A DNA stretch of 64,000 nucleotides, taken from NCBI GenBank assembly GCA_000233775.1, contig CP003096.1, forward strand, positions 1,824,501 through 1,888,500. The letters are read 5' to 3'. Below, in pieces: positions 1 to 64,000 of this stretch. The notes under the pieces were generated by a model. The model was not told the DNA's origin and did no database searches. It saw only the letters and a list, made by a program, of their open reading frames with translations. The first letter of the stretch is position 1. Each line of letters begins with the position of its first letter. Source of the stretch: Thermovirga lienii DSM 17291. GTDB taxonomy: Bacteria; Synergistota; Synergistia; Synergistales; Thermovirgaceae. The position numbers and the translations under genes are program-made.

Positions 1-55
1 TGGCCGCACAAAAACTTCTTAATTGTCAATATTTTTTGCATGTGATATATTTGAG

Positions 56-72
56 GTATATAAAAAATATAC
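56..72. promoter_or_regulatory. possible operator upstream of GntR gene
   Basis: Inverted repeat GTATAT-AAAAA-ATATAC in the AT-rich region upstream of the GntR-family gene. GntR/FadR-type regulators bind short palindromes and often control their own promoter, so this is a candidate autoregulatory site. The symmetry is visible, but the assignment is only positional. The rest of positions 1-230 shows no gene. Confidence 0.25.
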
Positions 73-230
73 TGTTTTTAGTATTACAAACAATGGGACA
101 ATCGTCAAGTTGCGCCAGTTTTTAGTTTTGATGTATAAAGTATGCATCCGCAATTTTGCGTATTGAAAAACCTATGTCCGTATGCTAGTTTAAGATTCAT
201 GATTTAAACCAAGGGAAGAGGTTATCGAAA

Positions 231-947
231 ATGATGGGACTTTACGCTCTACGTGGAAACAAATCGCTGAGAGAAAAAGTATACGACTTCTTAAAAGGGC
301 AGATGAACGAAGGGAAGCTTGTGCCAGGTTCGATAATAAACCTTCAGGAGATCAGCAAGAACCTGGGCATAAGCATGACCCCTCTGCGGGAAGCCTTGGT
401 AAAACTGGAAGTGGAGGGCTTTATAACCATAATTCCTCGCAGAGGAGTTGTGCTCAACACCCTTACCCTCTCCAAGATAAAGGAAATTTATCGGGTAATA
501 GGCTCCCTCGAAGCAGCAGCACTAGAGGACTTTTATCCATTGATGAACGAAGAAACCTTATCCAACCTAAAAGAACTCAACACCAAAATGAGAGAAGCAC
601 TGAAAAGCAAAGATTTCGACGGCTACATGGACATGAATCGCAATTTCCATGAAACATGGCTGGTAGGGTGCGGAAACGAGGAACTTTACAAAGTCGTCAA
701 GTCCATGAAAGAAAGACTGTACGAATTTCCCCGCAACGTAGATTTGATCCTTGAGTGGGAGGAAGTGAGCCTTTCAGAGCACCAGATGATAATCCAATAC
801 CTTGAGGAAAAGAATATCCAAAAGGCCGTTCACTACCTGAAAGATGTGCATTGGAGCTACCAGCAGCAGGAGTTCTACATAAAACAATACTATGCCAAAC
901 ACCTGGAAAATTTAGAGAAAATGAGAAAGGGCTTCCCTACCCTCTAA
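231..947 (+). CDS. GntR-family transcriptional regulator (FadR/FCD type)
   Basis: This 238-aa cytoplasmic DNA-binding protein has an N-terminal winged helix-turn-helix at about residues 15-75, including the typical GISMTPLREALVKLEVEGF stretch. A helical FCD-type ligand domain follows at about residues 85-215 with conserved E, H and R positions, for example the FHETW segment. FCD-domain GntR proteins usually sense small organic acids and repress nearby catabolic or transport genes. A purine-rich ribosome site (GGGAAGAGG) lies 9 bases upstream of the first of two adjacent ATG codons. The gene is transcribed toward the convergent metal-ABC operon, so its target is not obvious from context. The family assignment is firm; the ligand is unknown. 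Confidence 0.88.
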   Translation: MMGLYALRGNKSLREKVYDFLKGQMNEGKLVPGSIINLQEISKNLGISMTPLREALVKLEVEGFITIIPRRGVVLNTLTLSKIKEIYRVIGSLEAAALEDFYPLMNEETLSNLKELNTKMREALKSKDFDGYMDMNRNFHETWLVGCGNEELYKVVKSMKERLYEFPRNVDLILEWEEVSLSEHQMIIQYLEEKNIQKAVHYLKDVHWSYQQQEFYIKQYYAKHLENLEKMRKGFPTL

Positions 948-962
948 CAAACACCAAAGAAT

Positions 963-1715
963 CTATGCAGGAACCACCACGGGATGGCCTTTTACCTTCT
1001 CCACCATGACCGGAAGACCGTAAACTTCCTCTATGACACGAGCTGAAACCTTGGACCTTTCAATTGCCGAAAATATCTTGCCGTCTTTCATGAACAAGAT
1101 CTTGTCGGCGAACCTCAAAGCAGAATTGATATCGTGGAGCGTCATTACGGCTGAGGTACCATGTCCTGATACGATGTGTCTTATGGTCTTCAATATTTCC
1201 TGTTGGTTTTTAAGGTCCAAACTGCTTGTTGGCTCGTCCAATAGAAGAACTTTGGGCTCTTGAACTAACGCCCTTGCAATGCTAACTTTCTGCAGCTCGC
1301 CACCGCTCAGCTCATCCAGAAACCTCAAAGAAAGCCCCTCCAACCCCAAGGTCTTGATAACGGCATCAGCTTTCTTTATGTCCTCATGGGTTGCCATCCA
1401 TTTTATATGCGGCTTTCGGCCTAGCAATACTGCATCAAAAACCGTAAGGCGACCTGTTTCACATCTTTGTGGCACATACGAAAGTCTATAGGCGATCATT
1501 CTCCTAGACATCTTAGATATGTCTCTGTCTTCGACCATGATCGCACCCTCTTCCGGACGTAAAGCTGCGTACAGACACTTGAGGAGCGTAGTCTTTCCTA
1601 CCCCATTGGGGCCAAGTATCACCAAAAGCTCCCCTGGGGCAACCTCAAAACTTACATTATTCAAGACTTGCCTGCTTTTATATTTGAAGGATACGTTACT
1701 GACCTTAAGAATCAA
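963..1715 (-). CDS. ABC transporter ATP-binding protein (FecE/BtuD type)
   Basis: This 250-aa ATPase energises a metal-chelate importer. Walker A is GPNGVGKTT (35-43), the signature is LSGGE (136-140), and Walker B is VLLLDE (156-161), followed by the D-loop. A late HDI segment provides the switch histidine. It is the last gene of a three-gene operon and overlaps the permease start by 4 bases, so the two are probably translationally coupled. The family covers Fe-siderophore, cobalamin and some molybdate/tungstate importers. Because this genome encodes tungsten-type AORs, an oxyanion substrate cannot be excluded, but nothing in the sequence decides it. Confidence 0.9.
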   Translation of the reverse strand: MILKVSNVSFKYKSRQVLNNVSFEVAPGELLVILGPNGVGKTTLLKCLYAALRPEEGAIMVEDRDISKMSRRMIAYRLSYVPQRCETGRLTVFDAVLLGRKPHIKWMATHEDIKKADAVIKTLGLEGLSLRFLDELSGGELQKVSIARALVQEPKVLLLDEPTSSLDLKNQQEILKTIRHIVSGHGTSAVMTLHDINSALRFADKILFMKDGKIFSAIERSKVSARVIEEVYGLPVMVEKVKGHPVVVPA

Positions 1716-2791
1716 CGTTTATACCCCTTTACTAGAAGATATAGGAAAACCGGAGCTCCCACGAAGGACGTCAAAATGGCCACCGGCAGGACCTGGGGCC
1801 TAAGCATCGTCCTTGCTATGGTGTCCGCAGCCAAAAGAAGCAAACTTCCCGCCACGCAGGAAGCTGGGATAAGGAACCTGTTATCGTCCCCTATGATTCG
1901 CCTTACCATATGAGGTGAGACCAAACCCACAAACCCTATTACTCCCACAAAAGATATGGTAACCGCTGTAACCAAAGATGCCACAGACATGGCGACAATG
2001 CGCACCACTTTTACGTTGACTCCAAGACTCCAAGCAGTATCCTCTCCCGAGTCGATAGCGTTTAAATTCCAAGTGTTGAGGATAAAAAGCAATATACACG
2101 ACGCCGTTACGGAGGCCAATATAGCCAACTCTCTCCAGCTTGCTCGAGATAAGTCCCCAAAGGTCCAAAAGACCATGGATGCAAGCTGGGTATCGTCGGC
2201 GAAATACTGAAGAAACATTGTACCCGCGGAACAGAGGGACCCTAGAGCCACCCCCGCTAAGACCATACTCTCCGGCGAACCTCTTTTAATGTGGGCCACT
2301 ATAACTACTGCTCCAGTGGCCATCATGCTGAAAAAAAAAGCAACAAAAGTGGCAAGACCTGGCTTGACTATGGTTACAGCATCCGAGGCAGAGCTCCTCA
2401 TGAAGCCCGCCCCCAGGACCATCACGGAGAAAGCTGCACCAAAGGCAGCAGCATGAGATATACCCAAAGTGAACGGAGAGGCCAGGGGGTTCCTCAATAC
2501 CGACTGCATAACAGCGGCGGCAGAAGCCAAAGCCGCTCCTGCAACTACCGCCGCCAAGACCTGAGGAAGCCTTATACTGAATACCACCAAATCCATTTTT
2601 TGTGACACGTGCCCACCAAACAAGGTCTTTAGCACATCCACAGGTGAGAAGTTAACAGGTCCTACAGAGAGGGACACAACCGCCAAAATTCCCAAGGCCG
2701 CGATACCTGCGATGATAATGTTTACTTTGTTCCGCACGTATCTTCCATAACCTTGAGGGATTACTCCTTCCTCGAGGTGCATCTTTACCAC
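1712..2791 (-). CDS. FecCD-family ABC transporter permease
   Basis: This 359-aa polytopic inner-membrane protein has about nine to ten hydrophobic segments. It carries the FecCD hallmark region GVIGFVGLVSPHMVRRIIG near residue 285, which contacts the ATPase, and the early motif RLPQVLAAVVAGAALA. It overlaps the ATPase gene by 4 bases and the binding-protein gene by 7, so the three genes form one operon transcribed leftward. A second possible start lies 9 bases downstream (MHLEEG). Length and motifs are normal for the family. Confidence 0.9.
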   Translation of the reverse strand: MVKMHLEEGVIPQGYGRYVRNKVNIIIAGIAALGILAVVSLSVGPVNFSPVDVLKTLFGGHVSQKMDLVVFSIRLPQVLAAVVAGAALASAAAVMQSVLRNPLASPFTLGISHAAAFGAAFSVMVLGAGFMRSSASDAVTIVKPGLATFVAFFFSMMATGAVVIVAHIKRGSPESMVLAGVALGSLCSAGTMFLQYFADDTQLASMVFWTFGDLSRASWRELAILASVTASCILLFILNTWNLNAIDSGEDTAWSLGVNVKVVRIVAMSVASLVTAVTISFVGVIGFVGLVSPHMVRRIIGDDNRFLIPASCVAGSLLLLAADTIARTMLRPQVLPVAILTSFVGAPVFLYLLVKGYKR

Positions 2792-3918
2792 TCCATCTTT
2801 TTCAAATCTATCTTTTGGAAAGCCATGGATCCAAAGGTGCTGTTCAACTTCTCAAATGCTGCCCCACCCACCAAAAAACTGTATATTTCATCGGCCTTTT
2901 GAACGGGATCAACATCTTCAAACCTTTCAGGATAAAGAACCTTGCCAATATAGTAGGCATTGGCAAGGATGGAACCGTGATTTTGGGTGTACCAGTTATA
3001 AGGAAGCACTCCATAAATCTCCCCGTTTTTGACGGCCTTCAACGCTTGATACTGAGGCTCCGTTGCAAGTTGGTATAAGGCGTTCTTGTTTTTCTCTCCT
3101 TGGATTGTGGAAAGGTCTATAAATATTTTGTCAGGATCCTCTACCAGCAAGCTCTCTGGAGAGAACACCACCTGCTGATTTTGCTGCCCCCCACTGGCGG
3201 CTATGTTCGAGGCATTAACAAAGCAAAAAGGTGGATAATTGGGTTCTGTCGAGGTTATTCCATGAGGCCCCTTGTATGCTATACCCCCAACATAACAGGA
3301 TGGTCTTTTGTCCTTGGGAATGTCAGCGGTTCTTCTCCTGAGGTCATCTACTACCTGATCAAAAAAGGCAATCACCTCTTGAGCCCTCTTCTCTTTACCT
3401 ATGACCTTTCCCATTAACAAGAGGGCGTTATTCATATCTTCTCGGCGAGTTACCAGATGTCCGTAATTCAGCACCACCACTGGAATGCCTGTGCGGCTCT
3501 GGAGTTCATCGGGATCATACCCCGAGCCCCCGTAGGTCTTGAATATCACTTGAGGTTGGGGATCCAACGACAAAATGAGCTCAGGATTATCGTGCCCTCT
3601 AAACTCCCCAAAGAGGGGCTTTTCCTTCAGTTCCGGATGAGTTATGGCGTAGGGACGAGAATCAAGCCGATTCTTCCGTTTTTCCAAACTATCAACGCCA
3701 ACAACTATGTCCTGCCCCTGAAGGTACACCAAATACCGCAAACACCCCGCCCCAGAGCATATTCCCCGATCAACGCTCTTTGGAACGCTTACCACTCTGC
3801 CCCAGGCATCTGTAATCTCCACTTTATCCTGGGCAAACCCGACCATTACCATCAAACTCAAAAGCAGTGCAAAAACACCTAGAGACACCCGCAACCCTTT
3901 AAGGACTTTGCGTATCAA
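2785..3918 (-). CDS. Periplasmic metal-chelate binding protein (FecB/BtuF type)
   Basis: This 377-aa exported protein is the substrate receptor of the downstream FecCD/FecE transporter. It has an N-terminal signal peptide (charged MIRKVLKG followed by a hydrophobic core ending near FAQ). The two-lobed fold typical of COG0614 follows, recognisable from DAWGRVVSVPKSVDR at the start of the mature protein and the SLDPQPQVIF segment. The start codon appears to be TTG: GAGGTG lies 8 bases upstream and no in-frame ATG fits. Family members bind siderophores, haem, cobalamin or other metal complexes; the ligand here is not determined. Confidence 0.85.
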   Translation of the reverse strand: MIRKVLKGLRVSLGVFALLLSLMVMVGFAQDKVEITDAWGRVVSVPKSVDRGICSGAGCLRYLVYLQGQDIVVGVDSLEKRKNRLDSRPYAITHPELKEKPLFGEFRGHDNPELILSLDPQPQVIFKTYGGSGYDPDELQSRTGIPVVVLNYGHLVTRREDMNNALLLMGKVIGKEKRAQEVIAFFDQVVDDLRRRTADIPKDKRPSCYVGGIAYKGPHGITSTEPNYPPFCFVNASNIAASGGQQNQQVVFSPESLLVEDPDKIFIDLSTIQGEKNKNALYQLATEPQYQALKAVKNGEIYGVLPYNWYTQNHGSILANAYYIGKVLYPERFEDVDPVQKADEIYSFLVGGAAFEKLNSTFGSMAFQKIDLKKMEW

Positions 3919-4160
3919 AACATTTCACCTCTTTTCTTGGTGTTATTTTTATTATAATTAGTAATACTGGGCGAAGCAACAGCGCCTTTTATTGGTTAGT
4001 TTTGATCAACCCCTCTTGACACTTTTGACTCCTTTGACCAACTTCAATTAGTAATATTTCTTATTGAATGCTATTTATATTGAGACTAAAATACTATACT
4101 ATAGTAGAATTCTTGTGGCCCAAGAAATTTAAATCCATAAATTGGTAGGGGACACGATCA

Positions 4161-5765
4161 ATGCCCACTAACAATGAGAAAAAAGCAAAACCCATTAAAA
4201 AGATCAAGGTTCCTGGTCGGTGGTTTCGCCACTATAAAAAGTTGACATCCAACCTGAGCAAAAAAAGAAAGCTCCTGTTGGAATTGTCTTTGGAGCTTGT
4301 AAACTGCACAAACAAGGAAGAGCTATACGAAACATGCCTGAGGAAACTACAAGAGGGCCTGGGCTATGATAATGCCTATCTTTTGCTACGGGAATCACCA
4401 AGGGAGAAAATGAGGCTAATAGCCTATAGAGGGGAAAAAGTAGACGAGGAAGAAGCCAGAAGGGTCATAGATCATGGGATTGGGCTAACAGGCAGAGCCA
4501 TAAAATGCAAAAAGCCCGTAATCTCAAACGACGTCACCAAAGATCCATATTATGTAAAAGGTAACGATAAAACCCTTTCAGAAATGGTCGTTCCCGTGAT
4601 GTGCGATGAAATAATATGGGGAGTTTTGATCATAGACAGCCACAAAAAGGATGCCTTCATCAAGCTTGACGCCCAAATAGTACAAGTTTTCTGCAACTAC
4701 CTGGCGTCCGCTCTGACCAGGTTATACCAATTGGAAAGGCTGAAATACAAAAGCAACATGGAAAGCGCCATTCTGGATATTGTCACTAAAGCCGCGCGAG
4801 AAAAGCACATAGAAAAAATTTGCCAGGATGTCGTTAAAGAACTCTCCAAGATGACCAGATTCACCCAAATCTACATACTCAAGACATTAGATGAAACCAC
4901 AGGTGCTTCTCAGCTTATAGCTGGACGAGGCCCTGGGTCTTTTGACGAAATGTCCCAAATTGAATCGGGCCGGGGGCTCGTAGGAAAGACCATAAGAGCG
5001 AGAAAAACCCTCTATTTCCCTGACGTATCCCAAGCTCCCGAGTACGTAGAAGTGGACCAAAAGACCAAATCGGAACTGGATATTCCCATAATTCATGAAG
5101 ATAAACTCTACGGCGTTCTCAGCCTTGAGAGTCCGGAGCTCGATGGTTTCGACCAGGGAGATATAGAGCTCATGGAGATATTGGCCAAGCATCTCGGAGT
5201 CCTTTGGGCATACAGCGATCTCTTAGAAAAGACCAAAAGAGAAGCCTTGAAAGACCCCCTAACGGGGTTATGGAACCGACGCCACTTTTACGACTGTGTA
5301 TCAAAGGAAATGGATAGACACAAAAGACAAAACGACACCTTCTGCATAGTCATGGTGGACCTCAGCAAATTCAAGGAAATAAACGACACCTACGGCCACT
5401 CAGAAGGGGACAAGGTCTTGATCCAAGTGGGCAATTTCCTCATGCAAAGGATCAGAAGCAGTGACATTTTGGCTCGCTATGGGGGAGACGAGTTCGTAGC
5501 CCTCCTACCCCACACACAGAAAGCAGATGCCCAAATAGCTTGGAGCCGGTTGGCGAATGAAATACAAAGGATACCCTTGGGCGATCACGGACTTCACATA
5601 AGCTTCGAATATGGGATAGCCTCCTACCCAGAAGACGGAACGCGCGCTAGCGACCTGATAAAAGCCGCCGACGAGGCTTTGTACATACAGAAGCGCACTC
5701 AAAAGAAAGTGTTGCGCGCTGAAAGCAGGCCCAACCCTAACAATCAGCGCGCAACACATCTCTAA
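4161..5765 (+). CDS. GAF-GAF-GGDEF diguanylate cyclase
   Basis: This 534-aa soluble signalling protein is predicted to make cyclic-di-GMP from GTP. Two GAF sensor domains (about 45-190 and 205-355) precede a GGDEF domain (about 368-522). The active-site motif RYGGDEF is intact. An RxxD product-inhibition site (RSSD) lies five residues upstream, so the enzyme is probably active and feedback-controlled. There are no membrane segments. It is a single gene that converges on the cyclodeaminase-family gene, leaving 5 bases between the two stop codons. What the GAF domains bind is unknown. Confidence 0.92.
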   Translation: MPTNNEKKAKPIKKIKVPGRWFRHYKKLTSNLSKKRKLLLELSLELVNCTNKEELYETCLRKLQEGLGYDNAYLLLRESPREKMRLIAYRGEKVDEEEARRVIDHGIGLTGRAIKCKKPVISNDVTKDPYYVKGNDKTLSEMVVPVMCDEIIWGVLIIDSHKKDAFIKLDAQIVQVFCNYLASALTRLYQLERLKYKSNMESAILDIVTKAAREKHIEKICQDVVKELSKMTRFTQIYILKTLDETTGASQLIAGRGPGSFDEMSQIESGRGLVGKTIRARKTLYFPDVSQAPEYVEVDQKTKSELDIPIIHEDKLYGVLSLESPELDGFDQGDIELMEILAKHLGVLWAYSDLLEKTKREALKDPLTGLWNRRHFYDCVSKEMDRHKRQNDTFCIVMVDLSKFKEINDTYGHSEGDKVLIQVGNFLMQRIRSSDILARYGGDEFVALLPHTQKADAQIAWSRLANEIQRIPLGDHGLHISFEYGIASYPEDGTRASDLIKAADEALYIQKRTQKKVLRAESRPNPNNQRATHL

Positions 5766-5770
5766 CTCTC

Positions 5771-6754
5771 CTATATTTCTACAACCTTCCCTATGCCCTT
5801 CTCCTGGGCCTTCTGTAATATAAGGTTGGCAGTGAGCACATCGTGACTTGCTATGCCCATCAATACAGCTCCCCTTCTTCCCTCGCGGGGGGCCTTTACC
5901 TTGCCTGCACAAAGATCCCCCATGTCCCCCAGGATTCCATCCTCTTTTGGATAGCCGCGCTGGAAATAGACTCCCTGCTCTTGAGTCCAGAGATACTGAT
6001 TCTTGTCGTCACACACGAACGCATCTGCCCTTGCCATTACTTCCGCATCGAAAGCCGAATCGTAATCCACCGCTATGGAAAGGCAGTCTTTCTTTAGCCA
6101 CTGAGATTTAACAAACCTTTTGGGATTAGCCACTATGGGAGTGCAGGTAACCACAATGTCAGCATCCCTTACCGTCTCTTCCACTGAACCACAGAGCACC
6201 ACTTCCAATCCTGGGAGGTCCTTGGATATGGTCTCCTTATACTTGATCCCCTGGGACTCATAAAGGTCGTAGGCTTTCACCATTTTCAAGTTGGAAAGAG
6301 CATTAGCGATGGCCACAGTGTTGGTCCTTCCCTGAACCCCCAATCCCACCACTGCCAGGACCTCTGACTCGGGGGACGCCATGTAGCGGGCACAAACTCC
6401 CGAAGCAGCACCTGTTCTCCACGCAGTTATCCAGGTTGCGTCCATTATTGCCTTTGCGAAGCCCGTTTCAGGATCGTTTAGGCACATTATTCCGGTTATA
6501 TAAGGAAGGCCTTTCTCTTGGTTTATCGGGTATCCCGAAACCCATTTGATACCTGCTGCGTCCACTTCCCCCCCAACATAGCAGGGCATGGCGTGTATGA
6601 AGCAGTCGTGTCTTGGGTGTATGCCTATCTTGGCGGGAAGCTCCACTTTTCCCTCGCCCTTAAGCTTGAAGCCTTTTTCCACCACATCCATTATCTCCAC
6701 TATGGATATTCCCAGCGACTCAATCTCCTTCATGGATATAACCCTTACCTCCAC
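5771..6754 (-). CDS. Ornithine cyclodeaminase / mu-crystallin family protein
   Basis: This 327-aa NAD(P)-dependent enzyme belongs to the ornithine cyclodeaminase/alanine dehydrogenase superfamily. Substrate-binding residues typical of the family occur near HAMPCYVGG and the AAGIKWVSGYP segment. A Rossmann fold follows, starting at VLAVVGLGVQGRTN (about 134-147). It starts with GTG, with GGAGG 9 bases upstream. It lies downstream of the 2-oxoacid:ferredoxin oxidoreductase genes on the same strand. Family members act on ornithine, alanine or N-alkyl amino acids, or reduce cyclic ketimines. The pairing with a 2-oxoacid oxidoreductase suggests amino-acid fermentation, but the substrate is not evident. 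Confidence 0.85.
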   Translation of the reverse strand: MEVRVISMKEIESLGISIVEIMDVVEKGFKLKGEGKVELPAKIGIHPRHDCFIHAMPCYVGGEVDAAGIKWVSGYPINQEKGLPYITGIMCLNDPETGFAKAIMDATWITAWRTGAASGVCARYMASPESEVLAVVGLGVQGRTNTVAIANALSNLKMVKAYDLYESQGIKYKETISKDLPGLEVVLCGSVEETVRDADIVVTCTPIVANPKRFVKSQWLKKDCLSIAVDYDSAFDAEVMARADAFVCDDKNQYLWTQEQGVYFQRGYPKEDGILGDMGDLCAGKVKAPREGRRGAVLMGIASHDVLTANLILQKAQEKGIGKVVEI

Positions 6755-6810
6755 TGCCCTTTACCTCCTTTATGTGGGGTTCATGGCAAAACTTGCAGCC
6801 AGTCTTACCT

Positions 6811-7680
6811 CTATTCTTTCATGAAAGCCGAAACCAAAGAGAGGCGGTCAGCCTTCCTCATGAAAAGAGGCGTCTTGTCTTCCTGATAGCACGCAAGGTT
6901 CTCCTCAAAGGTCTTTTTCCCCTCTTCCCTGTACAAAATACCCAATGGATAGGGATCTTTTTCCAGGGCTTTCAATATGGCGGCCCTGCGGTCCGTTGGA
7001 TCGTGGTCACCCTCATCAAGGACATAGGTGTTCTCCATGAACCATTTATAAGTGTTCACCTTATTGAAAGACACGCAGGGTTGAAATATGTCCACCAGGG
7101 CATACCCCTTGTGGAGTATGGCTTTTTTAAGTATCTCTTTGGTCTCATCCACGTATCCTGCGAAGGTCCTGGCCACGAACGTGGCTCCCTGAGCTATGGC
7201 CACGGCCACAGGGTTGAAAGGTTCCTCGGTGACACCATCCACTTGCACTGGAGTCTTGAGTCCAATGGGGCTGGTAGGAGAGGCCTGTCCCTTGGTCAGT
7301 CCGTACACCATATTGTTGCAAACTATGTTGGTCAAGTCAGGGTTTCTTCTTATGGTGTGAATGAAGTGGTTACCGCCCTCTCCATACATGTCTCCATCGC
7401 CACCTATAGCAATGACGGTCATGCCTGGATTGGCGGCCTTGAAACCCGTAGCGTTGGATATGGACCTTCCATGAAGACCGTTGAAGAAGTGGCATTTCAT
7501 GAAGTGGGGCATCTTGGCTGCCTGGCCTATCCCTGAGAATATAACTACCTCATTGGGGGCAATATCAAGCTCTGCCAGGGCTTTCTTCAGAGCCTCCATT
7601 ATCTTGAAGTCCCCGCACCCTGGACACCACTGAATATCTATTCCCTCAAGATCGAAATCCTTCCACTCCACTGTGGCCAC
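6811..7680 (-). CDS. 2-oxoacid:ferredoxin oxidoreductase, beta subunit
   Basis: This 289-aa subunit binds thiamine diphosphate in the enzyme that oxidatively decarboxylates 2-oxoacids to acyl-CoA while reducing ferredoxin. The WCPGCGDF start (18-25) supplies two of the cluster-ligand cysteines. The TPP/Mg site is [13 protein letters not shown] followed by [11 protein letters not shown]. It starts 4 bases after the alpha-subunit stop, so the two are co-expressed. The length matches KorB/VorB-type enzymes. Substrate preference (2-oxoglutarate, branched-chain 2-oxoacids or pyruvate) cannot be read from sequence alone. Confidence 0.93.
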
Positions 7681-7684
7681 CCCC

Positions 7685-9403
7685 TTACAGGATCTCCTCT
7701 AGCCTCTGAGCTACCCATTCAACGGACATCTGCAATCCCGAATAATGGAGCACCCGGTGCTGTATCTTTATTCCAGTCTCTTTCCTCACAAGGTTGGCAA
7801 ACTGTCCGGTTGCATTCCCTTCCACCGCTACCAATTTCGTTGCCCTTTCCAGGCATATGGCAGCTTCTTGGGGAAAGGGCCACACCTGAGAGAAATGAAG
7901 CAAAGCTGTGTCATCTCTTCCTAGGACTTTCAGGGCTTCCTGAATTATAGGACCAGTGGATCCCCAAGCAACGATCAGGTTTTGGTACTTTTCATTACCC
8001 CAAAGGGTGGGAGGTATGGCCTCTTTTTTAAGGCCTTCAAGCTTTCTGAGCCTTTTTTCCACCATGTTCTTTCTTAAGTGAAAGTCTTCCTGTACGTGGC
8101 CCTGGGCATCATGCTCATGGCTGTCGGTTCCCACGAGTCCCACGCCAAAGCCCGGCACGCTCCTCGGGGAGATGCCATCCTCGGTTATAACGTAGCGCTG
8201 GTAATCGGGGCCTGATTCAACTATATGGCTTTCTATGGTCAAGTTGGAGGTATCGAAGGGCTCCACGTCGTAATACGAGTTGAGGAAATACTGATCGGTC
8301 AATACAAGCACTGGCACTTGGTACTTGGCCGCAACGTTGAACGCCTTCTGAGTCAAGTAGAAGGCCTCCTCCAACGTTCCAGGGGCATATACCACTTTTG
8401 GGAACTCCCCATGGCCTACATGCAGCGCAAAATCCAAATCCGCCTGTTCAGTGCGGGTTGCCATTCCAGTGGCTGGGCCTGGTCGTTGTCCCACATGAAT
8501 GACCACGGGAAGCTCCGTTATGCCGCTCAAGCTTACCCCTTCCGCCATAAGGGCAAGTCCCCCGCCCGAAGTACTGACCATGGGTCTTGCCCCTCCATAA
8601 GAAGCCCCCAGGGCCATGTTTATTGCTGCTATCTCGTCCTCGGCCTGTTCCACGGCCACCCCAAAGTGACGGGCGTTCTTGGCCATGAAGGTCAGAACGC
8701 CCGTTGCGGGAGACATGGGATATGAGGTAAGGAAGTCACAACCTCCAGCCAAGGCTCCCAGGGAAACTGCATCGGTTCCGTTCAAAACCACACTATTATT
8801 TGATCTTTCCCCGACCTTCATCGTGACTGTTATAACATTGTCGTCCTTGAGCTTCTGGGCCATTTCATATCCTGCGTCAACGGCGCTTTTGTTTTTCTCT
8901 ATTACGTCGGCTTTACCTGCGAAGCGCCCTTCAAAGTAGTTGTACAAAGTGGTTCGGTCTATCTCCATCAACCCCGCAACGATACCCGCCGCCAAGGTGC
9001 CGGCGTAGACCTTTCCTCCTAAGGTTTGGGCCCTTTCAAAAAGCTCCACGTCCACGAAGCGGCCCAACCCAGAAAGTTCATTCCCAAGCTCTTTACCATC
9101 TCCGATTATCGTCGTTCCATCATCGATGCGCTCCACAATGTTTTGCCTGAGCCCACTGTTGAAGGGGATAAGAATATCTATCCTATCCACCAAAGCATTT
9201 ACCGGCTTACTGGAAACCCTTATCTCCGTGGAATTGTTACCTCCTCGCACTCGAGACATGTACTCCCTGCTGGCAAAAACGTGAAATCCCCCTTCATGAA
9301 GAGCCTTGACCAGTATCTCTTCCACCGTCTGAACCCCTTGACCCGCTGCACCGCACAGGACCAGGGAAATATCGTGATGGTTGGGCTTGGGAAGAACCAC
9401 CAT
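7685..9403 (-). CDS. 2-oxoacid:ferredoxin oxidoreductase, fused gamma-alpha subunit
   Basis: This 572-aa subunit joins the gamma domain (about 1-190, with [15 protein letters not shown] and [10 protein letters not shown]) to the alpha domain (about 200-572, with the [20 protein letters not shown] core). This gamma-alpha fusion is common in KorA-type enzymes. With the adjacent beta subunit it forms a complete two-polypeptide enzyme generating acyl-CoA and reduced ferredoxin in amino-acid fermentation. No separate ferredoxin-like delta subunit is next to it, so electrons presumably pass to a free ferredoxin. The surrounding reverse-strand block also includes the cyclodeaminase-family gene. Confidence 0.92.
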
Positions 9404-9486
9404 AGGGCCTCACTCCCTTACATAATATTGTAGGCAACTTTTTTTATGTTATACAATTCGGCAAGCGATTTTTCAAGTTCGCTCTC

Positions 9487-11028
9487 CTAATAAAAGGTGA
9501 CCTTTATGCCCGTATTGTCGAACTGCCAGGCGGTTATTACGTTGTTGGCGTTTAGACCGAGCTGCATCCTTACAGCCATAAGAAGGCTGTCTATAATGTT
9601 TTGCCTCACATCGGGCATGTTGATGGCCTGCCGCACTCCTTTTGATATCTCCCTTTTGACTTTGTTGTCCCAGTCGGGCATGAAGAAATCCATGATATCG
9701 TCCCACGCCTTACCTGAGGCATTTATCCTCCCGTCAAAGGACGCTGCAGCCGTATAATCGAGCCTTCCGTTGCCTGCATCGTAAAATTGGAAAAGGATCG
9801 TGATGGTTGCATTATCCACTTCTATGTCGGGGGCTCCTGCCCTCCTCCACTGTCCCGCTGGTCCAAGCACCTTGTAGTAACCTATGAGCTCTTTCCCCTC
9901 GCTCTCGAACCTCAATATGAGCTTGACTTGGTTAGGAGCACATCCCTGACGGCTCATCTCAAAGCCACTCTGGGATGAGGAAGGACCAAAGGTTTTAAAG
10001 TCGTTTATCAGGAAACGATAGTGCCCCACTGCCGTTTTGAACTCTACATTGGGAACTTCCAAAGGCTGTTCCCCCCCAAAGGGAGGTATTATTTTGGATT
10101 GGTTCAAGTAGTTGCTGCTCCCCGACCACGTGTGAAGTTTTATTTGAAAAGCCCCTCCTATCAGGTTAAATACGTCCACCAGACTGTTCCAGACGAGATT
10201 TTTCTTTTCCACGACCAGCACGTTCATTACGGAAGAAAGGGGGTTCAATGTGCTACTGTCAGCGATGTAGACGTAGCTTGGGCCGTTCTTGGCCTCGTTG
10301 GGGACCTTGAAGTAGATAACTCCCGAGGACCAACTGGTGACCAAGGCTCTGACCTTCACTCCATCGTTTTCTATAACCACGGTTCTCAAGGGGTTTTGCT
10401 TTCCAAAACCAGTACCGGAAATGTATATTATTTCCTCTCCTTTTATTACCCTGTTAGAGCTTATTGAAACTACGTTAGGCCTGTAGCCGCCGGAAAGGGT
10501 CACTTCGTTGCTGTAATTGTTGTTTTCGTTGACCTCCTGGATATAACCATTCTGAGGGGGAAATTCCTCAAAACATGCCGAATCAACCATTACCCTGACT
10601 CTAAGCGTGGCATCCGATATTATCGCCTTATTTATCCTCAGCTTCCCCGAGATGGTAACCTGTTGGCCAGGAGCTAAAACCCTGTTGACCGCTATGGCAT
10701 GGGATCTGGTCCTATCGCAATCCCAACGTCCAGTGGAGTTGTTGTAGTACTGAAACACAAGGTATATAGTTCCTTGAGTCGGAGCGTTACCTGCGTTTTT
10801 TATGGTCATAGAGACAGGGTACTCCATTTGGCTGCCAACCGAGACTCCATAAGAAGAGTTGATGGAGAACCTTTCGACCATCAGGTCCGGCATGGTAAGT
10901 TTGGGAATCTCCTTTATCTTCGCAGGCACCTGAGGGAGTTTGGGTACCACCTTGACCTGACCAAAAACAGGCAAAGCAACCAAGACCAACATCACACCAA
11001 TTACCGCTCTGCTTATTAATTTGTTCAT
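9487..11028 (-). CDS. Exported protein with CARDB and IPT/TIG domains
   Basis: This protein of about 513 aa has a signal peptide (MNKLISRAVIGVMLVLVALP), a CARDB-like adhesion domain at about 35-170 and an IPT/TIG immunoglobulin-like domain at about 180-270 (PNVVSISSNRVIKGEE start and a GTGFG turn). A C-terminal region of unknown fold follows. I chose the ATG at 11028 rather than the longer frame because GAGGTG lies just upstream and the signal peptide begins there. It is probably a periplasmic or surface-associated structural or binding protein. It stands alone, and nothing in the context indicates a partner. Confidence 0.7.
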   Translation of the reverse strand: MNKLISRAVIGVMLVLVALPVFGQVKVVPKLPQVPAKIKEIPKLTMPDLMVERFSINSSYGVSVGSQMEYPVSMTIKNAGNAPTQGTIYLVFQYYNNSTGRWDCDRTRSHAIAVNRVLAPGQQVTISGKLRINKAIISDATLRVRVMVDSACFEEFPPQNGYIQEVNENNNYSNEVTLSGGYRPNVVSISSNRVIKGEEIIYISGTGFGKQNPLRTVVIENDGVKVRALVTSWSSGVIYFKVPNEAKNGPSYVYIADSSTLNPLSSVMNVLVVEKKNLVWNSLVDVFNLIGGAFQIKLHTWSGSSNYLNQSKIIPPFGGEQPLEVPNVEFKTAVGHYRFLINDFKTFGPSSSQSGFEMSRQGCAPNQVKLILRFESEGKELIGYYKVLGPAGQWRRAGAPDIEVDNATITILFQFYDAGNGRLDYTAAASFDGRINASGKAWDDIMDFFMPDWDNKVKREISKGVRQAINMPDVRQNIIDSLLMAVRMQLGLNANNVITAWQFDNTGIKVTFY

Positions 11029-11378
11029 CTTTCTCACCTCTTTCTCTTCTTTCGGCTTCCCCTGAGGAAGCCGCAGCAAAACCGATAGCCTCTATTTGTC
11101 AAATTACAACTTTATTATATCATCACAAAATCTATCTGCCACATCGCACGCAAGGCAATGTAGATTATACGCACATTCAGGTTTATAATTTGTAATGAGA
11201 ACATAGCGCTTTGATATCGGTTTAAATTGGCACATTATTTTTGCGAGTCTGTGAGAATAATGAGAGAAAAGATTGCAACTAAGATGGCTCGGATTTATTT
11301 TAGATTCAGCCCTGCAGTTAAAGGCAGGCTTAATATGTGGATTTTTACATACAGAATAAAACCAACAGGGGGGATTAA
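11029..11378. other. intergenic region between divergent genes, no gene seen
   Basis: This 350-base stretch separates the CARDB protein gene from the gamma-glutamyl cluster. No coding frame with a ribosome site was found. A TATAAT on the reverse strand (11114-11119) could be the -10 box of the CARDB gene, but the -35 match (GTGGCA) is poor. A forward promoter for the gamma-glutamyl cluster must lie here but was not identified with confidence. Confidence 0.4.
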
Positions 11379-11930
11379 GTGATGAGAAAAATCCTTATGC
11401 TGGCCGTATTGGTATCATTAATGGCCTTCTCAGCCAATGCAGCTTCAGCCAGCGACATAGCTCTTACATCGGTGGGGCAGAGCCCCGACGCCATGATGGT
11501 GCGGGTCGTCCTTAAGAACATGAAAGTCCAAAACGATTACAACAACCTCATGAAGGCTGAGGATCTTAAAGATCAAAAGGTCCTGATAGCCGTAGTAGGA
11601 GGCAGCTCCAAGGGACTCGGCGCAGCAGGGATCAACAAGGAAGAAGAAAAAGAACGGGCTATAAAGCTCATAGAAGCAGCAAAGCAAAAAGGTATGAAGG
11701 TCTTGGTTATGCACGTTGGAGGAGCTGGAAGGAGAGGACAACTGTCGGACATGTTCATCGAGGCAGTGGTCCCCTACGCTGATGCTGTCATAGTGGTAAA
11801 GGGCGGCAATGACGACGGACTCTTCACAAAACTCTTGGAGGGCAAGAACGTCCCGATGATTGAGGCAGATTCTGTGAAGGAGACCGTCTCTCCCATGAAG
11901 GAAGTACTATCCTCCTGGAACGTTCTCTAG
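11379..11930 (+). CDS. Exported DUF6305-like protein of the gamma-glutamyl cluster
   Basis: This 183-aa protein has a signal peptide (core LMLAVLVSLMAFSANA, cleaved near ASA). The mature domain alternates strands and helices, with glycine-rich turns at VVGGSSKGLGAAG and HVGGAGRRGQ, giving a Rossmann-like appearance. I recall such proteins as DUF6305, but that name is from memory. It is the first gene of a tightly spaced block ending at the two-component pair, 10 bases before the TRAP-type permease. Since no TRAP solute receptor or small permease is present, it could be an unconventional extracytoplasmic partner of the permease. That role is inference. Confidence 0.6.
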   Translation: MMRKILMLAVLVSLMAFSANAASASDIALTSVGQSPDAMMVRVVLKNMKVQNDYNNLMKAEDLKDQKVLIAVVGGSSKGLGAAGINKEEEKERAIKLIEAAKQKGMKVLVMHVGGAGRRGQLSDMFIEAVVPYADAVIVVKGGNDDGLFTKLLEGKNVPMIEADSVKETVSPMKEVLSSWNVL

Positions 11931-11940
11931 GTGAAAAGCC

Positions 11941-13218
11941 ATGGAATGGTTCTGGCCTGAAGGCTTTTATGCCTTAGTAATGATAGGATCCTTTGCCGTA
12001 GGAGCATTCGCATTTAAACTTCCCATCGCAGTAGCCATGGGCCTTGCGGCCGTACTGGGAGGGCTTGTCGCAGGCGAAGGGTTGCCCTTGCGCCACTTGG
12101 TGGAAGGCACCTTCGGCTACATAGACACCATACTTATAATCTCCACTGCGATGATATTCATGAAAGTCATAGAGAGGATTGGCCTCCTAGAGGCCATGGC
12201 GGCGTGGGTCATAAGAAGGTTCAGGGACAAGCCACTAGTCTTGTCCCTGGGGCTCATGTTCATGATAATGGTACCAGGCATGATCACCGGTTCCTCCACC
12301 GCCGCGGTCCTGACTACCGGAGCCCTTGTGGCACCAGTGCTGCTTAAGCTCGGAGTTCAAATCCACAAAACAGCCGCAGCCATAGCAATGGGAGCCATCT
12401 ACGGCATGATAGCACCTCCCATAAACCTACCTGCCATGATAATAGGAGGAGGCATCGATATGCCTTATGTAGGTTTCGGGATCCCTCTCCTGGTGTGCAC
12501 TGTCCCTCTAGCCATCGTAAGCGCGCTCCTTTTGATATATCCCGGCCTCAAGGGCAAGGCTTCCGATGAAGCGGCCCTTGAAGAGGAACTCAAACGCATG
12601 GAGAAAACTCCCATAACCTTACGACTGTTTATACCTGTGCTCGTTCTTATTTTCCTTTTTGGCGGCTCAGGCTTTCTACCACCTATAGGAATGCCCCTTA
12701 TGTTCTTGCTTGCTTCATTATCGGCCTTTTTGACTGGGGCGAAATGGAACCCTTTGGAGACTATAACGGACGCCATCGATAACGCCCTCCCCGTGATGGG
12801 CATACTCATGGGAGTGGGAATGTTCATACAGATAATGACCTTAACGGGCGTGAGAGGTTTCGTAGTGGTGTCTGCCTTGGCGCTACCCGCTTGGCTGCTT
12901 TACGTAGGCATAGCCACTTCAATGCCATTTTTTGGCGCTGTCTCGGCCTTCGGTTCTGCATCCGTTCTAGGCGTTCCATTCCTGCTGGCCCTTCTTGGCA
13001 AGAACGAAATTCTGGTAGGCAGTGCCTTAAGCCTCATAGCAGGACTAGGAGACCTTATGCCTCCAACGGCGTTGGCGGGCATCTTCGCAGCGCAGGTCGT
13101 AGGGGAGAAGAATTATTTCAAAGTCCTAAAATACTGTATTTTCCCCGGCGTCCTGACGGCAATTTGGGGAATAGCTATAATCATGGGCTCCTCTGTAATA
13201 GCCGGAGTCCTTTACTAG
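11941..13218 (+). CDS. TRAP-type large permease (DctM family)
   Basis: This 425-aa inner-membrane protein has about 12 hydrophobic helices. Family-typical glycine/proline-rich re-entrant segments are GMIAPPINLPAMIIGGG and GLGDLMPPTALAGIFAAQ. DctM-type proteins are the transport subunit of TRAP carriers, which normally work with a DctQ small permease and a DctP receptor. Neither is encoded here, and the small adjacent frames (an exported protein of 183 aa upstream, a 47-aa membrane protein downstream) sit where they would be expected. The likely substrate is an acidic amino acid, peptide or dicarboxylate, from the gamma-glutamyl context. Confidence 0.82.
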   Translation: MEWFWPEGFYALVMIGSFAVGAFAFKLPIAVAMGLAAVLGGLVAGEGLPLRHLVEGTFGYIDTILIISTAMIFMKVIERIGLLEAMAAWVIRRFRDKPLVLSLGLMFMIMVPGMITGSSTAAVLTTGALVAPVLLKLGVQIHKTAAAIAMGAIYGMIAPPINLPAMIIGGGIDMPYVGFGIPLLVCTVPLAIVSALLLIYPGLKGKASDEAALEEELKRMEKTPITLRLFIPVLVLIFLFGGSGFLPPIGMPLMFLLASLSAFLTGAKWNPLETITDAIDNALPVMGILMGVGMFIQIMTLTGVRGFVVVSALALPAWLLYVGIATSMPFFGAVSAFGSASVLGVPFLLALLGKNEILVGSALSLIAGLGDLMPPTALAGIFAAQVVGEKNYFKVLKYCIFPGVLTAIWGIAIIMGSSVIAGVLY

Positions 13219-13230
13219 GGAGGTAGGCTG

Positions 13231-13374
13231 ATGACCCTAATATATCGATGTATAGTTGTCTTCGTTTTGACCTTCGTAATAAGGTGCATGTTCAGGGAAA
13301 AGAACTTCTGGAAGCAGGTTACGGCAGCCATGGTCATACTTCCCCTTATTCTAAGGGTCCTCTTGATAAAGTAA
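13231..13374 (+). CDS. 47-aa membrane miniprotein of the TRAP/gamma-glutamyl operon
   Basis: An unflagged short gene between the TRAP-type permease and the M14-type deacylase. The ATG follows GGGAGG by 6 bases, and the stop is immediately followed by the ribosome site of the next gene, so it fits the operon spacing exactly. The product has two hydrophobic segments (CIVVFVLTFVI and AAMVILPLILRVLLI) around a charged loop (RCMFREKNFWKQ), so it is probably a helical-hairpin membrane protein. It could be a minimal stand-in for the missing DctQ subunit, or a regulator of the permease. No family recognised. Confidence 0.65.
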   Translation: MTLIYRCIVVFVLTFVIRCMFREKNFWKQVTAAMVILPLILRVLLIK

Positions 13375-13390
13375 GGGAGGTGCAGGTGCT

Positions 13391-14539
13391 ATGAAATTCA
13401 AAATCAAAGGCACTCCCTTGACCGCTACTTTGCTGCTAATCTTGGTGGCCTTTGTAGCTTTTATATCAGCGAGGCAGTTCATGTCCATGTGGCAACCAGA
13501 CGTTGTCGTGCCTGCGCCTGGATTTGAGAAGCACATGCTCTCTGAGTGGTTTGACGGAATAAAAGACACTCCCGCTGATACCCCAGTCTACATCCAAGAG
13601 GGGGAGGAACCGGGCGGTACAGTATTCATAATGGGAGGAACCCATGCCAACGAACCAGCTGGATCGTTATCCGCAGTACTCATTTTGGAGCGGGCACAGG
13701 TCAAAAAAGGACGCCTTATAGTGGTGCCTTTTGCCAATATGATGGCCTTCAGTCACAATTCAGCACAGGATGCCCATCCTCAGCGCATACATTTCACCCT
13801 GCCAGATGGTTCAACCAGGTCCTTCAGATACGGCTCAAGGGCAACCAACCCCATTTACCAATGGCCCGATCCGGACGTCTATATCCATCCTCAATCCAAA
13901 CAGGAACTAGCTGGAAGCGAAATACGAAACCTCAATAGAGCACATCCAGGAACTCCCGACGGAGAACTGACTCAAAGGCTCGCTTACGCCCTCCGTCAGA
14001 TGATTAAAAAAGAACACGTAGATTTGGCCTTTGACCTCCATGAGGCATCTCCAGAGTACCCTGTGGTAAACGCCATAGTTGCTCACGAACGCAGCATGGA
14101 GCTAGCAGCAATGGTGGCAATGGAGATGGAGATGGCAGGCATCCCAATTCGCCTTGAACCATCCCCCAAGAATTTGCACGGCCTTACCCATAGAGAATGG
14201 GGAGACTACACCGAAACCATGCCGATCCTTATGGAGACCGCTAATCCCAGCCAAGGCCGGCTCCGGGGCAAAACAGATGAGCACCTTGTGATTACCGGAG
14301 AGGACAAATTCTACAAGCGCGCAGCAAAACTAGGCCTGCTCTTCGTTCCCTATGAAGAGGACCAACCTCTGGATTTGAGGGTAGCAAGGCATGTTACGGC
14401 TATAATGTCCTTCCTTGAATCCCTGGGGCTCTACGAGCCCTCAAAGGAGGTGTTTGTAGAAGGGATACCTACCTATGAGGAAATCGTAGAAAAGGGTTTA
14501 GGCGCCTTTTTATCCCCCGTCACAGAAAAGGACAGATAA
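13391..14539 (+). CDS. M14-type succinylglutamate desuccinylase/aspartoacylase family protein
   Basis: This 382-aa protein has an N-terminal membrane anchor or signal segment (LTATLLLILVAFVAFI) and a zinc-carboxypeptidase-like domain. GGTHANEPAG supplies the H-x-x-E metal ligands. FDLHEASPEYP and a later ETMPILMETANPSQG region resemble the AstE/aspartoacylase active site. Such enzymes cleave N-acyl amino acids or peptides. Placed outside the membrane, between a transporter and gamma-glutamyltransferase, it plausibly processes glutamyl conjugates or polyglutamate. The fold is clear but the substrate is inferred. Confidence 0.78.
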   Translation: MKFKIKGTPLTATLLLILVAFVAFISARQFMSMWQPDVVVPAPGFEKHMLSEWFDGIKDTPADTPVYIQEGEEPGGTVFIMGGTHANEPAGSLSAVLILERAQVKKGRLIVVPFANMMAFSHNSAQDAHPQRIHFTLPDGSTRSFRYGSRATNPIYQWPDPDVYIHPQSKQELAGSEIRNLNRAHPGTPDGELTQRLAYALRQMIKKEHVDLAFDLHEASPEYPVVNAIVAHERSMELAAMVAMEMEMAGIPIRLEPSPKNLHGLTHREWGDYTETMPILMETANPSQGRLRGKTDEHLVITGEDKFYKRAAKLGLLFVPYEEDQPLDLRVARHVTAIMSFLESLGLYEPSKEVFVEGIPTYEEIVEKGLGAFLSPVTEKDR

Positions 14540-14572
14540 AAAGGCAAAAAATATAAGAAAGGAGTGTTGTTT

Positions 14573-16297
14573 ATGAGAAAGTTCATCTACCTTGTCGCCT
14601 TGACGGCCATACTGGCTTTAGGGGCGACAGCTGCCTTGGCCCAGGAAATGGTGGTCAACGACGTATATGCCCCCAAAGGCATGGTCTCGTCCGCCCATGA
14701 ACTGGCATCCAAGGCTGGCGTGGAGATCCTCAAGAAAGGCGGAAACGCAATTGACGCGGCGGTCGCTACTGCTTTGGCCCTTAACGTGGTGGAGCCTAAC
14801 GCATCAGGCATCGGCGGAGGCGGGTTCATGGTCATACGCTTCGCCAAGACAGGAGAGGTAGTCGTCCTGGACTACAGAGAAGTAGCCCCTAAAAGCGCAA
14901 CCAAGGACATGTTCGCCTCCGATCAGGCCAAGAAAGAAGGTTGGTCCAAGCTGGGAGGCAAGGCTGTAGGAGTCCCAGGTCAGGCCTTGGGGCTTTGGAC
15001 CGCCCTTGAAAAATATGGCACCATGAGCTGGGCAGAGGTAGCAGAACCAGCCATTCGCCTAGCGGAAGAAGGTTTCACCATAGTTGAAATGCAGCAAGGC
15101 ATCATAGCCGACAACTTGGAGAAGCTTCATTCCTTCAACGATCCAGCAAAAGTTCCCTTCCTGAAGGATGGTCTGCCCCTGGAGGCCGGTTCCGTACTTA
15201 AGCAGCCCGGCCTCGCCAAAGCGTTCAAGATGATTGGCGAAAAGGGCCCCGATGCGTTCTACAAGGGCCCCATAGGAGAAGCGTTCGTCAGGGCAGTAAA
15301 CGCAAACGGCGGCAACATGACCATGGAAGACCTGGCAGATTATCAAATCGCCATAAGAGAACCCGTAATGGGAACGTACAGAGGCTACCAGATATACTCC
15401 ACTCCTCCTGCATCGAGCGGAGGAACTCACATAGTAGAACTTTTGAACATCATGGAAAACTTCCCGGTAGCTTCCTGGGGTCACAATAGTCCTAAGTACC
15501 TGCACTACCTTGGCGAAGCCATGAAGATGATATTTGCTGATCGCGCTGCCTACATGGCCGACTCTGCCTTCGTAGATGTTCCCCTCAAAGGACTTACGAA
15601 CAAGGAATACGCCAAGAAATTGGCTGCCAAGATCAAGCCCCACAAGGTCATGAAGGAAGTCTACGCCGATGATCCATGGCCATTCCAGAATGGAAACAAA
15701 GTCGCCATGATAGCGGGCACCGATGACCAGCACATTTCAACGAGCCATTTCTCTGTTGCCGATGCAGATGGAAACATCGTGGCGTCCACCAATACCATAA
15801 ATTACTTCTTCGGCTCAGGAATAGTTGTTCCCGAATACGGAATAGTCGCCAACAACCAGATGGACGACTTCTCCTCCGACCCTGCGAGCGTGAACGCTCC
15901 AGAGCCTGGCAAGAGACCTTTGTCTTCCATGTCCCCAAGTATAGTACTAGACCCAAGCGGCAAACCGTTCATGACCATAGGTGCAGCGGGTGCCTGGAGA
16001 ATAATCACAGCAGTCTCGCAGATAATAATGAACGTAGTGGATTTCGGCATGACCATGGATGAGGCCATAGAACAGCCCAGAATATTCACCTATGCCGTGA
16101 ACGGCAAAGTTGGCCCCTTCAGGGTAGAGGACACCATGAATCCTACCACTATACAAATGCTCAGGCTCCGAGGCCATAACGTGGAAGTACGGCCCCGCAG
16201 CGGCTACTTCGGTACCGCCCAAGGAATCCTCTTCACCGATATGGGACTTGATGGAGGAGCCGACAGTAGAAGACTAGGAGTACCCGTAGGATATTAA
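14573..16297 (+). CDS. ggt: Gamma-glutamyltransferase (gamma-glutamyltranspeptidase)
   Basis: This 574-aa exported enzyme matures by self-cleavage and transfers or hydrolyses gamma-glutamyl groups. A signal peptide (MRKFIYLVALTAILALG to about ALAQE) precedes the large-subunit motif GGNAIDAAVATALALNVVEP. The catalytic threonine is T390 in HISTSHFSV, which becomes the new N-terminus of the small subunit. The late GAAGAWRI glycine motif is present. I start at the ATG at 14573 rather than an in-frame GTG nine bases earlier, because AAAGGAG sits at proper distance only for the ATG. It is followed by a strong terminator, then the pgs genes. Confidence 0.93.
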   Translation: MRKFIYLVALTAILALGATAALAQEMVVNDVYAPKGMVSSAHELASKAGVEILKKGGNAIDAAVATALALNVVEPNASGIGGGGFMVIRFAKTGEVVVLDYREVAPKSATKDMFASDQAKKEGWSKLGGKAVGVPGQALGLWTALEKYGTMSWAEVAEPAIRLAEEGFTIVEMQQGIIADNLEKLHSFNDPAKVPFLKDGLPLEAGSVLKQPGLAKAFKMIGEKGPDAFYKGPIGEAFVRAVNANGGNMTMEDLADYQIAIREPVMGTYRGYQIYSTPPASSGGTHIVELLNIMENFPVASWGHNSPKYLHYLGEAMKMIFADRAAYMADSAFVDVPLKGLTNKEYAKKLAAKIKPHKVMKEVYADDPWPFQNGNKVAMIAGTDDQHISTSHFSVADADGNIVASTNTINYFFGSGIVVPEYGIVANNQMDDFSSDPASVNAPEPGKRPLSSMSPSIVLDPSGKPFMTIGAAGAWRIITAVSQIIMNVVDFGMTMDEAIEQPRIFTYAVNGKVGPFRVEDTMNPTTIQMLRLRGHNVEVRPRSGYFGTAQGILFTDMGLDGGADSRRLGVPVGY

Positions 16298-16311
16298 GAA
16301 TCATTAACTTC

Positions 16312-16341
16312 AAAAGGCGCGGGGGTGCCCGCGCCTTTTTT
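16312..16341 (+). terminator. rho-independent terminator after ggt
   Basis: AAAAGGCGCGGG and CCCGCGCCTTTT form a perfect 12-bp stem with a GGTG loop, followed by T residues. It should end transcription of the permease-ggt unit and partly insulate it from pgsB, which starts 80 bases later. Confidence 0.9.
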
Positions 16342-16420
16342 GTTTGTGTTTTTCGTTGCGCAATTTGGAGCTTTGTTAAATAATGCACTGTAGAACATGG
16401 GCACATGGGAGCGTGACTGA

Positions 16421-17431
16421 ATGACACCACCTATCCGGATTCTTGTCACGGGAACCAGAGGAAAAAGCGGAATAGCACGGGGCATCAAGGAGGTACTATG
16501 CGCCTGCGGCATCAGGGCGTGGGCCAAGGTGACAGGAACAGAACCTTTAAGCCTAACTCCTCATGGAAACTACAGGATAATAAGACACTCTGGAGCACAC
16601 GTTGAAGAGATGAGATGGTGGCTGCAAACACTTCCGAAAGATGCAGAAGCAGTAATACTGGAAAACAATGCCGTCTCTTGCGATCTGCAGCACCTTGCCT
16701 ACAGATGGCTTAAACCTACTTTGACTATCTGGACCAACGCTTACCACGACCATGAAGAGTTATGGGGAATAGAAAAATCTGAAGCTGTAAAGGCCCTTGC
16801 AAAGGGAATTCCACCAAGGGGCAGGGTTTTATGTGGCCCGGATGTGTATGATGACCCCCTTGCAACGAAAACCTTGCAGAACAAAGGATGCGAAGTGATT
16901 CCTGTGGTGATTTCCTCGTCAGCCCCCCTTGAGATAAACAAAAGTTTCATAAAAGCCGCCTGTCATTTATTGGGAGTAACTGGAACAGAACTGGAAGAAG
17001 CATTGGAAAAACTGAAACCTGCCCCATACGACTTTGCAGTGCACCAGGTTGGCGCAAGCCCCAAAATGCTTGCGTTCGCGTTTTCAGCAAACGACCTGGA
17101 GAGCACCAACAATCTGTGGCAAAGCCTTAAGTGGGAATCCAAAGATACAACCCTATGGTTCAACCACCGGAAAGACCGCAGGATGCGTCTTTCCATCATG
17201 AAGGATTTCATAGTCAACCACCCATGGAAACAAGTAATTTTGACTGGGCCTTATCCCCTTGGCGCAGGATTTGGTTTTAAATATCTAGGGTTTGAACCTG
17301 CCGAAAAGGTCATATCCAAGCTGGGCAAAAGAACCTTCGGCATAGGCAACATAGCCGGACTTCCAATGGAGATCGCAAACACCCTATTGAAAAACAAAAA
17401 GGAGCAATGGCAAGATGAGCCCCTCTGTTGA
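16421..17431 (+). CDS. pgsB: PgsB/CapB-like poly-gamma-glutamate ligase
   Basis: This 336-aa amide ligase of the Mur-ligase-like family is predicted to add glutamate through its gamma-carboxyl using ATP. The P-loop is TGTRGKSGIARGI (about residues 9-21). The Mur-type central region includes WTNAYHDHEELWG, and the late RKDRRMRL segment is characteristic of PgsB. It is shorter than Bacillus PgsB (about 390 aa) and lacks its N-terminal membrane extension. It overlaps pgsC by 17 bases, so the two are coupled. PgsA/CapA is absent from this cluster. Assignment to the family is firm; the polymer itself has not been shown. Confidence 0.87.
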   Translation: MTPPIRILVTGTRGKSGIARGIKEVLCACGIRAWAKVTGTEPLSLTPHGNYRIIRHSGAHVEEMRWWLQTLPKDAEAVILENNAVSCDLQHLAYRWLKPTLTIWTNAYHDHEELWGIEKSEAVKALAKGIPPRGRVLCGPDVYDDPLATKTLQNKGCEVIPVVISSSAPLEINKSFIKAACHLLGVTGTELEEALEKLKPAPYDFAVHQVGASPKMLAFAFSANDLESTNNLWQSLKWESKDTTLWFNHRKDRRMRLSIMKDFIVNHPWKQVILTGPYPLGAGFGFKYLGFEPAEKVISKLGKRTFGIGNIAGLPMEIANTLLKNKKEQWQDEPLC

Positions 17432-17837
17432 ACTTGGATTACTGTTTTTTGGCGTGGCGCTAGGCCTCATATGGACTGAGCGAACAGGTTTCTCCACTGG
17501 AGGGATAATAACTCCAGGTTTTTTGGCAGCCTCTGGCTTCAATTTAAGTGCTCTGTCAGTTGTAATCACTGTTTCCCTACCCATACTTTTGCTGTTGGAA
17601 GTGATCAACCTACGATTCGCCGTGTATGGGCGCCGAAGAGTGGGGCTGGCCATAGGGCTTTCCCTTCTGTTTTTTTGGTGCTGGAGCTTGGCCTTCCCTC
17701 TTAACGTGCCCTGGAGTGGCTGGATAGTACCGGGACTTTTGGCTTCTGACTCACAAAGACAGGGATTTCTTCCCACTCTTTCCGGAGCTTTGGCATGTGG
17801 GGCTTGCGCTACCTTGCTTGGGAGGCTTTTGATATGA
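17415..17837 (+). CDS. pgsC: PgsC/CapC-like poly-gamma-glutamate membrane protein
   Basis: This 140-aa integral membrane protein has about four to five hydrophobic helices. The PgsC-typical segment GLIWTERTGFSTGGIITPGF lies near residue 20, with a short SDSQRQG loop near the C-terminus. PgsC forms the membrane part of the polyglutamate synthase with PgsB. The gene begins inside pgsB and ends in an ATGA overlap with pgsW, so all three are translationally coupled. Confidence 0.87.
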   Translation: MSPSVELGLLFFGVALGLIWTERTGFSTGGIITPGFLAASGFNLSALSVVITVSLPILLLLEVINLRFAVYGRRRVGLAIGLSLLFFWCWSLAFPLNVPWSGWIVPGLLASDSQRQGFLPTLSGALACGACATLLGRLLI

Positions 17838-18934
17838 GGGCGCTGATAACCTTCATTAAATGGGAACTAAGAACCTTACTCTTTGGCCAGGGCGACGAGA
17901 ACCGAACCAAAGCAACCCTCATGTCTTCGTTAGTCGCTCTTTTGCTGGTGGGTATAATAATGACCGGTTCTCCGCCATTGAAAGGGCCGGAGATCGAAAT
18001 TTGGGAAAAAGTGCGCTCTGCCCAAGACTTTCTTTACCAGGAACGAATGAAAATGGGAATACCTTCGGATCCCGATGCTGACCCTTGGAAAACTGGCCTT
18101 ATAGGAGTGGAATGGAGCTCCATAACGACCACACTGGGCGATCTAAGGGCAAAAAGAACCTCAACTGACCCCCGTTGGAGCGTTGTCTTTTATCGCTGGT
18201 TTACGACTCTTGGACTGAAGGAAAAGGATTCCGTAGCTATATTGACCTCCGGCTCTTTCCCAGGGTTCGCCCTTTCAGCCATAGTTGCAGCGGAAAAGCT
18301 GGGGCTAGATGTGCTCTTGGTCCCCTCTCTGGGCGCATCCTCCTGGGGCGCCAATATACCGTACTTACCTATTACAAGCATTCTGAGGATACTGAGAAGT
18401 CATGGATACGTAAAGGCCGCTCCTTATTTCGCCACATTGGGAGGCAGTGGAGAATTAGGGCTTGACTTGCCTCCAGAGGGGATATACGCACTACAAAAGG
18501 CTGCCAAAGAGGACAATGTGACCATAATTAGTGCAAAATCCTTCGAAGAACTGCTGGAGCTCAAGTGGGCTAAAATTGCAGCATTCAACCCGAAAGCTAT
18601 AGTCCAAATAGGAGGCAGTCAAGCCAACCTCGGAACCGACCCTGAGGTATTGACCTTGCAACCGGGCATATTAAGGCCCAAATCCGGAGTTTCGGCAGGC
18701 AACGGAATAATTGCCAAGGCACTGAATTCTGAAATCCCCGTGATCCACATGCTCAACGTAAAGGCTCTATGCAGGAAAACAGGTGTTCCCTTTGACGATG
18801 AACCTTTGAAAAAAGCCCCAAAACAAGTTTCCAAGCTCTTATCGATTGTCGGGCTTTTGTTGTGGGTTCTTTACTTATTTGGGTTCAAGCGCTGGATATT
18901 TGAGGAGGAAGGTTCCCCACATGCAAAAAGATAA
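17834..18934 (+). CDS. pgsW: PgsW-like poly-gamma-glutamate system protein
   Basis: This 366-aa protein has N-terminal (LMSSLVALLLVGIIMTG) and C-terminal (LSIVGLLLWVLYLFGF) membrane anchors around a large external domain. It contains repeated glycine-rich turns such as TLGGSGELGLDLPP and QIGGSQANLG. This matches the protein commonly annotated poly-gamma-glutamate system protein (PgsW) in bacteria lacking PgsA. I chose the ATG at 17834, which overlaps the pgsC stop as ATGA with GGGAGG upstream, over a longer frame. Its biochemical role is not established. Confidence 0.8.
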   Translation: MRALITFIKWELRTLLFGQGDENRTKATLMSSLVALLLVGIIMTGSPPLKGPEIEIWEKVRSAQDFLYQERMKMGIPSDPDADPWKTGLIGVEWSSITTTLGDLRAKRTSTDPRWSVVFYRWFTTLGLKEKDSVAILTSGSFPGFALSAIVAAEKLGLDVLLVPSLGASSWGANIPYLPITSILRILRSHGYVKAAPYFATLGGSGELGLDLPPEGIYALQKAAKEDNVTIISAKSFEELLELKWAKIAAFNPKAIVQIGGSQANLGTDPEVLTLQPGILRPKSGVSAGNGIIAKALNSEIPVIHMLNVKALCRKTGVPFDDEPLKKAPKQVSKLLSIVGLLLWVLYLFGFKRWIFEEEGSPHAKR

Positions 18935-20324
18935 AGGGACAACAAAGCAAAAACCAAAGTATAAGCCCCCCTTAAAGAATTCAGATTCCACCCTGATACT
19001 CGGATTCTTTTCCCTATGTCTATGGCTTTTTATCTTAACCCGGAGCAGACCGTTCTTCGCAGTCTACAGGCTCATGAATTTAGCCTCCGATACAGGGGAC
19101 GGAGGATACCTTTTTGCTGCTGCTGGCCTCCTTGTGCTCTTCAACACACTAAGAGCCGTTTTCCTATACCTTGGGTGGTTTTTTGTAGGGGATGGCTTGG
19201 CAGAGCTGACCAAGAAAAAGAGCCTGGCCACCATCGTACCCACCGTCGCCATCCCCCTCTCATACCAGATTCTAGCCCTGCTGGAGGCATATGCTAAACC
19301 CCACTTCGGAGTACCCGCGATCATGGGAGTTTTGACCGTCATATTGGTTAGATTCCTGACTAAGGACGTGCCGGGAAGACTGAATTCTGCACTGGCCATC
19401 TCCATAATGCTATTCTCCTTTCAGTGGCTGGACATAGTTCCGGCCCTGACGGAATACGGCTTTGGCTGGGGTGAAATATCCATGGCCGTCAAAGAACTTG
19501 CTGTCCTAATGGACAGAAAGAACCTTCTGGACCTTTTGGGAATAATAGCTTTCCTTACGGTCCTATCAAGCGGACTTATAACTTCGGAACTATTGGTCCT
19601 TTCTACCTTGCAGATCAAGAGCATGCAGAAGATCCGCGAACAAGAACGACACCTTGCCCACCTTAGAGAGGAACACTTAAGGACTCGAAGCTCCAGGGAG
19701 ATTCAAAACCTGGTACACGACCTCAAACGCCCCCTGACGACCATTGTGGGTCTCCTGGACGTTCTGGGAAGCAGCCCAAACTTCCCGCAAAACCACAAAA
19801 AACACCTTGATGTGGCCAAGGATGCCGCATTAGGGATGAACCAGATGATCTCTGAGATACTTTCCTCATCTTCCAGGAGGATAACCACCATAGAGGAAAT
19901 AATTTCTTATGTGATGGCTCAAGTAAGCCCTCTAGATTTCCACAAACATGTCAAGGTGATTCTTGGCGAAAATTGCAGAGAGAAAAGGGTGGAAATGAAC
20001 GTGGTGCGCTTCTCAAGGGCCCTAGTAAACCTGCTTGATAACGCCTCAAGGGCAGCCAAAAGCATCGAGCGAAAACCCCAAATTTTACTGGAAGCCCGCT
20101 GCGACAAAGTTTCAGTTACATTTATAATAAAGGACAACGGGCCAGGTTTTGATCAGGTCATAACTCCCGACTCAGGGTCCACCTGGAACTCCACTGGACT
20201 TGGCCTTGCGTTCACAAAAGAGGTAGTGCTCGAGCACGGAGGGAATATCTCCATGACCAATGCCCCCACTGGAGGGGGGATAGTAACGATCCATCTACCT
20301 TTGAAAAAGGAGGAGAGCCATTGA
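18921..20324 (+). CDS. Membrane sensor histidine kinase
   Basis: This protein of about 467 aa has a polytopic membrane sensor region (about 30-230, five to six helices) and a coiled linker rich in E and R. The dimerisation domain has the phospho-accepting histidine in LVHDLKRPLTT. The ATPase domain has an N-box (LVNLLDNASRAAK), G1 (DNGPGF) and G2 (GLGLAF). The ATG at 18921 overlaps the end of pgsW by 14 bases, and AGGAGGAAGG precedes it. It ends in a TTGA overlap with the response regulator. The position implies sensing linked to the gamma-glutamyl cluster; the ligand is unknown. Confidence 0.9.
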   Translation: MQKDKGTTKQKPKYKPPLKNSDSTLILGFFSLCLWLFILTRSRPFFAVYRLMNLASDTGDGGYLFAAAGLLVLFNTLRAVFLYLGWFFVGDGLAELTKKKSLATIVPTVAIPLSYQILALLEAYAKPHFGVPAIMGVLTVILVRFLTKDVPGRLNSALAISIMLFSFQWLDIVPALTEYGFGWGEISMAVKELAVLMDRKNLLDLLGIIAFLTVLSSGLITSELLVLSTLQIKSMQKIREQERHLAHLREEHLRTRSSREIQNLVHDLKRPLTTIVGLLDVLGSSPNFPQNHKKHLDVAKDAALGMNQMISEILSSSSRRITTIEEIISYVMAQVSPLDFHKHVKVILGENCREKRVEMNVVRFSRALVNLLDNASRAAKSIERKPQILLEARCDKVSVTFIIKDNGPGFDQVITPDSGSTWNSTGLGLAFTKEVVLEHGGNISMTNAPTGGGIVTIHLPLKKEESH

Positions 20325-20944
20325 CCATAAGCATCGGAGCTATTGACGACGATATATCCATACTCTACACACTAGAGGCCATGGCGCAGAGTGCTGGTTG
20401 GAACATAAAAACCTCAACGGACTGGCGCCAAGCTATAACTTGGACGCAACGCAAAGAAGTGGACCTGCTACTAGTGGATTATCACATGCCCGAGATTAGC
20501 GGGTTGGATTTGATTGAAAAAATTAGGAGCATATCCAAAAACATTGTGATATTGGTTCTCACCATAGAGGAATCTCCTACACTTGCACAGAAACTGCTCT
20601 CCTTAGGCGCTGATGACTTCATATCCAAACCCATACGGCTTGCAGACTTCACCTCGAGGATCGCTCTGCACTACAGGCTAGCAAGCTACCGAAGACTCCC
20701 AGGAATAGAGGAACCTCACAAGGGTATAAGCCAGGACACTATGAGGCTCGTCATTGCCGAATTGGAGGCCATAAGCCCGGACAAGGCAACGGCCCACGAT
20801 ATATCAAAACGCATAGGAGTCTCCTACCAGACGGCTCACAGATACTTGGAATACTTGGCAGGAGCAGGAATAGCCAATAAAGAACCCCTCTACCAGGACG
20901 GTAAGCCAGGAAGGCCCAAATACCTATACTACATACCTAGGTAG
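20321..20944 (+). CDS. Response regulator, CitB/DcuR-like
   Basis: This 207-aa regulator has a receiver domain with an acidic pocket (D9, D10), a phosphorylation site D53 in LLVDYHMPEISG, a switch T81 and K103. The C-terminal domain is a winged helix of the CitB/DcuR type rather than OmpR or NarL, with SKRIGVSYQTAHRYLEYL as recognition region and GRPKYLYYI at the end. The start is TTG, overlapping the kinase stop in TTGA and preceded by GGAGAG. CitB/DcuR-type pairs usually control uptake of carboxylates, which suits regulation of the adjacent TRAP-type permease and ggt/pgs genes. Confidence 0.87.
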   Translation: MTISIGAIDDDISILYTLEAMAQSAGWNIKTSTDWRQAITWTQRKEVDLLLVDYHMPEISGLDLIEKIRSISKNIVILVLTIEESPTLAQKLLSLGADDFISKPIRLADFTSRIALHYRLASYRRLPGIEEPHKGISQDTMRLVIAELEAISPDKATAHDISKRIGVSYQTAHRYLEYLAGAGIANKEPLYQDGKPGRPKYLYYIPR

Positions 20945-20986
20945 TTTTCTTTCCCTTTTGATAGCTTCCCTGAGGCACCTTTCAAG

Positions 20987-21016
20987 TTGAGCTTTAACGT
21001 GGCGATGTGGTAAAAT
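20987..21016 (+). promoter_or_regulatory. candidate sigma-70-type promoter for the msrA operon
   Basis: TTGAGC and TAAAAT separated by 18 bases, ending 32 bases before the first gene of the three-gene msrA unit. Both boxes are close to consensus. No operator is apparent. Confidence 0.5.
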
Positions 21017-21047
21017 AATGTTCGAAAAGAATAGGGAGGTGTAAGTC

Positions 21048-21224
21048 ATGGAACTCAAGCTTACACAAGAAGAAAGGGAACTGCTCAGGGAGCTTTTGTC
21101 CTTCACCCTATCGGAACTCAGGATGGAGATAGCTGATACTGACAGCTCAACTTACAGGGAGAAACTCAAGGAACGTAAGGACATACTGAAGGGCCTCATG
21201 GAGAAGTTGGATAAAGAGGAATGA
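21048..21224 (+). CDS. 58-aa charged helical protein, unknown function
   Basis: A short gene upstream of the seleno-MsrA, with AGGGAGG 9 bases before its ATG and 6 bases between its stop and the next start. The product (MELKLTQEERELLRELL start) is highly charged and predicted to be two amphipathic helices separated by DTDSSTYR. There are no cysteines or membrane segments. Small proteins of this look are common as unannotated frames; I do not recognise a family. Confidence 0.6.
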   Translation: MELKLTQEERELLRELLSFTLSELRMEIADTDSSTYREKLKERKDILKGLMEKLDKEE

Positions 21225-21230
21225 GCCTGA

Positions 21231-21935
21231 ATGAAAAGATCATGGCTGATTGCGGTTGTTGTAGTGATAATGAGTTTTTCTTTGTTGGTTCAAGGGGGAG
21301 AGAGTGTTGTGAAAAAGCCGAAGCTGGACACTATACCTCACGCAAAGGTTGAAACGGCGACCTTCGCGATGGGTTGATTTTGGGGGCCTGACGCCCTGTA
21401 CGGGAGTCTTGATGGGGTCATATCCACTCAAGTAGGTTACGCCGGAGGCAGCACACAAGACCCTACTTATCACAATATTGGAGACCATTCGGAGACTGTG
21501 AAAGTCACCTTCGATCCCGAAGTAATAACTTATGAAGAGCTTCTGGAAAAATTTTTCCAGAATCACGATCCCTTTGAAGCTTCATTTTCTAGGCAGTACC
21601 GCTCCGTGATTTTCTACCATGACGATTCCCAAAGGGCTAAGGCCCTCGAATACATAGAGGCCCTGGAATGGAAGACGAAAAGAAAGGTCATGGTTTCGGT
21701 GGAAGAAGCAGGGGCTTTTTATCCAGCGGAGAACTACCACCAAAAATATTACCTCCAGATGCACAAGGACATCCTGGCGCAATTTCGTAAGATCTATCCT
21801 TCCTTTCAGGACATTGTGGCATCCACGGCAGCAGCGCGAGTGAACGGGTATCTTGGAGGCTTTGGCCTAAAGAAACCCCACATGTCCGACGATGAGCTGA
21901 AAGAGTTGATCCGGGAAACTATGAAAGGAGATTAA
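21231..21935 (+). CDS. msrA: Exported selenocysteine-containing peptide methionine sulfoxide reductase MsrA
   Basis: MsrA reduces methionine-S-sulfoxide in proteins. Reading from the ATG at 21231, the frame crosses an in-frame TGA at 21375-21377 (codon 49) and continues as normal MsrA to a TAA at 21935, 234 residues in all. The TGA stands exactly where MsrA has its catalytic cysteine: the usual GCFWGP motif is G-U-FWGP here. It is followed by DGVISTQVGYAGG and PAENYHQKYY, both MsrA signatures. An N-terminal hydrophobic signal (WLIAVVVVIMSFSLLV) suggests export. Gene finders would start it at 21498 and lose the active site. The reading is supported by family alignment and a downstream hairpin. 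Confidence 0.88.
21390..21408 (+). other. candidate bacterial SECIS hairpin in msrA
   Basis: GAC-G-CCC-TGTAC-GGG-A-GTC forms two 3-bp helices separated by a G-A mismatch. The TGTAC apical loop begins 20 bases after the UGA, within the distance SelB-dependent bacterial SECIS elements need. The stem is weak, so this is the least certain part of the MsrA case. Confidence 0.45.
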
Positions 21936-21938
21936 CTC

Positions 21939-22394
21939 GTGTCCTTTGGACTGCTGCGCACAAAATTTCCAACTAAGGGTCTTTCTGTATTTATCCTGAT
22001 GCTAGCGATAGCAACAATTGCCCCTTTCGCAGCAGCAGAAATACCCTCCAAATGGGAGGGCAATTACATTATAGCTGCAGAAGGAAGGGGTATAAAATGG
22101 TTGTACGATCCATCAAAAATAGAGAAGTTATCCTATGATACAAAAGAAGGTTCCGTAATAAGGGCCGTCATTAAGATAGAAGCCCTTCATCCCTTCGTAA
22201 CTGAATTTCAGGAGCTGGAGATAGACCCTAGAAACCGCATATTTCGACTCGTAACTGCCGAAGCCTACGACGAAGCAGAAAATCTGGTTGACCTTTGAAT
22301 AATTCCGCAAAAGGCCGCCGTGTGGCGACCCATAGATCCTAACAAACTTGAAGGACAAACAATAGAGACGATACTAAAAGCCATAGAGAAGTGA
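21939..22394 (+). CDS. Exported small protein with in-frame TGA (possible selenoprotein or nonsense-truncated gene)
   Basis: A GTG start with AAGGAG upstream opens a protein with a signal peptide (LSVFILMLAIATIAPFAAA) and a mature domain beginning IPSKWEGNYIIAAEGRG. A TGA at 22296-22298 (codon 120) would end it at 119 aa. The same frame continues for 31 more codons, with VWRPIDPNKLEG and a helical tail, to TGA at 22394. This resembles the C-terminus of surface-adhesin-E-like small exported proteins, so the continuation looks genuine. Either the TGA is decoded as selenocysteine, or it is a recent nonsense mutation of a Trp or Arg codon. There is no Cys nearby to form a redox pair. Confidence 0.55.
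22313..22330 (+). other. hairpin 15 bases after the in-frame TGA of the exported protein
   Basis: GGCCGCC-GTGT-GGCGACC forms six base pairs with one C-A mismatch. The loop begins 22 bases after the TGA. Spacing and a G at the first loop position fit a bacterial SECIS. It may also be chance. Confidence 0.35.
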
Positions 22395-22502
22395 GGAAAA
22401 CACGCGCACTAATGTCAATTTATATCGTGTATTTTCCTTGTGAGCTTTTTTAAACTATCCTGGAATCTTTCCTTCCTTTATCATGACCTCCTTCACCTTC
22501 GC

Positions 22503-22760
22503 CTAGATGCCCTCTCTCTTGTAAAGTTCTCTGAGTTCCTCCAGGCTAGGGAAAGATATGGCACCACTTGGGCAAAGGTTAGCGCAGGTATTACACCCCA
22601 CCTGACAGTCATAAAAACTTGCTACAGAAGGTTTACCATCAACCCATTGGAACACCTTTTTGCCGCAGTTCATACACATACCGCATCCAATGCACTTCTC
22701 CCTGTCCACCGTCGGCCCCCAATTGACCTTTTCTCTCGGATAACCTGCTAACCACGGCAC
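22503..22760 (-). CDS. Two-cluster 4Fe-4S ferredoxin-like protein
   Basis: This 85-aa iron-sulfur protein has two cysteine groups, CIGCGMCMNC and CQVGCNTCANLCP. They imply two 4Fe-4S clusters with slightly irregular first-cluster spacing. It is a cytoplasmic electron carrier. It follows the universal stress gene (22799-23671) on the same strand, downstream of the arsenic operon. Its redox partner is unknown; ferredoxin-reducing enzymes are plentiful in this window. Confidence 0.8.
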   Translation of the reverse strand: MPWLAGYPREKVNWGPTVDREKCIGCGMCMNCGKKVFQWVDGKPSVASFYDCQVGCNTCANLCPSGAISFPSLEELRELYKREGI

Positions 22761-22798
22761 AATAATGTCCCCCTTCTTGATTGATGAAAGGTATTCAG

Positions 22799-23671
22799 CT
22801 AAAAAGGCATCTCCCAGGATCTCCCCAAGGGTACGACCAGGACATTTGCCGGCGCCCTATGGCTGACCCTGAAGGCACAACTACCCACCCTGAACATTTC
22901 CGACCTTCCCACCCCCTGGGCTCCAACTATGATCAGCGTTGGTTTCTTCTCCTCAGCCTCGGAGATGAACTCGTCTACCACCCTTCCCGTCCTCATTGAA
23001 ACTTCTACATCTTTAACCCCTTTATTCCTTAAGGCCTCTGCCATCTCCTCAAGGCGGCTGAGCTCCAACTCTATGATCTCTTGTATCCTTCCTTTTGCCA
23101 CCACCTTCTCCAGAAGCTCTATATTGCTTCTTTCGTGAACATGCAAGATGGTGACCCGTTTCAACGCTCCTTCCACCTCTTGAACCAAACCTTCCAACAG
23201 TCTAAAGGCATTATATGAATGATCGGAGAAATCTATGCCTATCATCACGTGCTCCAGAGGTTCCTCGAAGCTTCCATCTTCTTTGGATTTGCACAGGAAC
23301 ATGGGCACAGGGCATTCCTCCAGTACCCTGTAAGCCGTCTCACCTAAAAACTTTGTCTGAAACTCCCTTTCCCCTCTTGACATGATCAGAAGAGAAGCCT
23401 TAAATTCATTCACCTTTTCCACTATTGTGTAGAAAGGAATTCCTTTTTCCACACAAACACCCACGTTAAAACCTCTATCCTGCAGCTCTTTCACCTGGCT
23501 TTTTAGCTTTTCCTCATTTTCTCTGTCCAGAGAGGATACACCCTTTCGTTCATCCAAAACATGGAGCAAAAGGACCTCTCCCACCTTTTTAGGAGGGAAT
23601 TTGCCCAGAGCCTTTACCTCGCAGAAGCTTCTCTCCTTTAGGTCCGTGGCCAATAGCACCTTCTTCAGCAT
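22799..23671 (-). CDS. Tandem-domain universal stress protein
   Basis: This protein of about 290 aa consists of two UspA domains (about 1-140 and 150-285). The ATP-binding signature is visible in the second (GAQGVGRSEMFRVGSCAFRVSHRAP). In the first the equivalent SRGEREFQTKFLGETAYRVLEECPVP is partly degenerate. I use the ATG at 23671 (MLKKVLLATDL), preceded by GGAAGGG, rather than a frame 18 codons longer. It is separated from the next Usp gene by a terminator, so it is probably a separate unit with the ferredoxin gene. Confidence 0.85.
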   Translation of the reverse strand: MLKKVLLATDLKERSFCEVKALGKFPPKKVGEVLLLHVLDERKGVSSLDRENEEKLKSQVKELQDRGFNVGVCVEKGIPFYTIVEKVNEFKASLLIMSRGEREFQTKFLGETAYRVLEECPVPMFLCKSKEDGSFEEPLEHVMIGIDFSDHSYNAFRLLEGLVQEVEGALKRVTILHVHERSNIELLEKVVAKGRIQEIIELELSRLEEMAEALRNKGVKDVEVSMRTGRVVDEFISEAEEKKPTLIIVGAQGVGRSEMFRVGSCAFRVSHRAPANVLVVPLGRSWEMPF

Positions 23672-23742
23672 CGCCGATCCCTTCCTTCGCAGAAAGATTA
23701 GCTGTTTCTGTGAAGATTTTACCACGTTTTAGCGTTACATAA

Positions 23743-23780
23743 AACACGGGACCGCTATTTAAGGGGCCCCGTGTTGGTTA
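23743..23780 (-). terminator. terminator of the arsenic operon
   Basis: On the reverse strand AACACGGG and CCCGTGTT pair around a 17-base loop and are followed by a TTATG stretch. It lies 24 bases downstream of the last gene of the arsenic operon. Confidence 0.55.
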
Positions 23781-23803
23781 ACTTTCCGAAAGAGCTTTTT
23801 TGC

Positions 23804-24667
23804 TCAGCGAATTACGAAAACAGAACAAGGTGCTTTGTGTATGATGGTCTCTGTAACGCTGCCAAGCATCATCTCCAGCAGCCTGCTTTTACCCTTGGCT
23901 CCCATGACCAATAGGGAGGGTTTCTTTTCCTCGGCGTATTTAAGTATGCCCGCTACAGGGTGGTCCTCTACTATGTGAGCTTCCACAAAGCTAAAACCCT
24001 TTTCCGCCAGGTTTTGGCGTATTTGTTCTATTTGTCTTTTTTCTTCCTCACTTATTTCCTGGATCTTTTCTGTGCTCATGTACTCCATGGCTCTCGTGTC
24101 GTGGACGTGCAGAATGTCCAATGTAGCACCAGGAATGTCTCCCATCTTCTCCAGGTACGAAAGCGCCTTTCCTGCTCCCTCGGAAAGGTCTGTAACGTAA
24201 AGGATTCTCTCAAATACGCTGTTACATGTAAGGGAGTAGGAGGCTTCCTCCTTTCCTTCACAAGGATAATTCCTCAAAAGCAAGACCGGCTGCCTGGCGT
24301 GATGGAGCACGTTTTCGGCTACACTGCCCAAAAACAGCCTCTTAAACAAATTGGAGCCCCTTGAACCCAACATAACAAGAGAGTAATCTTCTTCCTCCAA
24401 CCTGCGAAGGATTTCCTCTGTGGGATTTCCCTCCTCCAAATAGGTTTCCACCTTTGCGACACCGGCCTCCACAAGGCGCTTTTTCCACTTAGTTAGTGTC
24501 TCTTTGGCGAACTCCACAATCTTAGGATCGCCGTACGTATCGTGGAGGTCCACTACGTGCATCAGGTCAACCTGCTCTACTCCTGCTTTTACCATGTCCG
24601 AAATGCAGGAAAGGTAATTTTCCATTTTATGAGTCAAAACCACTGGAAAAAGAACTTTTCTGAACAT
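23804..24667 (-). CDS. Tandem-domain universal stress protein of the arsenic operon
   Basis: This 287-aa protein has two UspA domains with nucleotide-binding signatures (GSRGSNLFKRLFLGSVAENV in the first; GAKGKSRLLEMMLGSVTETI in the second) and starts MFRKVLFPVV. It begins 3 bases after the acr3 stop, so it is part of the arsenic operon. Usp proteins bind ATP and aid stress survival. A specific link to arsenite is inferred only from position. Confidence 0.88.
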   Translation of the reverse strand: MFRKVLFPVVLTHKMENYLSCISDMVKAGVEQVDLMHVVDLHDTYGDPKIVEFAKETLTKWKKRLVEAGVAKVETYLEEGNPTEEILRRLEEEDYSLVMLGSRGSNLFKRLFLGSVAENVLHHARQPVLLLRNYPCEGKEEASYSLTCNSVFERILYVTDLSEGAGKALSYLEKMGDIPGATLDILHVHDTRAMEYMSTEKIQEISEEEKRQIEQIRQNLAEKGFSFVEAHIVEDHPVAGILKYAEEKKPSLLVMGAKGKSRLLEMMLGSVTETIIHKAPCSVFVIR

Positions 24668-24670
24668 TAT

Positions 24671-25744
24671 CTACACCTCCTTGAACCAGTTTCTGGTCTT
24701 GAGGCAGAAGCGCACCAGCATGAGCATCACTGGAACCTCTATCAAAACTCCTACGACCGTTGCCAGGGCTGCTCCAGAAGAAAGACCGAACAACATGGTC
24801 GCTGTGGCAATGGCAACCTCGAAATGATTGGATGCTCCTATCATCGCAGCTGGCGCTGCATCCTCGTAACGGAGCTTCAAGAGCTTAGCCAGGAAGTACC
24901 CCAGGGCAAAGATCAACGTAGTCTGAACGAAAAGCGGTATGGCTATCCAAAGAACGGTCAAGGGATTTTGCACTATGATATCTCCCTTGAAGGAAAAGAG
25001 AAGAACCAACGTCACCAGCAGGGCTGTTATGCTCACGGGCGTCAGGTAGTGGAGGAAGTTGGACTCGAACCAGCCGTATCCTTTGTGTTTTATGATCCAC
25101 TTCCTGGAAAAGTACCCTGCTACCAAAGGCAAGGCCACGTAAATAGCCACGGAGAGCAAGATGGTTTGCCAAGGAATGGGCATGGCATTTACACCCAAAA
25201 GGAACCCTCCAAGGGGGCCATACAAAAAGAGCATCGTCAAAGAATTTATGGCCACCATTACAAGGGTAAGGCCGTTATTACCTTCCGCCAGATATCCCCA
25301 AACCAACACCATCGCCGTGCATGGAGCTATTCCGAGCAATATCGCTCCAGACACATAGCTTCTCCAAAGTTCCACTTCCTGTCCTGTCTTTATTATCTCA
25401 GTTCCAGGAAGGAAACCTTTGAACAGCACCCCTAGGAACAAATAAGCTATGAGATACATGGAAAAAGGCTTCACTGCCCAGTTGATGAAGAGGGTCAAAA
25501 GCACTGGTTTGGGAGTTTTACCAGCCCTAAGCACCTCAGCGAAATCTATCTTTACCATTATGGGATACATCATGAAGAACAAACAGATGGCTATGGGAAT
25601 GGAGACCTCATAGACCGACATGGAATCCAGCGCCCTAGCAACCCCTGGAGCAACCCTGCCAAGGATTATCCCCGCCACGATACACAAAGCAACCCATAGA
25701 GTAAGGTATCTCTCGAACAACGAAAGCTTTTTCGCACCTGCCAT
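24671..25744 (-). CDS. acr3: Arsenite efflux transporter Acr3
   Basis: This 357-aa membrane protein has ten predicted helices. It carries the conserved [18 protein letters not shown] segment, whose cysteine is essential for arsenite transport in this family, and [13 protein letters not shown] near the start. It exports As(III), or Sb(III) in some members, using the membrane potential. It lies in an operon after arsR, arsC and the small tandem-TGA gene. Length and motifs are normal. Confidence 0.93.
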
Positions 25745-25796
25745 GAATCATACCTCCATCACAAGTTCTTGGTTGTAGAAATTATCGAAAGGATCT

Positions 25797-26102
25797 TTAC
25801 TCGAACCACAGTCTCAACCTTCCGACGCCCTCCACGAAGAACAGGTAGGAACCATCGGGCATCTTTCCTGTCTCCTCGAAGAAGTCCATAGCCTCCTTGC
25901 TTATCCAGCAGGTTACTTCCTCGCCCTGCACTTCGTAGGGGGTAAAAGATTCGGTATTTTCCGGTTTTCCCAAAAGGCCCGCCGGGCCTCTATAGACCAT
26001 TCATCAGCCCGCTATGTTGGTTCTTACTACTATGCAGAAATGTCCGCCGTGTTCTTTTACCTGCTGAAGCCAAAATCTGGATATCATCCTGATAGTTCTC
26101 AC
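25797..26102 (-). CDS. Small tandem-selenocysteine (UU) protein in the arsenic operon
   Basis: From a GTG at 26102, with GAGGAGG 8 bases upstream, one frame runs 101 residues to TAA if two adjacent TGA codons (26006-26001, codons 33-34) are read as selenocysteine. The TGAs follow a hydrophobic strand FCIVVRTNIAG and are followed by LLGKPENTESFTPYEVQGEE and a C-terminal LFFVEGVGRLRLWFE. This layout, and its paralogue at 30551-30850 with U-C at the same place, resembles the small family I recall as CC/Se motif (seleno)protein. Standard gene callers see only the last 67 residues. It sits between arsC and acr3. A redox or metal(loid)-binding role is inferred. Confidence 0.8.
25973..25991 (-). other. 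candidate SECIS hairpin after the tandem TGA
   Basis: On the reverse strand AGAGGCCC-GGC-GGGCCTTT makes an 8-bp stem (one G-U pair) whose loop starts 18 bases after the second TGA. Distance, stem length and a G at the first loop position all fit bacterial SECIS rules. Confidence 0.75.
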
Positions 26103-26131
26103 CTGCCCCACCTCCTCTTTTAAGTTGCATC

Positions 26132-26563
26132 TCAATCCTCTTGCATAACGCTTTCGGGCAGGGTCTTCACGAAATCCCTTATTTCGTCCCTTACCCTCCT
26201 GAAGAAAGCCAAAACTTCCTCTTCGCTGCCCTCTGCCCTAGCAGGATCATCAAAGCCCCTGTGAACCACCCTGGTATCTCCTGGGAACACCGGACAGGTG
26301 TCTTTGGCATCGCCGCAGAGAGTTATGACCACGTCGAACTTCACGTCCAAAAGCTCCGTGACGTTTTTACTTCGCTGGTTGGAGATGTCCACTCCTGCCT
26401 CTTTCATGACTTTTATGGCAAGGGGGTTCACCGTGCTGGGAGCCGTACCAGCAGAGTAAGCCTCTATAACATCTCCCTTTAACGCTTTTGCCCACCCTTC
26501 AGCCATTTGACTTCTACAAGAGTTTCCGGTGCATAAAAAAAGAACCTTTGTTTTTTTGCTCAC
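26132..26563 (-). CDS. arsC: Arsenate reductase, thioredoxin-coupled ArsC type
   Basis: This 143-aa enzyme of the low-molecular-weight phosphatase fold has an anion loop and catalytic Cys in FLCTGNSCRSQMAEGW. The resolving cysteines lie in TLCGDAKDTCPVFPG (about 80-95). The pattern is that of thioredoxin-dependent ArsC, which reduces arsenate to arsenite for export by Acr3. It starts 7 bases after the arsR stop. A thioredoxin-like domain fused to the adjacent ArsR may be related to its reductant supply or to sensing; that link is inference. Confidence 0.92.
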   Translation of the reverse strand: MSKKTKVLFLCTGNSCRSQMAEGWAKALKGDVIEAYSAGTAPSTVNPLAIKVMKEAGVDISNQRSKNVTELLDVKFDVVITLCGDAKDTCPVFPGDTRVVHRGFDDPARAEGSEEEVLAFFRRVRDEIRDFVKTLPESVMQED

Positions 26564-26570
26564 TCCAGCT

Positions 26571-27176
26571 CTACCTCCTGACGATGTTTTTTTGATGCTC
26601 TTGGAGAAAATCCTTCAATGTTTTTACGATTTCATCCTCCGATGGAACCTTCCCTTCATAAAGAAGCTGTCCTTCTACTGCCAAACTAGGTGTTATAGCC
26701 GTACCGAAGGCCAATATCTCCTCAAGCTCCGACATTTTGATGATTTCAAAATCCACTCCCAAGGAAGAGGCCGCCTTTCTGGCCCTTTCTTCCATGGCAA
26801 GACAGTCTCTACAGTTGGCACCTAGGACTTGGATCTTCAGGACCTGACTCTTGGCCTCTTCTTGCGCTCCACAGTAAGCAGCATATTGTTGGGATATCTT
26901 CTTTTTGATCTCCTTATCAAGGCACGCCATGAAAGGGCCAAGACACTCCAAATCCAAGGAGTAGTAAACTTTAAGCCCCTCTTTATGATCTTTCACGATA
27001 CCGCTTTGCCTTAAAACACCAAGGTGCTTGCTCACGTTGGTCCTTGTGCAGCCAAACCAGCCTGCTATCTCCTGGACGCACCGAGGCTGGGCTGCAAGCT
27101 TCTCAACGATCGCAAGCCTTACTGGGTGGGACAGCGCCTTGAAAATTTCAGCTTTCTTCTCCAAAAGGGAACTCAC
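26571..27176 (-). CDS. arsR: ArsR-family repressor fused to a thioredoxin-like domain
   Basis: This protein of about 201 aa has an ArsR/SmtB winged helix at about 1-95, with recognition helix CTRTNVSKHLGVLRQSG. A small thioredoxin-fold domain follows (about 120-195), with a CxxC in LGANCRDCLAMEERA and the cis-proline segment AITPSLAVEGQ. I choose GTG at 27176, 9 bases after AAGGAG, over the longer TTG frame, whose start abuts the ribosome site. It is first in the arsenic operon and probably represses it at the palindrome just upstream. The redox domain could couple repression to thiol state. Confidence 0.88.
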   Translation of the reverse strand: MSSLLEKKAEIFKALSHPVRLAIVEKLAAQPRCVQEIAGWFGCTRTNVSKHLGVLRQSGIVKDHKEGLKVYYSLDLECLGPFMACLDKEIKKKISQQYAAYCGAQEEAKSQVLKIQVLGANCRDCLAMEERARKAASSLGVDFEIIKMSELEEILAFGTAITPSLAVEGQLLYEGKVPSEDEIVKTLKDFLQEHQKNIVRR

Positions 27177-27191
27177 AGATCTCAACTCCTT

Positions 27192-27230
27192 CTATGTGAA
27201 ATAGTACTCACATAGTTACATATATGTCAA
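27192..27230 (-). promoter_or_regulatory. ars operon promoter overlapped by an ArsR operator
   Basis: On the reverse strand TTGACA (27230-27225) and TACTAT (27206-27201) are 18 bases apart. A perfect palindrome, CTATGTGA-N8-TCACATAG (27192-27215), is centred on the -10 box. ArsR proteins bind such dyads and leave when As(III) binds. The start codon of arsR lies 16 bases further on. Confidence 0.8.
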
Positions 27231-27249
27231 GAAAAAAAGGCGGACTCAT

Positions 27250-27281
27250 AAAAAAAGCCCTCTTCACTATTGCGAGAGGGC
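27250..27281 (-). terminator. terminator of the thioesterase-AOR-usp operon
   Basis: On the reverse strand GCCCTCT and AGAGGGC pair around an 11-base loop and are followed by seven T residues. It ends the reverse-strand transcription unit whose last gene stops at 27342. Confidence 0.85.
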
Positions 27282-27341
27282 ATTTCGAATGTTAAAACAC
27301 CGAAATTAACGACCTGACCATAATTTGGTGCAGTGTCAAAA

Positions 27342-27791
27342 TCAAATTCTGGGCCTGTAGACCAAAACACTGCATGGGGCATGGGCAACTATCTTGGCCG
27401 CCACACTTCCTATAAAGAACCTCTCCAGGTTCTTCATACCCCTGTGCCCCACTATGATGAGCTGGTAATCTGTATCTTCTTCGGCTAGCTTGACTATCTC
27501 GTTGTAGGGAACTCCCACTATCATTGAGAACTCATGGGGGAAATCCTTATTTCCTGTCTCCGCTGCCGCTTCCTCCACCATCTCCCTGAATTCTGCCTCC
27601 AAGTCTCTTCTGAACCTCTCGTCGTACTCGATGGGAACCGGCATGCCAGGAAAGGCGGTCAATGGATGCTCCTCGTACACATGAACGAAATGAAGCATCT
27701 CAATGTTTTCTCTCTTTGCATACTCGAAGGCATACCTCATAAGTTCCCTGCTCAAAGCGCTGCCGTCGATCGCCACAAGGGCCTTCCTCAT
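27342..27791 (-). CDS. Universal stress protein, single domain
   Basis: This 149-aa UspA protein starts MRKALVAIDGSALS and has the ATP-binding signature GHRGMKNLERFFIGSVAAKIVAHAPCSVL. I use the ATG at 27791, which has GAGGGGAG upstream, instead of a frame 12 codons longer that overlaps the ribosome site. It is the last gene of the reverse-strand operon that includes the deacetylase and AOR. Confidence 0.88.
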   Translation of the reverse strand: MRKALVAIDGSALSRELMRYAFEYAKRENIEMLHFVHVYEEHPLTAFPGMPVPIEYDERFRRDLEAEFREMVEEAAAETGNKDFPHEFSMIVGVPYNEIVKLAEEDTDYQLIIVGHRGMKNLERFFIGSVAAKIVAHAPCSVLVYRPRI

Positions 27792-27828
27792 AAGATTCAC
27801 TCCCCTCTTTGTTTTTCTATGCTCCACT

Positions 27829-28641
27829 CTAATTAATTACTTCATCTAATCTAACAAAAGTATAACCCTTTTCAAGCAAAATGGGTATTGCTAGCTTCAA
27901 TCCCTCGGCCGTTTCCCCCTCTGGGTGGTTCATGTGGCATATTATTACGTCCCCTGGGCGAGCCTTAGAAACTGCTTCTGTAACCTTTTTTGACGAAAAG
28001 GTTGCACCTCCATCGCCCAATATGCTGTAACCTACTGGCTTCATGCCGAGGTCATAAACTATTTGTACAGCCACATCATCGTAATAATTGGTACCGGAAC
28101 GATAAAACCCGGGCCTTGTACCAGTCAATTTTTCTATTGCCCTGGCTCCTTTCTCCACTTCCTCCCACACTTCCCTTACGCTTGATGTACCTTTTATGCC
28201 GTACGCTTCCTTGCCGTTCACCGAGCAGGGCTTATGACGAAAACCGTGGTTTGCTATCAGAAATAGGGGGTTTTTCTCCAGGTTCTTGGCTTCATCGGGG
28301 TTGTCTCTGATCCATCGCGCATTCAAAAAAAGAGTGGCCTTTATGTTGTTCTCCACAAGAAAATCTACGAGCTCCCTGTCGTAGCCAGAACCGCCCTTTC
28401 CGCCGCAGGCATCCAGCGTCAGCGCCACCTGAAGGCCTGAAGGATCAAAACGGGTGACCACACCAGGAACGTCTTGCCCCCAAAACTTAGGGGTAAGGTT
28501 ACCATAGCGCTTATTTATCTCCTCCAGCGGTAAGGGGGCATTGCGACCTGCCTCAGTTTTCAACAACTCAACTCCAAAGACAAAAGCCCCCACCACTGAA
28601 AGCAATACCAGAAACCTCCAAAAGCGCAAAAGACCGGTCAC
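27829..28641 (-). CDS. Exported polysaccharide deacetylase family protein
   Basis: This 270-aa NodB-fold hydrolase has an N-terminal signal or anchor (FWRFLVLLSVVGAFVFG). Motif 1 is altered to TLDACGG instead of TFDDG. Motif 2 has the metal histidines in ANHGFRH, motif 3 is RPGFYRSGTNYYDD, and the late H is in ICHMNHPEG. It removes acetyl groups from sugars or acts on peptidoglycan. The GTG start overlaps the AOR stop as GTGA, so the two are coupled, although their functions look unrelated. Confidence 0.83.
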   Translation of the reverse strand: MTGLLRFWRFLVLLSVVGAFVFGVELLKTEAGRNAPLPLEEINKRYGNLTPKFWGQDVPGVVTRFDPSGLQVALTLDACGGKGGSGYDRELVDFLVENNIKATLFLNARWIRDNPDEAKNLEKNPLFLIANHGFRHKPCSVNGKEAYGIKGTSSVREVWEEVEKGARAIEKLTGTRPGFYRSGTNYYDDVAVQIVYDLGMKPVGYSILGDGGATFSSKKVTEAVSKARPGDVIICHMNHPEGETAEGLKLAIPILLEKGYTFVRLDEVIN

Positions 28642-30521
28642 CTCACCAAATAGTCCAACCCAAGTTCCTTGAGCTTCTCCCTAGTCGGACGGCCATTTTC
28701 GTCCCATCCTCGGGCCTGATAATACTCCATGAGCATCTTATCGTAATCGGAAATGACGCATTCTGCCTTTTGTGCGTACTTCCCAAAAGCAGGCTGGCTT
28801 AAAATTTTCTTAGGCAAAAGGTCGTCCTCTTTGCTTACCCCTTCTCGCACGTTGAAGGCCCTTTGGGCGTTATATGCCCTTTCTCCAACCTTGAGAAGAT
28901 CTTCGCCTGTAAAATCTTCGCCCGACAACGCTGTCATTAAATCTGCCAAGTCATCTACAGTTACTCCAGCATAGACATAGAATTTGCAAAAGCCCAAGAT
29001 ATCTGGCATCATTCCAAAATCATGAAGGAGCTTTACGGCTTTTCCCTTGCCCTCTTCTTCATACCTATCCACTTCATTGGGATCAGGCAGGCCATAGGAG
29101 ATAAGGCCAAAGTCCATCTTTCCTGAGTCCCAAGCCATTCCCTCAATAGGGTGGATGTGGTTCATTCCTGTGTTGGCAACACCGTAGGACAGCCCCAACG
29201 CTTTGCCTGAACGGGGGTCATGGGCCGGTCCTTCAAGTCCTTTGACGTGGACCGCAAGCTCTTGTGCCCCTTTACCAAGCTCGGACGCTGCTCTTTTTAC
29301 CCCGTCTGCCAAAAGATCTCCAAGGCCTTCCCTCGAAGCTATCTTTCTAAGGAGCTTCAGTGTCTCTTCCATGTCCCCCCATTCAAGAGGGCTTCCCTCG
29401 TTATCGCTGGGCTTTAGGATTCCCTTTTCAAAGCAGTCCATGGCGAAGGCAAGCACCGAACCAGCCGATATGGTATCAAGGCCAAACTCGTTGCAGAGCC
29501 AAGAGGCATGAACTGCTGCATCCACATCTTCGTTGAGCAGGTAAGCTGTAAAGGTGGTCATGGTCTCATATTCGCATCCCTCATGACAAGGGGTCATCCA
29601 TGGCCCCTTGTCAACCTTTGCCTTCCTGCCGCACCTCAAGATACATCCCTTGTAACAAGGCCTTGCCGACACGAAATTGTTCTCCTGAAAATGCTTAAAG
29701 AGCGCTGCGCCCTTGCCCCACGAATTGGCTTCCCAGTTTTTGGTAGGGAAATCCCCCGCTGCATCTGCCCTGGCAAGCTCTCCTGTTGTTCCCTCTTGGG
29801 CCCATATGGCATTTCCCGGGTCGCTTATCAGCCTTCGGCTTATATCTCTACACAGAGCCATGAACTTTTGGGCTTCACGGATGGGGAACTTTTTCTTTCC
29901 CCTCACTGCCACGGCAAGAAGGTTTTTGGATCCCATAACAGTTCCTGCACCACTTCTGCCAGCAGCCCTTGAAGCATCACCAAACATGACCGACGCAAAC
30001 TTAACTAGGTTCTCTCCGGCGGGACCTATACAGCCTACTTCGAAATCGCCGCCCAGCTCATCTTTTATGGCCTTTGTCTTCTTACTGGTGCTCAGTCCCT
30101 TCAGAGCAGGCCATGGGCGAACCTCCCAGCTTCCTTCATCTATTATCAAAACAGAAGGTTCTTCTGCTCTCCCTGTTATAACCACTACATCTATCCCGGC
30201 CTTCCTTAAAGCAGGCCCAAAATCGCTTCCGCTCCTGGATTCTCCCCAAACGCCAGTTAGAGGTGACTTGAAACACAAATCCACACTGCCGCACCCTGGT
30301 GCACCGGTACCTGTCAGTGGTCCAGTGGCAATTACTAGCGGAGCCTCACTGCCTAAAGGGTCATATTTGGCCTCTGTTTCCTTTAAGATTATGTCCGCAG
30401 CAAGCCCAGCTCCTCCCATGAAAAGGTTCAAGGCTCTCTCTTCTGCTTTCTCAACAAAGCATGTGCCAGTAGAAAGGTCTACCCTCAACATCTTTCCAAA
30501 TACAGATTTCAATCCCTGCAT
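28638..30521 (-). CDS. Aldehyde:ferredoxin oxidoreductase (tungsten AOR family)
   Basis: This 627-aa enzyme oxidises aldehydes to acids and reduces ferredoxin at a bis-pterin tungsten (or molybdenum) site. The N-terminal domain ends with the pterin-binding RSGAGTVMGSKNLLAVAVRG. The 4Fe-4S ligands are in CYKGCILRC plus a late C in LGFCKFYVY. I use the ATG at 30521 (MQGLKSVFGKMLRVDLS), preceded by GAGGAGG, rather than an 11-codon longer GTG form. It lies 29 bases downstream of the Sec-Cys small protein, and the two are clearly co-transcribed. Confidence 0.9.
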   Translation of the reverse strand: MQGLKSVFGKMLRVDLSTGTCFVEKAEERALNLFMGGAGLAADIILKETEAKYDPLGSEAPLVIATGPLTGTGAPGCGSVDLCFKSPLTGVWGESRSGSDFGPALRKAGIDVVVITGRAEEPSVLIIDEGSWEVRPWPALKGLSTSKKTKAIKDELGGDFEVGCIGPAGENLVKFASVMFGDASRAAGRSGAGTVMGSKNLLAVAVRGKKKFPIREAQKFMALCRDISRRLISDPGNAIWAQEGTTGELARADAAGDFPTKNWEANSWGKGAALFKHFQENNFVSARPCYKGCILRCGRKAKVDKGPWMTPCHEGCEYETMTTFTAYLLNEDVDAAVHASWLCNEFGLDTISAGSVLAFAMDCFEKGILKPSDNEGSPLEWGDMEETLKLLRKIASREGLGDLLADGVKRAASELGKGAQELAVHVKGLEGPAHDPRSGKALGLSYGVANTGMNHIHPIEGMAWDSGKMDFGLISYGLPDPNEVDRYEEEGKGKAVKLLHDFGMMPDILGFCKFYVYAGVTVDDLADLMTALSGEDFTGEDLLKVGERAYNAQRAFNVREGVSKEDDLLPKKILSQPAFGKYAQKAECVISDYDKMLMEYYQARGWDENGRPTREKLKELGLDYLVR

Positions 30522-30550
30522 ATTTATCCTCCTCTCGGCCGCATCAACTT

Positions 30551-30850
30551 TCACGGAATAATGGCGGTAGATATGAACAAAATATCGCTCCGACGAAGGC
30601 TGCCTCGTTTGAAGCGAACCTCGCCACCAAGGAAAGTCATATCCTTAGGCACCCACAAGGAGACGCCACCCTGGCTTATGAGCCTGTAATTGTCTTTTTC
30701 CCTTGGAGAACCGCCCTGCACGAGGGCTTCTTGTCTGCTGCATCAGCCACCGGTTCTAACTACCACAACATATGCTTCGTTGCCACTTTTCCTGAAGAAC
30801 TCTAAATCTTCAGCCTTCAAAACCAGGCGCTCATCGTTTTGGTTTTTCAC
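30551..30850 (-). CDS. Small selenocysteine-cysteine (UC) protein upstream of AOR
   Basis: From a GTG at 30850 the frame is open for 99 residues to TGA at 30551, apart from one internal TGA (30745-30743, codon 36) directly followed by a Cys codon. The protein reads as a helix (LVLKAEDLEFFRKSG), a strand YVVVVRTGG, then U36-C37, then QGGSPREKDNYRLISQGG, VSLWVPKDM and a basic tail. It is a paralogue of the tandem-TGA protein at 25797-26102: both have V-V-R-T before the Sec position and similar spacing after it. An in-frame ATG 14 codons upstream is an alternative start, with a poorer ribosome site. No protein-coding call covers this otherwise empty 380-base gap. Function unknown; a redox or metal role is inferred. 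Confidence 0.82.
30707..30731 (-). other. candidate SECIS hairpin in the UC small protein gene
   Basis: On the reverse strand AGAA-GCCCT-CGTGC-AGGGC-GG-TTCT makes nine perfect pairs with a two-base GG bulge. The CGTGC loop starts 21 bases after the TGA. This is a textbook geometry for a bacterial SECIS and strongly supports the Sec reading. Confidence 0.82.
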
Positions 30851-30906
30851 CCTACGTCCCCCCAATCTTGGCGGCTGATTGCTTTTTAGCATACCACATC
30901 TTTCTC

Positions 30907-32661
30907 TTACTGCATCACTGCCAACACAAGCACAGCTACCCAGCTAGCGCGCCCTTCCTGCTTTAGTACCCTAGAGGCCTCGAAAATGGATGCCCCAGAC
31001 CTTACAACATCATCCAAAAGCACAATCCTTTTTCCTTGGACCTTTACGCTCTTTGAAAAACCGTAGGCATTAGACACCGCGTTGAATCTCTCCTTTGGAT
31101 TGGGGATCTTCTTTAGCTCAGGCACAGGCCTTTTTTTAATGAATGCCTCTTTGGCTAAAGGAACTCTGGTCCTAATAGTCAACTCCTCTGCCAAAATCTC
31201 CAATGGCTCCTTGCGGTTTCTACCGCCAAAAGGTGGCACAAAAACCAAAATATGGGGACTTATCTCTAAAAGTTTGGGAGCTAACAGGGCTGCTATTTCT
31301 TTCACTGCCTTGTATTCTGCTTTATGCTTAAACCTCTTGAAGAGTTTTTCGAGGTCCGAAAGGTCTGCTTGAAGGATATTTCTGCACGGCCTTATAACTC
31401 CCAGAGCATATCCCTCATCCCAAGGCGTCTTACCAGGGAAGAATTTTTTAAGATCCTCCATGGGGTGGCTTTCTCTTGGCGTTTTGGTTGCAGCAAGACG
31501 AAGGGCATCTTTTCCCAAAAAATTAACGACCTGATCCACAGCATCCATAAGAAGCCGCTTTTTCTTGCGTTTTTCTTCCTCGAAAAGGGTTACCTGGACC
31601 ATATCCCTGGGGATAAGGTCTTTCAAGGTGAGCCCTACCTTCCTGTACAAGTAGCCCCGCTTGTATATCTTCTCCAGTGCCTCCTTTGCCGCTTCGACTA
31701 GGTCGTGAGTGCAGTCAGATGGGACCTTCAGTTTTATGTTCGCGCTGTTATTGTACTGAGGAAGGTCCGTCCTGTAAGGGTTTGTATGAAGGGATACCTG
31801 CAGGCTTTTGCACAAAAGTTTTTCTTTTCTGAGGATGAGGGCAGCTTCCTCTACGTGCTCCAACAGGGCCACCCATATTTCTTCCAATTCTCTCACAGGG
31901 TGCCTGAAACTTGGGGCAATCTGTATGGATTTTCTGGGCTGACGCTCTGCCGTGAAGGGGTAGCACACCACTCCTCTCAATTCTTTCCATGTGGACCATA
32001 CCAAGGCAGGAAAATTTTCTAAAATCCATTTTTCGTCGGAAACAAAAAGGTCATAACCTGAAGTCAACCCTATTGAGCGGAGTTTACCGGCAGTCTTTCG
32101 TCCTATACCCCAAACCTCCTCTATGGGTATCCTTTTAAGTACCTCTTTGGCCACTTCTTCGGAAGATATCCAGAACACTCCTTCGTGAAGCTCTTCCCTT
32201 TTGGCTATGTACCCTGCTGCCTTGGCTAAGGTCTTTGTGTTTCCTATGCCGATGGAAACAGGAATGCCTGTTTCTTCTTTGATGAAATTTCGCACCTGTC
32301 TGGAAAAGCCTACCGGGTCCTCTTTATGAATGCCCGTTAGGTGAAGGTAGGCTTCGTCTATTGAAGAAACTTCAACTTCAGGGACCAAAAGGTGAAGGCA
32401 CTTCATGACTTTCCGCGACATTATGCGGTAGTACTCGTGGTCGCCTTTTAAAACCACAACACGATTTTTCCGGCAAAGGGCCTTTACGGTAAAAAAAGGA
32501 ACGGCCATACCTATACCTAGTGCCTTTGCCTCGTTGGACCTTGCTACTACGCAGCCGTCGTTATGGGAAAGCACAATGACAGGCCGCCCTTCAAGAGACG
32601 GGTCCCTGACTCTCTCGCAGGAAACAAAAAAATTATTGCAGTCGCATAGGGCTAAGAGCAC
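30907..32661 (-). CDS. Y-family DNA polymerase (UmuC-like) fused to a phosphoribosyltransferase domain
   Basis: This 584-aa protein starts as a UmuC-type lesion-bypass polymerase. Its first metal-site segment is CDCNNFFVSCERV, followed by DGCVVARSNEAKALGI and the SSIDEAYL catalytic acids (about 100). Helix-hairpin-helix IEEVWGIGRKTAGKL and a little-finger domain reach to about 350, then a UmuC-type C-terminal region with GKDALRLAA. Beyond residue about 440 is a ComF-like type I phosphoribosyltransferase ending with the PRPP loop VLLDDVVRSGAS (about 548-559). UmuC normally ends near 420-430 aa. The frame is continuous and there is no internal ribosome site, so this is a true fusion. It precedes the Sec-Cys small protein and follows the thioesterase gene. 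Confidence 0.85.
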   Translation of the reverse strand: MLLALCDCNNFFVSCERVRDPSLEGRPVIVLSHNDGCVVARSNEAKALGIGMAVPFFTVKALCRKNRVVVLKGDHEYYRIMSRKVMKCLHLLVPEVEVSSIDEAYLHLTGIHKEDPVGFSRQVRNFIKEETGIPVSIGIGNTKTLAKAAGYIAKREELHEGVFWISSEEVAKEVLKRIPIEEVWGIGRKTAGKLRSIGLTSGYDLFVSDEKWILENFPALVWSTWKELRGVVCYPFTAERQPRKSIQIAPSFRHPVRELEEIWVALLEHVEEAALILRKEKLLCKSLQVSLHTNPYRTDLPQYNNSANIKLKVPSDCTHDLVEAAKEALEKIYKRGYLYRKVGLTLKDLIPRDMVQVTLFEEEKRKKKRLLMDAVDQVVNFLGKDALRLAATKTPRESHPMEDLKKFFPGKTPWDEGYALGVIRPCRNILQADLSDLEKLFKRFKHKAEYKAVKEIAALLAPKLLEISPHILVFVPPFGGRNRKEPLEILAEELTIRTRVPLAKEAFIKKRPVPELKKIPNPKERFNAVSNAYGFSKSVKVQGKRIVLLDDVVRSGASIFEASRVLKQEGRASWVAVLVLAVMQ

Positions 32662-32664
32662 AAA

Positions 32665-33420
32665 TTATCGTTCCTCTCGTGATATTTTCTCCCACTCGGT
32701 GCTTATTACAGCCATGGATTGGCCATCTTTCTCCCCGTATATATGGTGGCGACATAAAATAGAGCAAGAATTTTTGTCTATCCCCACCTCCGAAATCACC
32801 GAATCTCCATAGAAAGCAGGCCTTTTGAATGCTATTTCAACTCCTTTGGGTTTGTATTCTTTTAATATCTCAACAGGAATGGTATCCAGTGCCCACCTTA
32901 GATAATGGACATTGTTGACATGGAAGTTCATGTCCAAATCGGTGACTGCGACCTGGATAGTTTTCTTTACGTCAACTTTCTCCGGCAAAAGAAGCTCTTG
33001 GAAAGAAACCTCCAAATTTTCATCCTTATTTTTATCGTATGCCTCAGGCATGACCCTGTCCAGCCTCAAGGGCCTTCCCCTGTTCATGTCCACTACCACC
33101 CAAGATGTCTGAACGGACAAAAGTTTTTTGCCGTTACAATCGAGCATCTCGAAGTTTCTCAAAGAATACAAGTTTTTCTCTGGGCGGTACCAGGTCTTTA
33201 TGGTAACCAAGTCGCCTCTTTGGGGCATGGTCTGGATTGTCATCTTGAAGCGATGAAGCACCCATGTTTTGCTTTGCTTTAAAAGATCCGCAACTGAGAC
33301 TCCAACTCTCTCAGCATGGTCATCGGCAATATCCTGACACAAGTTCATGGCACCTGTAAGCTTTAACCTTCCCAAGGCCCCCGCCTGGGAATAGCTGATT
33401 CTGAAGTTATGTTCGTACAA
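32665..33420 (-). CDS. Acyl-ACP thioesterase (FatA/FatB family)
   Basis: This 251-aa double hot-dog enzyme releases fatty acids from acyl carrier protein. The first hot-dog has SQAGALGRLKLTGAMNLCQDIADDH, read here as two parts of the motif. The second has DLDMNFHVNNVHYLRW, containing the D/N/H catalytic residues of the family. It ends 3 bases before the polymerase fusion gene starts and heads the reverse-strand operon. Length matches bacterial members. Confidence 0.88.
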   Translation of the reverse strand: MYEHNFRISYSQAGALGRLKLTGAMNLCQDIADDHAERVGVSVADLLKQSKTWVLHRFKMTIQTMPQRGDLVTIKTWYRPEKNLYSLRNFEMLDCNGKKLLSVQTSWVVVDMNRGRPLRLDRVMPEAYDKNKDENLEVSFQELLLPEKVDVKKTIQVAVTDLDMNFHVNNVHYLRWALDTIPVEILKEYKPKGVEIAFKRPAFYGDSVISEVGIDKNSCSILCRHHIYGEKDGQSMAVISTEWEKISREER

Positions 33421-33457
33421 TTTAAGTAGCCTCCTTTGGAAGTTCCATCTCTTTTCA

Positions 33458-34375
33458 AGTTACGTCCATATAATTGTGTAAAATTAAGAGCCAAGGCAAG
33501 GTCTCTGGTTTAAAATGGTAAGCGGAAAAACAAACCCAAACCGGAGGTGACCTTGCAATGGCTCAGTACAATATTACCATCGACTCAGAATTACTGCATC
33601 AGTTATTTTTGTCGGACAGTAAGGATTCTGGAGTATCTAAGTTATTGGAGTCGGTATTGAATCAAGTTCTTCAGGCCCAGGCAACAGAACAACTGAGAGC
33701 AGAGGCTTACGAGCGGACAGAGGAAAGACGAGGGTATCGCAACGGAACATACCCGCACAGGCTTACGACGAGAGTAGGGAGCCTTGTTTTGAGGGTGCCC
33801 AGGCTTCGTAATGGCAAGTTTTCTACGGAGCTTTTCAGCAGATATCAGAGGAGCGAACAGGCCTTTATTTTGGCTTTGATGGAGATGGTAGTAAATGGGG
33901 TATCAACCCGTAAGGTATCTGAGATAACCGAGGAGTTATGTGGAGTAAGGATATCCAAGTCAGAGGTGGGTAGAGGAATACGAAGAAAAAGCTCCTAAGG
34001 CGATGAGGATTTTGGAAGAGGGATTTGACGATGCTGTGGCGATATTGTCTTTGCCGGAGAAGTATCGTAGGCGTTTGAGGGCGACCAACAGTGTGGAGAG
34101 ATTGAATGAGGAGATAAGGCGTAGGGAGAGGGTTATACGGATATTTCCAAGCAGGGAATCGGCAGTAAGGTTGCTTGGCGCAGTTCTTCTTGAGATAGAC
34201 AACAAGTGGGCTGGTGGAAGGAAGTACCTTGATATGGATGAGTACTATGAATATCTTTCACAACAGCAATCTAGATCAAGCCCTAAAATCTATTGCCTTT
34301 AACAAAAAATAAGAAAAATGCATAAGACCATTACCAGAGACCAAAACAAATTTACACAAAATATAGGGCTTGACC
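33458..34375 (+). mobile_element. IS256-family element, internally deleted copy A
   Basis: An element of about 918 bp bounded by imperfect terminal inverted repeats: the left end AGTTACGTCCATATAATTGT and, read inward, the right end GGTCAAGCCCTATATTTTGT. It contains only the start and end of an IS256-type transposase. It is almost identical to copy B in opposite orientation. No target-site duplication is visible at either side (CTCTTTTCA versus TGGAGTAAA). Ends were set by comparison with the intact element at 35193-36588. Confidence 0.8.
33558..34302 (+). pseudogene. IS256-family transposase with catalytic core deleted
   Basis: The N-terminal frame (146 aa, to 33998) runs normally through VVNGVSTRKVSEITEELCG and SKSEV. 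It then jumps, out of frame, to the C-terminal part VEEYEEKAPKAMRILEEG and RATNSVERLNEEIRRRERV (to 34302). About 160 residues holding the two catalytic aspartates of the DDE triad are missing; only the glutamate region remains. The deletion also shifts the frame, so no active transposase can be made. Copy B has the same junction. Confidence 0.9.
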
Positions 34376-35183
34376 TGGAGTAAAAATCCTAATCCTCAGT
34401 GAGTTTTTAAAACTTTACGAAAAACTTGTTTCTTAAACTAAAAGTCACCAGCCTAGTTGATAGTGATATTCCATTCGATTTATTGCAAAAGAGCCTTTGC
34501 TTTCGGCTTGCTTTGCTGTTTATCATTTCAAGCTAGCAGTCTCTACCATAGCTTTTAATTTTACATTCACCCCTGGAGGTGTCACTCTGATTACCTATGT
34601 TTTCTATACTTCAGAATATTTCATATCTAAACGTTGCCTACATTCTATTAATTTCGTAGCGTACCATTTTATATTTCGACGCGGGTCAATAAACCTCAAG
34701 GGTTTACCTTCTCCAAAAAAGTTTTCATATTTTTTTTCAAACTCTTCGATTTCGTCATGCGGGCATAAACCAACAAAAACATCATCGTTTTCTATTTGCA
34801 AATCCCCTCTGCTCGAAGGCAGGCGCCATTCTCTTTCCCACGTAAAATCAACAGCGCCATTAGTATACAATTTTTCTCCGAAAACTGTAACTAGCGGTAT
34901 AAGAAACTTGGCATCCTCCGGGTGCGTTTCTATTAAACTAAATAGTGCTCTTACAACTCCATCTTGATCCCCTAACCAATTGTTTATGTATATCACTGGA
35001 GAAACACCTTTATTTTTCAACTTATCTTTACTAAAGACCAATCCATATGGTTTCAAATCAACATTTCTCCCCTTTATTTCCAAAAGACAATGAGCTTCAC
35101 TTAACGGCGTCTCTGTAAAACAGATCGCACTAAAATATATGTATTTTTGCTCATCCTCTAAATTACCTCCAAATCGAACATCG

Positions 35184-35192
35184 CTTATACTA
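35184..35192. repeat. 9-bp target-site duplication, left copy
   Basis: CTTATACTA here and again at 36589-36597 flank the intact IS256-family element exactly. Removing one copy plus the element restores the host reading frame. Confidence 0.92.
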
Positions 35193-36588
35193 AGTAGTGT
35201 CCATTATGATGGTGTAAAATTGATGGCTTGAAGCAGGAGAGCCACCCCTCCCTCTGGTAGATAAGAAGTAGCTTAATCTTAATCATCAGGAGGGAGAAAA
35301 GATGGCTCACTACCAGGTTACCGTAGACTGTGATCTCTTGCAAGGATTATTTATTCGGGATGATGGATTGGCTCGGTTGGTGGAGAACATCGTGAATCAG
35401 ATACTCGATGCTCAGGCTACCGAACAACTCAGGGCCAAGCCATACGAACGTACCGAAGAGCGGCAGGGGTACCGCAACGGGTATCGGGATAAGCTGCTCA
35501 AGTCTCGCGTAGGAGAACTTACGCTTATGGTTCCCCGTCTCCGGAGCGGGCACTTCTCCACGGAGCTTTTCGAGCGGTACCAGCGGAGCGAGCAGGCGCT
35601 CTTGCTGGCCATGGTCGAGATGGTCGTGAACGGCGTATCCACCAGGAAGGTAAGGGCGGTTGTTGATGAACTATGCGGCACGGAGTTCTCCAAATCCACC
35701 GTATCCAGCCTGTGCAAAAGACTGGACGACATCGTAAAGGAGTGGAACGAGCGAGATTTGAGCAGCCAGGAATACCCATTTCTCCTGGTAGATGCCATTG
35801 TCATCCGGGTGCGTAAAGGCGGCCGGGTACGGCTTTCAAGCGTACTTCTCGCTACAGGGATCAACCGGGAGGGATACCGGGAGATTTTAGGGCTTATGCT
35901 CGGGGATAGCGAATCAGAGGCTGCTTGGTCGGAGTTCTTCGGCCGGCTCAAGGAGCGCGGTCTCAAGGGAGTGGACTTGGTTGTTTCGGATGATCACAAG
36001 GGCTTGATCAATGCGATAGAAACCCACTTCCAAGGAGCGACATGGCAGCGGTGCCAGACCCACTTTATCCGGAACATCCTGGACGCCTGTCCTAAGAGCC
36101 TCCAGGGCGACCTGCACGGGCGACTGCGGTTGATCTTCGACGCGCCGGATATGGAGACGGCCAGGCGGTTGCTGAACGAAACGATAGAGGCCTTTGGCGC
36201 CCGGGCGCCAAAGGCGGTAGAGCGACTTGAAGCTGGTTTCGAGGACGCAATGGCGGTGATGGCACTACCAGGGCGCTACCGGAAGCGGCTGCGCACCACC
36301 AATGGAGTCGAGCGGCTCAACCAGGAGATCCGCCGGCGGGAGCGGGTGATCCGAATCTTCCCTAACGAGGAGTCGGCTGTGAGACTGATCGGAGCAGTGC
36401 TTGTAGAGATCGACGAGGTGTGGACCACAGGAAAGCGCTACTTTGATATGGCAGAGTATTGGGAGTGGAAGGCTAACACAGAAAAACAGCAGAAGGAGGT
36501 GAATAATGCCGATACCCAGGTAAATGTAGCTTAAAACGGGGTGATCTTATCTGCCAGAGGGAATTTACACACAAATTTGGACTTGACC
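35193..36588 (+). mobile_element. Intact IS256-family insertion sequence (1396 bp)
   Basis: The element is delimited on both sides by the 9-bp duplication CTTATACTA. Its ends are AGTAGTGTCCATTATGATGG and, read inward from the right, GGTCAAGTCCAAATTTGTGT. They are imperfect inverted repeats sharing GTCC and GTGTAAA blocks with the deleted copies A and B. It carries one full-length transposase. Its coding region looks richer in G and C than its neighbours, consistent with recent arrival. Confidence 0.92.
35302..36534 (+). CDS. IS256-family transposase, full length
   Basis: This 410-aa DDE transposase has the N-terminal DNA-binding part with GYRNGYRDKLLKSRVGELTL, then catalytic D in LLVDAIVIRVR (about 160). 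The second D is in LVVSDDHKGL (about 230), followed by the C-x2-H type segment WQRCQTHFIRNIL. Catalytic E is in TTNGVERLNQEIRRRERV (about 340). GGAGGG precedes the ATG. All family motifs are intact, so it is probably active, and by shared ends it could mobilise the deleted copies in trans. Confidence 0.93.
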   Translation: MAHYQVTVDCDLLQGLFIRDDGLARLVENIVNQILDAQATEQLRAKPYERTEERQGYRNGYRDKLLKSRVGELTLMVPRLRSGHFSTELFERYQRSEQALLLAMVEMVVNGVSTRKVRAVVDELCGTEFSKSTVSSLCKRLDDIVKEWNERDLSSQEYPFLLVDAIVIRVRKGGRVRLSSVLLATGINREGYREILGLMLGDSESEAAWSEFFGRLKERGLKGVDLVVSDDHKGLINAIETHFQGATWQRCQTHFIRNILDACPKSLQGDLHGRLRLIFDAPDMETARRLLNETIEAFGARAPKAVERLEAGFEDAMAVMALPGRYRKRLRTTNGVERLNQEIRRRERVIRIFPNEESAVRLIGAVLVEIDEVWTTGKRYFDMAEYWEWKANTEKQQKEVNNADTQVNVA

Positions 36589-36597
36589 CTTATACTA
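36589..36597. repeat. 9-bp target-site duplication, right copy
   Basis: CTTATACTA, identical to the sequence at 35184-35192, directly adjoining the right end of the intact IS256-family element. Confidence 0.92.
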
Positions 36598-36807
36598 TCT
36601 CTTCCTGCAACAAGTTTTCTTTTATCCAAAATTTCTTTCAGCACTTCTTTAGCTTCCATTTCTTCATGGTCCCTTGTGAGGTGAACTAAAAAGGGGGAAA
36701 TATCTCCTCTAAAAAAAAGAATATCCGTAATATTCCTCATGTTATACCTCCTCTTACTTATCTTGATCTGCTAAGCTAACATTGTTTAATTAAAAACCAG
36801 GTCAAGC

Positions 36808-37725
36808 GGTCAAGTCCTATATTTTGTGTAAATTTGTTTTGGTCTCTGGTAATGGTCTTATGCATTTTTCTTATTTTTTGTTAAAGGCAATAGATTTTAG
36901 GGCTTGATCTAGATTGCTGTTGTGAAAGATATTCATAGTACTCATCCATATCAAGGTACTTCCTTCCACCAGCCCACTTGTTGTCTATCTCAAGAAGAAC
37001 TGCGCCAAGCAACCTTACTGCCGATTCCCTGCTTGGAAATATCCGTATAACCCTCTCCCTACGCCTTATCTCCTCATTCAATCTCTCCACACTGTTGGTC
37101 GTCCTCAAACGCCTACGATACTTCTCCGGCAAAGACAATATCGCCACAGCATCGTCAAACCCCTCTTCCAAAATCCTCATCGCCTTAGGAGCTTTTTCTT
37201 CGTATTCCTCTACCCACCTCTGACTTGGATATCCTTACTCCACATAACTCCTCGGTTATCTCAGATACCTTACGGGTTGATACCCCATTTACTACCATCT
37301 CCATCAAAGCCAAAATAAAGGCCTGTTCGCTCCTCTGATATCTGCTGAAAAGCTCCGTAGAAAACTTGCCATTACGAAGCCTGGGCACCCTCAAAACAAG
37401 GCTCCCTACTCTCGTCGTAAGCCTGTGTGGGTATGTTCCGTTGCGATACCCTCGTCTTTCCTCTGTCCGCTCGTAAGCCTCTGCTCTCAGTTGTTCTGTT
37501 GCCTGGGCCTGAAGAACTTGATTCAATACCGACTCCAATAACTTAGATACTCCAGAATCCTTACTGTCCGACAAAAATAACTGATGCAGTAATTCTGAGT
37601 CGATGGTAATATTGTACTGAGCCATTGCAAGGTCACCTCCGGTTTGGGTTTGTTTTTCCGCTTACCATTTTAAACCAGAGACCTTGCCTTGGCTCTTAAT
37701 TTTACACAATTATATGGGCACAACT
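36808..37725 (-). mobile_element. IS256-family element, internally deleted copy B
   Basis: The same element of about 918 bp as copy A, in opposite orientation and with the same internal deletion. The coding parts differ by a single residue (TTNSVE here, ATNSVE in copy A). Ends are GGTCAAGTCCTATATTTTGT on the left and, read inward from the right, AGTTGTGCCCATATAATTGT. No target duplication is seen. The two copies form long inverted repeats around the 2.4 kb between them. Confidence 0.8.
36881..37625 (-). pseudogene. IS256-family transposase with catalytic core deleted (copy B)
   Basis: The N-terminal frame (37625-37185) and C-terminal frame (37180-36881) match copy A, including the frameshifting deletion junction after SKSEV. 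It lacks the region with the first two catalytic aspartates. It cannot encode an active enzyme, but keeps both ends needed for mobilisation. Confidence 0.9.
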
Positions 37726-37818
37726 CCCGATCACCCTCAAGCATGGCACTTGCTATATAATCAACTGAGTTATTATAAAAACTGAAAACCTCTTGGGAAG
37801 GGAGCATCAATACAGGCA

Positions 37819-39000
37819 GTGAACGCAAAAAGGTCGTTAAAGCAAATGCCAATAAGTATTTGGGTGCTCGGGTTGGTAAGCCTTTTTATGGACATCTCGT
37901 CCGAAATGATTCATAGTCTACTCCCTTTGTTTCTTGTTGGAACCTTAGGAGCAAGCACTATTACTGTTGGGCTTATAGAAGGCCTTGCTGAATCTACCGC
38001 CCTTATCGTAAAGGTATTTTCAGGGGTGATTAGCGATTACATAGGGAAACGTAAACTTTTAGCCGTTGCGGGATATGGCCTAGCAGCTTTGACAAAACCG
38101 CTCTTTGCCGTAGCACCTTCCGTATCCACAGTTTTGGCAGCTCGCCTACTGGACCGCGTAGGCAAAGGAATAAGAGGCGCCCCAAGGGATGCCCTAGTAG
38201 CGGATTTAGCCCCACCTCATATGCGTGGTGCTGCCTTTGGACTACGCCAGTCCCTGGATACTTTAGGGGCGCTACTGGGCCCCCTGTTGGCAATGTCATT
38301 GATGCTCCTATGGGGCAATAACTTTCGTGCAGTGTTCTGGACTGCAGTAATACCTGGAACCTTGGCTGTCGCTCTGTTAGTCATCGGCGTACCAGAAACA
38401 AAACATCAATTTACCCAGAAGAGAACCAACCCTATTAGCAAAAACAATCTCAAGCGGCTTAACAGTTCTTATTGGTGGGTTGTAGGTATAGGTTCATTTC
38501 TTAGCCTAGCTCGCTTCAGTGGAGCATTTCTCCTGCTCCGAGCGCAACAAGGAGGAATTCCAATAGCATATGTGCCTTTGGTGATGGCTTGTATGAATAT
38601 GGTCTTTTCCGGCTCTGCCTATCCTTTCGGCAAGCTTTCAGACCGAATGAAACATAGCAACCTTCTAATACTGGGGCTTATTGTACTGATCGCAGCCGAT
38701 ATTGTGCTGGCCTCAAATGTAAGTTGGGTTGCTATTTTTACAGGCGTCTCCCTCTGGGGGCTTCACATGGGAATGACTCAGGGCCTGCTTTCGGCCATGA
38801 TAGCCCATACCTCACCTGCCGACCTACGAGGCACTGCCTACGGTTTTTTCAACTTGATAAGTGGCGTTTCTGCTCTGATTGCAAGCCTGGCAGCAGGTTT
38901 TTTGTGGGAAAACCTAGGTGCATCTTTCACTTTCTACACGGGAGCAGGCTTAGCCACTACAGCGCTTGTGGGCCTTGCAATTAAGGCACATAAGACCTAG
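37819..39000 (+). CDS. Major facilitator superfamily transporter
   Basis: This 393-aa integral membrane protein has 12 predicted helices. The MFS loop motif between helices 2 and 3 reads GVISDYIGKRKLLAVAGYG, and a second conserved segment is LLDRVGKGIRGAPRDALVAD. The last matches a group of MFS proteins of unassigned substrate often listed as drug or sugar exporters. The start is uncertain: GTG at 37819 lacks a well-placed ribosome site, and ATG at 37846 (MPISIWVLGL) is an alternative. It lies just beyond deleted IS copy B. Confidence 0.8.
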   Translation: MNAKRSLKQMPISIWVLGLVSLFMDISSEMIHSLLPLFLVGTLGASTITVGLIEGLAESTALIVKVFSGVISDYIGKRKLLAVAGYGLAALTKPLFAVAPSVSTVLAARLLDRVGKGIRGAPRDALVADLAPPHMRGAAFGLRQSLDTLGALLGPLLAMSLMLLWGNNFRAVFWTAVIPGTLAVALLVIGVPETKHQFTQKRTNPISKNNLKRLNSSYWWVVGIGSFLSLARFSGAFLLLRAQQGGIPIAYVPLVMACMNMVFSGSAYPFGKLSDRMKHSNLLILGLIVLIAADIVLASNVSWVAIFTGVSLWGLHMGMTQGLLSAMIAHTSPADLRGTAYGFFNLISGVSALIASLAAGFLWENLGASFTFYTGAGLATTALVGLAIKAHKT

Positions 39001-39082
39001 TTTATAAAAGACAACTCGGACATTTAGTTCGACGACCAACCCTATTGCCGTGACATCTAGACACCTAAAGGGAGTGATGTGA

Positions 39083-39955
39083 GTGAAAGGTATATCTAAA
39101 TCAACCAAGGAAACTTTGCTCAAACTTCAGCAGAACGAGATAACTGAACATCATATTTACAAGCTCCTTGCTCGCAAGATGGAGGGAAAAAACCAAAAGG
39201 TCCTGCTCAAAATCGCATCCGACGAAAAGCGCCACGCAGAAACGTGGAGAGCCTACACCGAGACTGCCGCAAAGCCCAACATGCTAAAGGTCCTTTTTTA
39301 TTTGGTGCTGGCCTTTTTGTTCGGGGTAACCTTCGCGATAAAGATAATGGAGCGAGGCGAACAGTCTGCAGAGGAAGCTTATCAGTCCATCTCAAAGGAA
39401 ATACCTGAGGCTGAACAGATTGCAAAAGAAGAGGACGAACACGAAAAGGCCCTGATAGATATGCTTGACGAAGAAAGGCTAAAGTACATTGGCTCCATGG
39501 TCTTGGGGCTGAACGACGCCCTTGTTGAACTTTCTGGTGCCCTTGCAGGGTTTACTTTCGCCCTTACAGAAAACCGGCTCGTAGGCGTCGCAGGGCTTAT
39601 AACGGGCATCGCTGCTACCTTATCTATGGGAGCATCGGAATATCTCTCCCAACGCTCAGAATCGGGGGAACTCCACCCCCTTAAGGCTGCCATTTACACA
39701 GGAATCGCCTATCTGATAACGGTTACTCTGCTCGTCGCCCCCTATTTCATAGTTCCCAACGTCTACCTTGCCCTGCTTTGGGCTCTTTTCGACGCCTTTT
39801 TGGTTATATTGTTCTTCTCCTACTTCGTTTCGGTAGTTAAAGACACTCCCTTCAGGCCTGCCCTGCTGGAAATGACCTGTATAAGTTTCGGCGTAGCCGC
39901 GGTGTCCTTCGGCATTGGGCTTCTTGCAAGAAGGTTCATTCCTGTAGACCTGTGA
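39083..39955 (+). CDS. Ferritin-like/VIT1 fusion metal transporter (MbfA-type), copy 1
   Basis: This 290-aa protein has an N-terminal rubrerythrin/ferritin-like four-helix domain (about 1-130) with metal-ligand patterns EITEHHIY and SDEKRHAE. A VIT1/CCC1 membrane domain follows (about 135-290, with NDALVELSGALAGFTFAL and GASEYLSQRSESGELHPL). Such fusions export or sequester Fe(II)/Mn(II). It has a GTG start with AAAGGGAG at good spacing. It is followed by a nitroreductase-family gene. The same pair is repeated at 54405-55919. Confidence 0.9.
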   Translation: MKGISKSTKETLLKLQQNEITEHHIYKLLARKMEGKNQKVLLKIASDEKRHAETWRAYTETAAKPNMLKVLFYLVLAFLFGVTFAIKIMERGEQSAEEAYQSISKEIPEAEQIAKEEDEHEKALIDMLDEERLKYIGSMVLGLNDALVELSGALAGFTFALTENRLVGVAGLITGIAATLSMGASEYLSQRSESGELHPLKAAIYTGIAYLITVTLLVAPYFIVPNVYLALLWALFDAFLVILFFSYFVSVVKDTPFRPALLEMTCISFGVAAVSFGIGLLARRFIPVDL

Positions 39956-39983
39956 TTATAGAAAGAATAGGAGGAGGGAAATT

Positions 39984-40586
39984 ATGGAAAAGCCAGCAAA
40001 AACCAACTTTCCCGTACTAGAGCTAGTAAGGGACCGGTGGAGCCCCAGGGCCTTTAGCGATTATCTGCCAAGCTTTGAGGAACTAGGGTCTCTGATGGAA
40101 GCTGCTCGATGGGCGGCAAGCTGCTACAACGGCCAGCCTTGGCGCTTCATACTGGCCCGAAAGGACCAAAAAGTACTCTACAAAGCTCTATTCGATTGCC
40201 TGAAAGATAAAAACAAGGAATGGGCATACCAAGCGCCAGTTTTGGGTGTACTGGTGGTCTCTAAGACCTTTGAACACAACGGAAAGCCAAACCCATGGAG
40301 CGATTTCGACTGTGGGCTTGCAATGGGACAGCTCACCCTGCAGGCCGAAGCGTTGGACCTCAAGGTACATTTTATGGCAGGATTCCACAAGGATAAGGCT
40401 CGAGAGACCTTCAATATACCTGAAGGCTTCGAACCCCTGGTTGCGTTCGCAATAGGCAAGAAAGGCGACCCAGACACGCTGCCTGAGGAATTTGCCGAGC
40501 AAGAAAAAGCCCCAAGAGAGCGCAAAGACCTAAAAGAGCTGGTCTTCGGCAAAGAATGGGGAAAACCCGTTGAGTGGCTCAAATAG
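39984..40586 (+). CDS. Nitroreductase family protein, copy 1
   Basis: This 200-aa FMN-binding oxidoreductase has an RWSPRAFSDYLPSFEEL start with the FMN-phosphate arginine/serine region. A central AARWAASCYNGQPWRF follows, and GFEPLVAFAIGKKGDPDTLP near the end. It is a typical short nitroreductase likely using NAD(P)H. The gene lies 28 bases after the ferritin-VIT gene, with AGGAGGG as ribosome site. The true substrate is unknown. Confidence 0.88.
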   Translation: MEKPAKTNFPVLELVRDRWSPRAFSDYLPSFEELGSLMEAARWAASCYNGQPWRFILARKDQKVLYKALFDCLKDKNKEWAYQAPVLGVLVVSKTFEHNGKPNPWSDFDCGLAMGQLTLQAEALDLKVHFMAGFHKDKARETFNIPEGFEPLVAFAIGKKGDPDTLPEEFAEQEKAPRERKDLKELVFGKEWGKPVEWLK

Positions 40587-40611
40587 CTTCAAGCTTGCCC
40601 TTTGATACTAG

Positions 40612-40715
40612 GGGGAGGCTCTAGCAGACACCTCCCCCTAACTCTACCCATCCACTCCAAGCCCACACAGGGTTTTTTGGTAGGCAGAGCAACTCGAAGT
40701 GACATCCAAATTGGT
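40612..40715 (-). pseudogene. Eroded 3' end of an AOR gene
   Basis: The sequence closely follows the last 100 bases of the AOR gene at 46644-48515. On the reverse strand it reads NLDV, then P-T-K-K with a small indel, then LCGLGVD, against NLDVALDS, LPTKETLCRLGLDWIE in the intact gene. Frameshifts and loss of the rest show it is dead. It marks an old duplication or rearrangement endpoint directly after the nitroreductase gene. The 9-bp dyad AGGGGGAGG/CCTCCCCCT (40610-40639) inside it may serve as a terminator. Confidence 0.65.
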
Positions 40716-40737
40716 AGAATGCCGACACACCCTCATT

Positions 40738-40766
40738 TTGACAACGAAAGTAAAGTTTGTTAGGAT
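40738..40766 (+). promoter_or_regulatory. promoter of the decarboxylase-aminotransferase-OpuC operon
   Basis: TTGACA (40738-40743) and TAGGAT (40761-40766) are 17 bases apart, near-ideal for the main sigma factor. Transcription would begin near 40773, leaving a leader of about 210 bases before the TTG start at 40985. No known riboswitch fold was recognised in the leader. Confidence 0.7.
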
Positions 40767-40984
40767 AGTTGTACACTATAGTTTAAAATACACAAAATGT
40801 TGAATGATTTAAACAATCTGATACAGGCTGTTCCTTTGGATGAACCAACCCCGTTTCAGGCAGGCAAACATTTTCCATAAGCCGAAACAGCAGGATAACA
40901 AGACCGCGAAGGCCTTTCCAAGCAAAGGGCACAAGCTCTCTTGTTTACTATTATTTTTATATATTAAATTAAAGAGGTGATTTT

Positions 40985-42607
40985 TTGAAGATAAACGCTT
41001 CTGAAGCTCTAGTGAAAACTTTGGAGTCTGTAGGTGTAACCACGATTTTTGGAATCCCTGGGATACACAACCTTGATATTTACAAAGCCCTCACAAAAAG
41101 CCCCATCAGGCATATAACGACTAGACACGAACAGGGAGCAGGATTTATGGCAGATGGTTGGGCACGCTCTACGGGAAATGTAGGAACGGCCCTGGTGATT
41201 TCAGGCCCTGGATTGACGAACATCCTAACTCCCATGGCCCAGGCATTACATGACTCTGTCCCAATGGTGGTGATATCCAGCCAAATACCTACAAGCTACA
41301 TAGGGCTAGGCGCCGGGTTCCTCCACGAACTTAAAAACAGCACCATAATGGCCCAATCTGCCGCAAAGGAAAGTATCAGGATTACAGATCCAAGGGACAT
41401 ACAGCAAACCGTAGAAAAAGCATATAAAACTGCTGCATCAGGGCGCCCTGGGCCAGTTCACCTGGAGATCCCCATGGACGTACTGACCATGCATTCTGCA
41501 TTTACTACTTCCCCATCGAAGACCGAACAAACTTGGTATCCTGAACTTCCAGAACAGGAGATAAAAAAGGCTGCAAATGTAATAAAGGAAGCCAAAAATC
41601 CTGTAATTATCTTAGGTGGAGGTTCTAAAAACGCCTCCTGCGAAGCACTGGCTTTAGCAGAAAAACTGCAAGCTGCCGTCATAGAGACCTGTGCCGGTAA
41701 GGGAATTGTGGACGATCGACATCCTCTTTGTCTTGGTGCAAGGCTCCACTTCCCCTCTGTACGAAAATTTATAGAAGAGGCCGACGTTATTATAGCCGTG
41801 GGGACAGAACTTTCACCTACGGACCTATGGGAGAAGCCGCTGCCCAAAAGAGGCATTCTGATACAAATAGACTTGGATCCTGCCAACTTCGGCCGAAACA
41901 CTACTGCAGACATAGGCATACGGGCAGATGCAAGACAAGCCCTCTTATCAATTTTAAAAGAACTCTCAGAAGGCCCCACCATTCCGCATCCTGAAAAAAA
42001 AGCCCTTTTAGCCAACTTAAAAAGGCAAACAAAAAAGGAACTAGGCAGTACTACAGGCATGGGAGAGGACCTAGCGGATATGGTGGACTTGATAAGCGCC
42101 ATACGGGAAGGATTACCTGAGAATGGAATCCTGGCAGCAGACATGACTGGGCCAGCTTATATAGCTATAAGCGAGTATCCGACGTACTTTCCCTCAACGT
42201 TCCTCCACCCTGTCGGCTTCGGAACGCTGGGTTTTGCCGTTCCAGCAGCAATTGGCGCCTTTTTAGCAAATAACGACAAGCCCGTTGCAGCCCTTACTGG
42301 AGATGGAGGTTTCCAATTTACCATGGCCGAAGTAGCTGTAGCGTGCCAAGAAAAACTTCCCATACCGATAATAATCTGGAATGACCAAGGCTTCGGAGAG
42401 ATCCGCCGCAATGAAAAGGCAAGGGATTTTTGCCCTTTAATAGGCGTGGACAACCCATCTCCTGACTTAAAGTTATTTGCGGCATCTTTGGGAGCAAAGT
42501 ACCAATTGGCAAATTCCCCAAGAGACGTAAAAGATTTGATGAAATCAGCTTTCAAAGAAAGCTGCCCAACCATTATAGAAATAACACCAAAAGAAAGGGA
42601 GCATTGA
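40985..42607 (+). CDS. Thiamine-diphosphate-dependent 2-oxoacid decarboxylase (AruI/acetolactate synthase-like)
   Basis: This 540-aa TPP enzyme has catalytic Glu in TTRHEQGAGFMADGWARSTG (near 50). The central cofactor domain has GGGSKNASCEALALAEKL. The C-terminal TPP/Mg motif is TGDGGFQFTMAEVAVA followed by IIWNDQGFGEI. It resembles 5-guanidino-2-oxopentanoate decarboxylase and acetolactate synthase-like enzymes. The next gene is an aminotransferase, so a transaminase-decarboxylase route from an amino acid to an aldehyde is plausible. It has a TTG start with AGAGGTGA upstream. Confidence 0.85.
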   Translation: MKINASEALVKTLESVGVTTIFGIPGIHNLDIYKALTKSPIRHITTRHEQGAGFMADGWARSTGNVGTALVISGPGLTNILTPMAQALHDSVPMVVISSQIPTSYIGLGAGFLHELKNSTIMAQSAAKESIRITDPRDIQQTVEKAYKTAASGRPGPVHLEIPMDVLTMHSAFTTSPSKTEQTWYPELPEQEIKKAANVIKEAKNPVIILGGGSKNASCEALALAEKLQAAVIETCAGKGIVDDRHPLCLGARLHFPSVRKFIEEADVIIAVGTELSPTDLWEKPLPKRGILIQIDLDPANFGRNTTADIGIRADARQALLSILKELSEGPTIPHPEKKALLANLKRQTKKELGSTTGMGEDLADMVDLISAIREGLPENGILAADMTGPAYIAISEYPTYFPSTFLHPVGFGTLGFAVPAAIGAFLANNDKPVAALTGDGGFQFTMAEVAVACQEKLPIPIIIWNDQGFGEIRRNEKARDFCPLIGVDNPSPDLKLFAASLGAKYQLANSPRDVKDLMKSAFKESCPTIIEITPKEREH

Positions 42608-42610
42608 ACC

Positions 42611-43741
42611 GTGAATATACCAGGCATTAGGAAAGCAGTACTCAAAATGAGGCCTTATGAACCAGGCAAAACTATCGAAGAAGTCCGCAGGGACTTAGGT
42701 CTTAAGCACATTATAAAGCTCGGCTCCAATGAAAACCCCTATGGTCCCTTTCCAGAATCCATAGAGGCAATGAAACAAGAAATGTCCCATGGCAACCGTT
42801 ATCCAGACATAGCTTTTGAGGAGATAAAAGGGCTTTTAGCCCAAAAGCACGGCCTTAAACAAGAGAACATCGCCATATCTCACGGAGCAGAAGGTATGCT
42901 ACAGTCTGCAGCAAAAACCTTCATCGAAGAGGAAGACCAAGTCATAATACCTATGGTCACCTACAAACTCTACGAGGAACTTTCAAAGCTCATGGGAGCA
43001 AAAATTGTAAGAACACCAATGAAAGAAAACACTATCGACCTTCTCGCCGTAGCGAAGGCCGTAACGGAAAAGACCAAGCTAATCTGGCTATGCAATCCCA
43101 ACAACCCTACAGGCACTCATTTCGACCTCAAGGATTTTTCAAGCCTTTTAGATGACCTGCCAGAAAAAACATGGGTAATTTTAGATGAAGCATATGCAGA
43201 GTTTTGCCCACAGGACAAACTACCCAACCGGGCAAAGCTCATAAATGAAGGCAAGAACATCATCTCCGTCCGGACCTTTTCCAAGGCTTACGGACTTGCA
43301 GGTCTAAGGCTAGGCTACGGCATGGCAAGGCCAGATGTAATAAGAGCCATAGATACCGTCAGCGAACCATTTAACGCTAACAGGTTGGCCATAGCGGCAG
43401 GCATTGCAGTTTTGCGAGATGGACAAAAATCCTATACAGAGGCCCTTGAAGCGATAACCCGGGACAGAAAACGAATGGAAGAAGCCCTTAGAAATATGGA
43501 GTGCAGTGTTACTCCTTCTTCTACCAACTTTGTCTTTTTTGAGACCCCCTATGATTGTAGCTACCTTTCCCAACAACTGCTCAAAAGAGGCATCATAGTG
43601 CGCCCGTGCAATATATGGGGCTGCGATAATGCAATAAGGGTAACGGTGGGAACCTCTGAGGAAGTAGACGAGTTCCTAAAGGCCATAGAGGACATTTTGA
43701 AGTCTGCCTTGTGTAGCAAAGAAACACAACGGGAGGTATGA
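42611..43741 (+). CDS. HisC-like class I/II aminotransferase
   Basis: This 376-aa PLP enzyme of the histidinol-phosphate aminotransferase group has LGSNENPYGPFPESIEAM, the WLCNPNNPTGTHF core, the aspartate in VILDEAYAEF, and catalytic lysine in RTFSKAYGLAGLRLGYG. There are no other histidine genes here, so it is probably a broad or dedicated amino-acid transaminase feeding the decarboxylase encoded just upstream (3 bases between genes). GTG start. The specific amino acid is unknown. Confidence 0.87.
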   Translation: MNIPGIRKAVLKMRPYEPGKTIEEVRRDLGLKHIIKLGSNENPYGPFPESIEAMKQEMSHGNRYPDIAFEEIKGLLAQKHGLKQENIAISHGAEGMLQSAAKTFIEEEDQVIIPMVTYKLYEELSKLMGAKIVRTPMKENTIDLLAVAKAVTEKTKLIWLCNPNNPTGTHFDLKDFSSLLDDLPEKTWVILDEAYAEFCPQDKLPNRAKLINEGKNIISVRTFSKAYGLAGLRLGYGMARPDVIRAIDTVSEPFNANRLAIAAGIAVLRDGQKSYTEALEAITRDRKRMEEALRNMECSVTPSSTNFVFFETPYDCSYLSQQLLKRGIIVRPCNIWGCDNAIRVTVGTSEEVDEFLKAIEDILKSALCSKETQREV

Positions 43742-43745
43742 TTTT

Positions 43746-44879
43746 ATGGTTCTTTTTGAAGATGTGAGCAAGGTGTACGAAGATGGGACCCGGGCCGTGG
43801 ACCACCTCAATTTGGAAATCGCAAAGGGCGAGCTTGTAGTACTTATAGGCCCCTCCGGTTGTGGTAAGACCACTACCCTCAAGATGGTAAACCGTCTTGA
43901 AGACTGCACTGAAGGGACCATAAAGGTCGGAGGGCAAGATATCACAAAAACAGACCCAGTCAAACTGCGCAGAAACATAGGTTACGTCATCCAAGAAACG
44001 GCCTTAATGCCCCACCTTTCGGTGGCAGAAAACATCGCTACAGTACCCAGGCTTTTGGGATGGAAGAAAAGTAAAATAAGAAAGCGGGTCGACGAGCTGT
44101 TGGAAATGGCTGGTTTGGATCCTGCCATATACCGCTACCGTCTGCCAGATCAGCTAAGCGGAGGACAAAAACAACGAATTGGAGTTTTACGGGCGCTAGC
44201 CGCCGACCCTGAGGTGGTCCTGATGGACGAGCCTTTCGGAGCCTTAGACCCTATAGCCAGGGAAAAACTTCAAAACGAGCTCATTCAACTGCAGAAGACC
44301 GTCAAAAAAACAATAATATTTGTGACCCACGACATGGACGAAGCACTGAAAATAGCAGACAAGATAGTCCTCATGCGTAGAGGAAAGATTGAGCAAGTTG
44401 GTTCTCCTGAAGATCTTCAACAAAATCCCGCCAACGATTTCGTTAGAGATTTTATAGGCGAGGACAGACTCTCCCAGATATCTCCCGACACAAGCGTAGA
44501 AGTGGTGGTCCAAGAACCTAAGATAAGGGTCTCTCCCAAGATGTCTGCTGCAGATGTGCTGGATATTATGGAAGATGAAGGGCACGAGACTGCCCAGATC
44601 GTAGATAGTTATGGCAAATGGCATGGTATGGCCGTGTTGTGGCTTTTAAAACGCGCCGCAAGGCAAAACGGAAAGGCTACTGAAGGAGCCAAGAAGGACC
44701 GAAAGATATATATTGAAGACGGAACCCTTCGTGACGCTGCAGCAATGCTGGCAGACCAAGACTTGCCCATTCCCGTAATAGATGAAAATAACACATTTAA
44801 GGGAGTCGTAACTCACGCTGGAGTGGCACGTCTTACTATATCAAGGCTCACCCGCTACAAAGGGAAGGAGGCAGTATGA
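43746..44879 (+). CDS. opuCA: OpuCA-type ABC ATPase with CBS domains
   Basis: This 377-aa ATPase of the quaternary-amine/osmolyte importer family has Walker A GPSGCGKTT (about 37-45), signature LSGGQKQRIGVLRAL, Walker B VVLMDEPFGALD and switch H in FVTHDMDEAL. A C-terminal region (about 255-370) contains two CBS-like repeats that in OpuA/OpuC sense ionic strength. It ends in an ATGA overlap with the permease gene. The ligand could be glycine betaine, choline, carnitine or a guanidino compound. Confidence 0.88.
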   Translation: MVLFEDVSKVYEDGTRAVDHLNLEIAKGELVVLIGPSGCGKTTTLKMVNRLEDCTEGTIKVGGQDITKTDPVKLRRNIGYVIQETALMPHLSVAENIATVPRLLGWKKSKIRKRVDELLEMAGLDPAIYRYRLPDQLSGGQKQRIGVLRALAADPEVVLMDEPFGALDPIAREKLQNELIQLQKTVKKTIIFVTHDMDEALKIADKIVLMRRGKIEQVGSPEDLQQNPANDFVRDFIGEDRLSQISPDTSVEVVVQEPKIRVSPKMSAADVLDIMEDEGHETAQIVDSYGKWHGMAVLWLLKRAARQNGKATEGAKKDRKIYIEDGTLRDAAAMLADQDLPIPVIDENNTFKGVVTHAGVARLTISRLTRYKGKEAV

Positions 44880-45604
44880 TGCTAAACCAAGAGCCCTTCC
44901 TACAATTATTCTTAAAATATGTAACAAGATACTGGCCTCGCATACTAGATTTGACCTGGCAACATTTGGTTATCTCTCTAATTGCCCTTTTCATAACGCT
45001 TATAGTATGCGTACCCCTGGGGATTTACCTTACCAAGAACGAAAAGCTTTCCCCTTATGTGATAGGTGCGGCCAACATATTTCAGACCATACCCAGTTTG
45101 GCACTTTTGGGTTTTTTGATTTTTATTTTTGGAATAGGCAACGACAACGCCATAGCGGCACTGTTTTTATATGCCATGCTTCCGGTACTTCAAAACACAT
45201 ACACCGGCATAAAGAGCGTCCCCAAACACCTGGTGCAGGCTGCAAGGGGCATGGGAATGACCGAGTACCAGATTTTGGTCAAGGTTCAACTTCCCATCGC
45301 CATGCCCATAATCTTGGCGGGGATAAGGGTGGCTACCGTATGGATCATAGGAACCGCCACACTGGCCTCTGCTATAGGAGGAGGAGGCCTTGGGAGGCTT
45401 ATCTTTTCAGGTCTAGCTTCCATAAGAAACGAAGTGGTTCTGGCCGGCGCCCTTCCTGCGACCATATTGGCATTGACGGCAGACCAGGGAATCAAATGGC
45501 TGCAGAACTACCTTGACCCAAAAAGTCGTGCCGTTCGTCTGGCTAAGAAAGCAGAAATGGAAGAACTGCAGAAAACTGCCGCAAAAAGAGGCAAAGAACA
45601 ATAG
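44876..45604 (+). CDS. OpuCB-type ABC permease
   Basis: This 242-aa inner-membrane permease has about six helices. The BPD-type ATPase-contact loop is AARGMGMTEYQILVKVQLP, and the family-typical NIFQTIPSLALLGFL is present. It overlaps the ATPase gene by 4 bases and is followed by the binding-protein gene 16 bases downstream, with no second permease gene. A homodimer is therefore likely. Confidence 0.88.
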   Translation: MMLNQEPFLQLFLKYVTRYWPRILDLTWQHLVISLIALFITLIVCVPLGIYLTKNEKLSPYVIGAANIFQTIPSLALLGFLIFIFGIGNDNAIAALFLYAMLPVLQNTYTGIKSVPKHLVQAARGMGMTEYQILVKVQLPIAMPIILAGIRVATVWIIGTATLASAIGGGGLGRLIFSGLASIRNEVVLAGALPATILALTADQGIKWLQNYLDPKSRAVRLAKKAEMEELQKTAAKRGKEQ

Positions 45605-45620
45605 AAAGGAGCTGTTGTGT

Positions 45621-46541
45621 GTGAGATATTTTATGAAAGTTTTATGTTTAACCCTACTGGTTTTGTCCGTTTCGGTTGTAGGAGGGATAGGTGTAGCAGT
45701 AGCAAACCAGGATCCCATGGAATACAAGGGAACCATAAGGGTCGGAGGACAAACGGTGAATGAGTCCGTCATACTGGCTTGGATGGCCAAGCTGCTCCTT
45801 GACGAGTACACGGGGCTAGATGTGAAAATCAACACCGAGTTTGCAGCATCTTCAGTGCTCCATCAGGCAATGGCTCAGGGCGAGCTAGATGTATACCCCA
45901 GCTGGACTGGAACCCAGCTTATGGGAATACTGCGCTACGAAGGGCCTAAGCTTTCAAGCGAGGAGACCTTCAAGATGGTAAAAGAGGGGTTTGAAAAGAA
46001 CTTTGACATGACTTGGGCAAAGCCCATCGGCTTCAACAACACCTACGTGATGACAGTTCGAAGCGAGACAGCTGAAAAATACAACCTACACAAAGCCTCA
46101 GACCTCAAGGGCGTGGCGGAGAAAATGAAACTAGGATGTGACGAAAACTTTGACACGAGGCCTGACGCCTACCCTGGTTGGTCTGAGGCCTATGGGATAA
46201 CGTTCAAGGAAGTTGTGCCCATGCAGTATGCCATGATGTACAAGGCCATAGCAAACAAAGAAGTGGACGCTATAGCAGCGTACTCCACGGACTCGAGGAT
46301 CGCCAAGCTCAACCTAGTAATGCTGGAAGACGACAAGGGTTTCTTCCCAGATTACAGCGCAGCGTACGTTATAGACATGAAGACCTTGAAAAAGTACCCT
46401 GCAATCCTTCCCATACTCGAAAAGCTAAGCGGAAAGATAGATGAAAAAACCATGTCTAGCCTAAATGGCCGATATGACAACGGCGAAGAGCCAGAAGACA
46501 TAGCAGAGGAGTTCCTTGAAGAAATAGGGTTAATTGATTAG
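45621..46541 (+). CDS. Quaternary-amine-type ABC substrate-binding protein (OpuCC/OsmF type)
   Basis: This 306-aa exported receptor has a signal segment VLCLTLLVLSVSVVGGIGVAVA, then GTIRVGGQTVNESVILAWMA and AQGELDVYPSWTGTQLMGIL, both family-typical. I use GTG at 45621, 9 bases after AAAGGAG, not the longer frame that overlaps the permease. No lipobox cysteine is seen, so it is probably a free periplasmic protein. A fragment of a second copy persists at 55948-56206. Confidence 0.87.
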   Translation: MRYFMKVLCLTLLVLSVSVVGGIGVAVANQDPMEYKGTIRVGGQTVNESVILAWMAKLLLDEYTGLDVKINTEFAASSVLHQAMAQGELDVYPSWTGTQLMGILRYEGPKLSSEETFKMVKEGFEKNFDMTWAKPIGFNNTYVMTVRSETAEKYNLHKASDLKGVAEKMKLGCDENFDTRPDAYPGWSEAYGITFKEVVPMQYAMMYKAIANKEVDAIAAYSTDSRIAKLNLVMLEDDKGFFPDYSAAYVIDMKTLKKYPAILPILEKLSGKIDEKTMSSLNGRYDNGEEPEDIAEEFLEEIGLID

Positions 46542-46572
46542 GATAGCAGCCTTTCTAAAAGGCCACAAAACG

Positions 46573-46605
46573 GCACCGCTGGCCATCAAGACCAGCGGTG
46601 CTTTC
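46573..46605. terminator. bidirectional terminator between the OpuC operon and AOR
   Basis: GCACCGCTGG and CCAGCGGTGC form a perfect 10-bp stem with a 9-base loop, between converging genes. It is followed by CTTTCTAG on the forward strand and CGTTTTG on the reverse strand, so it probably serves both directions weakly. Confidence 0.75.
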
Positions 46606-46643
46606 TAGTCATTTATACAATTCTTTGACTTCAAGGTGAGGCT

Positions 46644-48515
46644 CTAGCAGGGGCCTTCCTCAATCTCTATCCAATCCAAGCCAAGCCTACACAAGGTTTC
46701 CTTGGTAGGCAAACCTGTTTCTTTGTCCCAGCCCATGGATGCGTAGTAACTATCCAGAGCGACATCCAGATTGACTTTTTCTCCTGCACCCCTACCGTCG
46801 CGCCCTAGCTCCTCAGTAAAGCGCTTGGGCAATGTATCATCTTTCCTTGTGAAGCCAAATCGAGCATTTATCATTCTCTCCAAGTTTATTACAGCTTCTG
46901 CCCTTTCCAATAATTCATCCTTAGTTACAGTTCTTCCTAAAGCACAGCTTAACAACTTCGCCCAAGTAGAAGCTTTTATTGCCAGGGTGATTGAAGCGAA
47001 AAGACAAACCCCTAACATATTAGTTGCCATGGAAAGTTCCTGGAACGGTTTTATCCACTCTTTGTTCCCGTCCTCTGCAAAGTGGATCTCGCCCTCTATA
47101 CCTAGCTCCGGTTCCCTGTAGCCAAAGGCGTCAATGGCCGAAGCATACGGCCGCAAGTGATCTGCTCCCCTGGGGGAAACCGCATGTACAACAGCCTCTC
47201 CTTTGCTTGCTCTGACACCATCTGCTGCCATTTCCAGGCCCTTCACGTGCATGGCCGCTTGTTCAGCCTCCGGTCCTAGCTTCTGTGCGGCTCTCATCAC
47301 ACCATCAGCGAGCAAATCCCCTAGTCCTTCGCGTCTTGCTATCTTTGGCACCAGATCCAGCATACCTTTGACGTCTCCAAAGGTGACTTTAGCTCCCCAG
47401 TCTTCTTCTTTGAGTATGCCTTTCTCAAACCATTCCATTGCTGTAGCTATAACTTGGCCTGTGGATATAACATCCAAACCCAAGTCGTTTGCCCAGTGGT
47501 TCGCTGCAGCTATGGCCTCAAGGTCGATTATCTCACACTTGCTACCGAAGGCTGCAACAGACTCGTACTCTGGCCCACCGCCTTCAAGCCCTTCAAAGGG
47601 GCCTTTTTTAATGCGTGTGTGCCTACCACAAGCTATGGGACATCCGTAACATGCATAAGGCTTCACGTCCAGTGTATCGTGATAAGCTTTATGCCCCAAA
47701 AGCTCCCTGCTCTCTGGGAATTCGTCGCGCTGCCAGTTCCTTGTGGGCAGGATACCTAAGCCCTCAATGGCATCATAGAAGGACGGTGTACCAAAGGGAT
47801 GGAGTTCGTCTTTGACGAATGATTCCGAAAAAAGCTCCTCTCTCGCAGCTTTGGCGGCCTCTTTGAGTCCGTTGGGGTCCGCTATAGGCAGAGTCTTTGT
47901 CCCTCTTACGGCGACAGCTTTCAGTTTCTTGCTGCCCATCGCTGCACCAGGTCCACCACGGCCAAAAGCTCTATGCTTATCAGTCATTATCGCAGCAAAG
48001 CGCACCAAGTTTTCCCCCGATGGCCCAATAGATGCAATTTGCCAGCCTTCTCCACCTAAACGTTTTTTTAAAGAATCCTCAGTATCTGATATCCCTTTAC
48101 CCCAAAGATCTTGGGCATCAATTATTTTTGCTTCTCCATCATCTACCACCAAAATTTTTGGGACTTCTGCCGCTCCTGTCACGACCAAAAGGTCAAAACC
48201 TGTACGCTTTAGAGCGGGGCCAAAGTGCCCTCCAGCATTTGCCGCCCCCATGGTGCCTGTTGCAGGAGAGCGGAAAAACGCTACGCACCTTCCGCTACAA
48301 GGTGCTGCCGTGCCAGAAAGCGGACCTGCAGCAAATATGATTGGATTCTCTGGGCTAAGGGGATCTGGCCCATCACAAGCAAGGTCAAGAAACAGTCGTG
48401 CTGCCACGCCTTCACCTCCAACATAGTCCCTGTACCACTCCTCTGGAAGCTTGTGGACTTCAGAAGTTCCCTTACTCAAGTCCACAAAAAAAGCCCTGCA
48501 CCAATTGCCTTTCAT
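46644..48515 (-). CDS. Aldehyde:ferredoxin oxidoreductase (tungsten AOR family), second gene
   Basis: This 623-aa AOR has the pterin region GRGGPGAAMGSKKLKAVAVRG, split here as GGPGAAMGSKK and LKAVAVRG. The 4Fe-4S ligands are in CYGCPIACGRHTRIKKG plus a late C in NMLGVCLFA. It is a paralogue of the AOR at 28638-30521 but has no small Sec protein beside it. It faces the decarboxylase/aminotransferase/transporter operon. An aldehyde made by that decarboxylase could be its substrate, yielding an acid and reduced ferredoxin; this pairing is inference. Confidence 0.9.
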   Translation of the reverse strand: MKGNWCRAFFVDLSKGTSEVHKLPEEWYRDYVGGEGVAARLFLDLACDGPDPLSPENPIIFAAGPLSGTAAPCSGRCVAFFRSPATGTMGAANAGGHFGPALKRTGFDLLVVTGAAEVPKILVVDDGEAKIIDAQDLWGKGISDTEDSLKKRLGGEGWQIASIGPSGENLVRFAAIMTDKHRAFGRGGPGAAMGSKKLKAVAVRGTKTLPIADPNGLKEAAKAAREELFSESFVKDELHPFGTPSFYDAIEGLGILPTRNWQRDEFPESRELLGHKAYHDTLDVKPYACYGCPIACGRHTRIKKGPFEGLEGGGPEYESVAAFGSKCEIIDLEAIAAANHWANDLGLDVISTGQVIATAMEWFEKGILKEEDWGAKVTFGDVKGMLDLVPKIARREGLGDLLADGVMRAAQKLGPEAEQAAMHVKGLEMAADGVRASKGEAVVHAVSPRGADHLRPYASAIDAFGYREPELGIEGEIHFAEDGNKEWIKPFQELSMATNMLGVCLFASITLAIKASTWAKLLSCALGRTVTKDELLERAEAVINLERMINARFGFTRKDDTLPKRFTEELGRDGRGAGEKVNLDVALDSYYASMGWDKETGLPTKETLCRLGLDWIEIEEGPC

Positions 48516-48784
48516 AAAAGCTCCCCCCCTTAACTTATGCTCTAAAAATTAAGTTTCTTCAAAATGCTATGTAGTTATACAAGTAATAATATATCACGTT
48601 AAATGAGGACACAGCAACATGACGGGACTTTTCGTAGTTACTCGACAGCATGAAGGGAACCTAAAAGTTTCACTGCACAACTTACTCTGACAGCAGGTAT
48701 CTTGCACGAAAGAGAGAAGAGGGACAAGGCAAGGGGGGAGAGAAAAGCCAAAATAAGGAACGTGCCTAAAATTAGCAAAGGCAA

Positions 48785-48827
48785 AAATGTTAGGTACATA
48801 AAACTTTTTTCTTGACACCTAACATTT
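48785..48827. repeat. 11-bp inverted repeat upstream of the iron transporter
   Basis: AAATGTTAGGT (48785-48795) and ACCTAACATTT (48817-48827) are exact inverted copies 21 bases apart. The right half begins at the last base of the -35 box. The TTAGG/CCTAA halves recall DtxR-type half-sites, but the spacing is too wide for one such box. It could be two operators looped by a regulator, or an RNA hairpin from an upstream transcript. Confidence 0.5.
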
Positions 48828-48855
48828 ATTACCATATCATTCTCGTGAAAATGAT
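48812..48855 (+). promoter_or_regulatory. promoter with Fur-like box for the Fbp iron transporter
   Basis: TTGACA (48812-48817) and TATCAT (48835-48840) are 17 bases apart. The 20-base near-palindrome ATCATTCTCGTGAAAATGAT (48836-48855) overlaps the -10 box. It resembles a ferric-uptake-regulator site, which suits an iron transporter. The remaining part of 48516-48896 shows no gene. Confidence 0.7.
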
Positions 48856-48896
48856 TTTTCTTATCAAATACTTTGTAAATCGAGGAGGGTACATAC

Positions 48897-49931
48897 ATGA
48901 GATTTAGGTCTTTCTCAGGTTCATTCAGGGCATTTTGGGCAATTGCTGGGGTCATTATCTCAATTCTTTCAGTTAGTCTACTCCCTTCGACGACCTCTGC
49001 TCAGGAAAGCCTAGTGGTATACTCTGGACGAAGCAAAGAGCTGGTCCAACCTATATTCGACAAGTTCAGCGAGAAGCATGGAATTCAAGTACAGGTTCGT
49101 TATGGCAAAACTTCTCAATTGGCTGCGACGTTGTTGGAGGAAGGACCGCGTTCTCCTGCTGATGTCTTTTTCTCTCAGAACGCTGGAGCGCTCGGTGCTT
49201 TGGAGTCAGAAGGAATCCTTGAAGCTTTACCAAATAACTTACTGAACCGCGTAGAAGAACGTTTTAGATCCAAAGCGAACAAGTGGATTGGTGTTACTGG
49301 AAGGGCGCGAGTCGTCGCTTACAGCAGCAAACGATTGAGCAAAAATGACCTACCAAAATCGATTCTTGAGTTTACAAATCCAAAGTGGAAAGGCCGAATC
49401 GGCTGGCCTCCTACAAACGCCTCCTTCCAGGCCTTTATAACTGGCATGAGGGTTGCATTGGGGGACGAAGCCACCGAGGCATGGCTTAGAGGCATTTTAG
49501 CCAATGAACCTAAAAGTTATCCCAAAAACACCCCTATTATTGAGGCTATAGCAAAGGGCGAAATAGACGTAGGTTTTGTTAACCACTACTATCTCTATCG
49601 ATTCAAAGCAGAGCGCGGCCCAGATTTTCCCGTGGAAAACTACTACTTGTCCGGCTCTGACGTGGGCGCTTTGGTCAACGTGGCTGGCGTAGGAATACTT
49701 AAATCTTCCAAAAACAAAGAGGCAGCACTCAAGCTAATAGATTTCTTAACCTCTGAGGAAGCACAAAAGTACTTCGCAGAGGCGACCTATGAATACCCCT
49801 TGGTTAAAGGAGTCAAGGCAAACCAAGCTTTGCCGCCCATTGAAGATATTGACACCCCAAACATCGACTTGAGCGATCTTAGCGATTTGGAGAACACTTT
49901 AAAACTGCTTCGGAAGGTAGGGGTCCTTTAG
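48897..49931 (+). CDS. Fe(III) ABC transporter substrate-binding protein (FbpA type)
   Basis: This 344-aa exported receptor has a signal segment (FWAIAGVIISILSVSLLP) and the family signature VVYSGRSKELVQPIFDKF. ADVFFSQNAGALGALE follows, with a tyrosine-rich metal region NHYYLYRF and ENYYLSGSD. Adjacent tyrosines bind Fe(III) in FbpA. It is first in a three-gene operon behind a Fur-box promoter, and GAGGAGGG precedes the ATG. Confidence 0.87.
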   Translation: MRFRSFSGSFRAFWAIAGVIISILSVSLLPSTTSAQESLVVYSGRSKELVQPIFDKFSEKHGIQVQVRYGKTSQLAATLLEEGPRSPADVFFSQNAGALGALESEGILEALPNNLLNRVEERFRSKANKWIGVTGRARVVAYSSKRLSKNDLPKSILEFTNPKWKGRIGWPPTNASFQAFITGMRVALGDEATEAWLRGILANEPKSYPKNTPIIEAIAKGEIDVGFVNHYYLYRFKAERGPDFPVENYYLSGSDVGALVNVAGVGILKSSKNKEAALKLIDFLTSEEAQKYFAEATYEYPLVKGVKANQALPPIEDIDTPNIDLSDLSDLENTLKLLRKVGVL

Positions 49932-49933
49932 TA

Positions 49934-51529
49934 ATGTATTCGAGGAAGATCCGGCACGTAACAAAAAGCAATGTACTCGCGGCAGCAGTATCTCTTTTGG
50001 TAATAATTCTCGCCGGCCTTCCTATATTTTACCTAGCTATCAGAGGATTGATCTCTGGGAAAGAACTTCGGGAATTAATTTTCTCCCAAAGAACTGTACA
50101 GCTTTTTGCAAACACCATCTTGCTCTCTAGCACTGTTTTGTGCGTGTGCTTTGCGCTATCCCTACCATTGGCTTGGCTGACAACCCAAACTAACGTTTTA
50201 GGCAGACGGCTTCTTGTTATTCTCAGTACCGCTCCGTTAGTCGTCCCTAGTTATATCGGCGCCTACGCTGTCATCACTGCCTTTGGGCCTGGTGGAATGC
50301 TAGTGGAGGCTGCCCCTCAGGTCTACGGCTTTTGGGGAGCTGTGATGACCCTTTCTCTGTACACGTATCCTTATCTTTTCATCAATCTGCAAACTGCATT
50401 TTTATCTTCTGACGAATCGCTAAAAGAAGCTTCTTACAGCCTAGGCTATGGCCCGTTAATTACTTTCTTCCGCATCGTGCTACCTACGCTTGTTCCTGGA
50501 TTGCTTTCAGGAGCAATTCTAGTATTGCTGTACACAATAAGTGATTTTGGTGCAGTGGCACTTTTGCGCTACGACACCTTTGTGCGTGCCATATATATAC
50601 AATATGAAGCATCATTCAACAAGGAATATGCCGCAGCCTTAGGATTGATAGTAATGTCTCTAAGTGCTTCTTTCATCCTAATCAAGACTCACATTCATCA
50701 GCGTTTTCTTTTTAGAGGCTCTGGGAAAAATCATCGCCCGAGCAAAATAGTCGACTTGGGAATGTGGCGATGGCCAGTATCTGTCATCGCTTATACGATA
50801 CCCATTCTGGCCTTAGGGCTACCTATAGTTGTAACCGGATATTGGCTTATACAAGGACTAGCTTCAGAAGAAAACCTCAAGCTCCCAATTAGTGCCGTTA
50901 CTGGTTCCTTCAGCGCGGCTGCAGTAGGGGCCATTGTGACAGGAGTTGTGGGGTTAGCAGTCGCTTATATTTCATTACGCCACCACAAAAACCCGTTAGT
51001 ACGAGCCATGGAAGCTGTCATACACATCCAATATGGACTACCTAGCATTGCAGTAGCTTTGGCTTTTGTCTTTTTCGTCATTCGCTTTGCCTACCCTTTA
51101 TATCAAACTTTTTTCCTTCTTATCCTAGCCTATTCAATTCGATTCCTCCCCCATACAGTTGGAGCAAGCAAGACAGCTTTGGCACACATACACCCTCAAG
51201 TGTACGATGGGGCAAAAAGTTTAGGAGCATCCAAAAGCCGCATCTTCAGGACAATTACTTGGCCTTTGGCTAGGACTGGCATTATAGGTGGCATGACCAT
51301 GACCTTTTTGAATATCGTTAAAGAGCTGCCCCTCACGTTGGTGCTTAGTCCTCTTGGATTTGAAACCCTGGCAACCAACATGTGGGGGTCCATGGAAGAA
51401 GCCTTTTACGCAAGAGCTGCGGTACCGGCGCTGATTATAATACTCCTCTCTAGCTTGTCTATCGCATGGGTTCTTCCCAAAACTGCAAGAGATGGTAATT
51501 GGGAAAGGAGTGAGTCCGGCATTGGATAA
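49934..51529 (+). CDS. Fe(III) ABC transporter permease (FbpB type)
   Basis: This 531-aa double-length permease has about 12 helices and two BPD-type loops, at EASYSLGYGPLITFFRIVLP and DGAKSLGASKSRIFRTITWP. This is normal for FbpB, in which two permease halves are fused. It starts 2 bases after the binding-protein stop and overlaps the ATPase gene by 38 bases if that gene uses its first start. Confidence 0.9.
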   Translation: MYSRKIRHVTKSNVLAAAVSLLVIILAGLPIFYLAIRGLISGKELRELIFSQRTVQLFANTILLSSTVLCVCFALSLPLAWLTTQTNVLGRRLLVILSTAPLVVPSYIGAYAVITAFGPGGMLVEAAPQVYGFWGAVMTLSLYTYPYLFINLQTAFLSSDESLKEASYSLGYGPLITFFRIVLPTLVPGLLSGAILVLLYTISDFGAVALLRYDTFVRAIYIQYEASFNKEYAAALGLIVMSLSASFILIKTHIHQRFLFRGSGKNHRPSKIVDLGMWRWPVSVIAYTIPILALGLPIVVTGYWLIQGLASEENLKLPISAVTGSFSAAAVGAIVTGVVGLAVAYISLRHHKNPLVRAMEAVIHIQYGLPSIAVALAFVFFVIRFAYPLYQTFFLLILAYSIRFLPHTVGASKTALAHIHPQVYDGAKSLGASKSRIFRTITWPLARTGIIGGMTMTFLNIVKELPLTLVLSPLGFETLATNMWGSMEEAFYARAAVPALIIILLSSLSIAWVLPKTARDGNWERSESGIG

Positions 51530-52550
51530 TAACGCAGTCACCTTAAACTGCCATGCGTTACGCAAAGAATTCAACAGTACAACTGCCGTAGATAATATAA
51601 GTTTTTCCTTAAAGAAAGGGGAAATTCTTTGCCTTTTGGGCCCCTCAGGTTGTGGCAAAACAACAACCTTGCGGCTCATAGCGGGCTTTGAAAAACCAGA
51701 TGAAGGAACTATTTCCATAGCTGGCAGAACAGTAGCTGGCGGCGGCGTTTTTATCCGACCGGAAGAGCGCAAGGTAGGTGTTGTCTTCCAGGAATATGCT
51801 TTATTCCCCCACATGACAGTCGAAGAAAACATAGGGTATGGGATAAAAAATTCAATGCAGCGGCAACAGAAAGTTGAAGCACTACTGAAATTGGTTGGTC
51901 TTTGCGGTATGGGGGAAAGGAATATCCACGAACTGTCCGGAGGTCAGCAGCAGCGGGTGGCTCTGGCTAGAGCTTTGGCACCAGAACCAGATTTAATTCT
52001 TTTGGATGAACCGTTCTCCAACCTTGACGCTAACCTTAGGCAGCAACTTCGGTGGGAACTCCTAGATATTTTGAAAAAAGAAGGTCGAACTGCCGTTTTC
52101 GTAACCCATGATCGTGAAGAAGCTTTAGCTTTGGGAGATTGGATAGCTGTCATGGAAGGAGGCCGAATACTCCAGCTTGGTTCTCCTGAAGAGGTCTACA
52201 AAAGGCCTATAAGTGATAAAGTCGCCAATTTGGTCGGAGAGGTCAACTGGATAGAAGCTCACGTACATAAAGGAAAGGCCAGCTGCATTCTTGGTCAAGT
52301 ACCTGTGTCTTCGCCCGTGGAGGGCAAAGTCAAACTCTTGATTCGTCCTGAACAGATTGAGATTGAACCTCATCCTAAAGGGGGTGCCACTGTGGCCCAA
52401 AAGCAGTTTTTAGGCCCCACCCAGTTGGTAATGCTAACGATGGGACCTAATGTTATCAAAGTCAGAGTCCCTTCCCATAAACACATTGCCATTGGCTCTA
52501 ATGTTAAGATCAGCCTCACTCACGCCCCCATTGCCTATAAAACATTTTGA
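51492..52550 (+). CDS. Fe(III) ABC transporter ATP-binding protein (FbpC type)
   Basis: This 352-aa ATPase has Walker A GPSGCGKTT, signature LSGGQQQRVALARAL, Walker B LILLDEPFSNLD, H in FVTHDREEALALGD and a C-terminal TOBE-like domain (about 275-350). This is the long FbpC/PotA layout. The stated start (ATG 51492) overlaps the permease; a GTG at 51511 is out of frame, so the overlap is probably real or a later start is used. It completes the iron operon. Confidence 0.88.
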   Translation: MVIGKGVSPALDNNAVTLNCHALRKEFNSTTAVDNISFSLKKGEILCLLGPSGCGKTTTLRLIAGFEKPDEGTISIAGRTVAGGGVFIRPEERKVGVVFQEYALFPHMTVEENIGYGIKNSMQRQQKVEALLKLVGLCGMGERNIHELSGGQQQRVALARALAPEPDLILLDEPFSNLDANLRQQLRWELLDILKKEGRTAVFVTHDREEALALGDWIAVMEGGRILQLGSPEEVYKRPISDKVANLVGEVNWIEAHVHKGKASCILGQVPVSSPVEGKVKLLIRPEQIEIEPHPKGGATVAQKQFLGPTQLVMLTMGPNVIKVRVPSHKHIAIGSNVKISLTHAPIAYKTF

Positions 52551-52637
52551 GGGTCGGCTTTGATTTTGGCGTTTTGTCCTGCTTTAAATAAAGTTTACTA
52601 AAAACCACAACCCGACCCCCAACATAAGTTGGTTCTT

Positions 52638-53207
52638 CTATGCGCCTTTTGCCATGTTTACAAAATATTCATGAACTCTTGGGTCCTCTGTAAGCTCTGG
52701 ATGAAAGGAACTCACCAAAACGTTGTCTTGCCTAAGCATAACAGGGGCCCCTCCAAGCTCGGACAGCACTTCGACACTAGATCCCCATTTAACTACCTTT
52801 GGTGCTCTTATAAATATGCCCTCAAAGGGTCTGTCGAATCCCTTTACCTCTAGAGGCTCCACGAAACTATCTACCTGCCTCCCATAGGCATTTCTTATTA
52901 CATGTATGTCTATAGCTCCTAAAGATTCCTGAAGGTAGTTTTCTACATAGGCAGAAAGCAAGATCATACCTGCACAAGTTCCGTAAACCGGCAGACCTTT
53001 TATTATCTTGTTTTTTAGTTCGTCAAAAAGACCCACCCTTTTCATGATTCTTATCATGGTCGTGGATTCTCCACCTGCGATAATAAGTCCATCCACCTGA
53101 TTCAGGTCCTCTGGAGTCCGTACCACCTTTGAAGCAATTCCAAGCCTTTCAAGCATCAACTTGTGCTCTCTAAAATCACCCTGCACTCCCAAAACTCCTA
53201 TCTGCAT
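52638..53207 (-). CDS. pdxT: Pyridoxal 5'-phosphate synthase glutaminase subunit
   Basis: This 189-aa class I glutaminase starts [14 protein letters not shown]. It has the GGESTTM oxyanion segment, nucleophile Cys in [11 protein letters not shown] and the H/E pair in SFHPELTED. It supplies ammonia to PdxS for de novo PLP synthesis. It follows pdxS by 3 bases on the reverse strand. PLP is needed by the aminotransferases in this window. Confidence 0.95.
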
Positions 53208-53210
53208 TTC

Positions 53211-54086
53211 CTACCATCCTCTTTCTTGGAGTTTTACTTCCAGGGTTTCAATCTCTAATCCATCCATGGGTTCTCCTATGTCCTCTGAAACCTTAAGCAG
53301 CATTTCTGGATCGCTCCAATAAGTTACTGCCATTACTATGGACCTTGCCATCTTTTCGGGATCCTTAGATTTGAAAATTCCGCTCCCCACAAACACTCCA
53401 TCAGCCCCCAGCTCCATCATCAAAGCAGCATCGGCAGGCGTAGCCACTCCTCCTGCAGCAAAGTTGACCACCGGCAACCTTCCTAGCTCCTTGATCTTTT
53501 GCAGAAGCTCCACTGGCGCTTGTATCTCCTTTGCGTAAGTTGCCAGTTCCTCAAAAGGCATGCCTTGCACTCTTCTTATCTCTGACATGACGGTTCGCAT
53601 GTGTTTTACAGCTTCAACGATGTTTCCTGTCCCTGCTTCGCCCTTGGTCCTTATCATGGCAGCTCCCTCTGCAATCCTTCTTAGAGCCTCTCCCAAGTTT
53701 CTAGCCCCGCACACAAACGGCACGCTGAAGTTGTGCTTATCGATGTGATATTTATCGTCCGCCGGAGTCAAAACTTCAGACTCGTCTATGAAATCCACTC
53801 CCATAGCTTCTAGGATCCGGGCTTCTACAATGTGGCCGATTCTGACCTTGGCCATTACGGGAATCGACACGGCCTCCATTATTTCCTTGATCTTGCTTAT
53901 CTTGGCCATTCTGGCCACGCCTCCGGCCTTTCGGATATCCGCCGGAACCCTCTCAAGAGCCATAACCGCAACTGCTCCAGCTTGTTCTGCAATCCTTGCC
54001 TGTTCCGCAGTGGTTACATCCATTATCACTCCGCCCTTGAACATCTCCGCAAATCCCTTTTTGATTTCCCATGTGCCTTTTTCCAT
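53211..54086 (-). CDS. pdxS: Pyridoxal 5'-phosphate synthase subunit PdxS
   Basis: This 291-aa (beta/alpha)8 synthase makes PLP from ribose 5-phosphate, glyceraldehyde 3-phosphate and ammonia. Motifs are [34 protein letters not shown] with a catalytic lysine, and [14 protein letters not shown] with the phosphate site. I use ATG at 54086 ([12 protein letters not shown]), 9 bases after AAGGGGG, instead of an 11-codon longer frame. Confidence 0.95.
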
Positions 54087-54118
54087 CCTAATCATCCCCC
54101 TTAAACATATATTGTTCA

Positions 54119-54130
54119 AGGGACGTCCCT
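54119..54130. promoter_or_regulatory. 12-bp palindrome upstream of pdxS
   Basis: AGGGACGTCCCT is a perfect palindrome 33 bases upstream of the pdxS start. It may be an operator. No known regulator for it is encoded nearby. Confidence 0.25.
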
Positions 54131-54404
54131 GCTATTACAATACTTGCCCTCTTTATTTTTTAAAATATCCAGTTGTACACGAAATAAAACCCCATCTGGC
54201 ACCACCCCACCCTCGGGGGTCAGTATCAAAAGCGCGCTAGACTCTTACATTTGTTAAAATCTAAGAGCAAATGGAATAAAGAATGCCAAAGAGAATAGAT
54301 ATGAAGAAAGCTGCTGCGGCTATAATCTATAAAAATGGGAAATAATTATTAACAGCCCCACAAGCTGAAAATCACCAGCAAGAATGAAATAAGGAGTGAC
54401 CGAA

Positions 54405-55277
54405 ATGAAAGATATCTCTAGTTCGACCAAGGAAACTCTGCTTAAACTGCAAAAAAACGAGATTACTGAACACTACATATACAAGCGCCTGACCCGCAGA
54501 ATGAAGGGAGAAAACCAAAAGGTCCTGCTCAAAATCGCAGAGGACGAAATGCGCCATGCAAAAATATGGCAAAAGTACACCAAAAGCGCTACAAAGCCCA
54601 ATATGTTAAAGGTTTTCTTTTATTTGATATTGGCCATTTTGTTCGGGGTCACCTTCGCGATAAAGATAATGGAACGGGGCGAGCTATCTGCAGAAGAAGC
54701 CTACCAATCCATCGCAGAGGAAGTTCCTGAAGCTGAGCAGGTGGCAAAAGAAGAAGAGGAGCACGAAAATGCCCTAATAGAAATGCTTGACGAAGAACGT
54801 CTAAAATACATCGGCTCCATGGTATTGGGGCTCAACGACGCCTTGGTGGAACTTTCCGGCGCCCTTGCTGGATTCACCTTCGCCCTGACAGAAAGCCGCC
54901 TCGTTGGCGTCGCAGGACTTATAACCGGCGTGGCCGCTACCCTGTCAATGGGAGCTTCTGAGTATCTATCTCAGCGTTCAGAATCAGGAGAACTTCACCC
55001 CCTTAAAGCCGCCATTTATACGGGCATCGCTTACCTAATAACGGTGACCCTCCTGGTAGCTCCCTATTTCATAGTGCCAAACGTCTACCTTGCACTGCTT
55101 TGGGCGCTCTTTGACGCCTTTTTGGTTATATTGTTCTTCTCCTACTTCGTCTCGATAGTCAAGGACACTCCTTTTAGGCCCGCCTTACTTGAGATGAGTT
55201 GCATAAGTTTCGGGGTGGCTGCAGTATCATTTGCTATAGGACTTTTGGCAAGAAAGTTTATTCCAGTGGAACTTTAA
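54405..55277 (+). CDS. Ferritin-like/VIT1 fusion metal transporter (MbfA-type), copy 2
   Basis: This 290-aa paralogue closely resembles the protein at 39083-39955, nearly identical through the VIT domain and more diverged in the ferritin-like part (EITEHYIYKRL; AEDEMRHAK). I use the ATG at 54405 (8 bases after AAGGAG) rather than the GTG at 54396. It is followed by its own nitroreductase copy. Both copies are intact, so both may be used. Confidence 0.9.
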   Translation: MKDISSSTKETLLKLQKNEITEHYIYKRLTRRMKGENQKVLLKIAEDEMRHAKIWQKYTKSATKPNMLKVFFYLILAILFGVTFAIKIMERGELSAEEAYQSIAEEVPEAEQVAKEEEEHENALIEMLDEERLKYIGSMVLGLNDALVELSGALAGFTFALTESRLVGVAGLITGVAATLSMGASEYLSQRSESGELHPLKAAIYTGIAYLITVTLLVAPYFIVPNVYLALLWALFDAFLVILFFSYFVSIVKDTPFRPALLEMSCISFGVAAVSFAIGLLARKFIPVEL

Positions 55278-55316
55278 CCATCCTGCGTAATAAATGCCAA
55301 TTTAGGGGGGAAAGAC

Positions 55317-55919
55317 ATGGGAAGAGAGGCGCAGACAAAATTTGCAGTACATGAGTCTATAAAAAAGCGGTGTAGCCCCAGAGCCTTTTCTGATTACTTG
55401 CCCACATTTGAGGAGCTGGGGTCGCTGCTCGAAGCTGCCCGATGGGCTCCAAGCTGTTTCAATGGCCAACCCTGGAGGTTCATACTGGCCCGCAAAGACC
55501 AAGAAGAGCTTTACCAAACCATCTTTGAGTGCCTTGTAGACAAAAACCAGAAATGGGCCTACCAGGCTCCAGTTCTGGGAATCATGGCAGCAAAAAAGAC
55601 CTTCGACTACAACGGCAAGCCTAACTTTTGGTCTGATTTCGACTGCGGCCTTGCCATGGGGCAGCTTGTGCTTCAAGCTGAGATTTTGGGTCTCAGCGTT
55701 CACATTATGGCCGGGTTCCATAAGGACAAAGCCAAGGAAGTCTTCAACATTCCTGAGGACTTTGAGCCTTTGGTCGCTTTTGCCATTGGCAGAAAAGGAG
55801 ACCCCGACACACTGCCTGAAGAATACGCAGAACAAGAAAAGGCCCCCAGGGAACGCAAGAGCCTGCAGGAACTGGTATTTGGCAAAGAATGGGGCAAGCC
55901 AGTTGAGTGGCTAGAGTAA
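55317..55919 (+). CDS. Nitroreductase family protein, copy 2
   Basis: This 200-aa FMN-type oxidoreductase is a paralogue of the protein at 39984-40586. It shares AARWAPSCFNGQPWRF and GDPDTLPEEYAEQEKAPRER. It starts at an ATG with AGGGGGG upstream, 39 bases after the ferritin-VIT stop. Directly after it comes a remnant of the OpuC-type receptor gene. Confidence 0.88.
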   Translation: MGREAQTKFAVHESIKKRCSPRAFSDYLPTFEELGSLLEAARWAPSCFNGQPWRFILARKDQEELYQTIFECLVDKNQKWAYQAPVLGIMAAKKTFDYNGKPNFWSDFDCGLAMGQLVLQAEILGLSVHIMAGFHKDKAKEVFNIPEDFEPLVAFAIGRKGDPDTLPEEYAEQEKAPRERKSLQELVFGKEWGKPVEWLE

Positions 55920-55947
55920 CCTAAGGCTCAATTACTACGCTCCCCAA

Positions 55948-56206
55948 GACTCCAGGATAGCCAAGCTAAACCTGACGATGCTGGAGGACGACAAGGGCTT
56001 CTTCCCAGATTACAGCGCTGCATATGTCATTGATATGAAGACATTGGATAAATATCTGGCAATCCTGCCACCTGCCAATACTCGAAAAGCTGAGTGGTAA
56101 GATAGACGAAAAGGCCATGTCCACCTTAAATGGGCGTTACGACAACGGCGAAGAAGCCGAGGACATAGCAAGAGATTTCCTCACAGAAATAGGCCTTATT
56201 GATTAA
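55948..56206 (+). pseudogene. 3' fragment of a second OpuC-type binding-protein gene
   Basis: Homologous to the last 85 codons of the receptor gene at 45621-46541: DSRIAKLNL, MLEDDKGFFPDYSAAYVIDM, then LNGRYDNGEE and a matching stop. A 7-base tandem duplication (CTGCCAC repeated as CTGCC) shifts the frame in the middle. The 5' two-thirds and all upstream operon genes are missing. It is the relic of a duplicated operon deleted down to the nitroreductase gene. Confidence 0.88.
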
Positions 56207-56238
56207 GGCTCGCACTACTATTTAAGGATTACTACAAA

Positions 56239-56270
56239 GCGCTGTCGGTTCCACTGCCGGCAGCGTTTTT
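56239..56270 (+). terminator. terminator after the receptor-gene remnant
   Basis: CGCTGTCGG and CCGGCAGCG pair (one G-U) around an 8-base loop and are followed by TTTTT. It lies between the remnant and the convergent toxin gene. Confidence 0.75.
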
Positions 56271-56271
56271 A

Positions 56272-56541
56272 TCACAATTTCCAAAGCTCTCTATATATCT
56301 CTCCTCGCAATCCAATACGAATAACTAAAACTGTAAGTTTCTTGTCCTGAATATCATAAATTATTCGATAGTCTCCAACTCTAATACGATACAATGAGTT
56401 TTCTCCAGCTAACTTACAAACTCCATTAGGCCTTGGGTTTGTAGCCAAAGAACTAATAGCATCCCCTATCCGTTTCTGATCCCTTCTAGAAAGCTTCTTC
56501 AGGGTCTTTTCTACAGATTTCGTTACATACACTGAATACAT
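56272..56541 (-). CDS. RelE/ParE-superfamily toxin
   Basis: This 89-aa protein of the RelE fold starts MYSVYVTKSVEKTLKKL. It has the basic DQKRIGDAI helix, NSLYRIRVGDYRIIYDI and a C-terminal strand VLVIRIGLRGEIY. Arginines in the RVGDYR segment are typical of ribosome-dependent mRNA interferases. It lies 8 bases after the antitoxin gene. Toxicity has not been shown. Confidence 0.87.
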   Translation of the reverse strand: MYSVYVTKSVEKTLKKLSRRDQKRIGDAISSLATNPRPNGVCKLAGENSLYRIRVGDYRIIYDIQDKKLTVLVIRIGLRGEIYRELWKL

Positions 56542-56549
56542 GATATCTC

Positions 56550-56801
56550 TTAAAGACCAAGCTTCCTAGCTACTTCTTCCCAAGCTATTATCTCCTCAGA
56601 CTCGGATAGGGCCCTACGCGCCAGCTTCACATCAATTGTGTCCTCAATCTTCTCCAAAAGTTCCATATCTTCAATGGGAACAATAGCAGCAACATGTTTG
56701 CCCCTGCGATTAATCAAAATACGCTCCTTTGCGTAGGTTGCCTGGTTCACCAAATCAGCAAAATTTGAACGAGCTTCAGTGATAGTCATTTCTTTGCCCA
56801 T
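56550..56801 (-). CDS. Phd/YefM-family antitoxin
   Basis: This 83-aa antitoxin starts with the Phd/YefM DNA-binding fold (TITEARSNFADLVNQATY, RILINRRGKHVAAIVP) and has an acidic C-terminal helix that would wrap the toxin. It is the first gene of the toxin-antitoxin operon and presumably represses it through the palindrome just upstream. Confidence 0.88.
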   Translation of the reverse strand: MGKEMTITEARSNFADLVNQATYAKERILINRRGKHVAAIVPIEDMELLEKIEDTIDVKLARRALSESEEIIAWEEVARKLGL

Positions 56802-56840
56802 TACTCCCCCTCCTCCCCCAACAACTGTACGTTATTTATT

Positions 56841-56861
56841 ATATGTACATTACGTACATAT
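56841..56861 (-). promoter_or_regulatory. operator palindrome of the toxin-antitoxin operon
   Basis: ATATGTAC-ATTAC-GTACATAT is a perfect 8-bp inverted repeat 40 bases upstream of the antitoxin start. A further TGTACGT half-site lies at 56826. Phd/YefM proteins bind such TGTACA-like repeats; YefM sites share this core. Confidence 0.75.
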
Positions 56862-56940
56862 TTTACAACATCTTCTAACCCTTGTCAGCGGGAAAAACGA
56901 AGCCTGTCGCTGTAGTCAAACGCATCACAGGTGATCCGCA

Positions 56941-57000
56941 ATGCAAGATATACCTAGTTCAACAAGGAATCTCTGCTGAGGCTGCAAAAAAACGAGATTG
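56941..57000 (+). pseudogene. degraded 5' end of a third ferritin-VIT gene
   Basis: Clearly similar to the first 60 bases of the gene at 54405 (MQDIPSSTRNLC against MKDISSSTKETL), with small indels and a stop. It is another relic of the duplicated block. The sequence stops matching near the motif AAAAAAACGAGATT. Confidence 0.7.
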
Positions 57001-57240
57001 GAGCAGCACACCGAAGAGGATTCCGGAGTAGCTTTGGATGTAATGTGCCATACCCTTGAGTCTTTAGGATACAGAGTGGTCAGCAAGGTCAAAGCGTTTG
57101 GCCTGTTTGCTGAAGGAGAAGCAAAAAACGACAAAAAGGCATTGAATCAAGCCTACAATGCTGGAGAAAAACTCTTTAAAGCGATTAATTTGAGAAATAA
57201 AATTATGCAACAAGTAGGAGAAGGACTGTTTAAGAAGTAA
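57001..57240 (+). pseudogene. 3' end of a flavodoxin-like reductase gene
   Basis: An open frame of about 80 codons with no proper start. It contains HTLESLGYRVVSKVKAFGLF and KKALNQAYNAGEKLFKAIN. This looks like the C-terminus of multimeric-flavodoxin/NADPH-dependent FMN reductase proteins. It abuts the ferritin-VIT relic, so it appears to be a truncated gene rather than a functional small one. The assignment is tentative. Confidence 0.45.
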
Positions 57241-57422
57241 AGATCAAGCATTTAGAAGGCTTTTTTCCCACTCTCGCTCTTTTCTCATATTTCTTTGCAT
57301 ATTGCTCCTTCTTACTCTTCAACTACACCAACTGCCCGCTGCGCATTTTATTTGCGTCTCCTATGCATAGTCATAACATTTTCTAGCTCCTCTAAGCGAA
57401 AAAGCCAAAGTGCTTGATGAGA

Positions 57423-57579
57423 ATTTCAGTATACAACACCAAAAGTAAAGACCCGACCCTAAATTTTGCTACTGCCAGGTATAACCCTTATATGCGAAAA
57501 CATTATGAGAACCTAAAAAAATCAGGGAAACCAGGCAAATTAGCTAGAACTGCTGCAAACGCAGGAAAAGTCCCCTTTC
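57423..57579 (+). pseudogene. possible IS110-family transposase C-terminal remnant
   Basis: A short frame with NPYMRKHYENLKKSGKPGKLA recalls the NP-x-RR-x-Y-x-GKP-K segment at the end of IS110-type transposases. It lacks the rest of the gene and runs up to the end of the convergent aminotransferase gene. Weak but plausible; it suggests that mobile DNA bordered the glycan cluster. Confidence 0.4.
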
Positions 57580-58737
57580 TTATCCTCCCAGAACCTTCCT
57601 TATAACCCCTATCACCCTCTCCTGCTCCTCTTCCGCAAGGCTGGAGCCGGAAGGGAGGCAGAGGCCTTTCTTAAAAAGCCCGTCAGATATGCTTACCCCA
57701 TCTTCATGGGTAAAATACTCACACCCGGCAAAAAGAGGCTGCAGGTGCATCGGCTTCCACACCGGCCGGGATTCAATATTTTCCCCCTCCAGGGCATTTA
57801 TCAAATCCAGGGGGGATGCGGAAAGTTTTTCCTCATCCACCGTCATCACCGTAAGCCAGCGGTTGGACCTGCCGAAAGAGGCTTCCGGCATGAAACCTAT
57901 CCCCTCTATATCCCCGAGGGCCTGCTGATACCTTAAAAAAACCTCCCTTCTCCTGGCTACCCTTTCCTCGATAACCCTGAGCTGTCCCCTTCCTATGCCG
58001 GCCAGGACATTGCTCATGCGGTAGTTGTATCCCATCTCGCTGTGCTGGTACCACACCGCCCTGTCCCGCGCCTGGGTAGCCCAGAACCTTGCCTTTTCCA
58101 GGGCCTTTACATCGTCAGACACCAGCATCCCGCCGCCGGAAGTAGTTATTATCTTATTGCCGTTGAAGGAAAAAACGCCGAAATCCCCTAAGCTTCCGCA
58201 CTTCTTCCCTTTATATGTAGCCCCCAGGGCTTCAGCAGCATCTTCCACCACCGGCACCCCGTATTCCCGGCATATCTGAAGTATCGGCTCCATATCCGCA
58301 CTCTGCCCGTAGAGGTCAACTGCCACTACTGCCTTAGGCAGCCTCCCTTTCCTCTCTGCCCACTTAAAAGCCTTCCTGAGCGCGGACGGGGACATATTCC
58401 AGCTTGCCGGCTCCGAATCGATAAAAACCGGCACCCCTCCCTGATACAGAACCGGGTTTACACTGGCTATAAAGGTGAGGGTAGAGCAGAAAACCACATC
58501 ACCCTTCCCTACCCCTAAAAGCCTTAAGGCCAGGTGAATCCCGGCCGTACCCGAACTTAAGGCTACTGCTCCCTTAACCCCCACATATTCTGCCAGCTCC
58601 CTTTCAAAGGCATCTACATGCGGCCCTAAGGGGGCTATCCAGTTGTCCCGAAAAGCCTGTTTTATGTACTCCTCCTCATAACCGCTCAGGTGGGGAGGGG
58701 AGAGGTAGATGCGCGGTTTTTCAGCTTTCATTCCCAC
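57580..58737 (-). CDS. DegT/DnrJ/EryC1/StrS-family sugar aminotransferase (PglE-like)
   Basis: This 385-aa PLP enzyme is of the sugar-aminotransferase type. Motifs are YLSPPHLSGYEEEYI, the substrate loop WIAPLGPHVDAFE, and VALSSGTAGIHLALRLLGVG. The catalytic Lys is in FSFNGNKIITTSGGGML. PglE-like enzymes make UDP-4-amino sugars in the bacillosamine route. It is the last gene of the reverse-strand glycan cluster. The matching dehydratase (PglF) is not in this window. Confidence 0.88.
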   Translation of the reverse strand: MGMKAEKPRIYLSPPHLSGYEEEYIKQAFRDNWIAPLGPHVDAFERELAEYVGVKGAVALSSGTAGIHLALRLLGVGKGDVVFCSTLTFIASVNPVLYQGGVPVFIDSEPASWNMSPSALRKAFKWAERKGRLPKAVVAVDLYGQSADMEPILQICREYGVPVVEDAAEALGATYKGKKCGSLGDFGVFSFNGNKIITTSGGGMLVSDDVKALEKARFWATQARDRAVWYQHSEMGYNYRMSNVLAGIGRGQLRVIEERVARRREVFLRYQQALGDIEGIGFMPEASFGRSNRWLTVMTVDEEKLSASPLDLINALEGENIESRPVWKPMHLQPLFAGCEYFTHEDGVSISDGLFKKGLCLPSGSSLAEEEQERVIGVIRKVLGG

Positions 58738-58746
58738 TTTCCCCTT

Positions 58747-59394
58747 TCATAAGTTAAGATTTTTAATAACCCGGGCTGGAACCCCCACTGCCACCACCCG
58801 GGAAGGGATATCATGGACAACGGCTGCCCCTCCCCCTATTATGCTACCATCCCCTATACTTCTCATATTTATAACACAGGCACTTAAGCCCAGATAGGCC
58901 CCCTCGCCAATCCTGACATCCCCTGCCACATTAACCCCCGGCATCAGGCTTACAAAATCAGAAAGCACCGTGTCATGCCCGATAAAACACCCAGGATTAA
59001 CTATGCAGAAACTTCCCAGAACCACATTGGTGGTTATTATGCTGCCGGCACATATAATAGAGCCTTCCCCTATCCTGACATGCCTGGACATCATCGCCGA
59101 AGGGTGGATAAGGGTGGCAAACTCAAACCCTGCCCCTTTAAGCTCACAGGCCAGCCTCTTTCTTATGCTGGCATCAGCAACAGCCAAAGCCAGATGGAGT
59201 TTTTCCCTCATATCATATAAATCTTCAGTCTTTCCTATTATCGGGTAGCCTTCCGGGGTAAACCCTTCCTTGAAATCATCGATAAAGCCTATAAACTCCC
59301 ATACCTTTTCTTTTCTGTTTATATCCTCCACCAGCCAGGCCACTTCCCGCCCCAGTCCGCCTGCGCCTATGATGACCAAAGGTTTTTTCTCCAT
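58747..59394 (-). CDS. NeuD/PglD-family sugar O/N-acyltransferase
   Basis: This 215-aa protein has an N-terminal nucleotide-sugar-binding domain (VIIGAGGLGREVAWLVEDI) and a left-handed beta-helix of hexapeptide repeats (about 95-205; IGEGSIICAGSIITTNVVLG, GHDTVLSD). It probably acetylates the 4-amino sugar formed by the adjacent aminotransferase. The genes are 9 bases apart, so they are co-transcribed. Confidence 0.88.
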   Translation of the reverse strand: MEKKPLVIIGAGGLGREVAWLVEDINRKEKVWEFIGFIDDFKEGFTPEGYPIIGKTEDLYDMREKLHLALAVADASIRKRLACELKGAGFEFATLIHPSAMMSRHVRIGEGSIICAGSIITTNVVLGSFCIVNPGCFIGHDTVLSDFVSLMPGVNVAGDVRIGEGAYLGLSACVINMRSIGDGSIIGGGAAVVHDIPSRVVAVGVPARVIKNLNL

Positions 59395-59416
59395 GCCTTA
59401 TTCCTTCCTTTGGTTT

Positions 59417-60055
59417 TTATTCTTCTTCTCTGGCTGACTCAGCTTCAACCAGCATTTCTGTTCCCATAAACTCTGGCATAGTAGCACATCCCTCTGCATT
59501 TATACCTTCTCTTTTCAATACCTTAAGCAATGTCATGAAAAGTATCTTTATATCCAGCCACAATGACCAATTGTCAACATACCATACATCAAGCCTAAAT
59601 CTTTCTTCCCAGGTTAGATTATTTCGGCCGTTAACCTGTGCCCAGCCTGTTATTCCTGGCTTTACTTCATGCCTGCGCGCCTGTTCCGGTGTATAACGCG
59701 TCAGATACTGCATCAAAAGAGGCCGAGGCCCTACCAGACTCATATCCCCCTTTAATACATTAAAAAGCTCCGGCAGTTCATCTAAACTGGTACTCCGCAA
59801 AAAAATCCCCAGCCTAGTAAGCCTCTGCTCATCGGGAAGAAGATTTCCTTCTTCATCCCTCTCATCAGTCATAGTGCGAAACTTATACATACTAAAAGGC
59901 TTTCCCCCAAGGCCTGGTCGAATCTGGCTGAAAATAACCGGTTTTCCCATATTTAGATATACCGCCAGCGCAATCAGCAACATAAAAGGGAAAAACAAAA
60001 CCAGCAAAAAAAAGGAAATCAATATATCGAAAAATCTTTTTAAAAAAAGCTTCAT
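59417..60055 (-). CDS. Undecaprenyl-phosphate sugar phosphotransferase (PglC type)
   Basis: This 212-aa monotopic sugar transferase has a membrane re-entrant helix (ISFFLLVLFFPFMLLIALAV). It carries the conserved KPVIFSQIRPGLGGKPF and MYKFRTMTDERD with the DE catalytic region, then LDELPELFNVLKGDMSLVGP and PGITGWAQVNGRN. It attaches the first sugar phosphate to the lipid carrier. With the flanking PglD- and PglE-like genes it forms the start of a glycan-assembly line. Confidence 0.92.
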   Translation of the reverse strand: MKLFLKRFFDILISFFLLVLFFPFMLLIALAVYLNMGKPVIFSQIRPGLGGKPFSMYKFRTMTDERDEEGNLLPDEQRLTRLGIFLRSTSLDELPELFNVLKGDMSLVGPRPLLMQYLTRYTPEQARRHEVKPGITGWAQVNGRNNLTWEERFRLDVWYVDNWSLWLDIKILFMTLLKVLKREGINAEGCATMPEFMGTEMLVEAESAREEE

Positions 60056-60067
60056 AATTTTATCACC

Positions 60068-61297
60068 CTATTTTTCAACCAGCTCCAAAAGTACATTTTC
60101 TAAACGTGAAGCCAAAAATTTAAAATCATAATTCTTTAATACATATTCCCTGCCTTTCAATCCCATTTCCAGCCTTTCTTCCGGTTTCATATAAAAGAGT
60201 TCCTTCACTGCTTCTGCCAATGCCACAGGATCTTCTGGGGGTATAGATACTCCCGCCCCTGCTTCTTTAACCGGATCATTAAAAGCTTCTACTGCCCATA
60301 TTATAGGCTTTGCCATGATAAAGTAGTCAAAAAGTTTATTAGGACTGACTCCCCATCTGAAAACACTTGATTTTTTTAAAATCATCAAAAAAGCATCTGC
60401 TTTACTTAGATTATAATGTATTTCATTTTTGGGAATTGGATCTTTAAAAATTACATTTTTTAAATTAAGTTTTTCAGCCAACATCTGTAAATTATGTTTT
60501 TCCGGTCCTTCCCCTATTAAACGGAATATTATTCTATCTTCAAACCCTTCTTCCTGTAATTTTTGAGCCGCATACAAAATAATTTCCAGGTTATTCGCCA
60601 ACCCATGAGCACCAGCATACATGACTGTAAACTTGCCATCTGCTTTTTTATTTAAATCCATATTAGGGAACAAATCTGTATCAATTCCATTAGGTATCCA
60701 TACCACCTTTTCTTCTTTTATGCCCAAATCTCTAATATACTGCGCTGCTCCGGGTAAAAGTACAATTATTCTCTCTGCCTTCCGATAGAGGTATTTTTCC
60801 AGCCAAGCAAGCAGAATGATGAAAGGATGATATTTAGATATTCTGCCTAAATCAATAAGGGACTGCGGCCAAAGATCCCTTATTTCTACTACAAAAGGTA
60901 TCTTGTATTTATCAGCCAGCCTAGCAGCAGATAAAGCTGCAAACGGATGCGGAGAGGACCCTATAATTACATCTGGCTTTTCATTATCTCCAGCAAAGTA
61001 ATTGTTAAAACGCAATCTCCAACTGAAGACAAACATATTAAATAACCGCCTGATCGTATTTCCCTCATAAGGTGGAGTATCAATCCATAAAAACCTTATT
61101 CCATCCAAGAACTCCTCTTTATATTTCCTCCCCATCGGTAATTCAGCATTATATTTACCAACTCCATGCTGAAAGTTAGAAGCAATAATAGTTACTTTAT
61201 GTCCCTTTTTTACCAGTTCTTTTGCCAAACTGTAATGCCTGCTCCCTCCTGGCACAGAAGGATGAATGGCATAATGATTTACAAGCCAGATATTAAT
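60068..61297 (-). CDS. Glycosyltransferase family 4 (WbuB-like), probable AUU start
   Basis: A GT-B glycosyltransferase of about 409 aa. An N-terminal domain begins NIWLVNHYAIHPSVPGGSRH, and a C-terminal donor domain has FTVMYAGAHGLANNLEIIL and the E-x7-E region ending in AVEAFNDPVKEAGAG. The usual MNIWLVNHYA beginning of this family is present but its first codon is ATT at 61297, with AGGAGGG 6 bases upstream. The GTG at 61255 would remove 14 conserved residues. The region is AT-rich compared with the rest of the window. Confidence 0.82.
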   Translation of the reverse strand: MNIWLVNHYAIHPSVPGGSRHYSLAKELVKKGHKVTIIASNFQHGVGKYNAELPMGRKYKEEFLDGIRFLWIDTPPYEGNTIRRLFNMFVFSWRLRFNNYFAGDNEKPDVIIGSSPHPFAALSAARLADKYKIPFVVEIRDLWPQSLIDLGRISKYHPFIILLAWLEKYLYRKAERIIVLLPGAAQYIRDLGIKEEKVVWIPNGIDTDLFPNMDLNKKADGKFTVMYAGAHGLANNLEIILYAAQKLQEEGFEDRIIFRLIGEGPEKHNLQMLAEKLNLKNVIFKDPIPKNEIHYNLSKADAFLMILKKSSVFRWGVSPNKLFDYFIMAKPIIWAVEAFNDPVKEAGAGVSIPPEDPVALAEAVKELFYMKPEERLEMGLKGREYVLKNYDFKFLASRLENVLLELVEK

Positions 61298-61308
61298 ACT
61301 AAACCCTC

Positions 61309-62430
61309 CTAAATTAGATAATCCGCTTTATGATTTTGGACCAAAATCTCCACTACCTTCTCCCCTGCCCTGCCATCTCCATACAGTGAAACGCTGAAGT
61401 CAAAATCTCTATGCATAAAAGTCTGTTCCAAATTCAAAATCTTCTCATAATCTGCCCCTGCCAAACAGTTAAAACCATGGGCAACTAATTCTACCCATTC
61501 CGTTTCTTCCCGCAAGGTTATACAAGGCTTGCCAAAAAAGAAAGCTTCCTTCTGCAAGCCGCCACTGTCGGTAAAGACCCCTCGGCAGTTTTTCAGGAGA
61601 GTCAGCATATCAAAATACCCTACCGGTTCCATTATTTTAACATAAGAAAATTTTATCTCATTTTCTTTTATCCTTTTAGACGCACGGGGATGAAGAGGAA
61701 CAACTACAGGAATTTTCCTTCCTATATCATCCAAAGCTCTTGCTATAGAAGCAAGCCTTAAAATATCATCCGTATTCTCTGCCCGGTGCAGAGTAGCTAG
61801 ATAAAAATTATTTTTGTATTCTTGCAGAATATCAGACACTTCCCGACCGGGGACTGCTATTTTTTGATAAAATAATACTGCATCATACATAACATCCCCT
61901 ACATTATAAATCCGAGCCTCCGACCAGCTCTCTACCCCTTCCGCCTGAAGGTTTCTTACTGCTGTTTCAGTAGGGCAAAAAAGCCATCTGGAAACACGGT
62001 CAGTAAGTATACGGTTTACCTCCTCTGGCATTCGCATGTTAAACGAACGCAAACCTGCCTCTACATGTGCCACCGGTATATGCAGCTTCACAGCTGCTAA
62101 GGCGCCGGCTAAAGTAGAATTCGTATCTCCATATACCAACACTGCATCAGGTTTTTCTTTTAGAAGAACTTTCTCTATCTTCTCCAACATCCTACCGGTC
62201 ATAGCCCCATGAGATGTTCCACCTATGCCCAAATGATAATCAGGTCTAGGTATTCTCATTTCCTCAAAAAAGACATCCGACATATTTGCATCATAATGTT
62301 GACCCGTATGTATTATTACTTCTTCTATAACCTTTTCCCCTTTTTCCCTATTAAATTCTGCAATCGCTCTAGACACCACCGCTGCTTTCACAAACTGCGG
62401 CCTAGCTCCTACTATCGTAACGATCTTCAT
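61309..62430 (-). CDS. wecB: UDP-N-acetylglucosamine 2-epimerase
   Basis: This 373-aa non-hydrolysing epimerase converts UDP-GlcNAc to UDP-ManNAc. Motifs are VGARPQFVKAAVVSRAI, HTGQHYDANMSDVFF, HVEAGLRSFNMRMPEEVNR and the active-site TDSGGLQKEAFFFGKP. It is encoded between two glycosyltransferases and supplies an activated sugar for the surface glycan. Confidence 0.93.
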   Translation of the reverse strand: MKIVTIVGARPQFVKAAVVSRAIAEFNREKGEKVIEEVIIHTGQHYDANMSDVFFEEMRIPRPDYHLGIGGTSHGAMTGRMLEKIEKVLLKEKPDAVLVYGDTNSTLAGALAAVKLHIPVAHVEAGLRSFNMRMPEEVNRILTDRVSRWLFCPTETAVRNLQAEGVESWSEARIYNVGDVMYDAVLFYQKIAVPGREVSDILQEYKNNFYLATLHRAENTDDILRLASIARALDDIGRKIPVVVPLHPRASKRIKENEIKFSYVKIMEPVGYFDMLTLLKNCRGVFTDSGGLQKEAFFFGKPCITLREETEWVELVAHGFNCLAGADYEKILNLEQTFMHRDFDFSVSLYGDGRAGEKVVEILVQNHKADYLI

Positions 62431-62448
62431 GGCAATAACTCCTCAATC

Positions 62449-63525
62449 CTACCTTCTAAAATCTTTTATTATTTCCCTGTACAATTTCTCCATTCTGTCA
62501 GCATTTTCTTTCCATTCATAATTTGCCAGCACGAAACTCCGCCCTTCAGCTCCCATTTTAACTCTGAGGCTCTCATCATTAATAAGTTTTTCTAGCATAT
62601 ATGCAGCCATCTCAGGATTATTGCGGGGTACGATATAACCCGTCTTTTCATTAACCACTACCTCTGGCAATCCACCAACATCTGAAACCACCACCGGAAT
62701 CCCACATGCTGAAGCTTCCAGAACAGCTACTCCAAAGCTTTCACTTTCACTTAAAGTTACGTATACATCAAAACTGTTAAGCCATTTGGGGACATCCTTA
62801 TGGGGCACTCTACCTACAAAACTCACCAAGTCGGCAATTCCCAGCGTTTCAGCCAATTTTTTTAATTCTTTCTCCTGATTTCCTCCGCCAACCAGTACAA
62901 GTTCTATCTTTTTGTTTATCCTTTGCTTTAGTAATGCAAAAGCTTTTATTAAAATCTCTATTCCATATTTGGGTTCCATTTTTTTAACAGTACCAACGAC
63001 AACTTTATCATCATCTCTTTTATTATTTTTCACAGGCTTAAACCGTTCACAATCTACCCCAAAAGGAGTTAACGCAATATCCTTCTTTGGTTTATATAAA
63101 GTTTCCGTTTGTTTTTTCATAATCAAACTTGTTGATGCTATTCTATCGGCCGCCTTAAGATTTTTCTTAATAACATGCATATTAAACTTAGACTTATAAG
63201 GAAAGTCAAAGACGTCACTTCCCCAAACTGATAGGAGATTTGGGTGAAAGCGAGACAATCTGGCTAAAGTTCCGTACCCACTGGCATAATGCGTGTTTAA
63301 TATATCTGGTTTGATGTTGTTTAATATTTTTTTTACATAACTAGCATTTAAATAATACCCCCATGGTGCTTGAAAAGGCAAATTATATACCTTAATATTC
63401 TTATTCAATTTCTCTTCTCCATGATGCATAGTTATCAAATACACATCATGACCTCTAAGAGCCATCTCATTAACCCATTTCACAGTGTGAATCGAACTAT
63501 GCGCAGCAAGAAAGGCTATTTTCAT
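62449..63525 (-). CDS. Glycosyltransferase family 4
   Basis: This 358-aa GT-B enzyme has an N-terminal acceptor domain starting MKIAFLAAHSSIHTVKWVN. The donor-domain motif is VVGTVKKMEPKYGIEILIKA, and ESESFGVAVLEASACGIPVV contains the E-x7-E sugar-nucleotide site. It ends 18 bases before the wecB start, in the same transcription direction. The sugar transferred is unknown. Its AT-rich codon use matches the adjacent glycosyltransferase. Confidence 0.9.
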   Translation of the reverse strand: MKIAFLAAHSSIHTVKWVNEMALRGHDVYLITMHHGEEKLNKNIKVYNLPFQAPWGYYLNASYVKKILNNIKPDILNTHYASGYGTLARLSRFHPNLLSVWGSDVFDFPYKSKFNMHVIKKNLKAADRIASTSLIMKKQTETLYKPKKDIALTPFGVDCERFKPVKNNKRDDDKVVVGTVKKMEPKYGIEILIKAFALLKQRINKKIELVLVGGGNQEKELKKLAETLGIADLVSFVGRVPHKDVPKWLNSFDVYVTLSESESFGVAVLEASACGIPVVVSDVGGLPEVVVNEKTGYIVPRNNPEMAAYMLEKLINDESLRVKMGAEGRSFVLANYEWKENADRMEKLYREIIKDFRR

Positions 63526-63800
63526 GAAACCTTCTCCTTCAGGGTCGTATTAGAGTTTTTGTGTATACTATAATCACATAACTATTTTAACAGCTTTCCT
63601 ACTTCACCAATCTTTTTAGCTTTTCCTCCCGCATCTAGTACATTTATCTTGCCTTCTTAATAAGGCTTTTCATTATAAGTTCGAACGCATGGGTGGATCA
63701 ACGTCACCAACGTTACCAATCTGCATTTTATAAAGAGCATGTAATTTAGCCAGCTGAAGAGTATGCCCAGAACACTTTCACATGTAATGCATTTATCCAT

Positions 63801-64000
63801 TCATTTGCTTAAAACATTTGCCCGACAATCGGTAACATTTAGCACTGCTACACAAAATCCAAGTAGCACCCACATAGGCAACAGATATATTACAGAACTT
63901 GCACTTGCAGCTGCGGGGAAAAAGCCCAATAAAGCTAACGATGTTGCTGCCCCCAAATATCCTTCTTTTTCACCTCTATATCTGTAGGCTACTAAATATA
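63801..64000 (-). CDS. Partial membrane protein (possible O-antigen polymerase/ligase end)
   Basis: The reverse-strand frame is open from the window edge to TGA at 63801 and gives about 66 residues with two hydrophobic stretches (AATSLALLGFFPAAASASS and VIYLLPMWVLLGFCVAVLN) after a basic YRYRGEKEGYLG. The rest lies beyond 64000. In a glycan cluster, O-antigen polymerase/ligase C-termini often look like this, but no motif proves it. Positions 63526-63800 show no gene. Confidence 0.5.
   Translation of the reverse strand, partial: YLVAYRYRGEKEGYLGAATSLALLGFFPAAASASSVIYLLPMWVLLGFCVAVLNVTDCRANVLSK

Follow-up and report, generated by a model that had tools for sequence, protein, structure and literature searches.

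A Putative Selenoprotein with Two Adjacent Selenocysteines Encoded in Bacterial Arsenic Operons

In an arsenic operon of Thermovirga lienii, a reading frame runs into two adjacent UGA codons after about a third of its length and then stays open for a further 67 codons. Does this frame encode a single protein with two neighboring selenocysteine (Sec) residues, and what would such a protein do among arsenic genes? We addressed this question in the surrounding window, the whole stretch of 64,000 nucleotides analysed here, and in related genomes. The comparisons make it quite probable that the gene encodes a tandem-Sec protein of about 101 residues, with the two Sec adjacent, that acts in arsenic metabolism.

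An Interrupted Reading Frame in an ars Operon

The tandem-Sec gene (UU gene) was delimited from the read-through frame and from orthologues with the same codon pair. It occupies 25797..26102 on the minus strand and comprises 101 residues with a GTG start and a TAA stop. The GTG (26102-26100) follows a ribosome-binding site, AGGAGGT (26110..26116, minus strand), at a distance of 7 nt. After 32 codons come the first UGA (26004..26006, minus strand; Sec33) and the second (26001..26003, minus strand; Sec34), together spanning 26006-26001, then 67 codons and the TAA at 25797. Around the pair the frame reads ...FCIVVRTNIAG-UGA-UGA-MVYRGPAG.... Mechanical ORF calling in the window reports only the 67-aa ORF from the ATG at 26000. 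The initial annotation had described just this arrangement of a GTG with a good ribosome site, two adjacent in-frame TGAs and 67 separately reported residues, and all of it is present, on the minus strand, which had not been named; forward-strand translation of 25797-26102 gave no homologous frame. The window holds 34 TGATGA hexamers, counting both strands; only this site is both preceded by 30 or more open codons that include a start and followed by 60 or more open codons.

The UU gene is the third in a seven-gene same-strand block with gaps of 3-78 bp, in the order ArsR-ArsE/thioredoxin-like fusion, ArsC, UU gene, ACR3, two universal stress proteins (Usp) and a ferredoxin-like protein. Its direct neighbors are the arsC and acr3 genes that had been noted beside it: an LMWPc-type arsenate reductase (26132..26563, minus strand; PF01451; TIGR02691 with 163 bits, not reaching the cut-off of 174) and an arsenite efflux transporter (24671..25744, minus strand; TIGR00832 with 406.6 bits, cut-off 282.8). 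The two Usp and the ferredoxin-like protein (PF00582, Fer4) fill 22503..24667 on the minus strand, with gaps of 3, 78 and 38 bp. The block begins with an ArsR regulator fused to an ArsE/thioredoxin-like domain (26571..27185, minus strand; PF01022 and PF13192; NF033788 and TIGR00412), an unusual architecture for an ars operon. Elsewhere in the window, two related transposase-like genes lie on the plus strand (33558-34302 and 35302-36534), the first apparently split into two ORFs.

A paralogue at 30551..30850 (minus strand) had been proposed for comparison. It is indeed a paralogue, from the CC/Se motif family, and it carries GG-Sec-Cys (UGA-TGC), not a UGA pair. The source genome holds four such single-UGA genes including this one; the other three (L002, L003 and L004) have the motifs G-Sec-Gly, G-Sec-Cys and G-Sec-Arg, the residue after Sec thus varying. 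The gene at 30551-30850 is directly 5' of an aldehyde ferredoxin oxidoreductase (AOR)-like gene (28638-30554, minus strand), and an AOR-like gene likewise lies near its closest relative, L032 in genome G005 (68% identical).

The UGA Pair Is Conserved and Flanked by Constrained Sequence

A search of 188 Synergistota genomes with a protein query reading through stops found homologues of the UU gene in 32, with the UGA pair kept in 30. When a DNA pattern centered on the pair was run against 84,980 species, 35 stretches were returned, including 10 from outside Synergistota that are homologous both before and after UGA-UGA; six stretches (L099, L111, L115-L117, L130) were discarded as chance matches by translation. 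A cross-phylum profile contributed more loci, from Chloroflexota, from the class of the clostridial record L129 and from the phylum of L104. All of its full-length matches contain exactly two UGAs, and one weak Cys-Cys relative was found in G654. Thereby, exact UGA-UGA pairs that align on either side occur in at least seven groups beyond Synergistota: Chloroflexota, Planctomycetota, Acidobacteriota, Eisenbacteria, UBP16/ADurb.Bin243, the phylum of L104 (listed as Deltaproteobacteria/Myxococcota) and the class of L129. A chance origin of the pair is untenable given this conservation. The alignments show no variation in G-U-U or in two additional Gly. The residue 3' of the pair may be Met, Thr, Ser, Asn, Val or Arg, and the downstream ATG is therefore no conserved start. 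One isolate with the gene is Acetomicrobium hydrogeniformans ATCC BAA-1850 (L128). A plasmid collection searched for the gene gave no match. One homologue, L052 in G029, reads EGFCEAY at the site, with neither Sec nor Cys-Cys; its genome has kept SelB, and the protein may have lost its activity.

Pooling seven close pairs gave a pN/pS of 0.19 for the part before the UGA pair and of 0.18 for the part after the hairpin described below; protein constraint thus acts on the unannotated first third just as on the rest. Both UGAs align with TGC/TGT in Cys-Cys (CC) paralogues, and in some genomes such a paralogue (TGC-TGC or TGC-TGT) lies about 2.5-11 kb from the UU copy. In a tree built from few columns, with many forks open, the CC forms are nested inside the UU branch, so that both Sec would have been replaced together; no mixed form was seen. 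The CC duplicates L064, L075, L091 and L094, which share their genomes with a UU gene, offer natural Cys forms for biochemistry.

One Hairpin May Serve Both Codons

Downstream of the pair, an 8-bp hairpin is encoded, as previously noted, with its first base the 10th after the second TGA. This SECIS-like element (25973..25991, minus strand) reads AGAGGCCC-GGC-GGGCCUUU, with eight pairs from 25991 to 25973 and a 3-nt loop (25983-25981). The same form, with the loop 17 nt after the second and 20 nt after the first UGA, is found in Synergistota and in L113, L104 and L124, and a second clade has a 7-bp hairpin with a 4-nt loop at 21 nt and 24 nt. Both spacings fall within the 16-37 nt between UGA and loop given for bacterial SECIS elements (cited by PMC10778597), and therefore a single hairpin could serve both codons, as we infer from its position.

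Stem pairing was kept in 93% of cells in the first set, where 11 cells had changed on both sides, and in 92% in the second, where four pairs showed compensatory changes. In 500 shuffles, the covariation scores of the two clades were never reached. Additionally, the synonymous rate (pS) of the seven close pairs drops to 0.05 in the hairpin codons versus 0.30 and 0.35 in the flanks, about six-fold fewer changes. The folding energy of the window hairpin is by itself not unusual (z -1.2 to -1.8), and a scan of Rfam matched it to no known SECIS family. Bacterial SECIS elements typically carry a G among the first two loop bases. Most UU hairpins follow this rule; the loops of L043 and L045 are CAT. 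A terminator or attenuator was rejected, since covariation is seen in two clades with the hairpin differently placed, and the second clade lacks a T-run.

The source genome carries SelA, SelB and tRNA-Sec. SelB was found in all 10 non-Synergistota carriers and in 29 of the 30 Synergistota carriers, versus 100 of the 158 other genomes of the phylum; the one carrier without a SelB match, G132, is an 86% complete genome. Finally, the AlphaFold2 model of the read-through protein (pLDDT 95.9) predicts a single fold spanning the UGA-UGA junction, in which strands 21-31 and 35-44 lie on either side of the Sec pair.

The Sec-Sec reading of the initial annotation is thus strongly supported: UGA-UGA pairs across phyla, paired CC replacements, upstream coding constraint, a covarying hairpin and co-occurrence with SelB all argue for tandem decoding. 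We propose that SelB and tRNA-Sec would decode the two UGAs one after the other through the single downstream hairpin. Two other accounts were considered. If a short ORF ending at UGA-UGA were coupled to the 67-aa ORF from 26000, no Sec would be involved; the ATG immediately 3' of the UGAs in the window and the mechanical ORF call would suit this, but Met is exchanged for another residue in many orthologues, UGA-UGA is conserved rather than other stops, the predicted fold crosses the junction, and the CC paralogues, as one continuous frame, contradict it. We rejected this coupling as very improbable, and a product made only from 26000, which the initial annotation had named as a point against itself, is unlikely for the same variation after the pair. 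Still less credible, at the margin of consideration, are a pseudogene, a sequencing error or a reassigned code with UGA as Trp or Gly. In-frame UGAs taken alone would be compatible with each of these, but the same pair stands in dozens of independent assemblies, and purifying selection acts on either side of it. Further, UGA ends 11 of the 46 long ORFs of the window, and the pair is replaced by CC, not by WW or GG; these readings were therefore rejected.

The UU Gene Recurs Beside Arsenic Genes

At least one ars gene lies within about 1.5 kb in 30 of the 47 UU loci (25 when ArsR is not counted), versus none of 22 single-Sec paralogue loci from the bacterial family of the source organism; UU loci and their carriers are related to one another, and p-values are indicative only. 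The neighbors ACR3, ArsC, ArsD, ArsA and ArsM, assigned by profile, recur in differing orders across phyla, so that the placement noted in the window extends beyond it. A Planctomycetota record shows ArsC-UU, Chloroflexota show ArsR-UU-ACR3 and UBP16/ADurb.Bin243 shows ACR3-UU; in the class of L129 the order is ArsR-ACR3-phosphoesterase-UU, accompanied by ArsD/ArsA or ArsM. Some UU operons, such as L147, also hold ArsD. Thioredoxin (PF00085) and DsbD_TM/CcdA genes adjoin the UU gene in several loci, and many loci have ACR3 without ArsC, thioredoxin or CcdA. In the remaining 17 loci, which include Acetomicrobium, where the UU gene adjoins an AhpD-like gene, no ars gene was found within about 1.5 kb. 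In ars operons of the clostridial type (L147, L148, L150 and L153; contexts L159, L160, L162 and L165), a gene for a calcineurin-like phosphoesterase is repeatedly found between ACR3/ArsR and the UU gene. The gene neighborhoods strongly suggest a link to arsenic, and the UU protein likely has a role in arsenic metabolism.

Possible Functions of the Sec Pair

How the pair would act is suggested far more weakly. We propose that the UU protein is a component of ars operons whose Sec pair, acting as vicinal selenolates, would bind trivalent arsenic or an arsenic-selenium adduct. The bound arsenic could be passed on, for example to ACR3, or stripped from protein thiols, and thioredoxin/CcdA-type neighbors, where present, might keep the pair reduced. 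Binding and transfer of As(III) is our leading candidate mechanism, which we hold tentatively. Selenolates are good binders of As(III). The small metallochaperone ArsD offers a precedent: it too is encoded in ars operons, and its As(III) site includes the vicinal residues Cys12-Cys13. On these two grounds we favor arsenic binding over diselenide redox chemistry. In contrast to the UU pair, ArsD also needs Cys18; it co-occurs with the UU protein in some operons, and its profile PF06953 does not match the UU protein. No third Cys or Sec is conserved across phyla in the alignments, C65 being near-invariant in Synergistota only, which argues against a three-ligand As(III) site.

A redox enzyme that cycles between Sec-Sec diselenide and diselenol, recharged by thioredoxin and CcdA, is a somewhat unlikely alternative in our view; its tasks could be regeneration of ArsC or reduction of methylarsenicals or thioarsenate. 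The thioredoxin and CcdA genes and the AhpD-like neighbor in Acetomicrobium would suit such an enzyme, and most selenoproteins are redox enzymes (PMC13188914), but the many loci with ACR3 and none of ArsC, thioredoxin or CcdA speak against it, as do a fold that is not thioredoxin-like and the lack of a resolving Sec or Cys conserved elsewhere across phyla. We consider it improbable that the protein handles metals, metalloids or selenium in general, with the ars linkage incidental to a wider role in metal stress. The 17 loci without ars genes nearby are in favor of this, and permeases of the ArsP_1 type (PF03773) include metal exporters, the one permease tested being nearest to the SaoE and SO_0444 Cu/Zn models, without reaching the cut-off of either; against it stands the recurrence of ACR3, ArsC, ArsD, ArsA and ArsM in an order that differs by phylum.

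Returning to arsenic binding by the Sec pair, the family could possibly, though we put this forward with slightly more reserve than the mechanism itself, be the first in prokaryotes with obligatorily adjacent Sec, decoded pairwise from one hairpin and dedicated to arsenic as ligand, that is, a selenium-based arsenic chaperone or de-arsenylating factor travelling with ars operons from phylum to phylum. A conserved bacterial Sec-Sec family would imply that SelB can decode two successive UGAs from one hairpin. It would offer a natural diselenide or bis-selenolate site for study and tie the arsenic resistance of anaerobes to their selenium supply. Standard gene calling leaves only some 61-67 residues of these proteins and misses the active site.

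Comparison with Known Families

The AlphaFold2 model suggests a topology like that of IscA/HesB, in which Sec33-Sec34 occupy the turn joining two long strands. IscA/SufA/DsrR structures were the best Foldseek matches for both structure models (probability up to 0.95, TM about 0.4; no E below 0.001), and a sequence search of the PDB with the UU protein gave no match. The HesB-like selenoprotein profile TIGR01911 and the IscA/HesB profile NF038090 are matched weakly by few UU members (3 of 32 for NF038090, best value 0.00097), and Pfam Fe-S biosynthesis by none of the 32. IscA proteins carry a C-terminal Cys-x-Cys. This motif is absent from the UU alignments, and we therefore did not file the family as IscA.

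Comparison with CC/Se-type proteins had been recommended in the initial annotation. The CC/Se motif family NF041239 (Moor_selen_rel) is profile-related around the Sec site (hhalign probability 96.4, E 1.2e-9), has its Sec site at the same position and is alike in core strand topology in the models. It differs in having one Sec instead of two, and its 22 paralogue loci lack the ars neighbors of the UU genes. NF041239 matches 20 of the 32 members of the sequence set tested; the window protein scores 18.9 bits, below the cut-off of 40, and a clostridial UU relative 42.1, above it, so the curated family shades into the UU branch. We regard the UU proteins as a Sec-Sec branch that is related to the CC/Se family, with the window protein no member by cut-off.

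The prokaryotic selenoprotein inventory counts 119 families and subfamilies, among them the CC/Se family with one Sec (PMC13188914). The UU motif is absent from the 2022 and 2026 prokaryotic inventories, which list UxxU, CU and double selenoproteins. In the literature searched, which comprised papers accessible without subscription, so that an earlier mention may exist elsewhere, adjacent Sec residues appeared only in the algal PDI_e, whose GUGUU motif contains two consecutive Sec and was claimed as the first such case (PMC7539508). That protein is a eukaryotic PDI with a 3'-UTR SECIS and is unrelated to the UU family. Selenoproteins of arsenic metabolism are also known, namely a Sec arsenite methyltransferase, the ArsM fusions NF041536/NF041537 and a Sec arsenate reductase (PMC13188914); unlike the UU proteins, these other proteins carry UxxG, CxxU and UxxS motifs rather than adjacent Sec.

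Follow-up and report, generated by a model that had tools for sequence, protein, structure and literature searches.

A predicted selenoprotein of Thermovirga lienii as a probable remote relative of A-type carriers

The minus-strand gene at positions 30850–30551 of the window, the whole 64,000-nucleotide stretch of Thermovirga lienii DSM 17291 analyzed here (G000:C1:1824501–1888500), is predicted to encode a genuine selenoprotein, its UGA being decoded as selenocysteine (Sec) via a downstream SECIS element; we put the probability of this reading at about 0.96. The group to which the protein belongs is very probably a distant offshoot of the superfamily of A-type carriers (IscA/SufA/ErpA/HesB), as sequence profiles and a structural model suggest, with Sec replacing Cys35 of IscA. 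For a selenoprotein group that is named but uncharacterized, these results supply a likely fold, a homology and an active site that can be tested. The original prediction, which read the gene as a selenoprotein perhaps serving a neighboring tungsten aldehyde ferredoxin oxidoreductase (AOR), holds in its first part and is weakened in its second, and it had missed both the kinship with NCBIfam family NF041239 and the likely fold.

Gene, selenocysteine codon and SECIS hairpin

The source genome comprises 1,999,646 bases in two contigs (1,967,774 and 31,872). On the minus strand of the window, the selenoprotein frame runs for 99 codons from a GTG start (30850–30848) to a TGA stop (30553–30551) and is open except for a single in-frame TGA (codon 36, 30745–30743), the next codon being TGC (Cys37) and the translation around this site reading VRTGGUCSRQE; the remaining two minus-strand frames over the gene contain stops. 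The C-terminus, FISTAIIP, is devoid of Cys, leaving Sec36 and Cys37 only. Upstream lies a gene for a UmuC-like polymerase/ComF-like phosphoribosyltransferase fusion (30907–32661, minus strand). On the other side the AOR gene (AFOR_N/AFOR_C, 28638–30521, minus strand) follows after a gap of 29 nt between the selenoprotein stop and a likely ATG at 30521, a start assigned by reading and preceded by AGGAGG. Both the 99-residue frame with its TGA-TGC and its location between polymerase fusion and AOR agree with the original prediction, to which the strand is now added. No clear AGGAGG precedes the GTG start of the selenoprotein gene. On the opposite strand, a frame antisense to the gene (30551–30802, plus) is open for 84 codons.

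All four genes proposed for verification in the original prediction are present, each scoring over cut-off: selA (594.5 bits) and selB (374.9 bits) side by side, the gene for tRNA-Sec (selC, 77.5 bits), and selD (347.4 bits), which also contains a TGA. The Synergistetes are described as a selenoprotein-rich phylum (PMC5029168). The window protein was matched in 39 of 61 genomes, its own included, and selB scores over cut-off in 35 of these 39; the four exceptions are genomes of 56–86% completeness. No match was obtained in four genomes of 97–100% completeness without selB over cut-off, nor in 18 further genomes of the 61 in which selB is present. Among the 56 matches listed for the 61 genomes, 51 carry one internal TGA and five carry none, and by reading of the sequences Cys occupies the Sec site in 10 of 17 UGA-less homologues. 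Since homologues with Sec or Cys at the TGA position exist and the sel genes are present, neither of the two grounds on which the original prediction was to be abandoned, absence of such homologues or of selB/selC, applies. In the phylum at large, the single-Sec profile A1 was matched in 73 of 185 genomes. The 212 matches collected were reduced to 142 by removal of repeated DNA, and near copies persist in the set (L175–L177; genomes G023 and G031). A pattern scan of genome contigs with the window protein returned 114 pattern matches and no relatives.

The sole other genome of the genus found, a Thermovirga sp. MAG (G001), harbors an orthologue with 69% identity and the same UGA-UGC. Comparison of the two genes gives pN/pS ratios of 0.29 for the part preceding the UGA and 0.22 for the part following it, pointing to purifying selection on both sides.

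Downstream of the UGA, a hairpin of nine pairs with a GG bulge can be drawn at 30731–30707 (minus strand, loop 30722–30718), as originally proposed, the first loop base being 21 nt after the TGA. Bacterial SECIS elements lie just downstream of the UGA, with the loop 16–37 nt from it and a G in the first two loop bases (PMC13188914), and the hairpin satisfies the four constraints that the legend of Fig. 2 of that article gives. Folding of a 41-base stretch yields this hairpin as the structure of lowest energy (−8.8 kcal/mol); when longer stretches are folded, the inner five pairs persist and the outer four find other partners. In the G001 orthologue, an identical run of 26 bases spans 24 of the 25 hairpin bases despite pS values of 0.49–0.84, and a G-U pair replaces the outermost A-U, with RNAfold favoring a shifted pairing (−11.9). 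At 120 related Sec sites, the 54 bases from the UGA onward fold with a mean z of −1.16, whereas three control offsets give −0.26, −0.27, and −0.41 (p < 1e-7, the sites not being independent).

Across 90 single-Sec genes in one ungapped register, the six inner pairs of the stem are formed in 470 of 540 cells, against 0.29–0.59 of cells in shifted registers; the window gene forms five of the six and shares its register with other Sec-encoding genes. The 17 homologues without UGA, which include one duplicate, L120, still pairing, form pairs in 46 of 102 cells, at the background given by their own shifted registers (0.29–0.58). These homologues were positioned by an A-L-V-like motif, and the register of the Y-S-C group was set by this motif, not by Cys. 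A wobble base of an Ala/Val codon (nt 20) pairs with a first codon base (nt 30) in 74 of the 78 genes of that register, as 41 T-A, 31 C-G, and 2 G-C pairs. The silent base at nt 20 thereby goes with mostly Ser/Asn versus mostly Gly/Asp downstream, an association best explained by selection on the RNA stem. On the best tree the state of this pair changes eight times, with three independent pairs on supported branches, a number insufficient for a sign test, and the covariation test covers the inner six pairs, the outer four being drawn from the window gene and G001 only. Because the same bases encode the SECIS stem, conservation of the stretch after Sec is partly explained. Within the scope of our literature search, and as far as searched, the covarying stem is new here.

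Were the TGA an ordinary stop, the frame would be a chance or decayed gene, a view with which a GTG start lacking a clear AGGAGG, the open plus-strand frame and a product known from sequence only are compatible. It is nevertheless extremely improbable, given that the UGA is conserved, that purifying selection continues past it and that the SECIS stem covaries, and on these grounds a chance open frame was rejected. The same observations, together with the sel genes, support the claim of a genuine selenoprotein.

Family and predicted fold

The window protein matches NF041239 (CC/Se motif family (seleno)protein) at E 6.4e-8 (positions 8–67 of 91) and 32.6 bits, below the cut-off of 40 bits, which is exceeded by one paralogue with a C-terminal Cys (C1:871909, 40.7 bits). 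Five paralogues are found in the T. lienii genome, namely C1:871909, 1488612, 1679664, the window copy, and a copy with two TGAs at 1850318. In alignment A2, NF041239 matches 62 of 69 members at E <= 0.1, and the Sec/Cys site is aligned within this recognized set. A2 consists of 69 of the 90 rows of a redundancy-filtered list from which the relatives with two adjacent Sec (UU, see below) are excluded; it differs from the 90 single-Sec genes and leaves out most Sec-less members as well as some with Sec, L159, L205, and L207–L210 among them. From sequence comparison, we regard the window protein as a divergent relative of the uncharacterized NF041239, expanded in Synergistota. All comparison genomes belong to this phylum, the Moorella members of NF041239 lying outside the set.

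In Table 1 of PMC13188914, NF041239 appears as a hypothetical protein with the motif CxxU, the prediction being for Moorella thermoacetica, and the entry gives neither function nor fold. No mention beyond this article was returned by a full-text literature search for NF041239. As a motif of the present group CxxU was rejected, none of the 90 single-Sec members having Cys three residues before Sec; Gly directly precedes Sec in 63 of them. The description as a Sec-Cys protein, part of the original prediction, is correct for the window copy and was rejected as a family motif, as only 15 of the 90 single-Sec members share it.

Kinship with A-type carriers emerges from remote-homology searches. Comparison by hhalign with profile A4, built from E. 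coli IscA, SufA, and ErpA plus 14 viral relatives, gave a probability of 84.6 and an E-value of 6.8e-6 over 89 columns, placing Sec36 over Cys35 of IscA. Its score of 35.2 was reached by none of 200 column shuffles, the best of which scored 25.9. PF01521 matches nine of the 69 members at E <= 1 (best 2.3e-5), with no match to the window protein itself at that threshold. Searches against PDB sequences returned no match for profile A1 and one match at E 1 for profile A3; the eight matches of A2 (E 0.01–0.84) are all circumsporozoite-protein chains or fusions and were taken as chance.

The AlphaFold model of the window protein (69 sequences; pLDDT 86.9, pTM 0.75) points in the same direction. Foldseek places SufA, IscA, and others of the superfamily at ranks 1–10 (best E 0.011, probability 0.99), and the probability falls to 0.35 at rank 10 and to 0.07 at rank 11, with no E-value below 0.001. 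All nine entries listed by VIA likewise belong to the superfamily (Z 3.8–6.7), no chain outside it being among the entries listed at Z >= 2; DsrR, AQ_1857, HI1723, and YneR are here taken to be superfamily members. As the tool cautions that Z values below 8 are common, the case for kinship depends on sequence and structure pointing to the same superfamily. The homology of this group to A-type carriers is, as far as searched and within the scope of our literature search, new here.

Canonical A-type carriers were not found over the PF01521 cut-off in any of 182 genomes of the phylum, and the sole sub-threshold match in these genomes (18.1 bits) is a UGA-bearing member of the present group. Some loss of sensitivity may contribute, since the same search matched nine of 14 control genomes and missed five, including Synechococcus, where a carrier is expected. 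Sec-containing HesB-type proteins are already known (PMC13188914, PMC9312934, PMC1794560). The corresponding model NF038090 (IscA_HesB_Se) weakly matches two of the 69 members (best E 0.036), and neither it nor TIGR01911 matches the window protein at E <= 1.

Neighborhoods and the tandem-Sec relative

In the original prediction, the selenoprotein was thought perhaps to handle electrons or the W/Se cofactor chemistry of the tungsten AOR. A dedicated partnership of this kind is favored by the same-strand orientation at a distance of 29 nt and by adjacency to AOR in both Thermovirga genomes. The other neighbor, the UmuC/ComF gene, is not adjacent in G001, where five predicted opposite-strand genes separate it from the selenoprotein gene and AOR stays. 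Against it, none of seven AOR orthologues outside the genus (49–52% identity, a further 48% fragment, G032:C27, being left out) has a family member within 1.5 kb, and the T. lienii genome alone contains seven AOR-like matches at E <= 1e-80. Among 20 AOR loci, a family member is nearby only at the two Thermovirga loci. Conversely, AOR lies within 4 kb of only two of 93 non-UU members (76 Sec genes and 17 UGA-less homologues, taken from the larger loci, 93 of 107), both from Thermovirga. Since the link holds in two of two Thermovirga genomes and in none of seven cases outside the genus, an AOR-specific role is weakly supported. The partnership was rejected as a family trait, the link to AOR is lineage-specific and local, an AOR-directed role of the window protein is unlikely, and that of a dedicated partner is rather improbable. 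Three of the AOR orthologues are themselves listed with one internal TGA (G017:C10:130306, G023:C1:3064969, and G031:C1:3153501; L302, L307, and L308), which may reflect Sec in AOR or, alternatively, an edge effect. AOR-like matches with one internal TAG are also listed, among them G000:C2:29913–31703 on the small contig and G001:C47:1311–3101.

The commonest context of the family is a different one, with RluA within 4 kb of 34 of the 93 non-UU members, together with YhaM and glutamate dehydrogenase. Another context of paralogues and relatives is an SLT/NMO pair, and the paralogue at G000:C1:1679664 (L046) and relatives L048 and L062 are located at a NiFe-hydrogenase/NuoG-like cluster that also encodes a J-domain protein and a maturation protease.

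A second relevant gene is located in the window 4.4 kb from the selenoprotein gene, between arsC and the gene of an ACR3 arsenite pump and behind an ArsR/ArsE-like fusion. It runs on the minus strand from a GTG start at 26102 to a TAA stop at 25797 (both by reading) and contains an in-frame tandem TGA-TGA (26006–26001), predicted to encode two adjacent Sec residues (UU). The UU group is a divergent relative of the single-Sec group (hhalign probability 90.4, E 1.4e-6), and matches to the UU protein occur in 32 of the 185 phylum genomes. Among the 38 matches listed, 31 carry two TGAs, one carries one and six carry none; the 35 distinct members comprise 30 UU, four CC and one Phe-Cys, with neither U-C nor C-U. 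Most of the 30 UU genes have a predicted GGCCC...GGGCC hairpin after the tandem TGA. For the UU-protein model (pLDDT 95.1), the top match of the fold search is E. coli IscA (E 0.006, probability 0.96) and the ten best VIA matches are of the A-type-carrier superfamily (Z 3.4–5.0); in direct comparison of the UU group with A-type carriers, hhalign reaches a probability of 5 and an E-value of 0.0078 only.

No entry of Table 1 of PMC13188914, some entries of which list no motif, contains U-U, and no description of an adjacent Sec pair was among the matches listed in the full-text literature search, an earlier mention being possible. A standard gene caller is expected to cut such a gene at the first TGA, which matters for a protein matched this widely and often near arsenic genes. 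Searches by tblastn with the UU protein and L044 in plasmids and with the window protein in phages gave no match. Genomes G023, G031, G015, G032, and G038 (L184, L188, L191, and L192) carry a UU copy and a CC paralogue without TGA ~3–10 kb apart, and such genomes allow naturally paired Sec and Cys forms to be compared. In the window, ACR3 is followed by two universal-stress-protein-like genes (22799–24667, minus strand); counting the window, there are six loci in which genes from this cluster lie close to the UU gene.

ACR3, ArsC or ArsP is encoded within 4 kb of 14 of the 35 UU-group members, compared with one of 93 in the other group (p 1.7e-8, kinship ignored). This association, and the location of the window copy 3.4–4.0 kb from ars genes, would suit a factor that binds or reduces metalloids, its selenol and thiol groups binding As(III) or a similar species, a reading for which the UU relative is the clearest case. 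For the window protein such a role is very doubtful, as the sole non-UU member near ars genes is the window copy itself and G001 has the AOR pair with no UU match. Within the UU group, 21 of the 35 members have none of the three genes within 4 kb.

Proposed function and comparison with known systems

Cys directly follows Sec in 15 of the 90 single-Sec members, and none of these 15 has a C-terminal Cys, compared with 45 of the other 75 (30 without; Fisher p 1.5e-5). Members with neither Cys thus number 30 of 90, one of which, L027, is cut at its tail by a contig end and was left out of the tree trait counts. On the best tree there are five changes of the U-C trait, with one independent pair on supported branches, and with kinship taken into account the mutual exclusion of adjacent and C-terminal Cys is not significant. 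It is a hint, read from the sequences, at a swap of the partner Cys between the two positions, and on this hint the preferred mechanism is based.

We propose that in the window copy Sec36 and Cys37 may form a reversible selenenylsulfide. Because Cys directly follows Sec and a C-terminal Cys is absent, the window protein would be a small selenol/thiol redox protein, serving as a reductant or in repair, and not a cluster carrier of the three-cysteine type; with its gene immediately preceding that of AOR in Thermovirga, it may hold AOR or its surroundings in a reduced state. Selenol/thiol redox chemistry of Sec36-Cys37 on a carrier scaffold is the function that we tentatively rank first, at somewhat under even odds, followed by that of a metal or cluster carrier. 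The 30 members with neither Cys speak against the redox function, as a selenenylsulfide mechanism leaves them unexplained.

The second-ranked function is that of a Sec-ligated A-type carrier, in which Sec would take the place of Cys35 and iron, an Fe-S cluster or another metal would be held at the dimer interface and handed to client enzymes such as the neighboring AOR. We consider this possible, with appreciably lower probability. It draws on the superfamily kinship with Sec placed over Cys35, and on the absence of canonical carriers over cut-off from all 182 genomes, the sub-threshold match being a Sec group member. The C-terminal Cys of 45 of the 90 single-Sec members, where carriers have their CGC motif, fits as well, as do the location of one paralogue beside the NiFe-hydrogenase/NuoG-like cluster with its J-domain protein and that of the window copy beside AOR. 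Yet the window copy offers Sec36 and Cys37 only, with no C-terminal Cys, and the commonest context (RluA, YhaM, and glutamate dehydrogenase) lacks an Fe-S theme. Moreover, in 105 of the 185 genomes the single-Sec profile and the UU protein both lack a match, and carriers were likewise not found there, so the group is not a general replacement for carriers.

Redox function on a carrier scaffold, our preferred reading, and the carrier alternative both place Sec at the first cluster-binding Cys of IscA, which offers a clear test of Sec on a metal-carrier scaffold. In a wider and speculative perspective, which we judge improbable as a whole, Synergistota would have radiated a Sec version of the A-type scaffold whose copies are specialized by their partner residue, a C-terminal Cys, a vicinal Cys or a second adjacent Sec, with Sec-ligated clusters or a tandem-diselenol arsenic-binding protein as outcomes. 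To our knowledge, neither Sec-ligated clusters nor a tandem-diselenol arsenic-binding protein has been described before.

Three known systems serve for comparison. The window protein is homologous to NF041239, yet it scores below the cut-off of that model, and the family motif CxxU is absent from the single-Sec members. The HesB-like selenoprotein TIGR01911 has UxGP as its listed motif, unlike the window copy. With the A-type carriers of PF01521, the likeness consists in the predicted fold, the length and the Sec at the first cluster Cys site; whereas these carriers have the C-terminal CGC cysteines, the window copy is without a C-terminal Cys and instead has Sec with a vicinal Cys.

What the first reader, a model, noticed from the sequence alone, without database searches (positions are those of the whole stretch)
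30907..32661. Lesion-bypass polymerase fused to a phosphoribosyltransferase
A UmuC-type Y-family polymerase continues without break into a ComF-like phosphoribosyltransferase with an intact PRPP loop (VLLDDVVRSGAS). I do not know of a described fusion of this kind. It hints at a link between mutagenic synthesis or DNA uptake and nucleotide or base salvage, for example local base exchange or PRPP sensing. It lies in an operon with AOR and a selenoprotein.
Basis: partly seen in the sequence, partly recalled or inferred. Interest (0 to 1): 0.78.

Follow-up and report, generated by a model that had tools for sequence, protein, structure and literature searches.

The report
Repair polymerase fused to toxin-type phosphoribosyltransferase
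In a small family of bacteria (Thermovirga and kin), an error-prone DNA repair polymerase has lost the tail that normally holds its partner UmuD and carries instead a sugar-phosphate-transferring domain of a type otherwise found in plasmid and phage-defence toxins, a combination I could not find described anywhere.

Summary
The fusion is real. ORF 30907-32661 (-) encodes one unbroken 584-aa chain: a catalytically intact UmuC-branch Y-family polymerase, then a phosphoribosyltransferase (PRT) domain with an intact PRPP loop. It recurs in an independently assembled second Thermovirga species (81% identity) and in another genus of the same family; a sister genome has lost the PRT in a clean deletion. 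It was found in 3 of 185 Synergistota genomes and nowhere else searched.

The PRT is not a competence ComF proper: the genome has a separate Zn-ribbon ComF. It groups (96/94) with the PRTs of mobile two-gene PRT + SLOG/DprA-like modules of plasmids and prophages, relatives of ShosT and RqlH/PsyrT toxins. It replaces the UmuD'-binding tail of UmuC; the clamp motif and RecA-type motif remain. Both Thermovirga genomes lack UmuD, while normal UmuCs of the family keep tail and umuD together. The PRT core diverges much faster than, or was exchanged separately from, the polymerase.

Likely reading: a UmuD-independent bypass polymerase carrying an exchangeable, PRPP-dependent PRT payload, working like RqlH (RecQ helicase + PRT). 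Architecture is shown; function is inferred. The AOR/selenoprotein operon link is not conserved.

The parts
30907..32661 (-). fused gene: UmuC-type Y-family polymerase + PRT domain, 584 aa, GTG start
31597..32661 (-). Y-family polymerase core, residues 1-355 (IMS, HHH, little finger)
   Evidence: Pfam/NCBIfam; fold search Dpo4/MsDpo4/pol kappa, E to 5e-28; pLDDT mostly over 90
32353..32358 (-). catalytic D102-E103 of SIDEAY; the other catalytic carboxylate D7 is at 32641-32643
   Evidence: invariant in Synergistota UmuC alignment A5; positions
31582..31596 (-). beta-clamp-binding motif QVTLF, residues 356-360
   Evidence: position; Q356 invariant in A5; role inferred from family knowledge
31489..31551 (-). 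RecA-NT-like motif (N half of DUF4113), residues 371-391 LMDAVDQVVNFLGKDALRLAA
   Evidence: alignment with normal UmuCs; meaning of the motif from PMC6511836
31429..31488 (-). linker where the UmuD'-binding tail would be, residues 392-411
   Evidence: DUF4113 complete in G006 second copy and G007, absent here
30910..31428 (-). PRT domain, residues 412-584, without Zn ribbon
31402..31422 (-). WDEGYAL motif (414-420) shared with mobile PRT modules (GNWDxGYALDKH)
   Evidence: alignments A2, A3, A7, A9
31219..31239 (-). PPi-loop region VPPFGGR, residues 475-481
30988..31023 (-). PRPP loop VLLDDVVRSGAS, residues 547-558
32665..33420 (-). upstream gene, acyl-ACP thioesterase, ends 3 nt before the fusion; same order in the second Thermovirga species

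Best explanation
It is a UmuC-branch translesion polymerase that no longer depends on UmuD and that carries, in place of the UmuD'-docking tail, a PRT domain of the mobile ShosT/RqlH-related kind. Mechanism proposed: the clamp motif and RecA-type motif still bring the protein to RecA-coated gaps or stalled ends; there the PRT domain, loaded with PRPP or a nucleotide, acts on (or senses) the DNA end or the local nucleotide pool, restrained by the polymerase part in cis. This is the same division of labour as in RqlH, where a RecQ helicase carries a PRPP-loop-dependent, DNA-damaging PRT domain. Shown here: architecture, recurrence, origin group of the PRT, replacement of the tail, no UmuD or SLOG partner detected in the Thermovirga genomes, intact catalytic motifs in both parts. 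Inferred: recruitment, PRPP binding, any catalysis, and effect on the cell.
For: Fused PRTs and mobile-module PRTs form one clade (96/94) apart from Zn-ribbon ComF and PsyrT PRTs; profile match 1.8e-22 over 169 columns including the W..GxAL start, against 7.6e-19 for canonical ComF. PADLOC hits to PsyrT 8e-8 and ShosT 1.6e-7. Structural neighbours are ComFC and ShosT-PRPP. The tail is replaced just after the RecA-type motif. An S24/UmuD gene lies directly beside the normal UmuC in G002, G005, G006 and G007, but no S24 gene was found in G000, G001, G003. The PRT core is 60% identical and the polymerase 88% between the two Thermovirga species, breakpoint at residue 426, synonymous codons also differ more: exchange or fast change, as in conflict genes. 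Precedent: RqlH toxicity needs its PRPP-loop D663, the PRT alone is not enough, and the helicase helps restrain it (PMC4670107).
Against: No biochemical data. No SLOG partner of the mobile-module kind in any Synergistota genome (the profile does find known positives), so it is not a toxin-antitoxin pair of that kind. G003 keeps the polymerase without PRT and without UmuD, so the PRT is dispensable for whatever the polymerase does. The mobile modules themselves are untested; their toxin role is by analogy with ShosTA and RqlHI. The full-chain model places the PRT with low confidence.
Confidence: 0.45

Rival explanations
1. Regulatory gate: the PRT has no enzymatic role but senses PRPP/NMP (as PurR or PyrR do) or binds ssDNA (as ComFC does) and switches the polymerase on or off in cis, standing in for UmuD'.
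For: The PRT takes the place of the UmuD' tail and UmuD is absent. ComFC binds ssDNA and PRPP/NMP (PMC9005727). Structural neighbours include PurR and PyrR regulators.
Against: G003 lacks both UmuD and PRT yet keeps the polymerase, so no in-cis stand-in seems needed. The PRT group is that of presumed effectors. Fast PRT divergence is unusual for a regulator.
Confidence: 0.3
2. Dispensable appendage: a mobile PRT gene fused by chance, tolerated, and now drifting or being lost.
For: Fusion limited to one family; clean loss in G003; PRT core diverges far more than the polymerase.
Against: The PRPP loop is kept in all three copies across two genera and the W..GxAL motif too; dN of about 0.30 with synonymous sites saturated still suggests constraint.
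Confidence: 0.17
3. Local base exchange or salvage enzyme coupled to mutagenic synthesis.
For: PRPP loop intact.
Against: No salvage-family match above any cut-off; the closest groups are not salvage enzymes; salvage products would be ribo-NMPs, not polymerase substrates (general knowledge).
Confidence: 0.06
4. Artefact: frameshift or misassembly joining two genes.
For: Apparent frame break in the G006 copy.
Against: That break is an NN assembly gap; two independent intact copies.
Confidence: 0.01

Closest known systems
RqlH/PsyrT (RecQ helicase + PRT) with RqlI/PsyrA (DprA-like)
   Same: a DNA-acting enzyme with a C-terminal PRT domain carrying a PRPP loop; the PADLOC PsyrT model hits the PRT
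   Different: polymerase instead of helicase; PRT of another subgroup; no DprA-like partner gene beside it. Full-length RecQ-PRT genes exist in other Synergistota (L073-L076)
ShosTA and mobile PRT + SLOG modules of plasmids/prophages (L033, L035, L093-L098, L105-L119)
   Same: WxxGxAL start and no Zn ribbon; one clade with the fused PRTs; ShosT is a close structural neighbour
   Different: module PRTs are stand-alone, about 195 aa, with a SLOG-like partner; here fused to UmuC and without partner
Pol V (UmuC with UmuD'2)
   Same: intact UmuC-branch core, clamp motif, RecA-NT-like motif
   Different: UmuD'-binding tail replaced by PRT; no UmuD found in G000/G001
ComFC/GntX (ComF family)
   Same: PRT fold; nearest solved structure 7p0h (Z 12.4)
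   Different: no Zn ribbon; far below the TIGR00201 cut-off (43.8 of 233.6 bits); the genome has its own ComF
ImuB (Y-family protein with a fused C-terminal accessory domain)
   Same: a Y-family chain whose tail carries an extra domain instead of a separate small subunit (PMC6511836)
   Different: ImuB is catalytically dead (PMC6511836); its C-domain is described as beta-structured, not a PRT

Membership tests
UmuC-branch Y-family polymerase | catalytic carboxylates D and DE (SIDEA) | tested here: met
   D7, D102, E103 invariant in A5
UmuC-branch Y-family polymerase | IMS, HHH and little-finger domains | tested here: met
   fold search
UmuC-branch Y-family polymerase | clamp motif and RecA-NT-like motif | tested here: met
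   QVTLF 356-360 and LMDAVDQ.. 371-391 by alignment
Pol V catalytic subunit UmuC | UmuD'-binding C-tail (end of DUF4113) and a UmuD partner | tested here: not met
   no DUF4113 match; no S24 hit in G000, G001
ComF family (ComFC/GntX) | N-terminal 4-Cys Zn ribbon | tested here: not met
   absent in the chain; present in L099 of the same genome
ComF family (ComFC/GntX) | curated model cut-off | tested here: inconclusive
   43.8 bits against 233.55; but the genuine Zn-ribbon ComF L099 also scores only 37.8
Mobile WxxGxAL PRT group (ShosT-related) | clade and start motif | tested here: met
   96/94 support; motif
Mobile PRT + SLOG module / ShosTA / PsyrTA toxin-antitoxin | adjacent SLOG/DprA-like partner | tested here: not met
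   none beside the gene; SLOG profile 0 of 185 genomes, known positives found; only one DprA each in G000, G001
ShosT/RqlH toxin | PRPP-loop-dependent toxicity | not testable with these tools
   loop residues present; needs expression
RqlH/PsyrT | RecQ helicase domain | tested here: not met
   PRT is fused to a polymerase

The most novel reading that the evidence does not exclude
A DNA-damage-guided effector polymerase: a translesion polymerase that uses its clamp and RecA contacts to place a PRPP-dependent, toxin-family PRT on damaged or invading DNA, with the PRT exchangeable between lineages like a conflict payload and held in check by the polymerase itself rather than by an antitoxin.
Probability: 0.25. 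Interest if true: 0.82.

Novelty: new variant of a known kind. Interest (0 to 1): 0.58.

Why it matters
What PRT domains of the ComF/ShosT/RqlH sort do to DNA is an open question. Finding the same sort of domain joined to a second kind of DNA-handling enzyme (a lesion-bypass polymerase as well as a RecQ helicase) suggests that these PRTs act at DNA, and gives a single-chain, antitoxin-free protein in which that could be tested. It also shows a Pol V lineage in which loss of UmuD and of its docking tail goes with gain of another domain.

Tried and rejected
Artefact/frameshift: rejected (two intact copies; the G006 break is NN). True ComF fusion: rejected by missing Zn ribbon, tree and separate ComF. 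Toxin-antitoxin pair: rejected for lack of partner. YolD as UmuD counterpart: none in the family. Phage tblastn hits of the C-part were ordinary ComF genes, three of the four with a Zn-ribbon ComF beside a RecD2-type helicase. Full-chain fold: PRT part poorly modelled there, so it was folded alone. Foldseek alone gave weak E-values for the PRT (best 3.4e-4). Literature searches for a UmuC/Y-family-PRT fusion found nothing, in an open-access library only. The SHOS_Xan row in the PRT tree was cut short by my choice of start codon, and the FUS_G006 row there was joined across the NN gap; neither alone carries the conclusion.

Full report
Observation. The minus-strand ORF 30907-32661 encodes 584 residues without a break. 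Pfam and NCBIfam find a complete UmuC-type Y-family polymerase (residues 3-390; IMS 2.5e-39, UmuC model 1.4e-94) and a ComF-like phosphoribosyltransferase at 437-581 (2.6e-11). Catalytic residues D7, D102 and E103 are invariant in an alignment of 14 Synergistota UmuCs. The PRPP loop VLLDDVVRSGAS lies at 547-558. The polymerase part models well (pLDDT mostly over 90) and matches Dpo4, MsDpo4 and pol kappa. The PRT folded alone gives pLDDT 83.8 and pTM 0.81; VIA-align places H. pylori ComFC first (7p0h, Z 12.4, rmsd 3.2 over 152 residues) and ShosT with PRPP next (8zvc, Z 11.2, rmsd 3.3 over 156).

Recurrence. The window lies in a Thermovirga-type genome: its nearest relative, G001/L041, is recorded as Thermovirga sp. 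GB_MAG10_013. The full fusion is in that relative at 81% identity and in Synergistaceae UBA4088 (G006/L042), where an NN gap interrupts the frame. A profile of the PRT in 185 Synergistota genomes finds the three fused copies (best E 1.9e-84, 4.3e-83 and 6.2e-33) and then nothing better than ComF-like genes at 3e-14. The scan of 84,980 species with narrow patterns added nothing else. No plasmid or phage record covers 80% of the chain.

One gain, one loss. In a tree of 22 UmuCs the fused ones plus G003 form a clade (100/99), with G003 and G006 as sisters. G003 has a 398-aa UmuC without PRT; the DNA on both sides aligns with G006 at 83-84% identity, and about 457 bases that hold the PRT in G006 are missing in G003. 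The simplest history is one fusion in the ancestor and one deletion in G003. G006 also has a second, normal UmuC (L021).

What the PRT is. It has no Zn ribbon. The same genome has a separate Zn-ribbon ComF (L099). PADLOC models of two toxins match the PRT: PsyrT (8e-8) and ShosT (1.6e-7). tblastn in plasmids found stand-alone PRTs of about 195 aa in Agrobacterium and Xanthomonas, and a second round found them on plasmids of Klebsiella, Enterobacter, Listeria, Acinetobacter and others. In the records inspected each is followed by a gene of about 175-290 aa. These partners align as one family with a GDAxGxD core, some with a weak DprA match and some with an added HTH domain; I call them SLOG/DprA-like. 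Most of the prophage-type contigs found have the same pair. These PRTs begin with GNWDxGYALDKH; the fusion has PWDEGYALGVIR. In a tree, fused and module PRTs form a clade (96/94) apart from Zn-ribbon ComFs and PsyrT PRTs; hhalign agrees (1.8e-22 against 7.6e-19). The difference between those two scores is modest, so the claim is 'same subgroup', not 'same function'.

What it replaced. The normal UmuCs of the phylum that were scanned end in DUF4113, whole or in part. According to PMC6511836 its first ~30 residues are a RecA-N-terminus-like motif, and the last ~28 residues of UmuC bind UmuD'. In the fusion the clamp motif QVTLF and the RecA-type motif LMDAVDQVVNFLGKDALRLAA are kept; the SPRYTTRW-type tail is gone and the PRT stands there. 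An S24/UmuD gene lies directly beside the normal UmuC in G002, G005, G006 (second UmuC) and G007, whereas none is found in G000, G001 or G003. YolD is absent from the family. So a UmuD-free lineage is a good inference; that the PRT takes over from UmuD' is not, because G003 has neither.

Unequal divergence. Between the two Thermovirga species residues 1-412 are 88% identical and residues 426-583 only 60%. A maximum chi-square scan puts the amino-acid breakpoint after residue 426, and synonymous codons change rate after residue 473 (0 of 300 and 0 of 1000 permutations as high). Higher synonymous divergence points to exchange of the PRT core between lineages rather than faster protein change alone, but with one pair of genomes this is not proven.

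Mechanism. The nearest functional precedent is RqlH of E. coli: RecQ helicase plus PRT, whose PRT makes it genotoxic without RqlI, needs PRPP-loop D663, does nothing alone, and is held in check by the helicase and RqlI (PMC4670107). [quoted passage not shown] ComFC binds ssDNA and PRPP/NMPs (PMC9005727). I therefore favour a polymerase-delivered, PRPP-dependent PRT payload (0.45), then a regulatory gate (0.30), then a tolerated appendage (0.17). No partner gene was found: the SLOG profile finds none in 185 genomes while it does find known ones, and G000 and G001 have one canonical DprA each. It is therefore not filed as a toxin-antitoxin pair.

Neighbourhood. Upstream, an acyl-ACP thioesterase ends 3 nt before the fusion and keeps that place in the second species. 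Downstream, a small ORF with an in-frame TGA matches the CC/Se motif (seleno)protein model under its cut-off (6e-8), followed by AOR. This is not conserved: in the second Thermovirga species ABC-transporter genes on the other strand follow. The AOR/selenoprotein link is therefore probably incidental.

Verdict. A genuine, narrowly distributed new domain architecture; a new variant of the known theme 'DNA enzyme + ComF/ShosT-type PRT'. Function is untested.

Noticed in passing
L033, L035, L093-L098 (plasmids), L105-L119 (viral-contig collection): Widespread two-gene modules: Zn-ribbon-free PRT (GNWDxGYALDKH) followed by a SLOG/DprA-like protein, some with an HTH domain; annotated as ComF plus hypothetical or antidote protein. 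Candidate toxin-antitoxin or defence systems; the two PRTs scanned match PADLOC ShosT/PsyrT models only weakly.
   Followed up: partly
L073-L076 (four Synergistota genomes, one genus): Full-length RecQ-PRT (PsyrT/RqlH-like) genes, each with a neighbouring ORF that looks DprA-like; in L073 PF02481 was confirmed at 2.4e-31.
   Followed up: partly
window 30555-30850 (-): Small ORF with in-frame TGA, 98 aa, CC/Se motif family (seleno)protein NF041239 (6e-8, under cut-off), just upstream of AOR 28638-30554.
   Followed up: partly
G000, G001, G003: No S24 peptidase found at all, so no LexA-type or UmuD-type protein was detected; SOS control in Thermovirga may differ.
   Followed up: no
window 33558-34302 and 35302-36534 (+): Two related IS256-like transposases near the fusion gene, the first split into two ORFs (read from sequence, not searched).
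   Followed up: no
window 22799-27827: Several universal-stress-protein-like genes around an arsenite-type transporter and an ArsR-type regulator (mostly read from sequence; only 27342-27827 was confirmed as Usp).
   Followed up: no
L042 and L021 (genome G006): This genome carries two UmuCs: one fused, one normal with DUF4113 and a neighbouring UmuD.
   Followed up: yes
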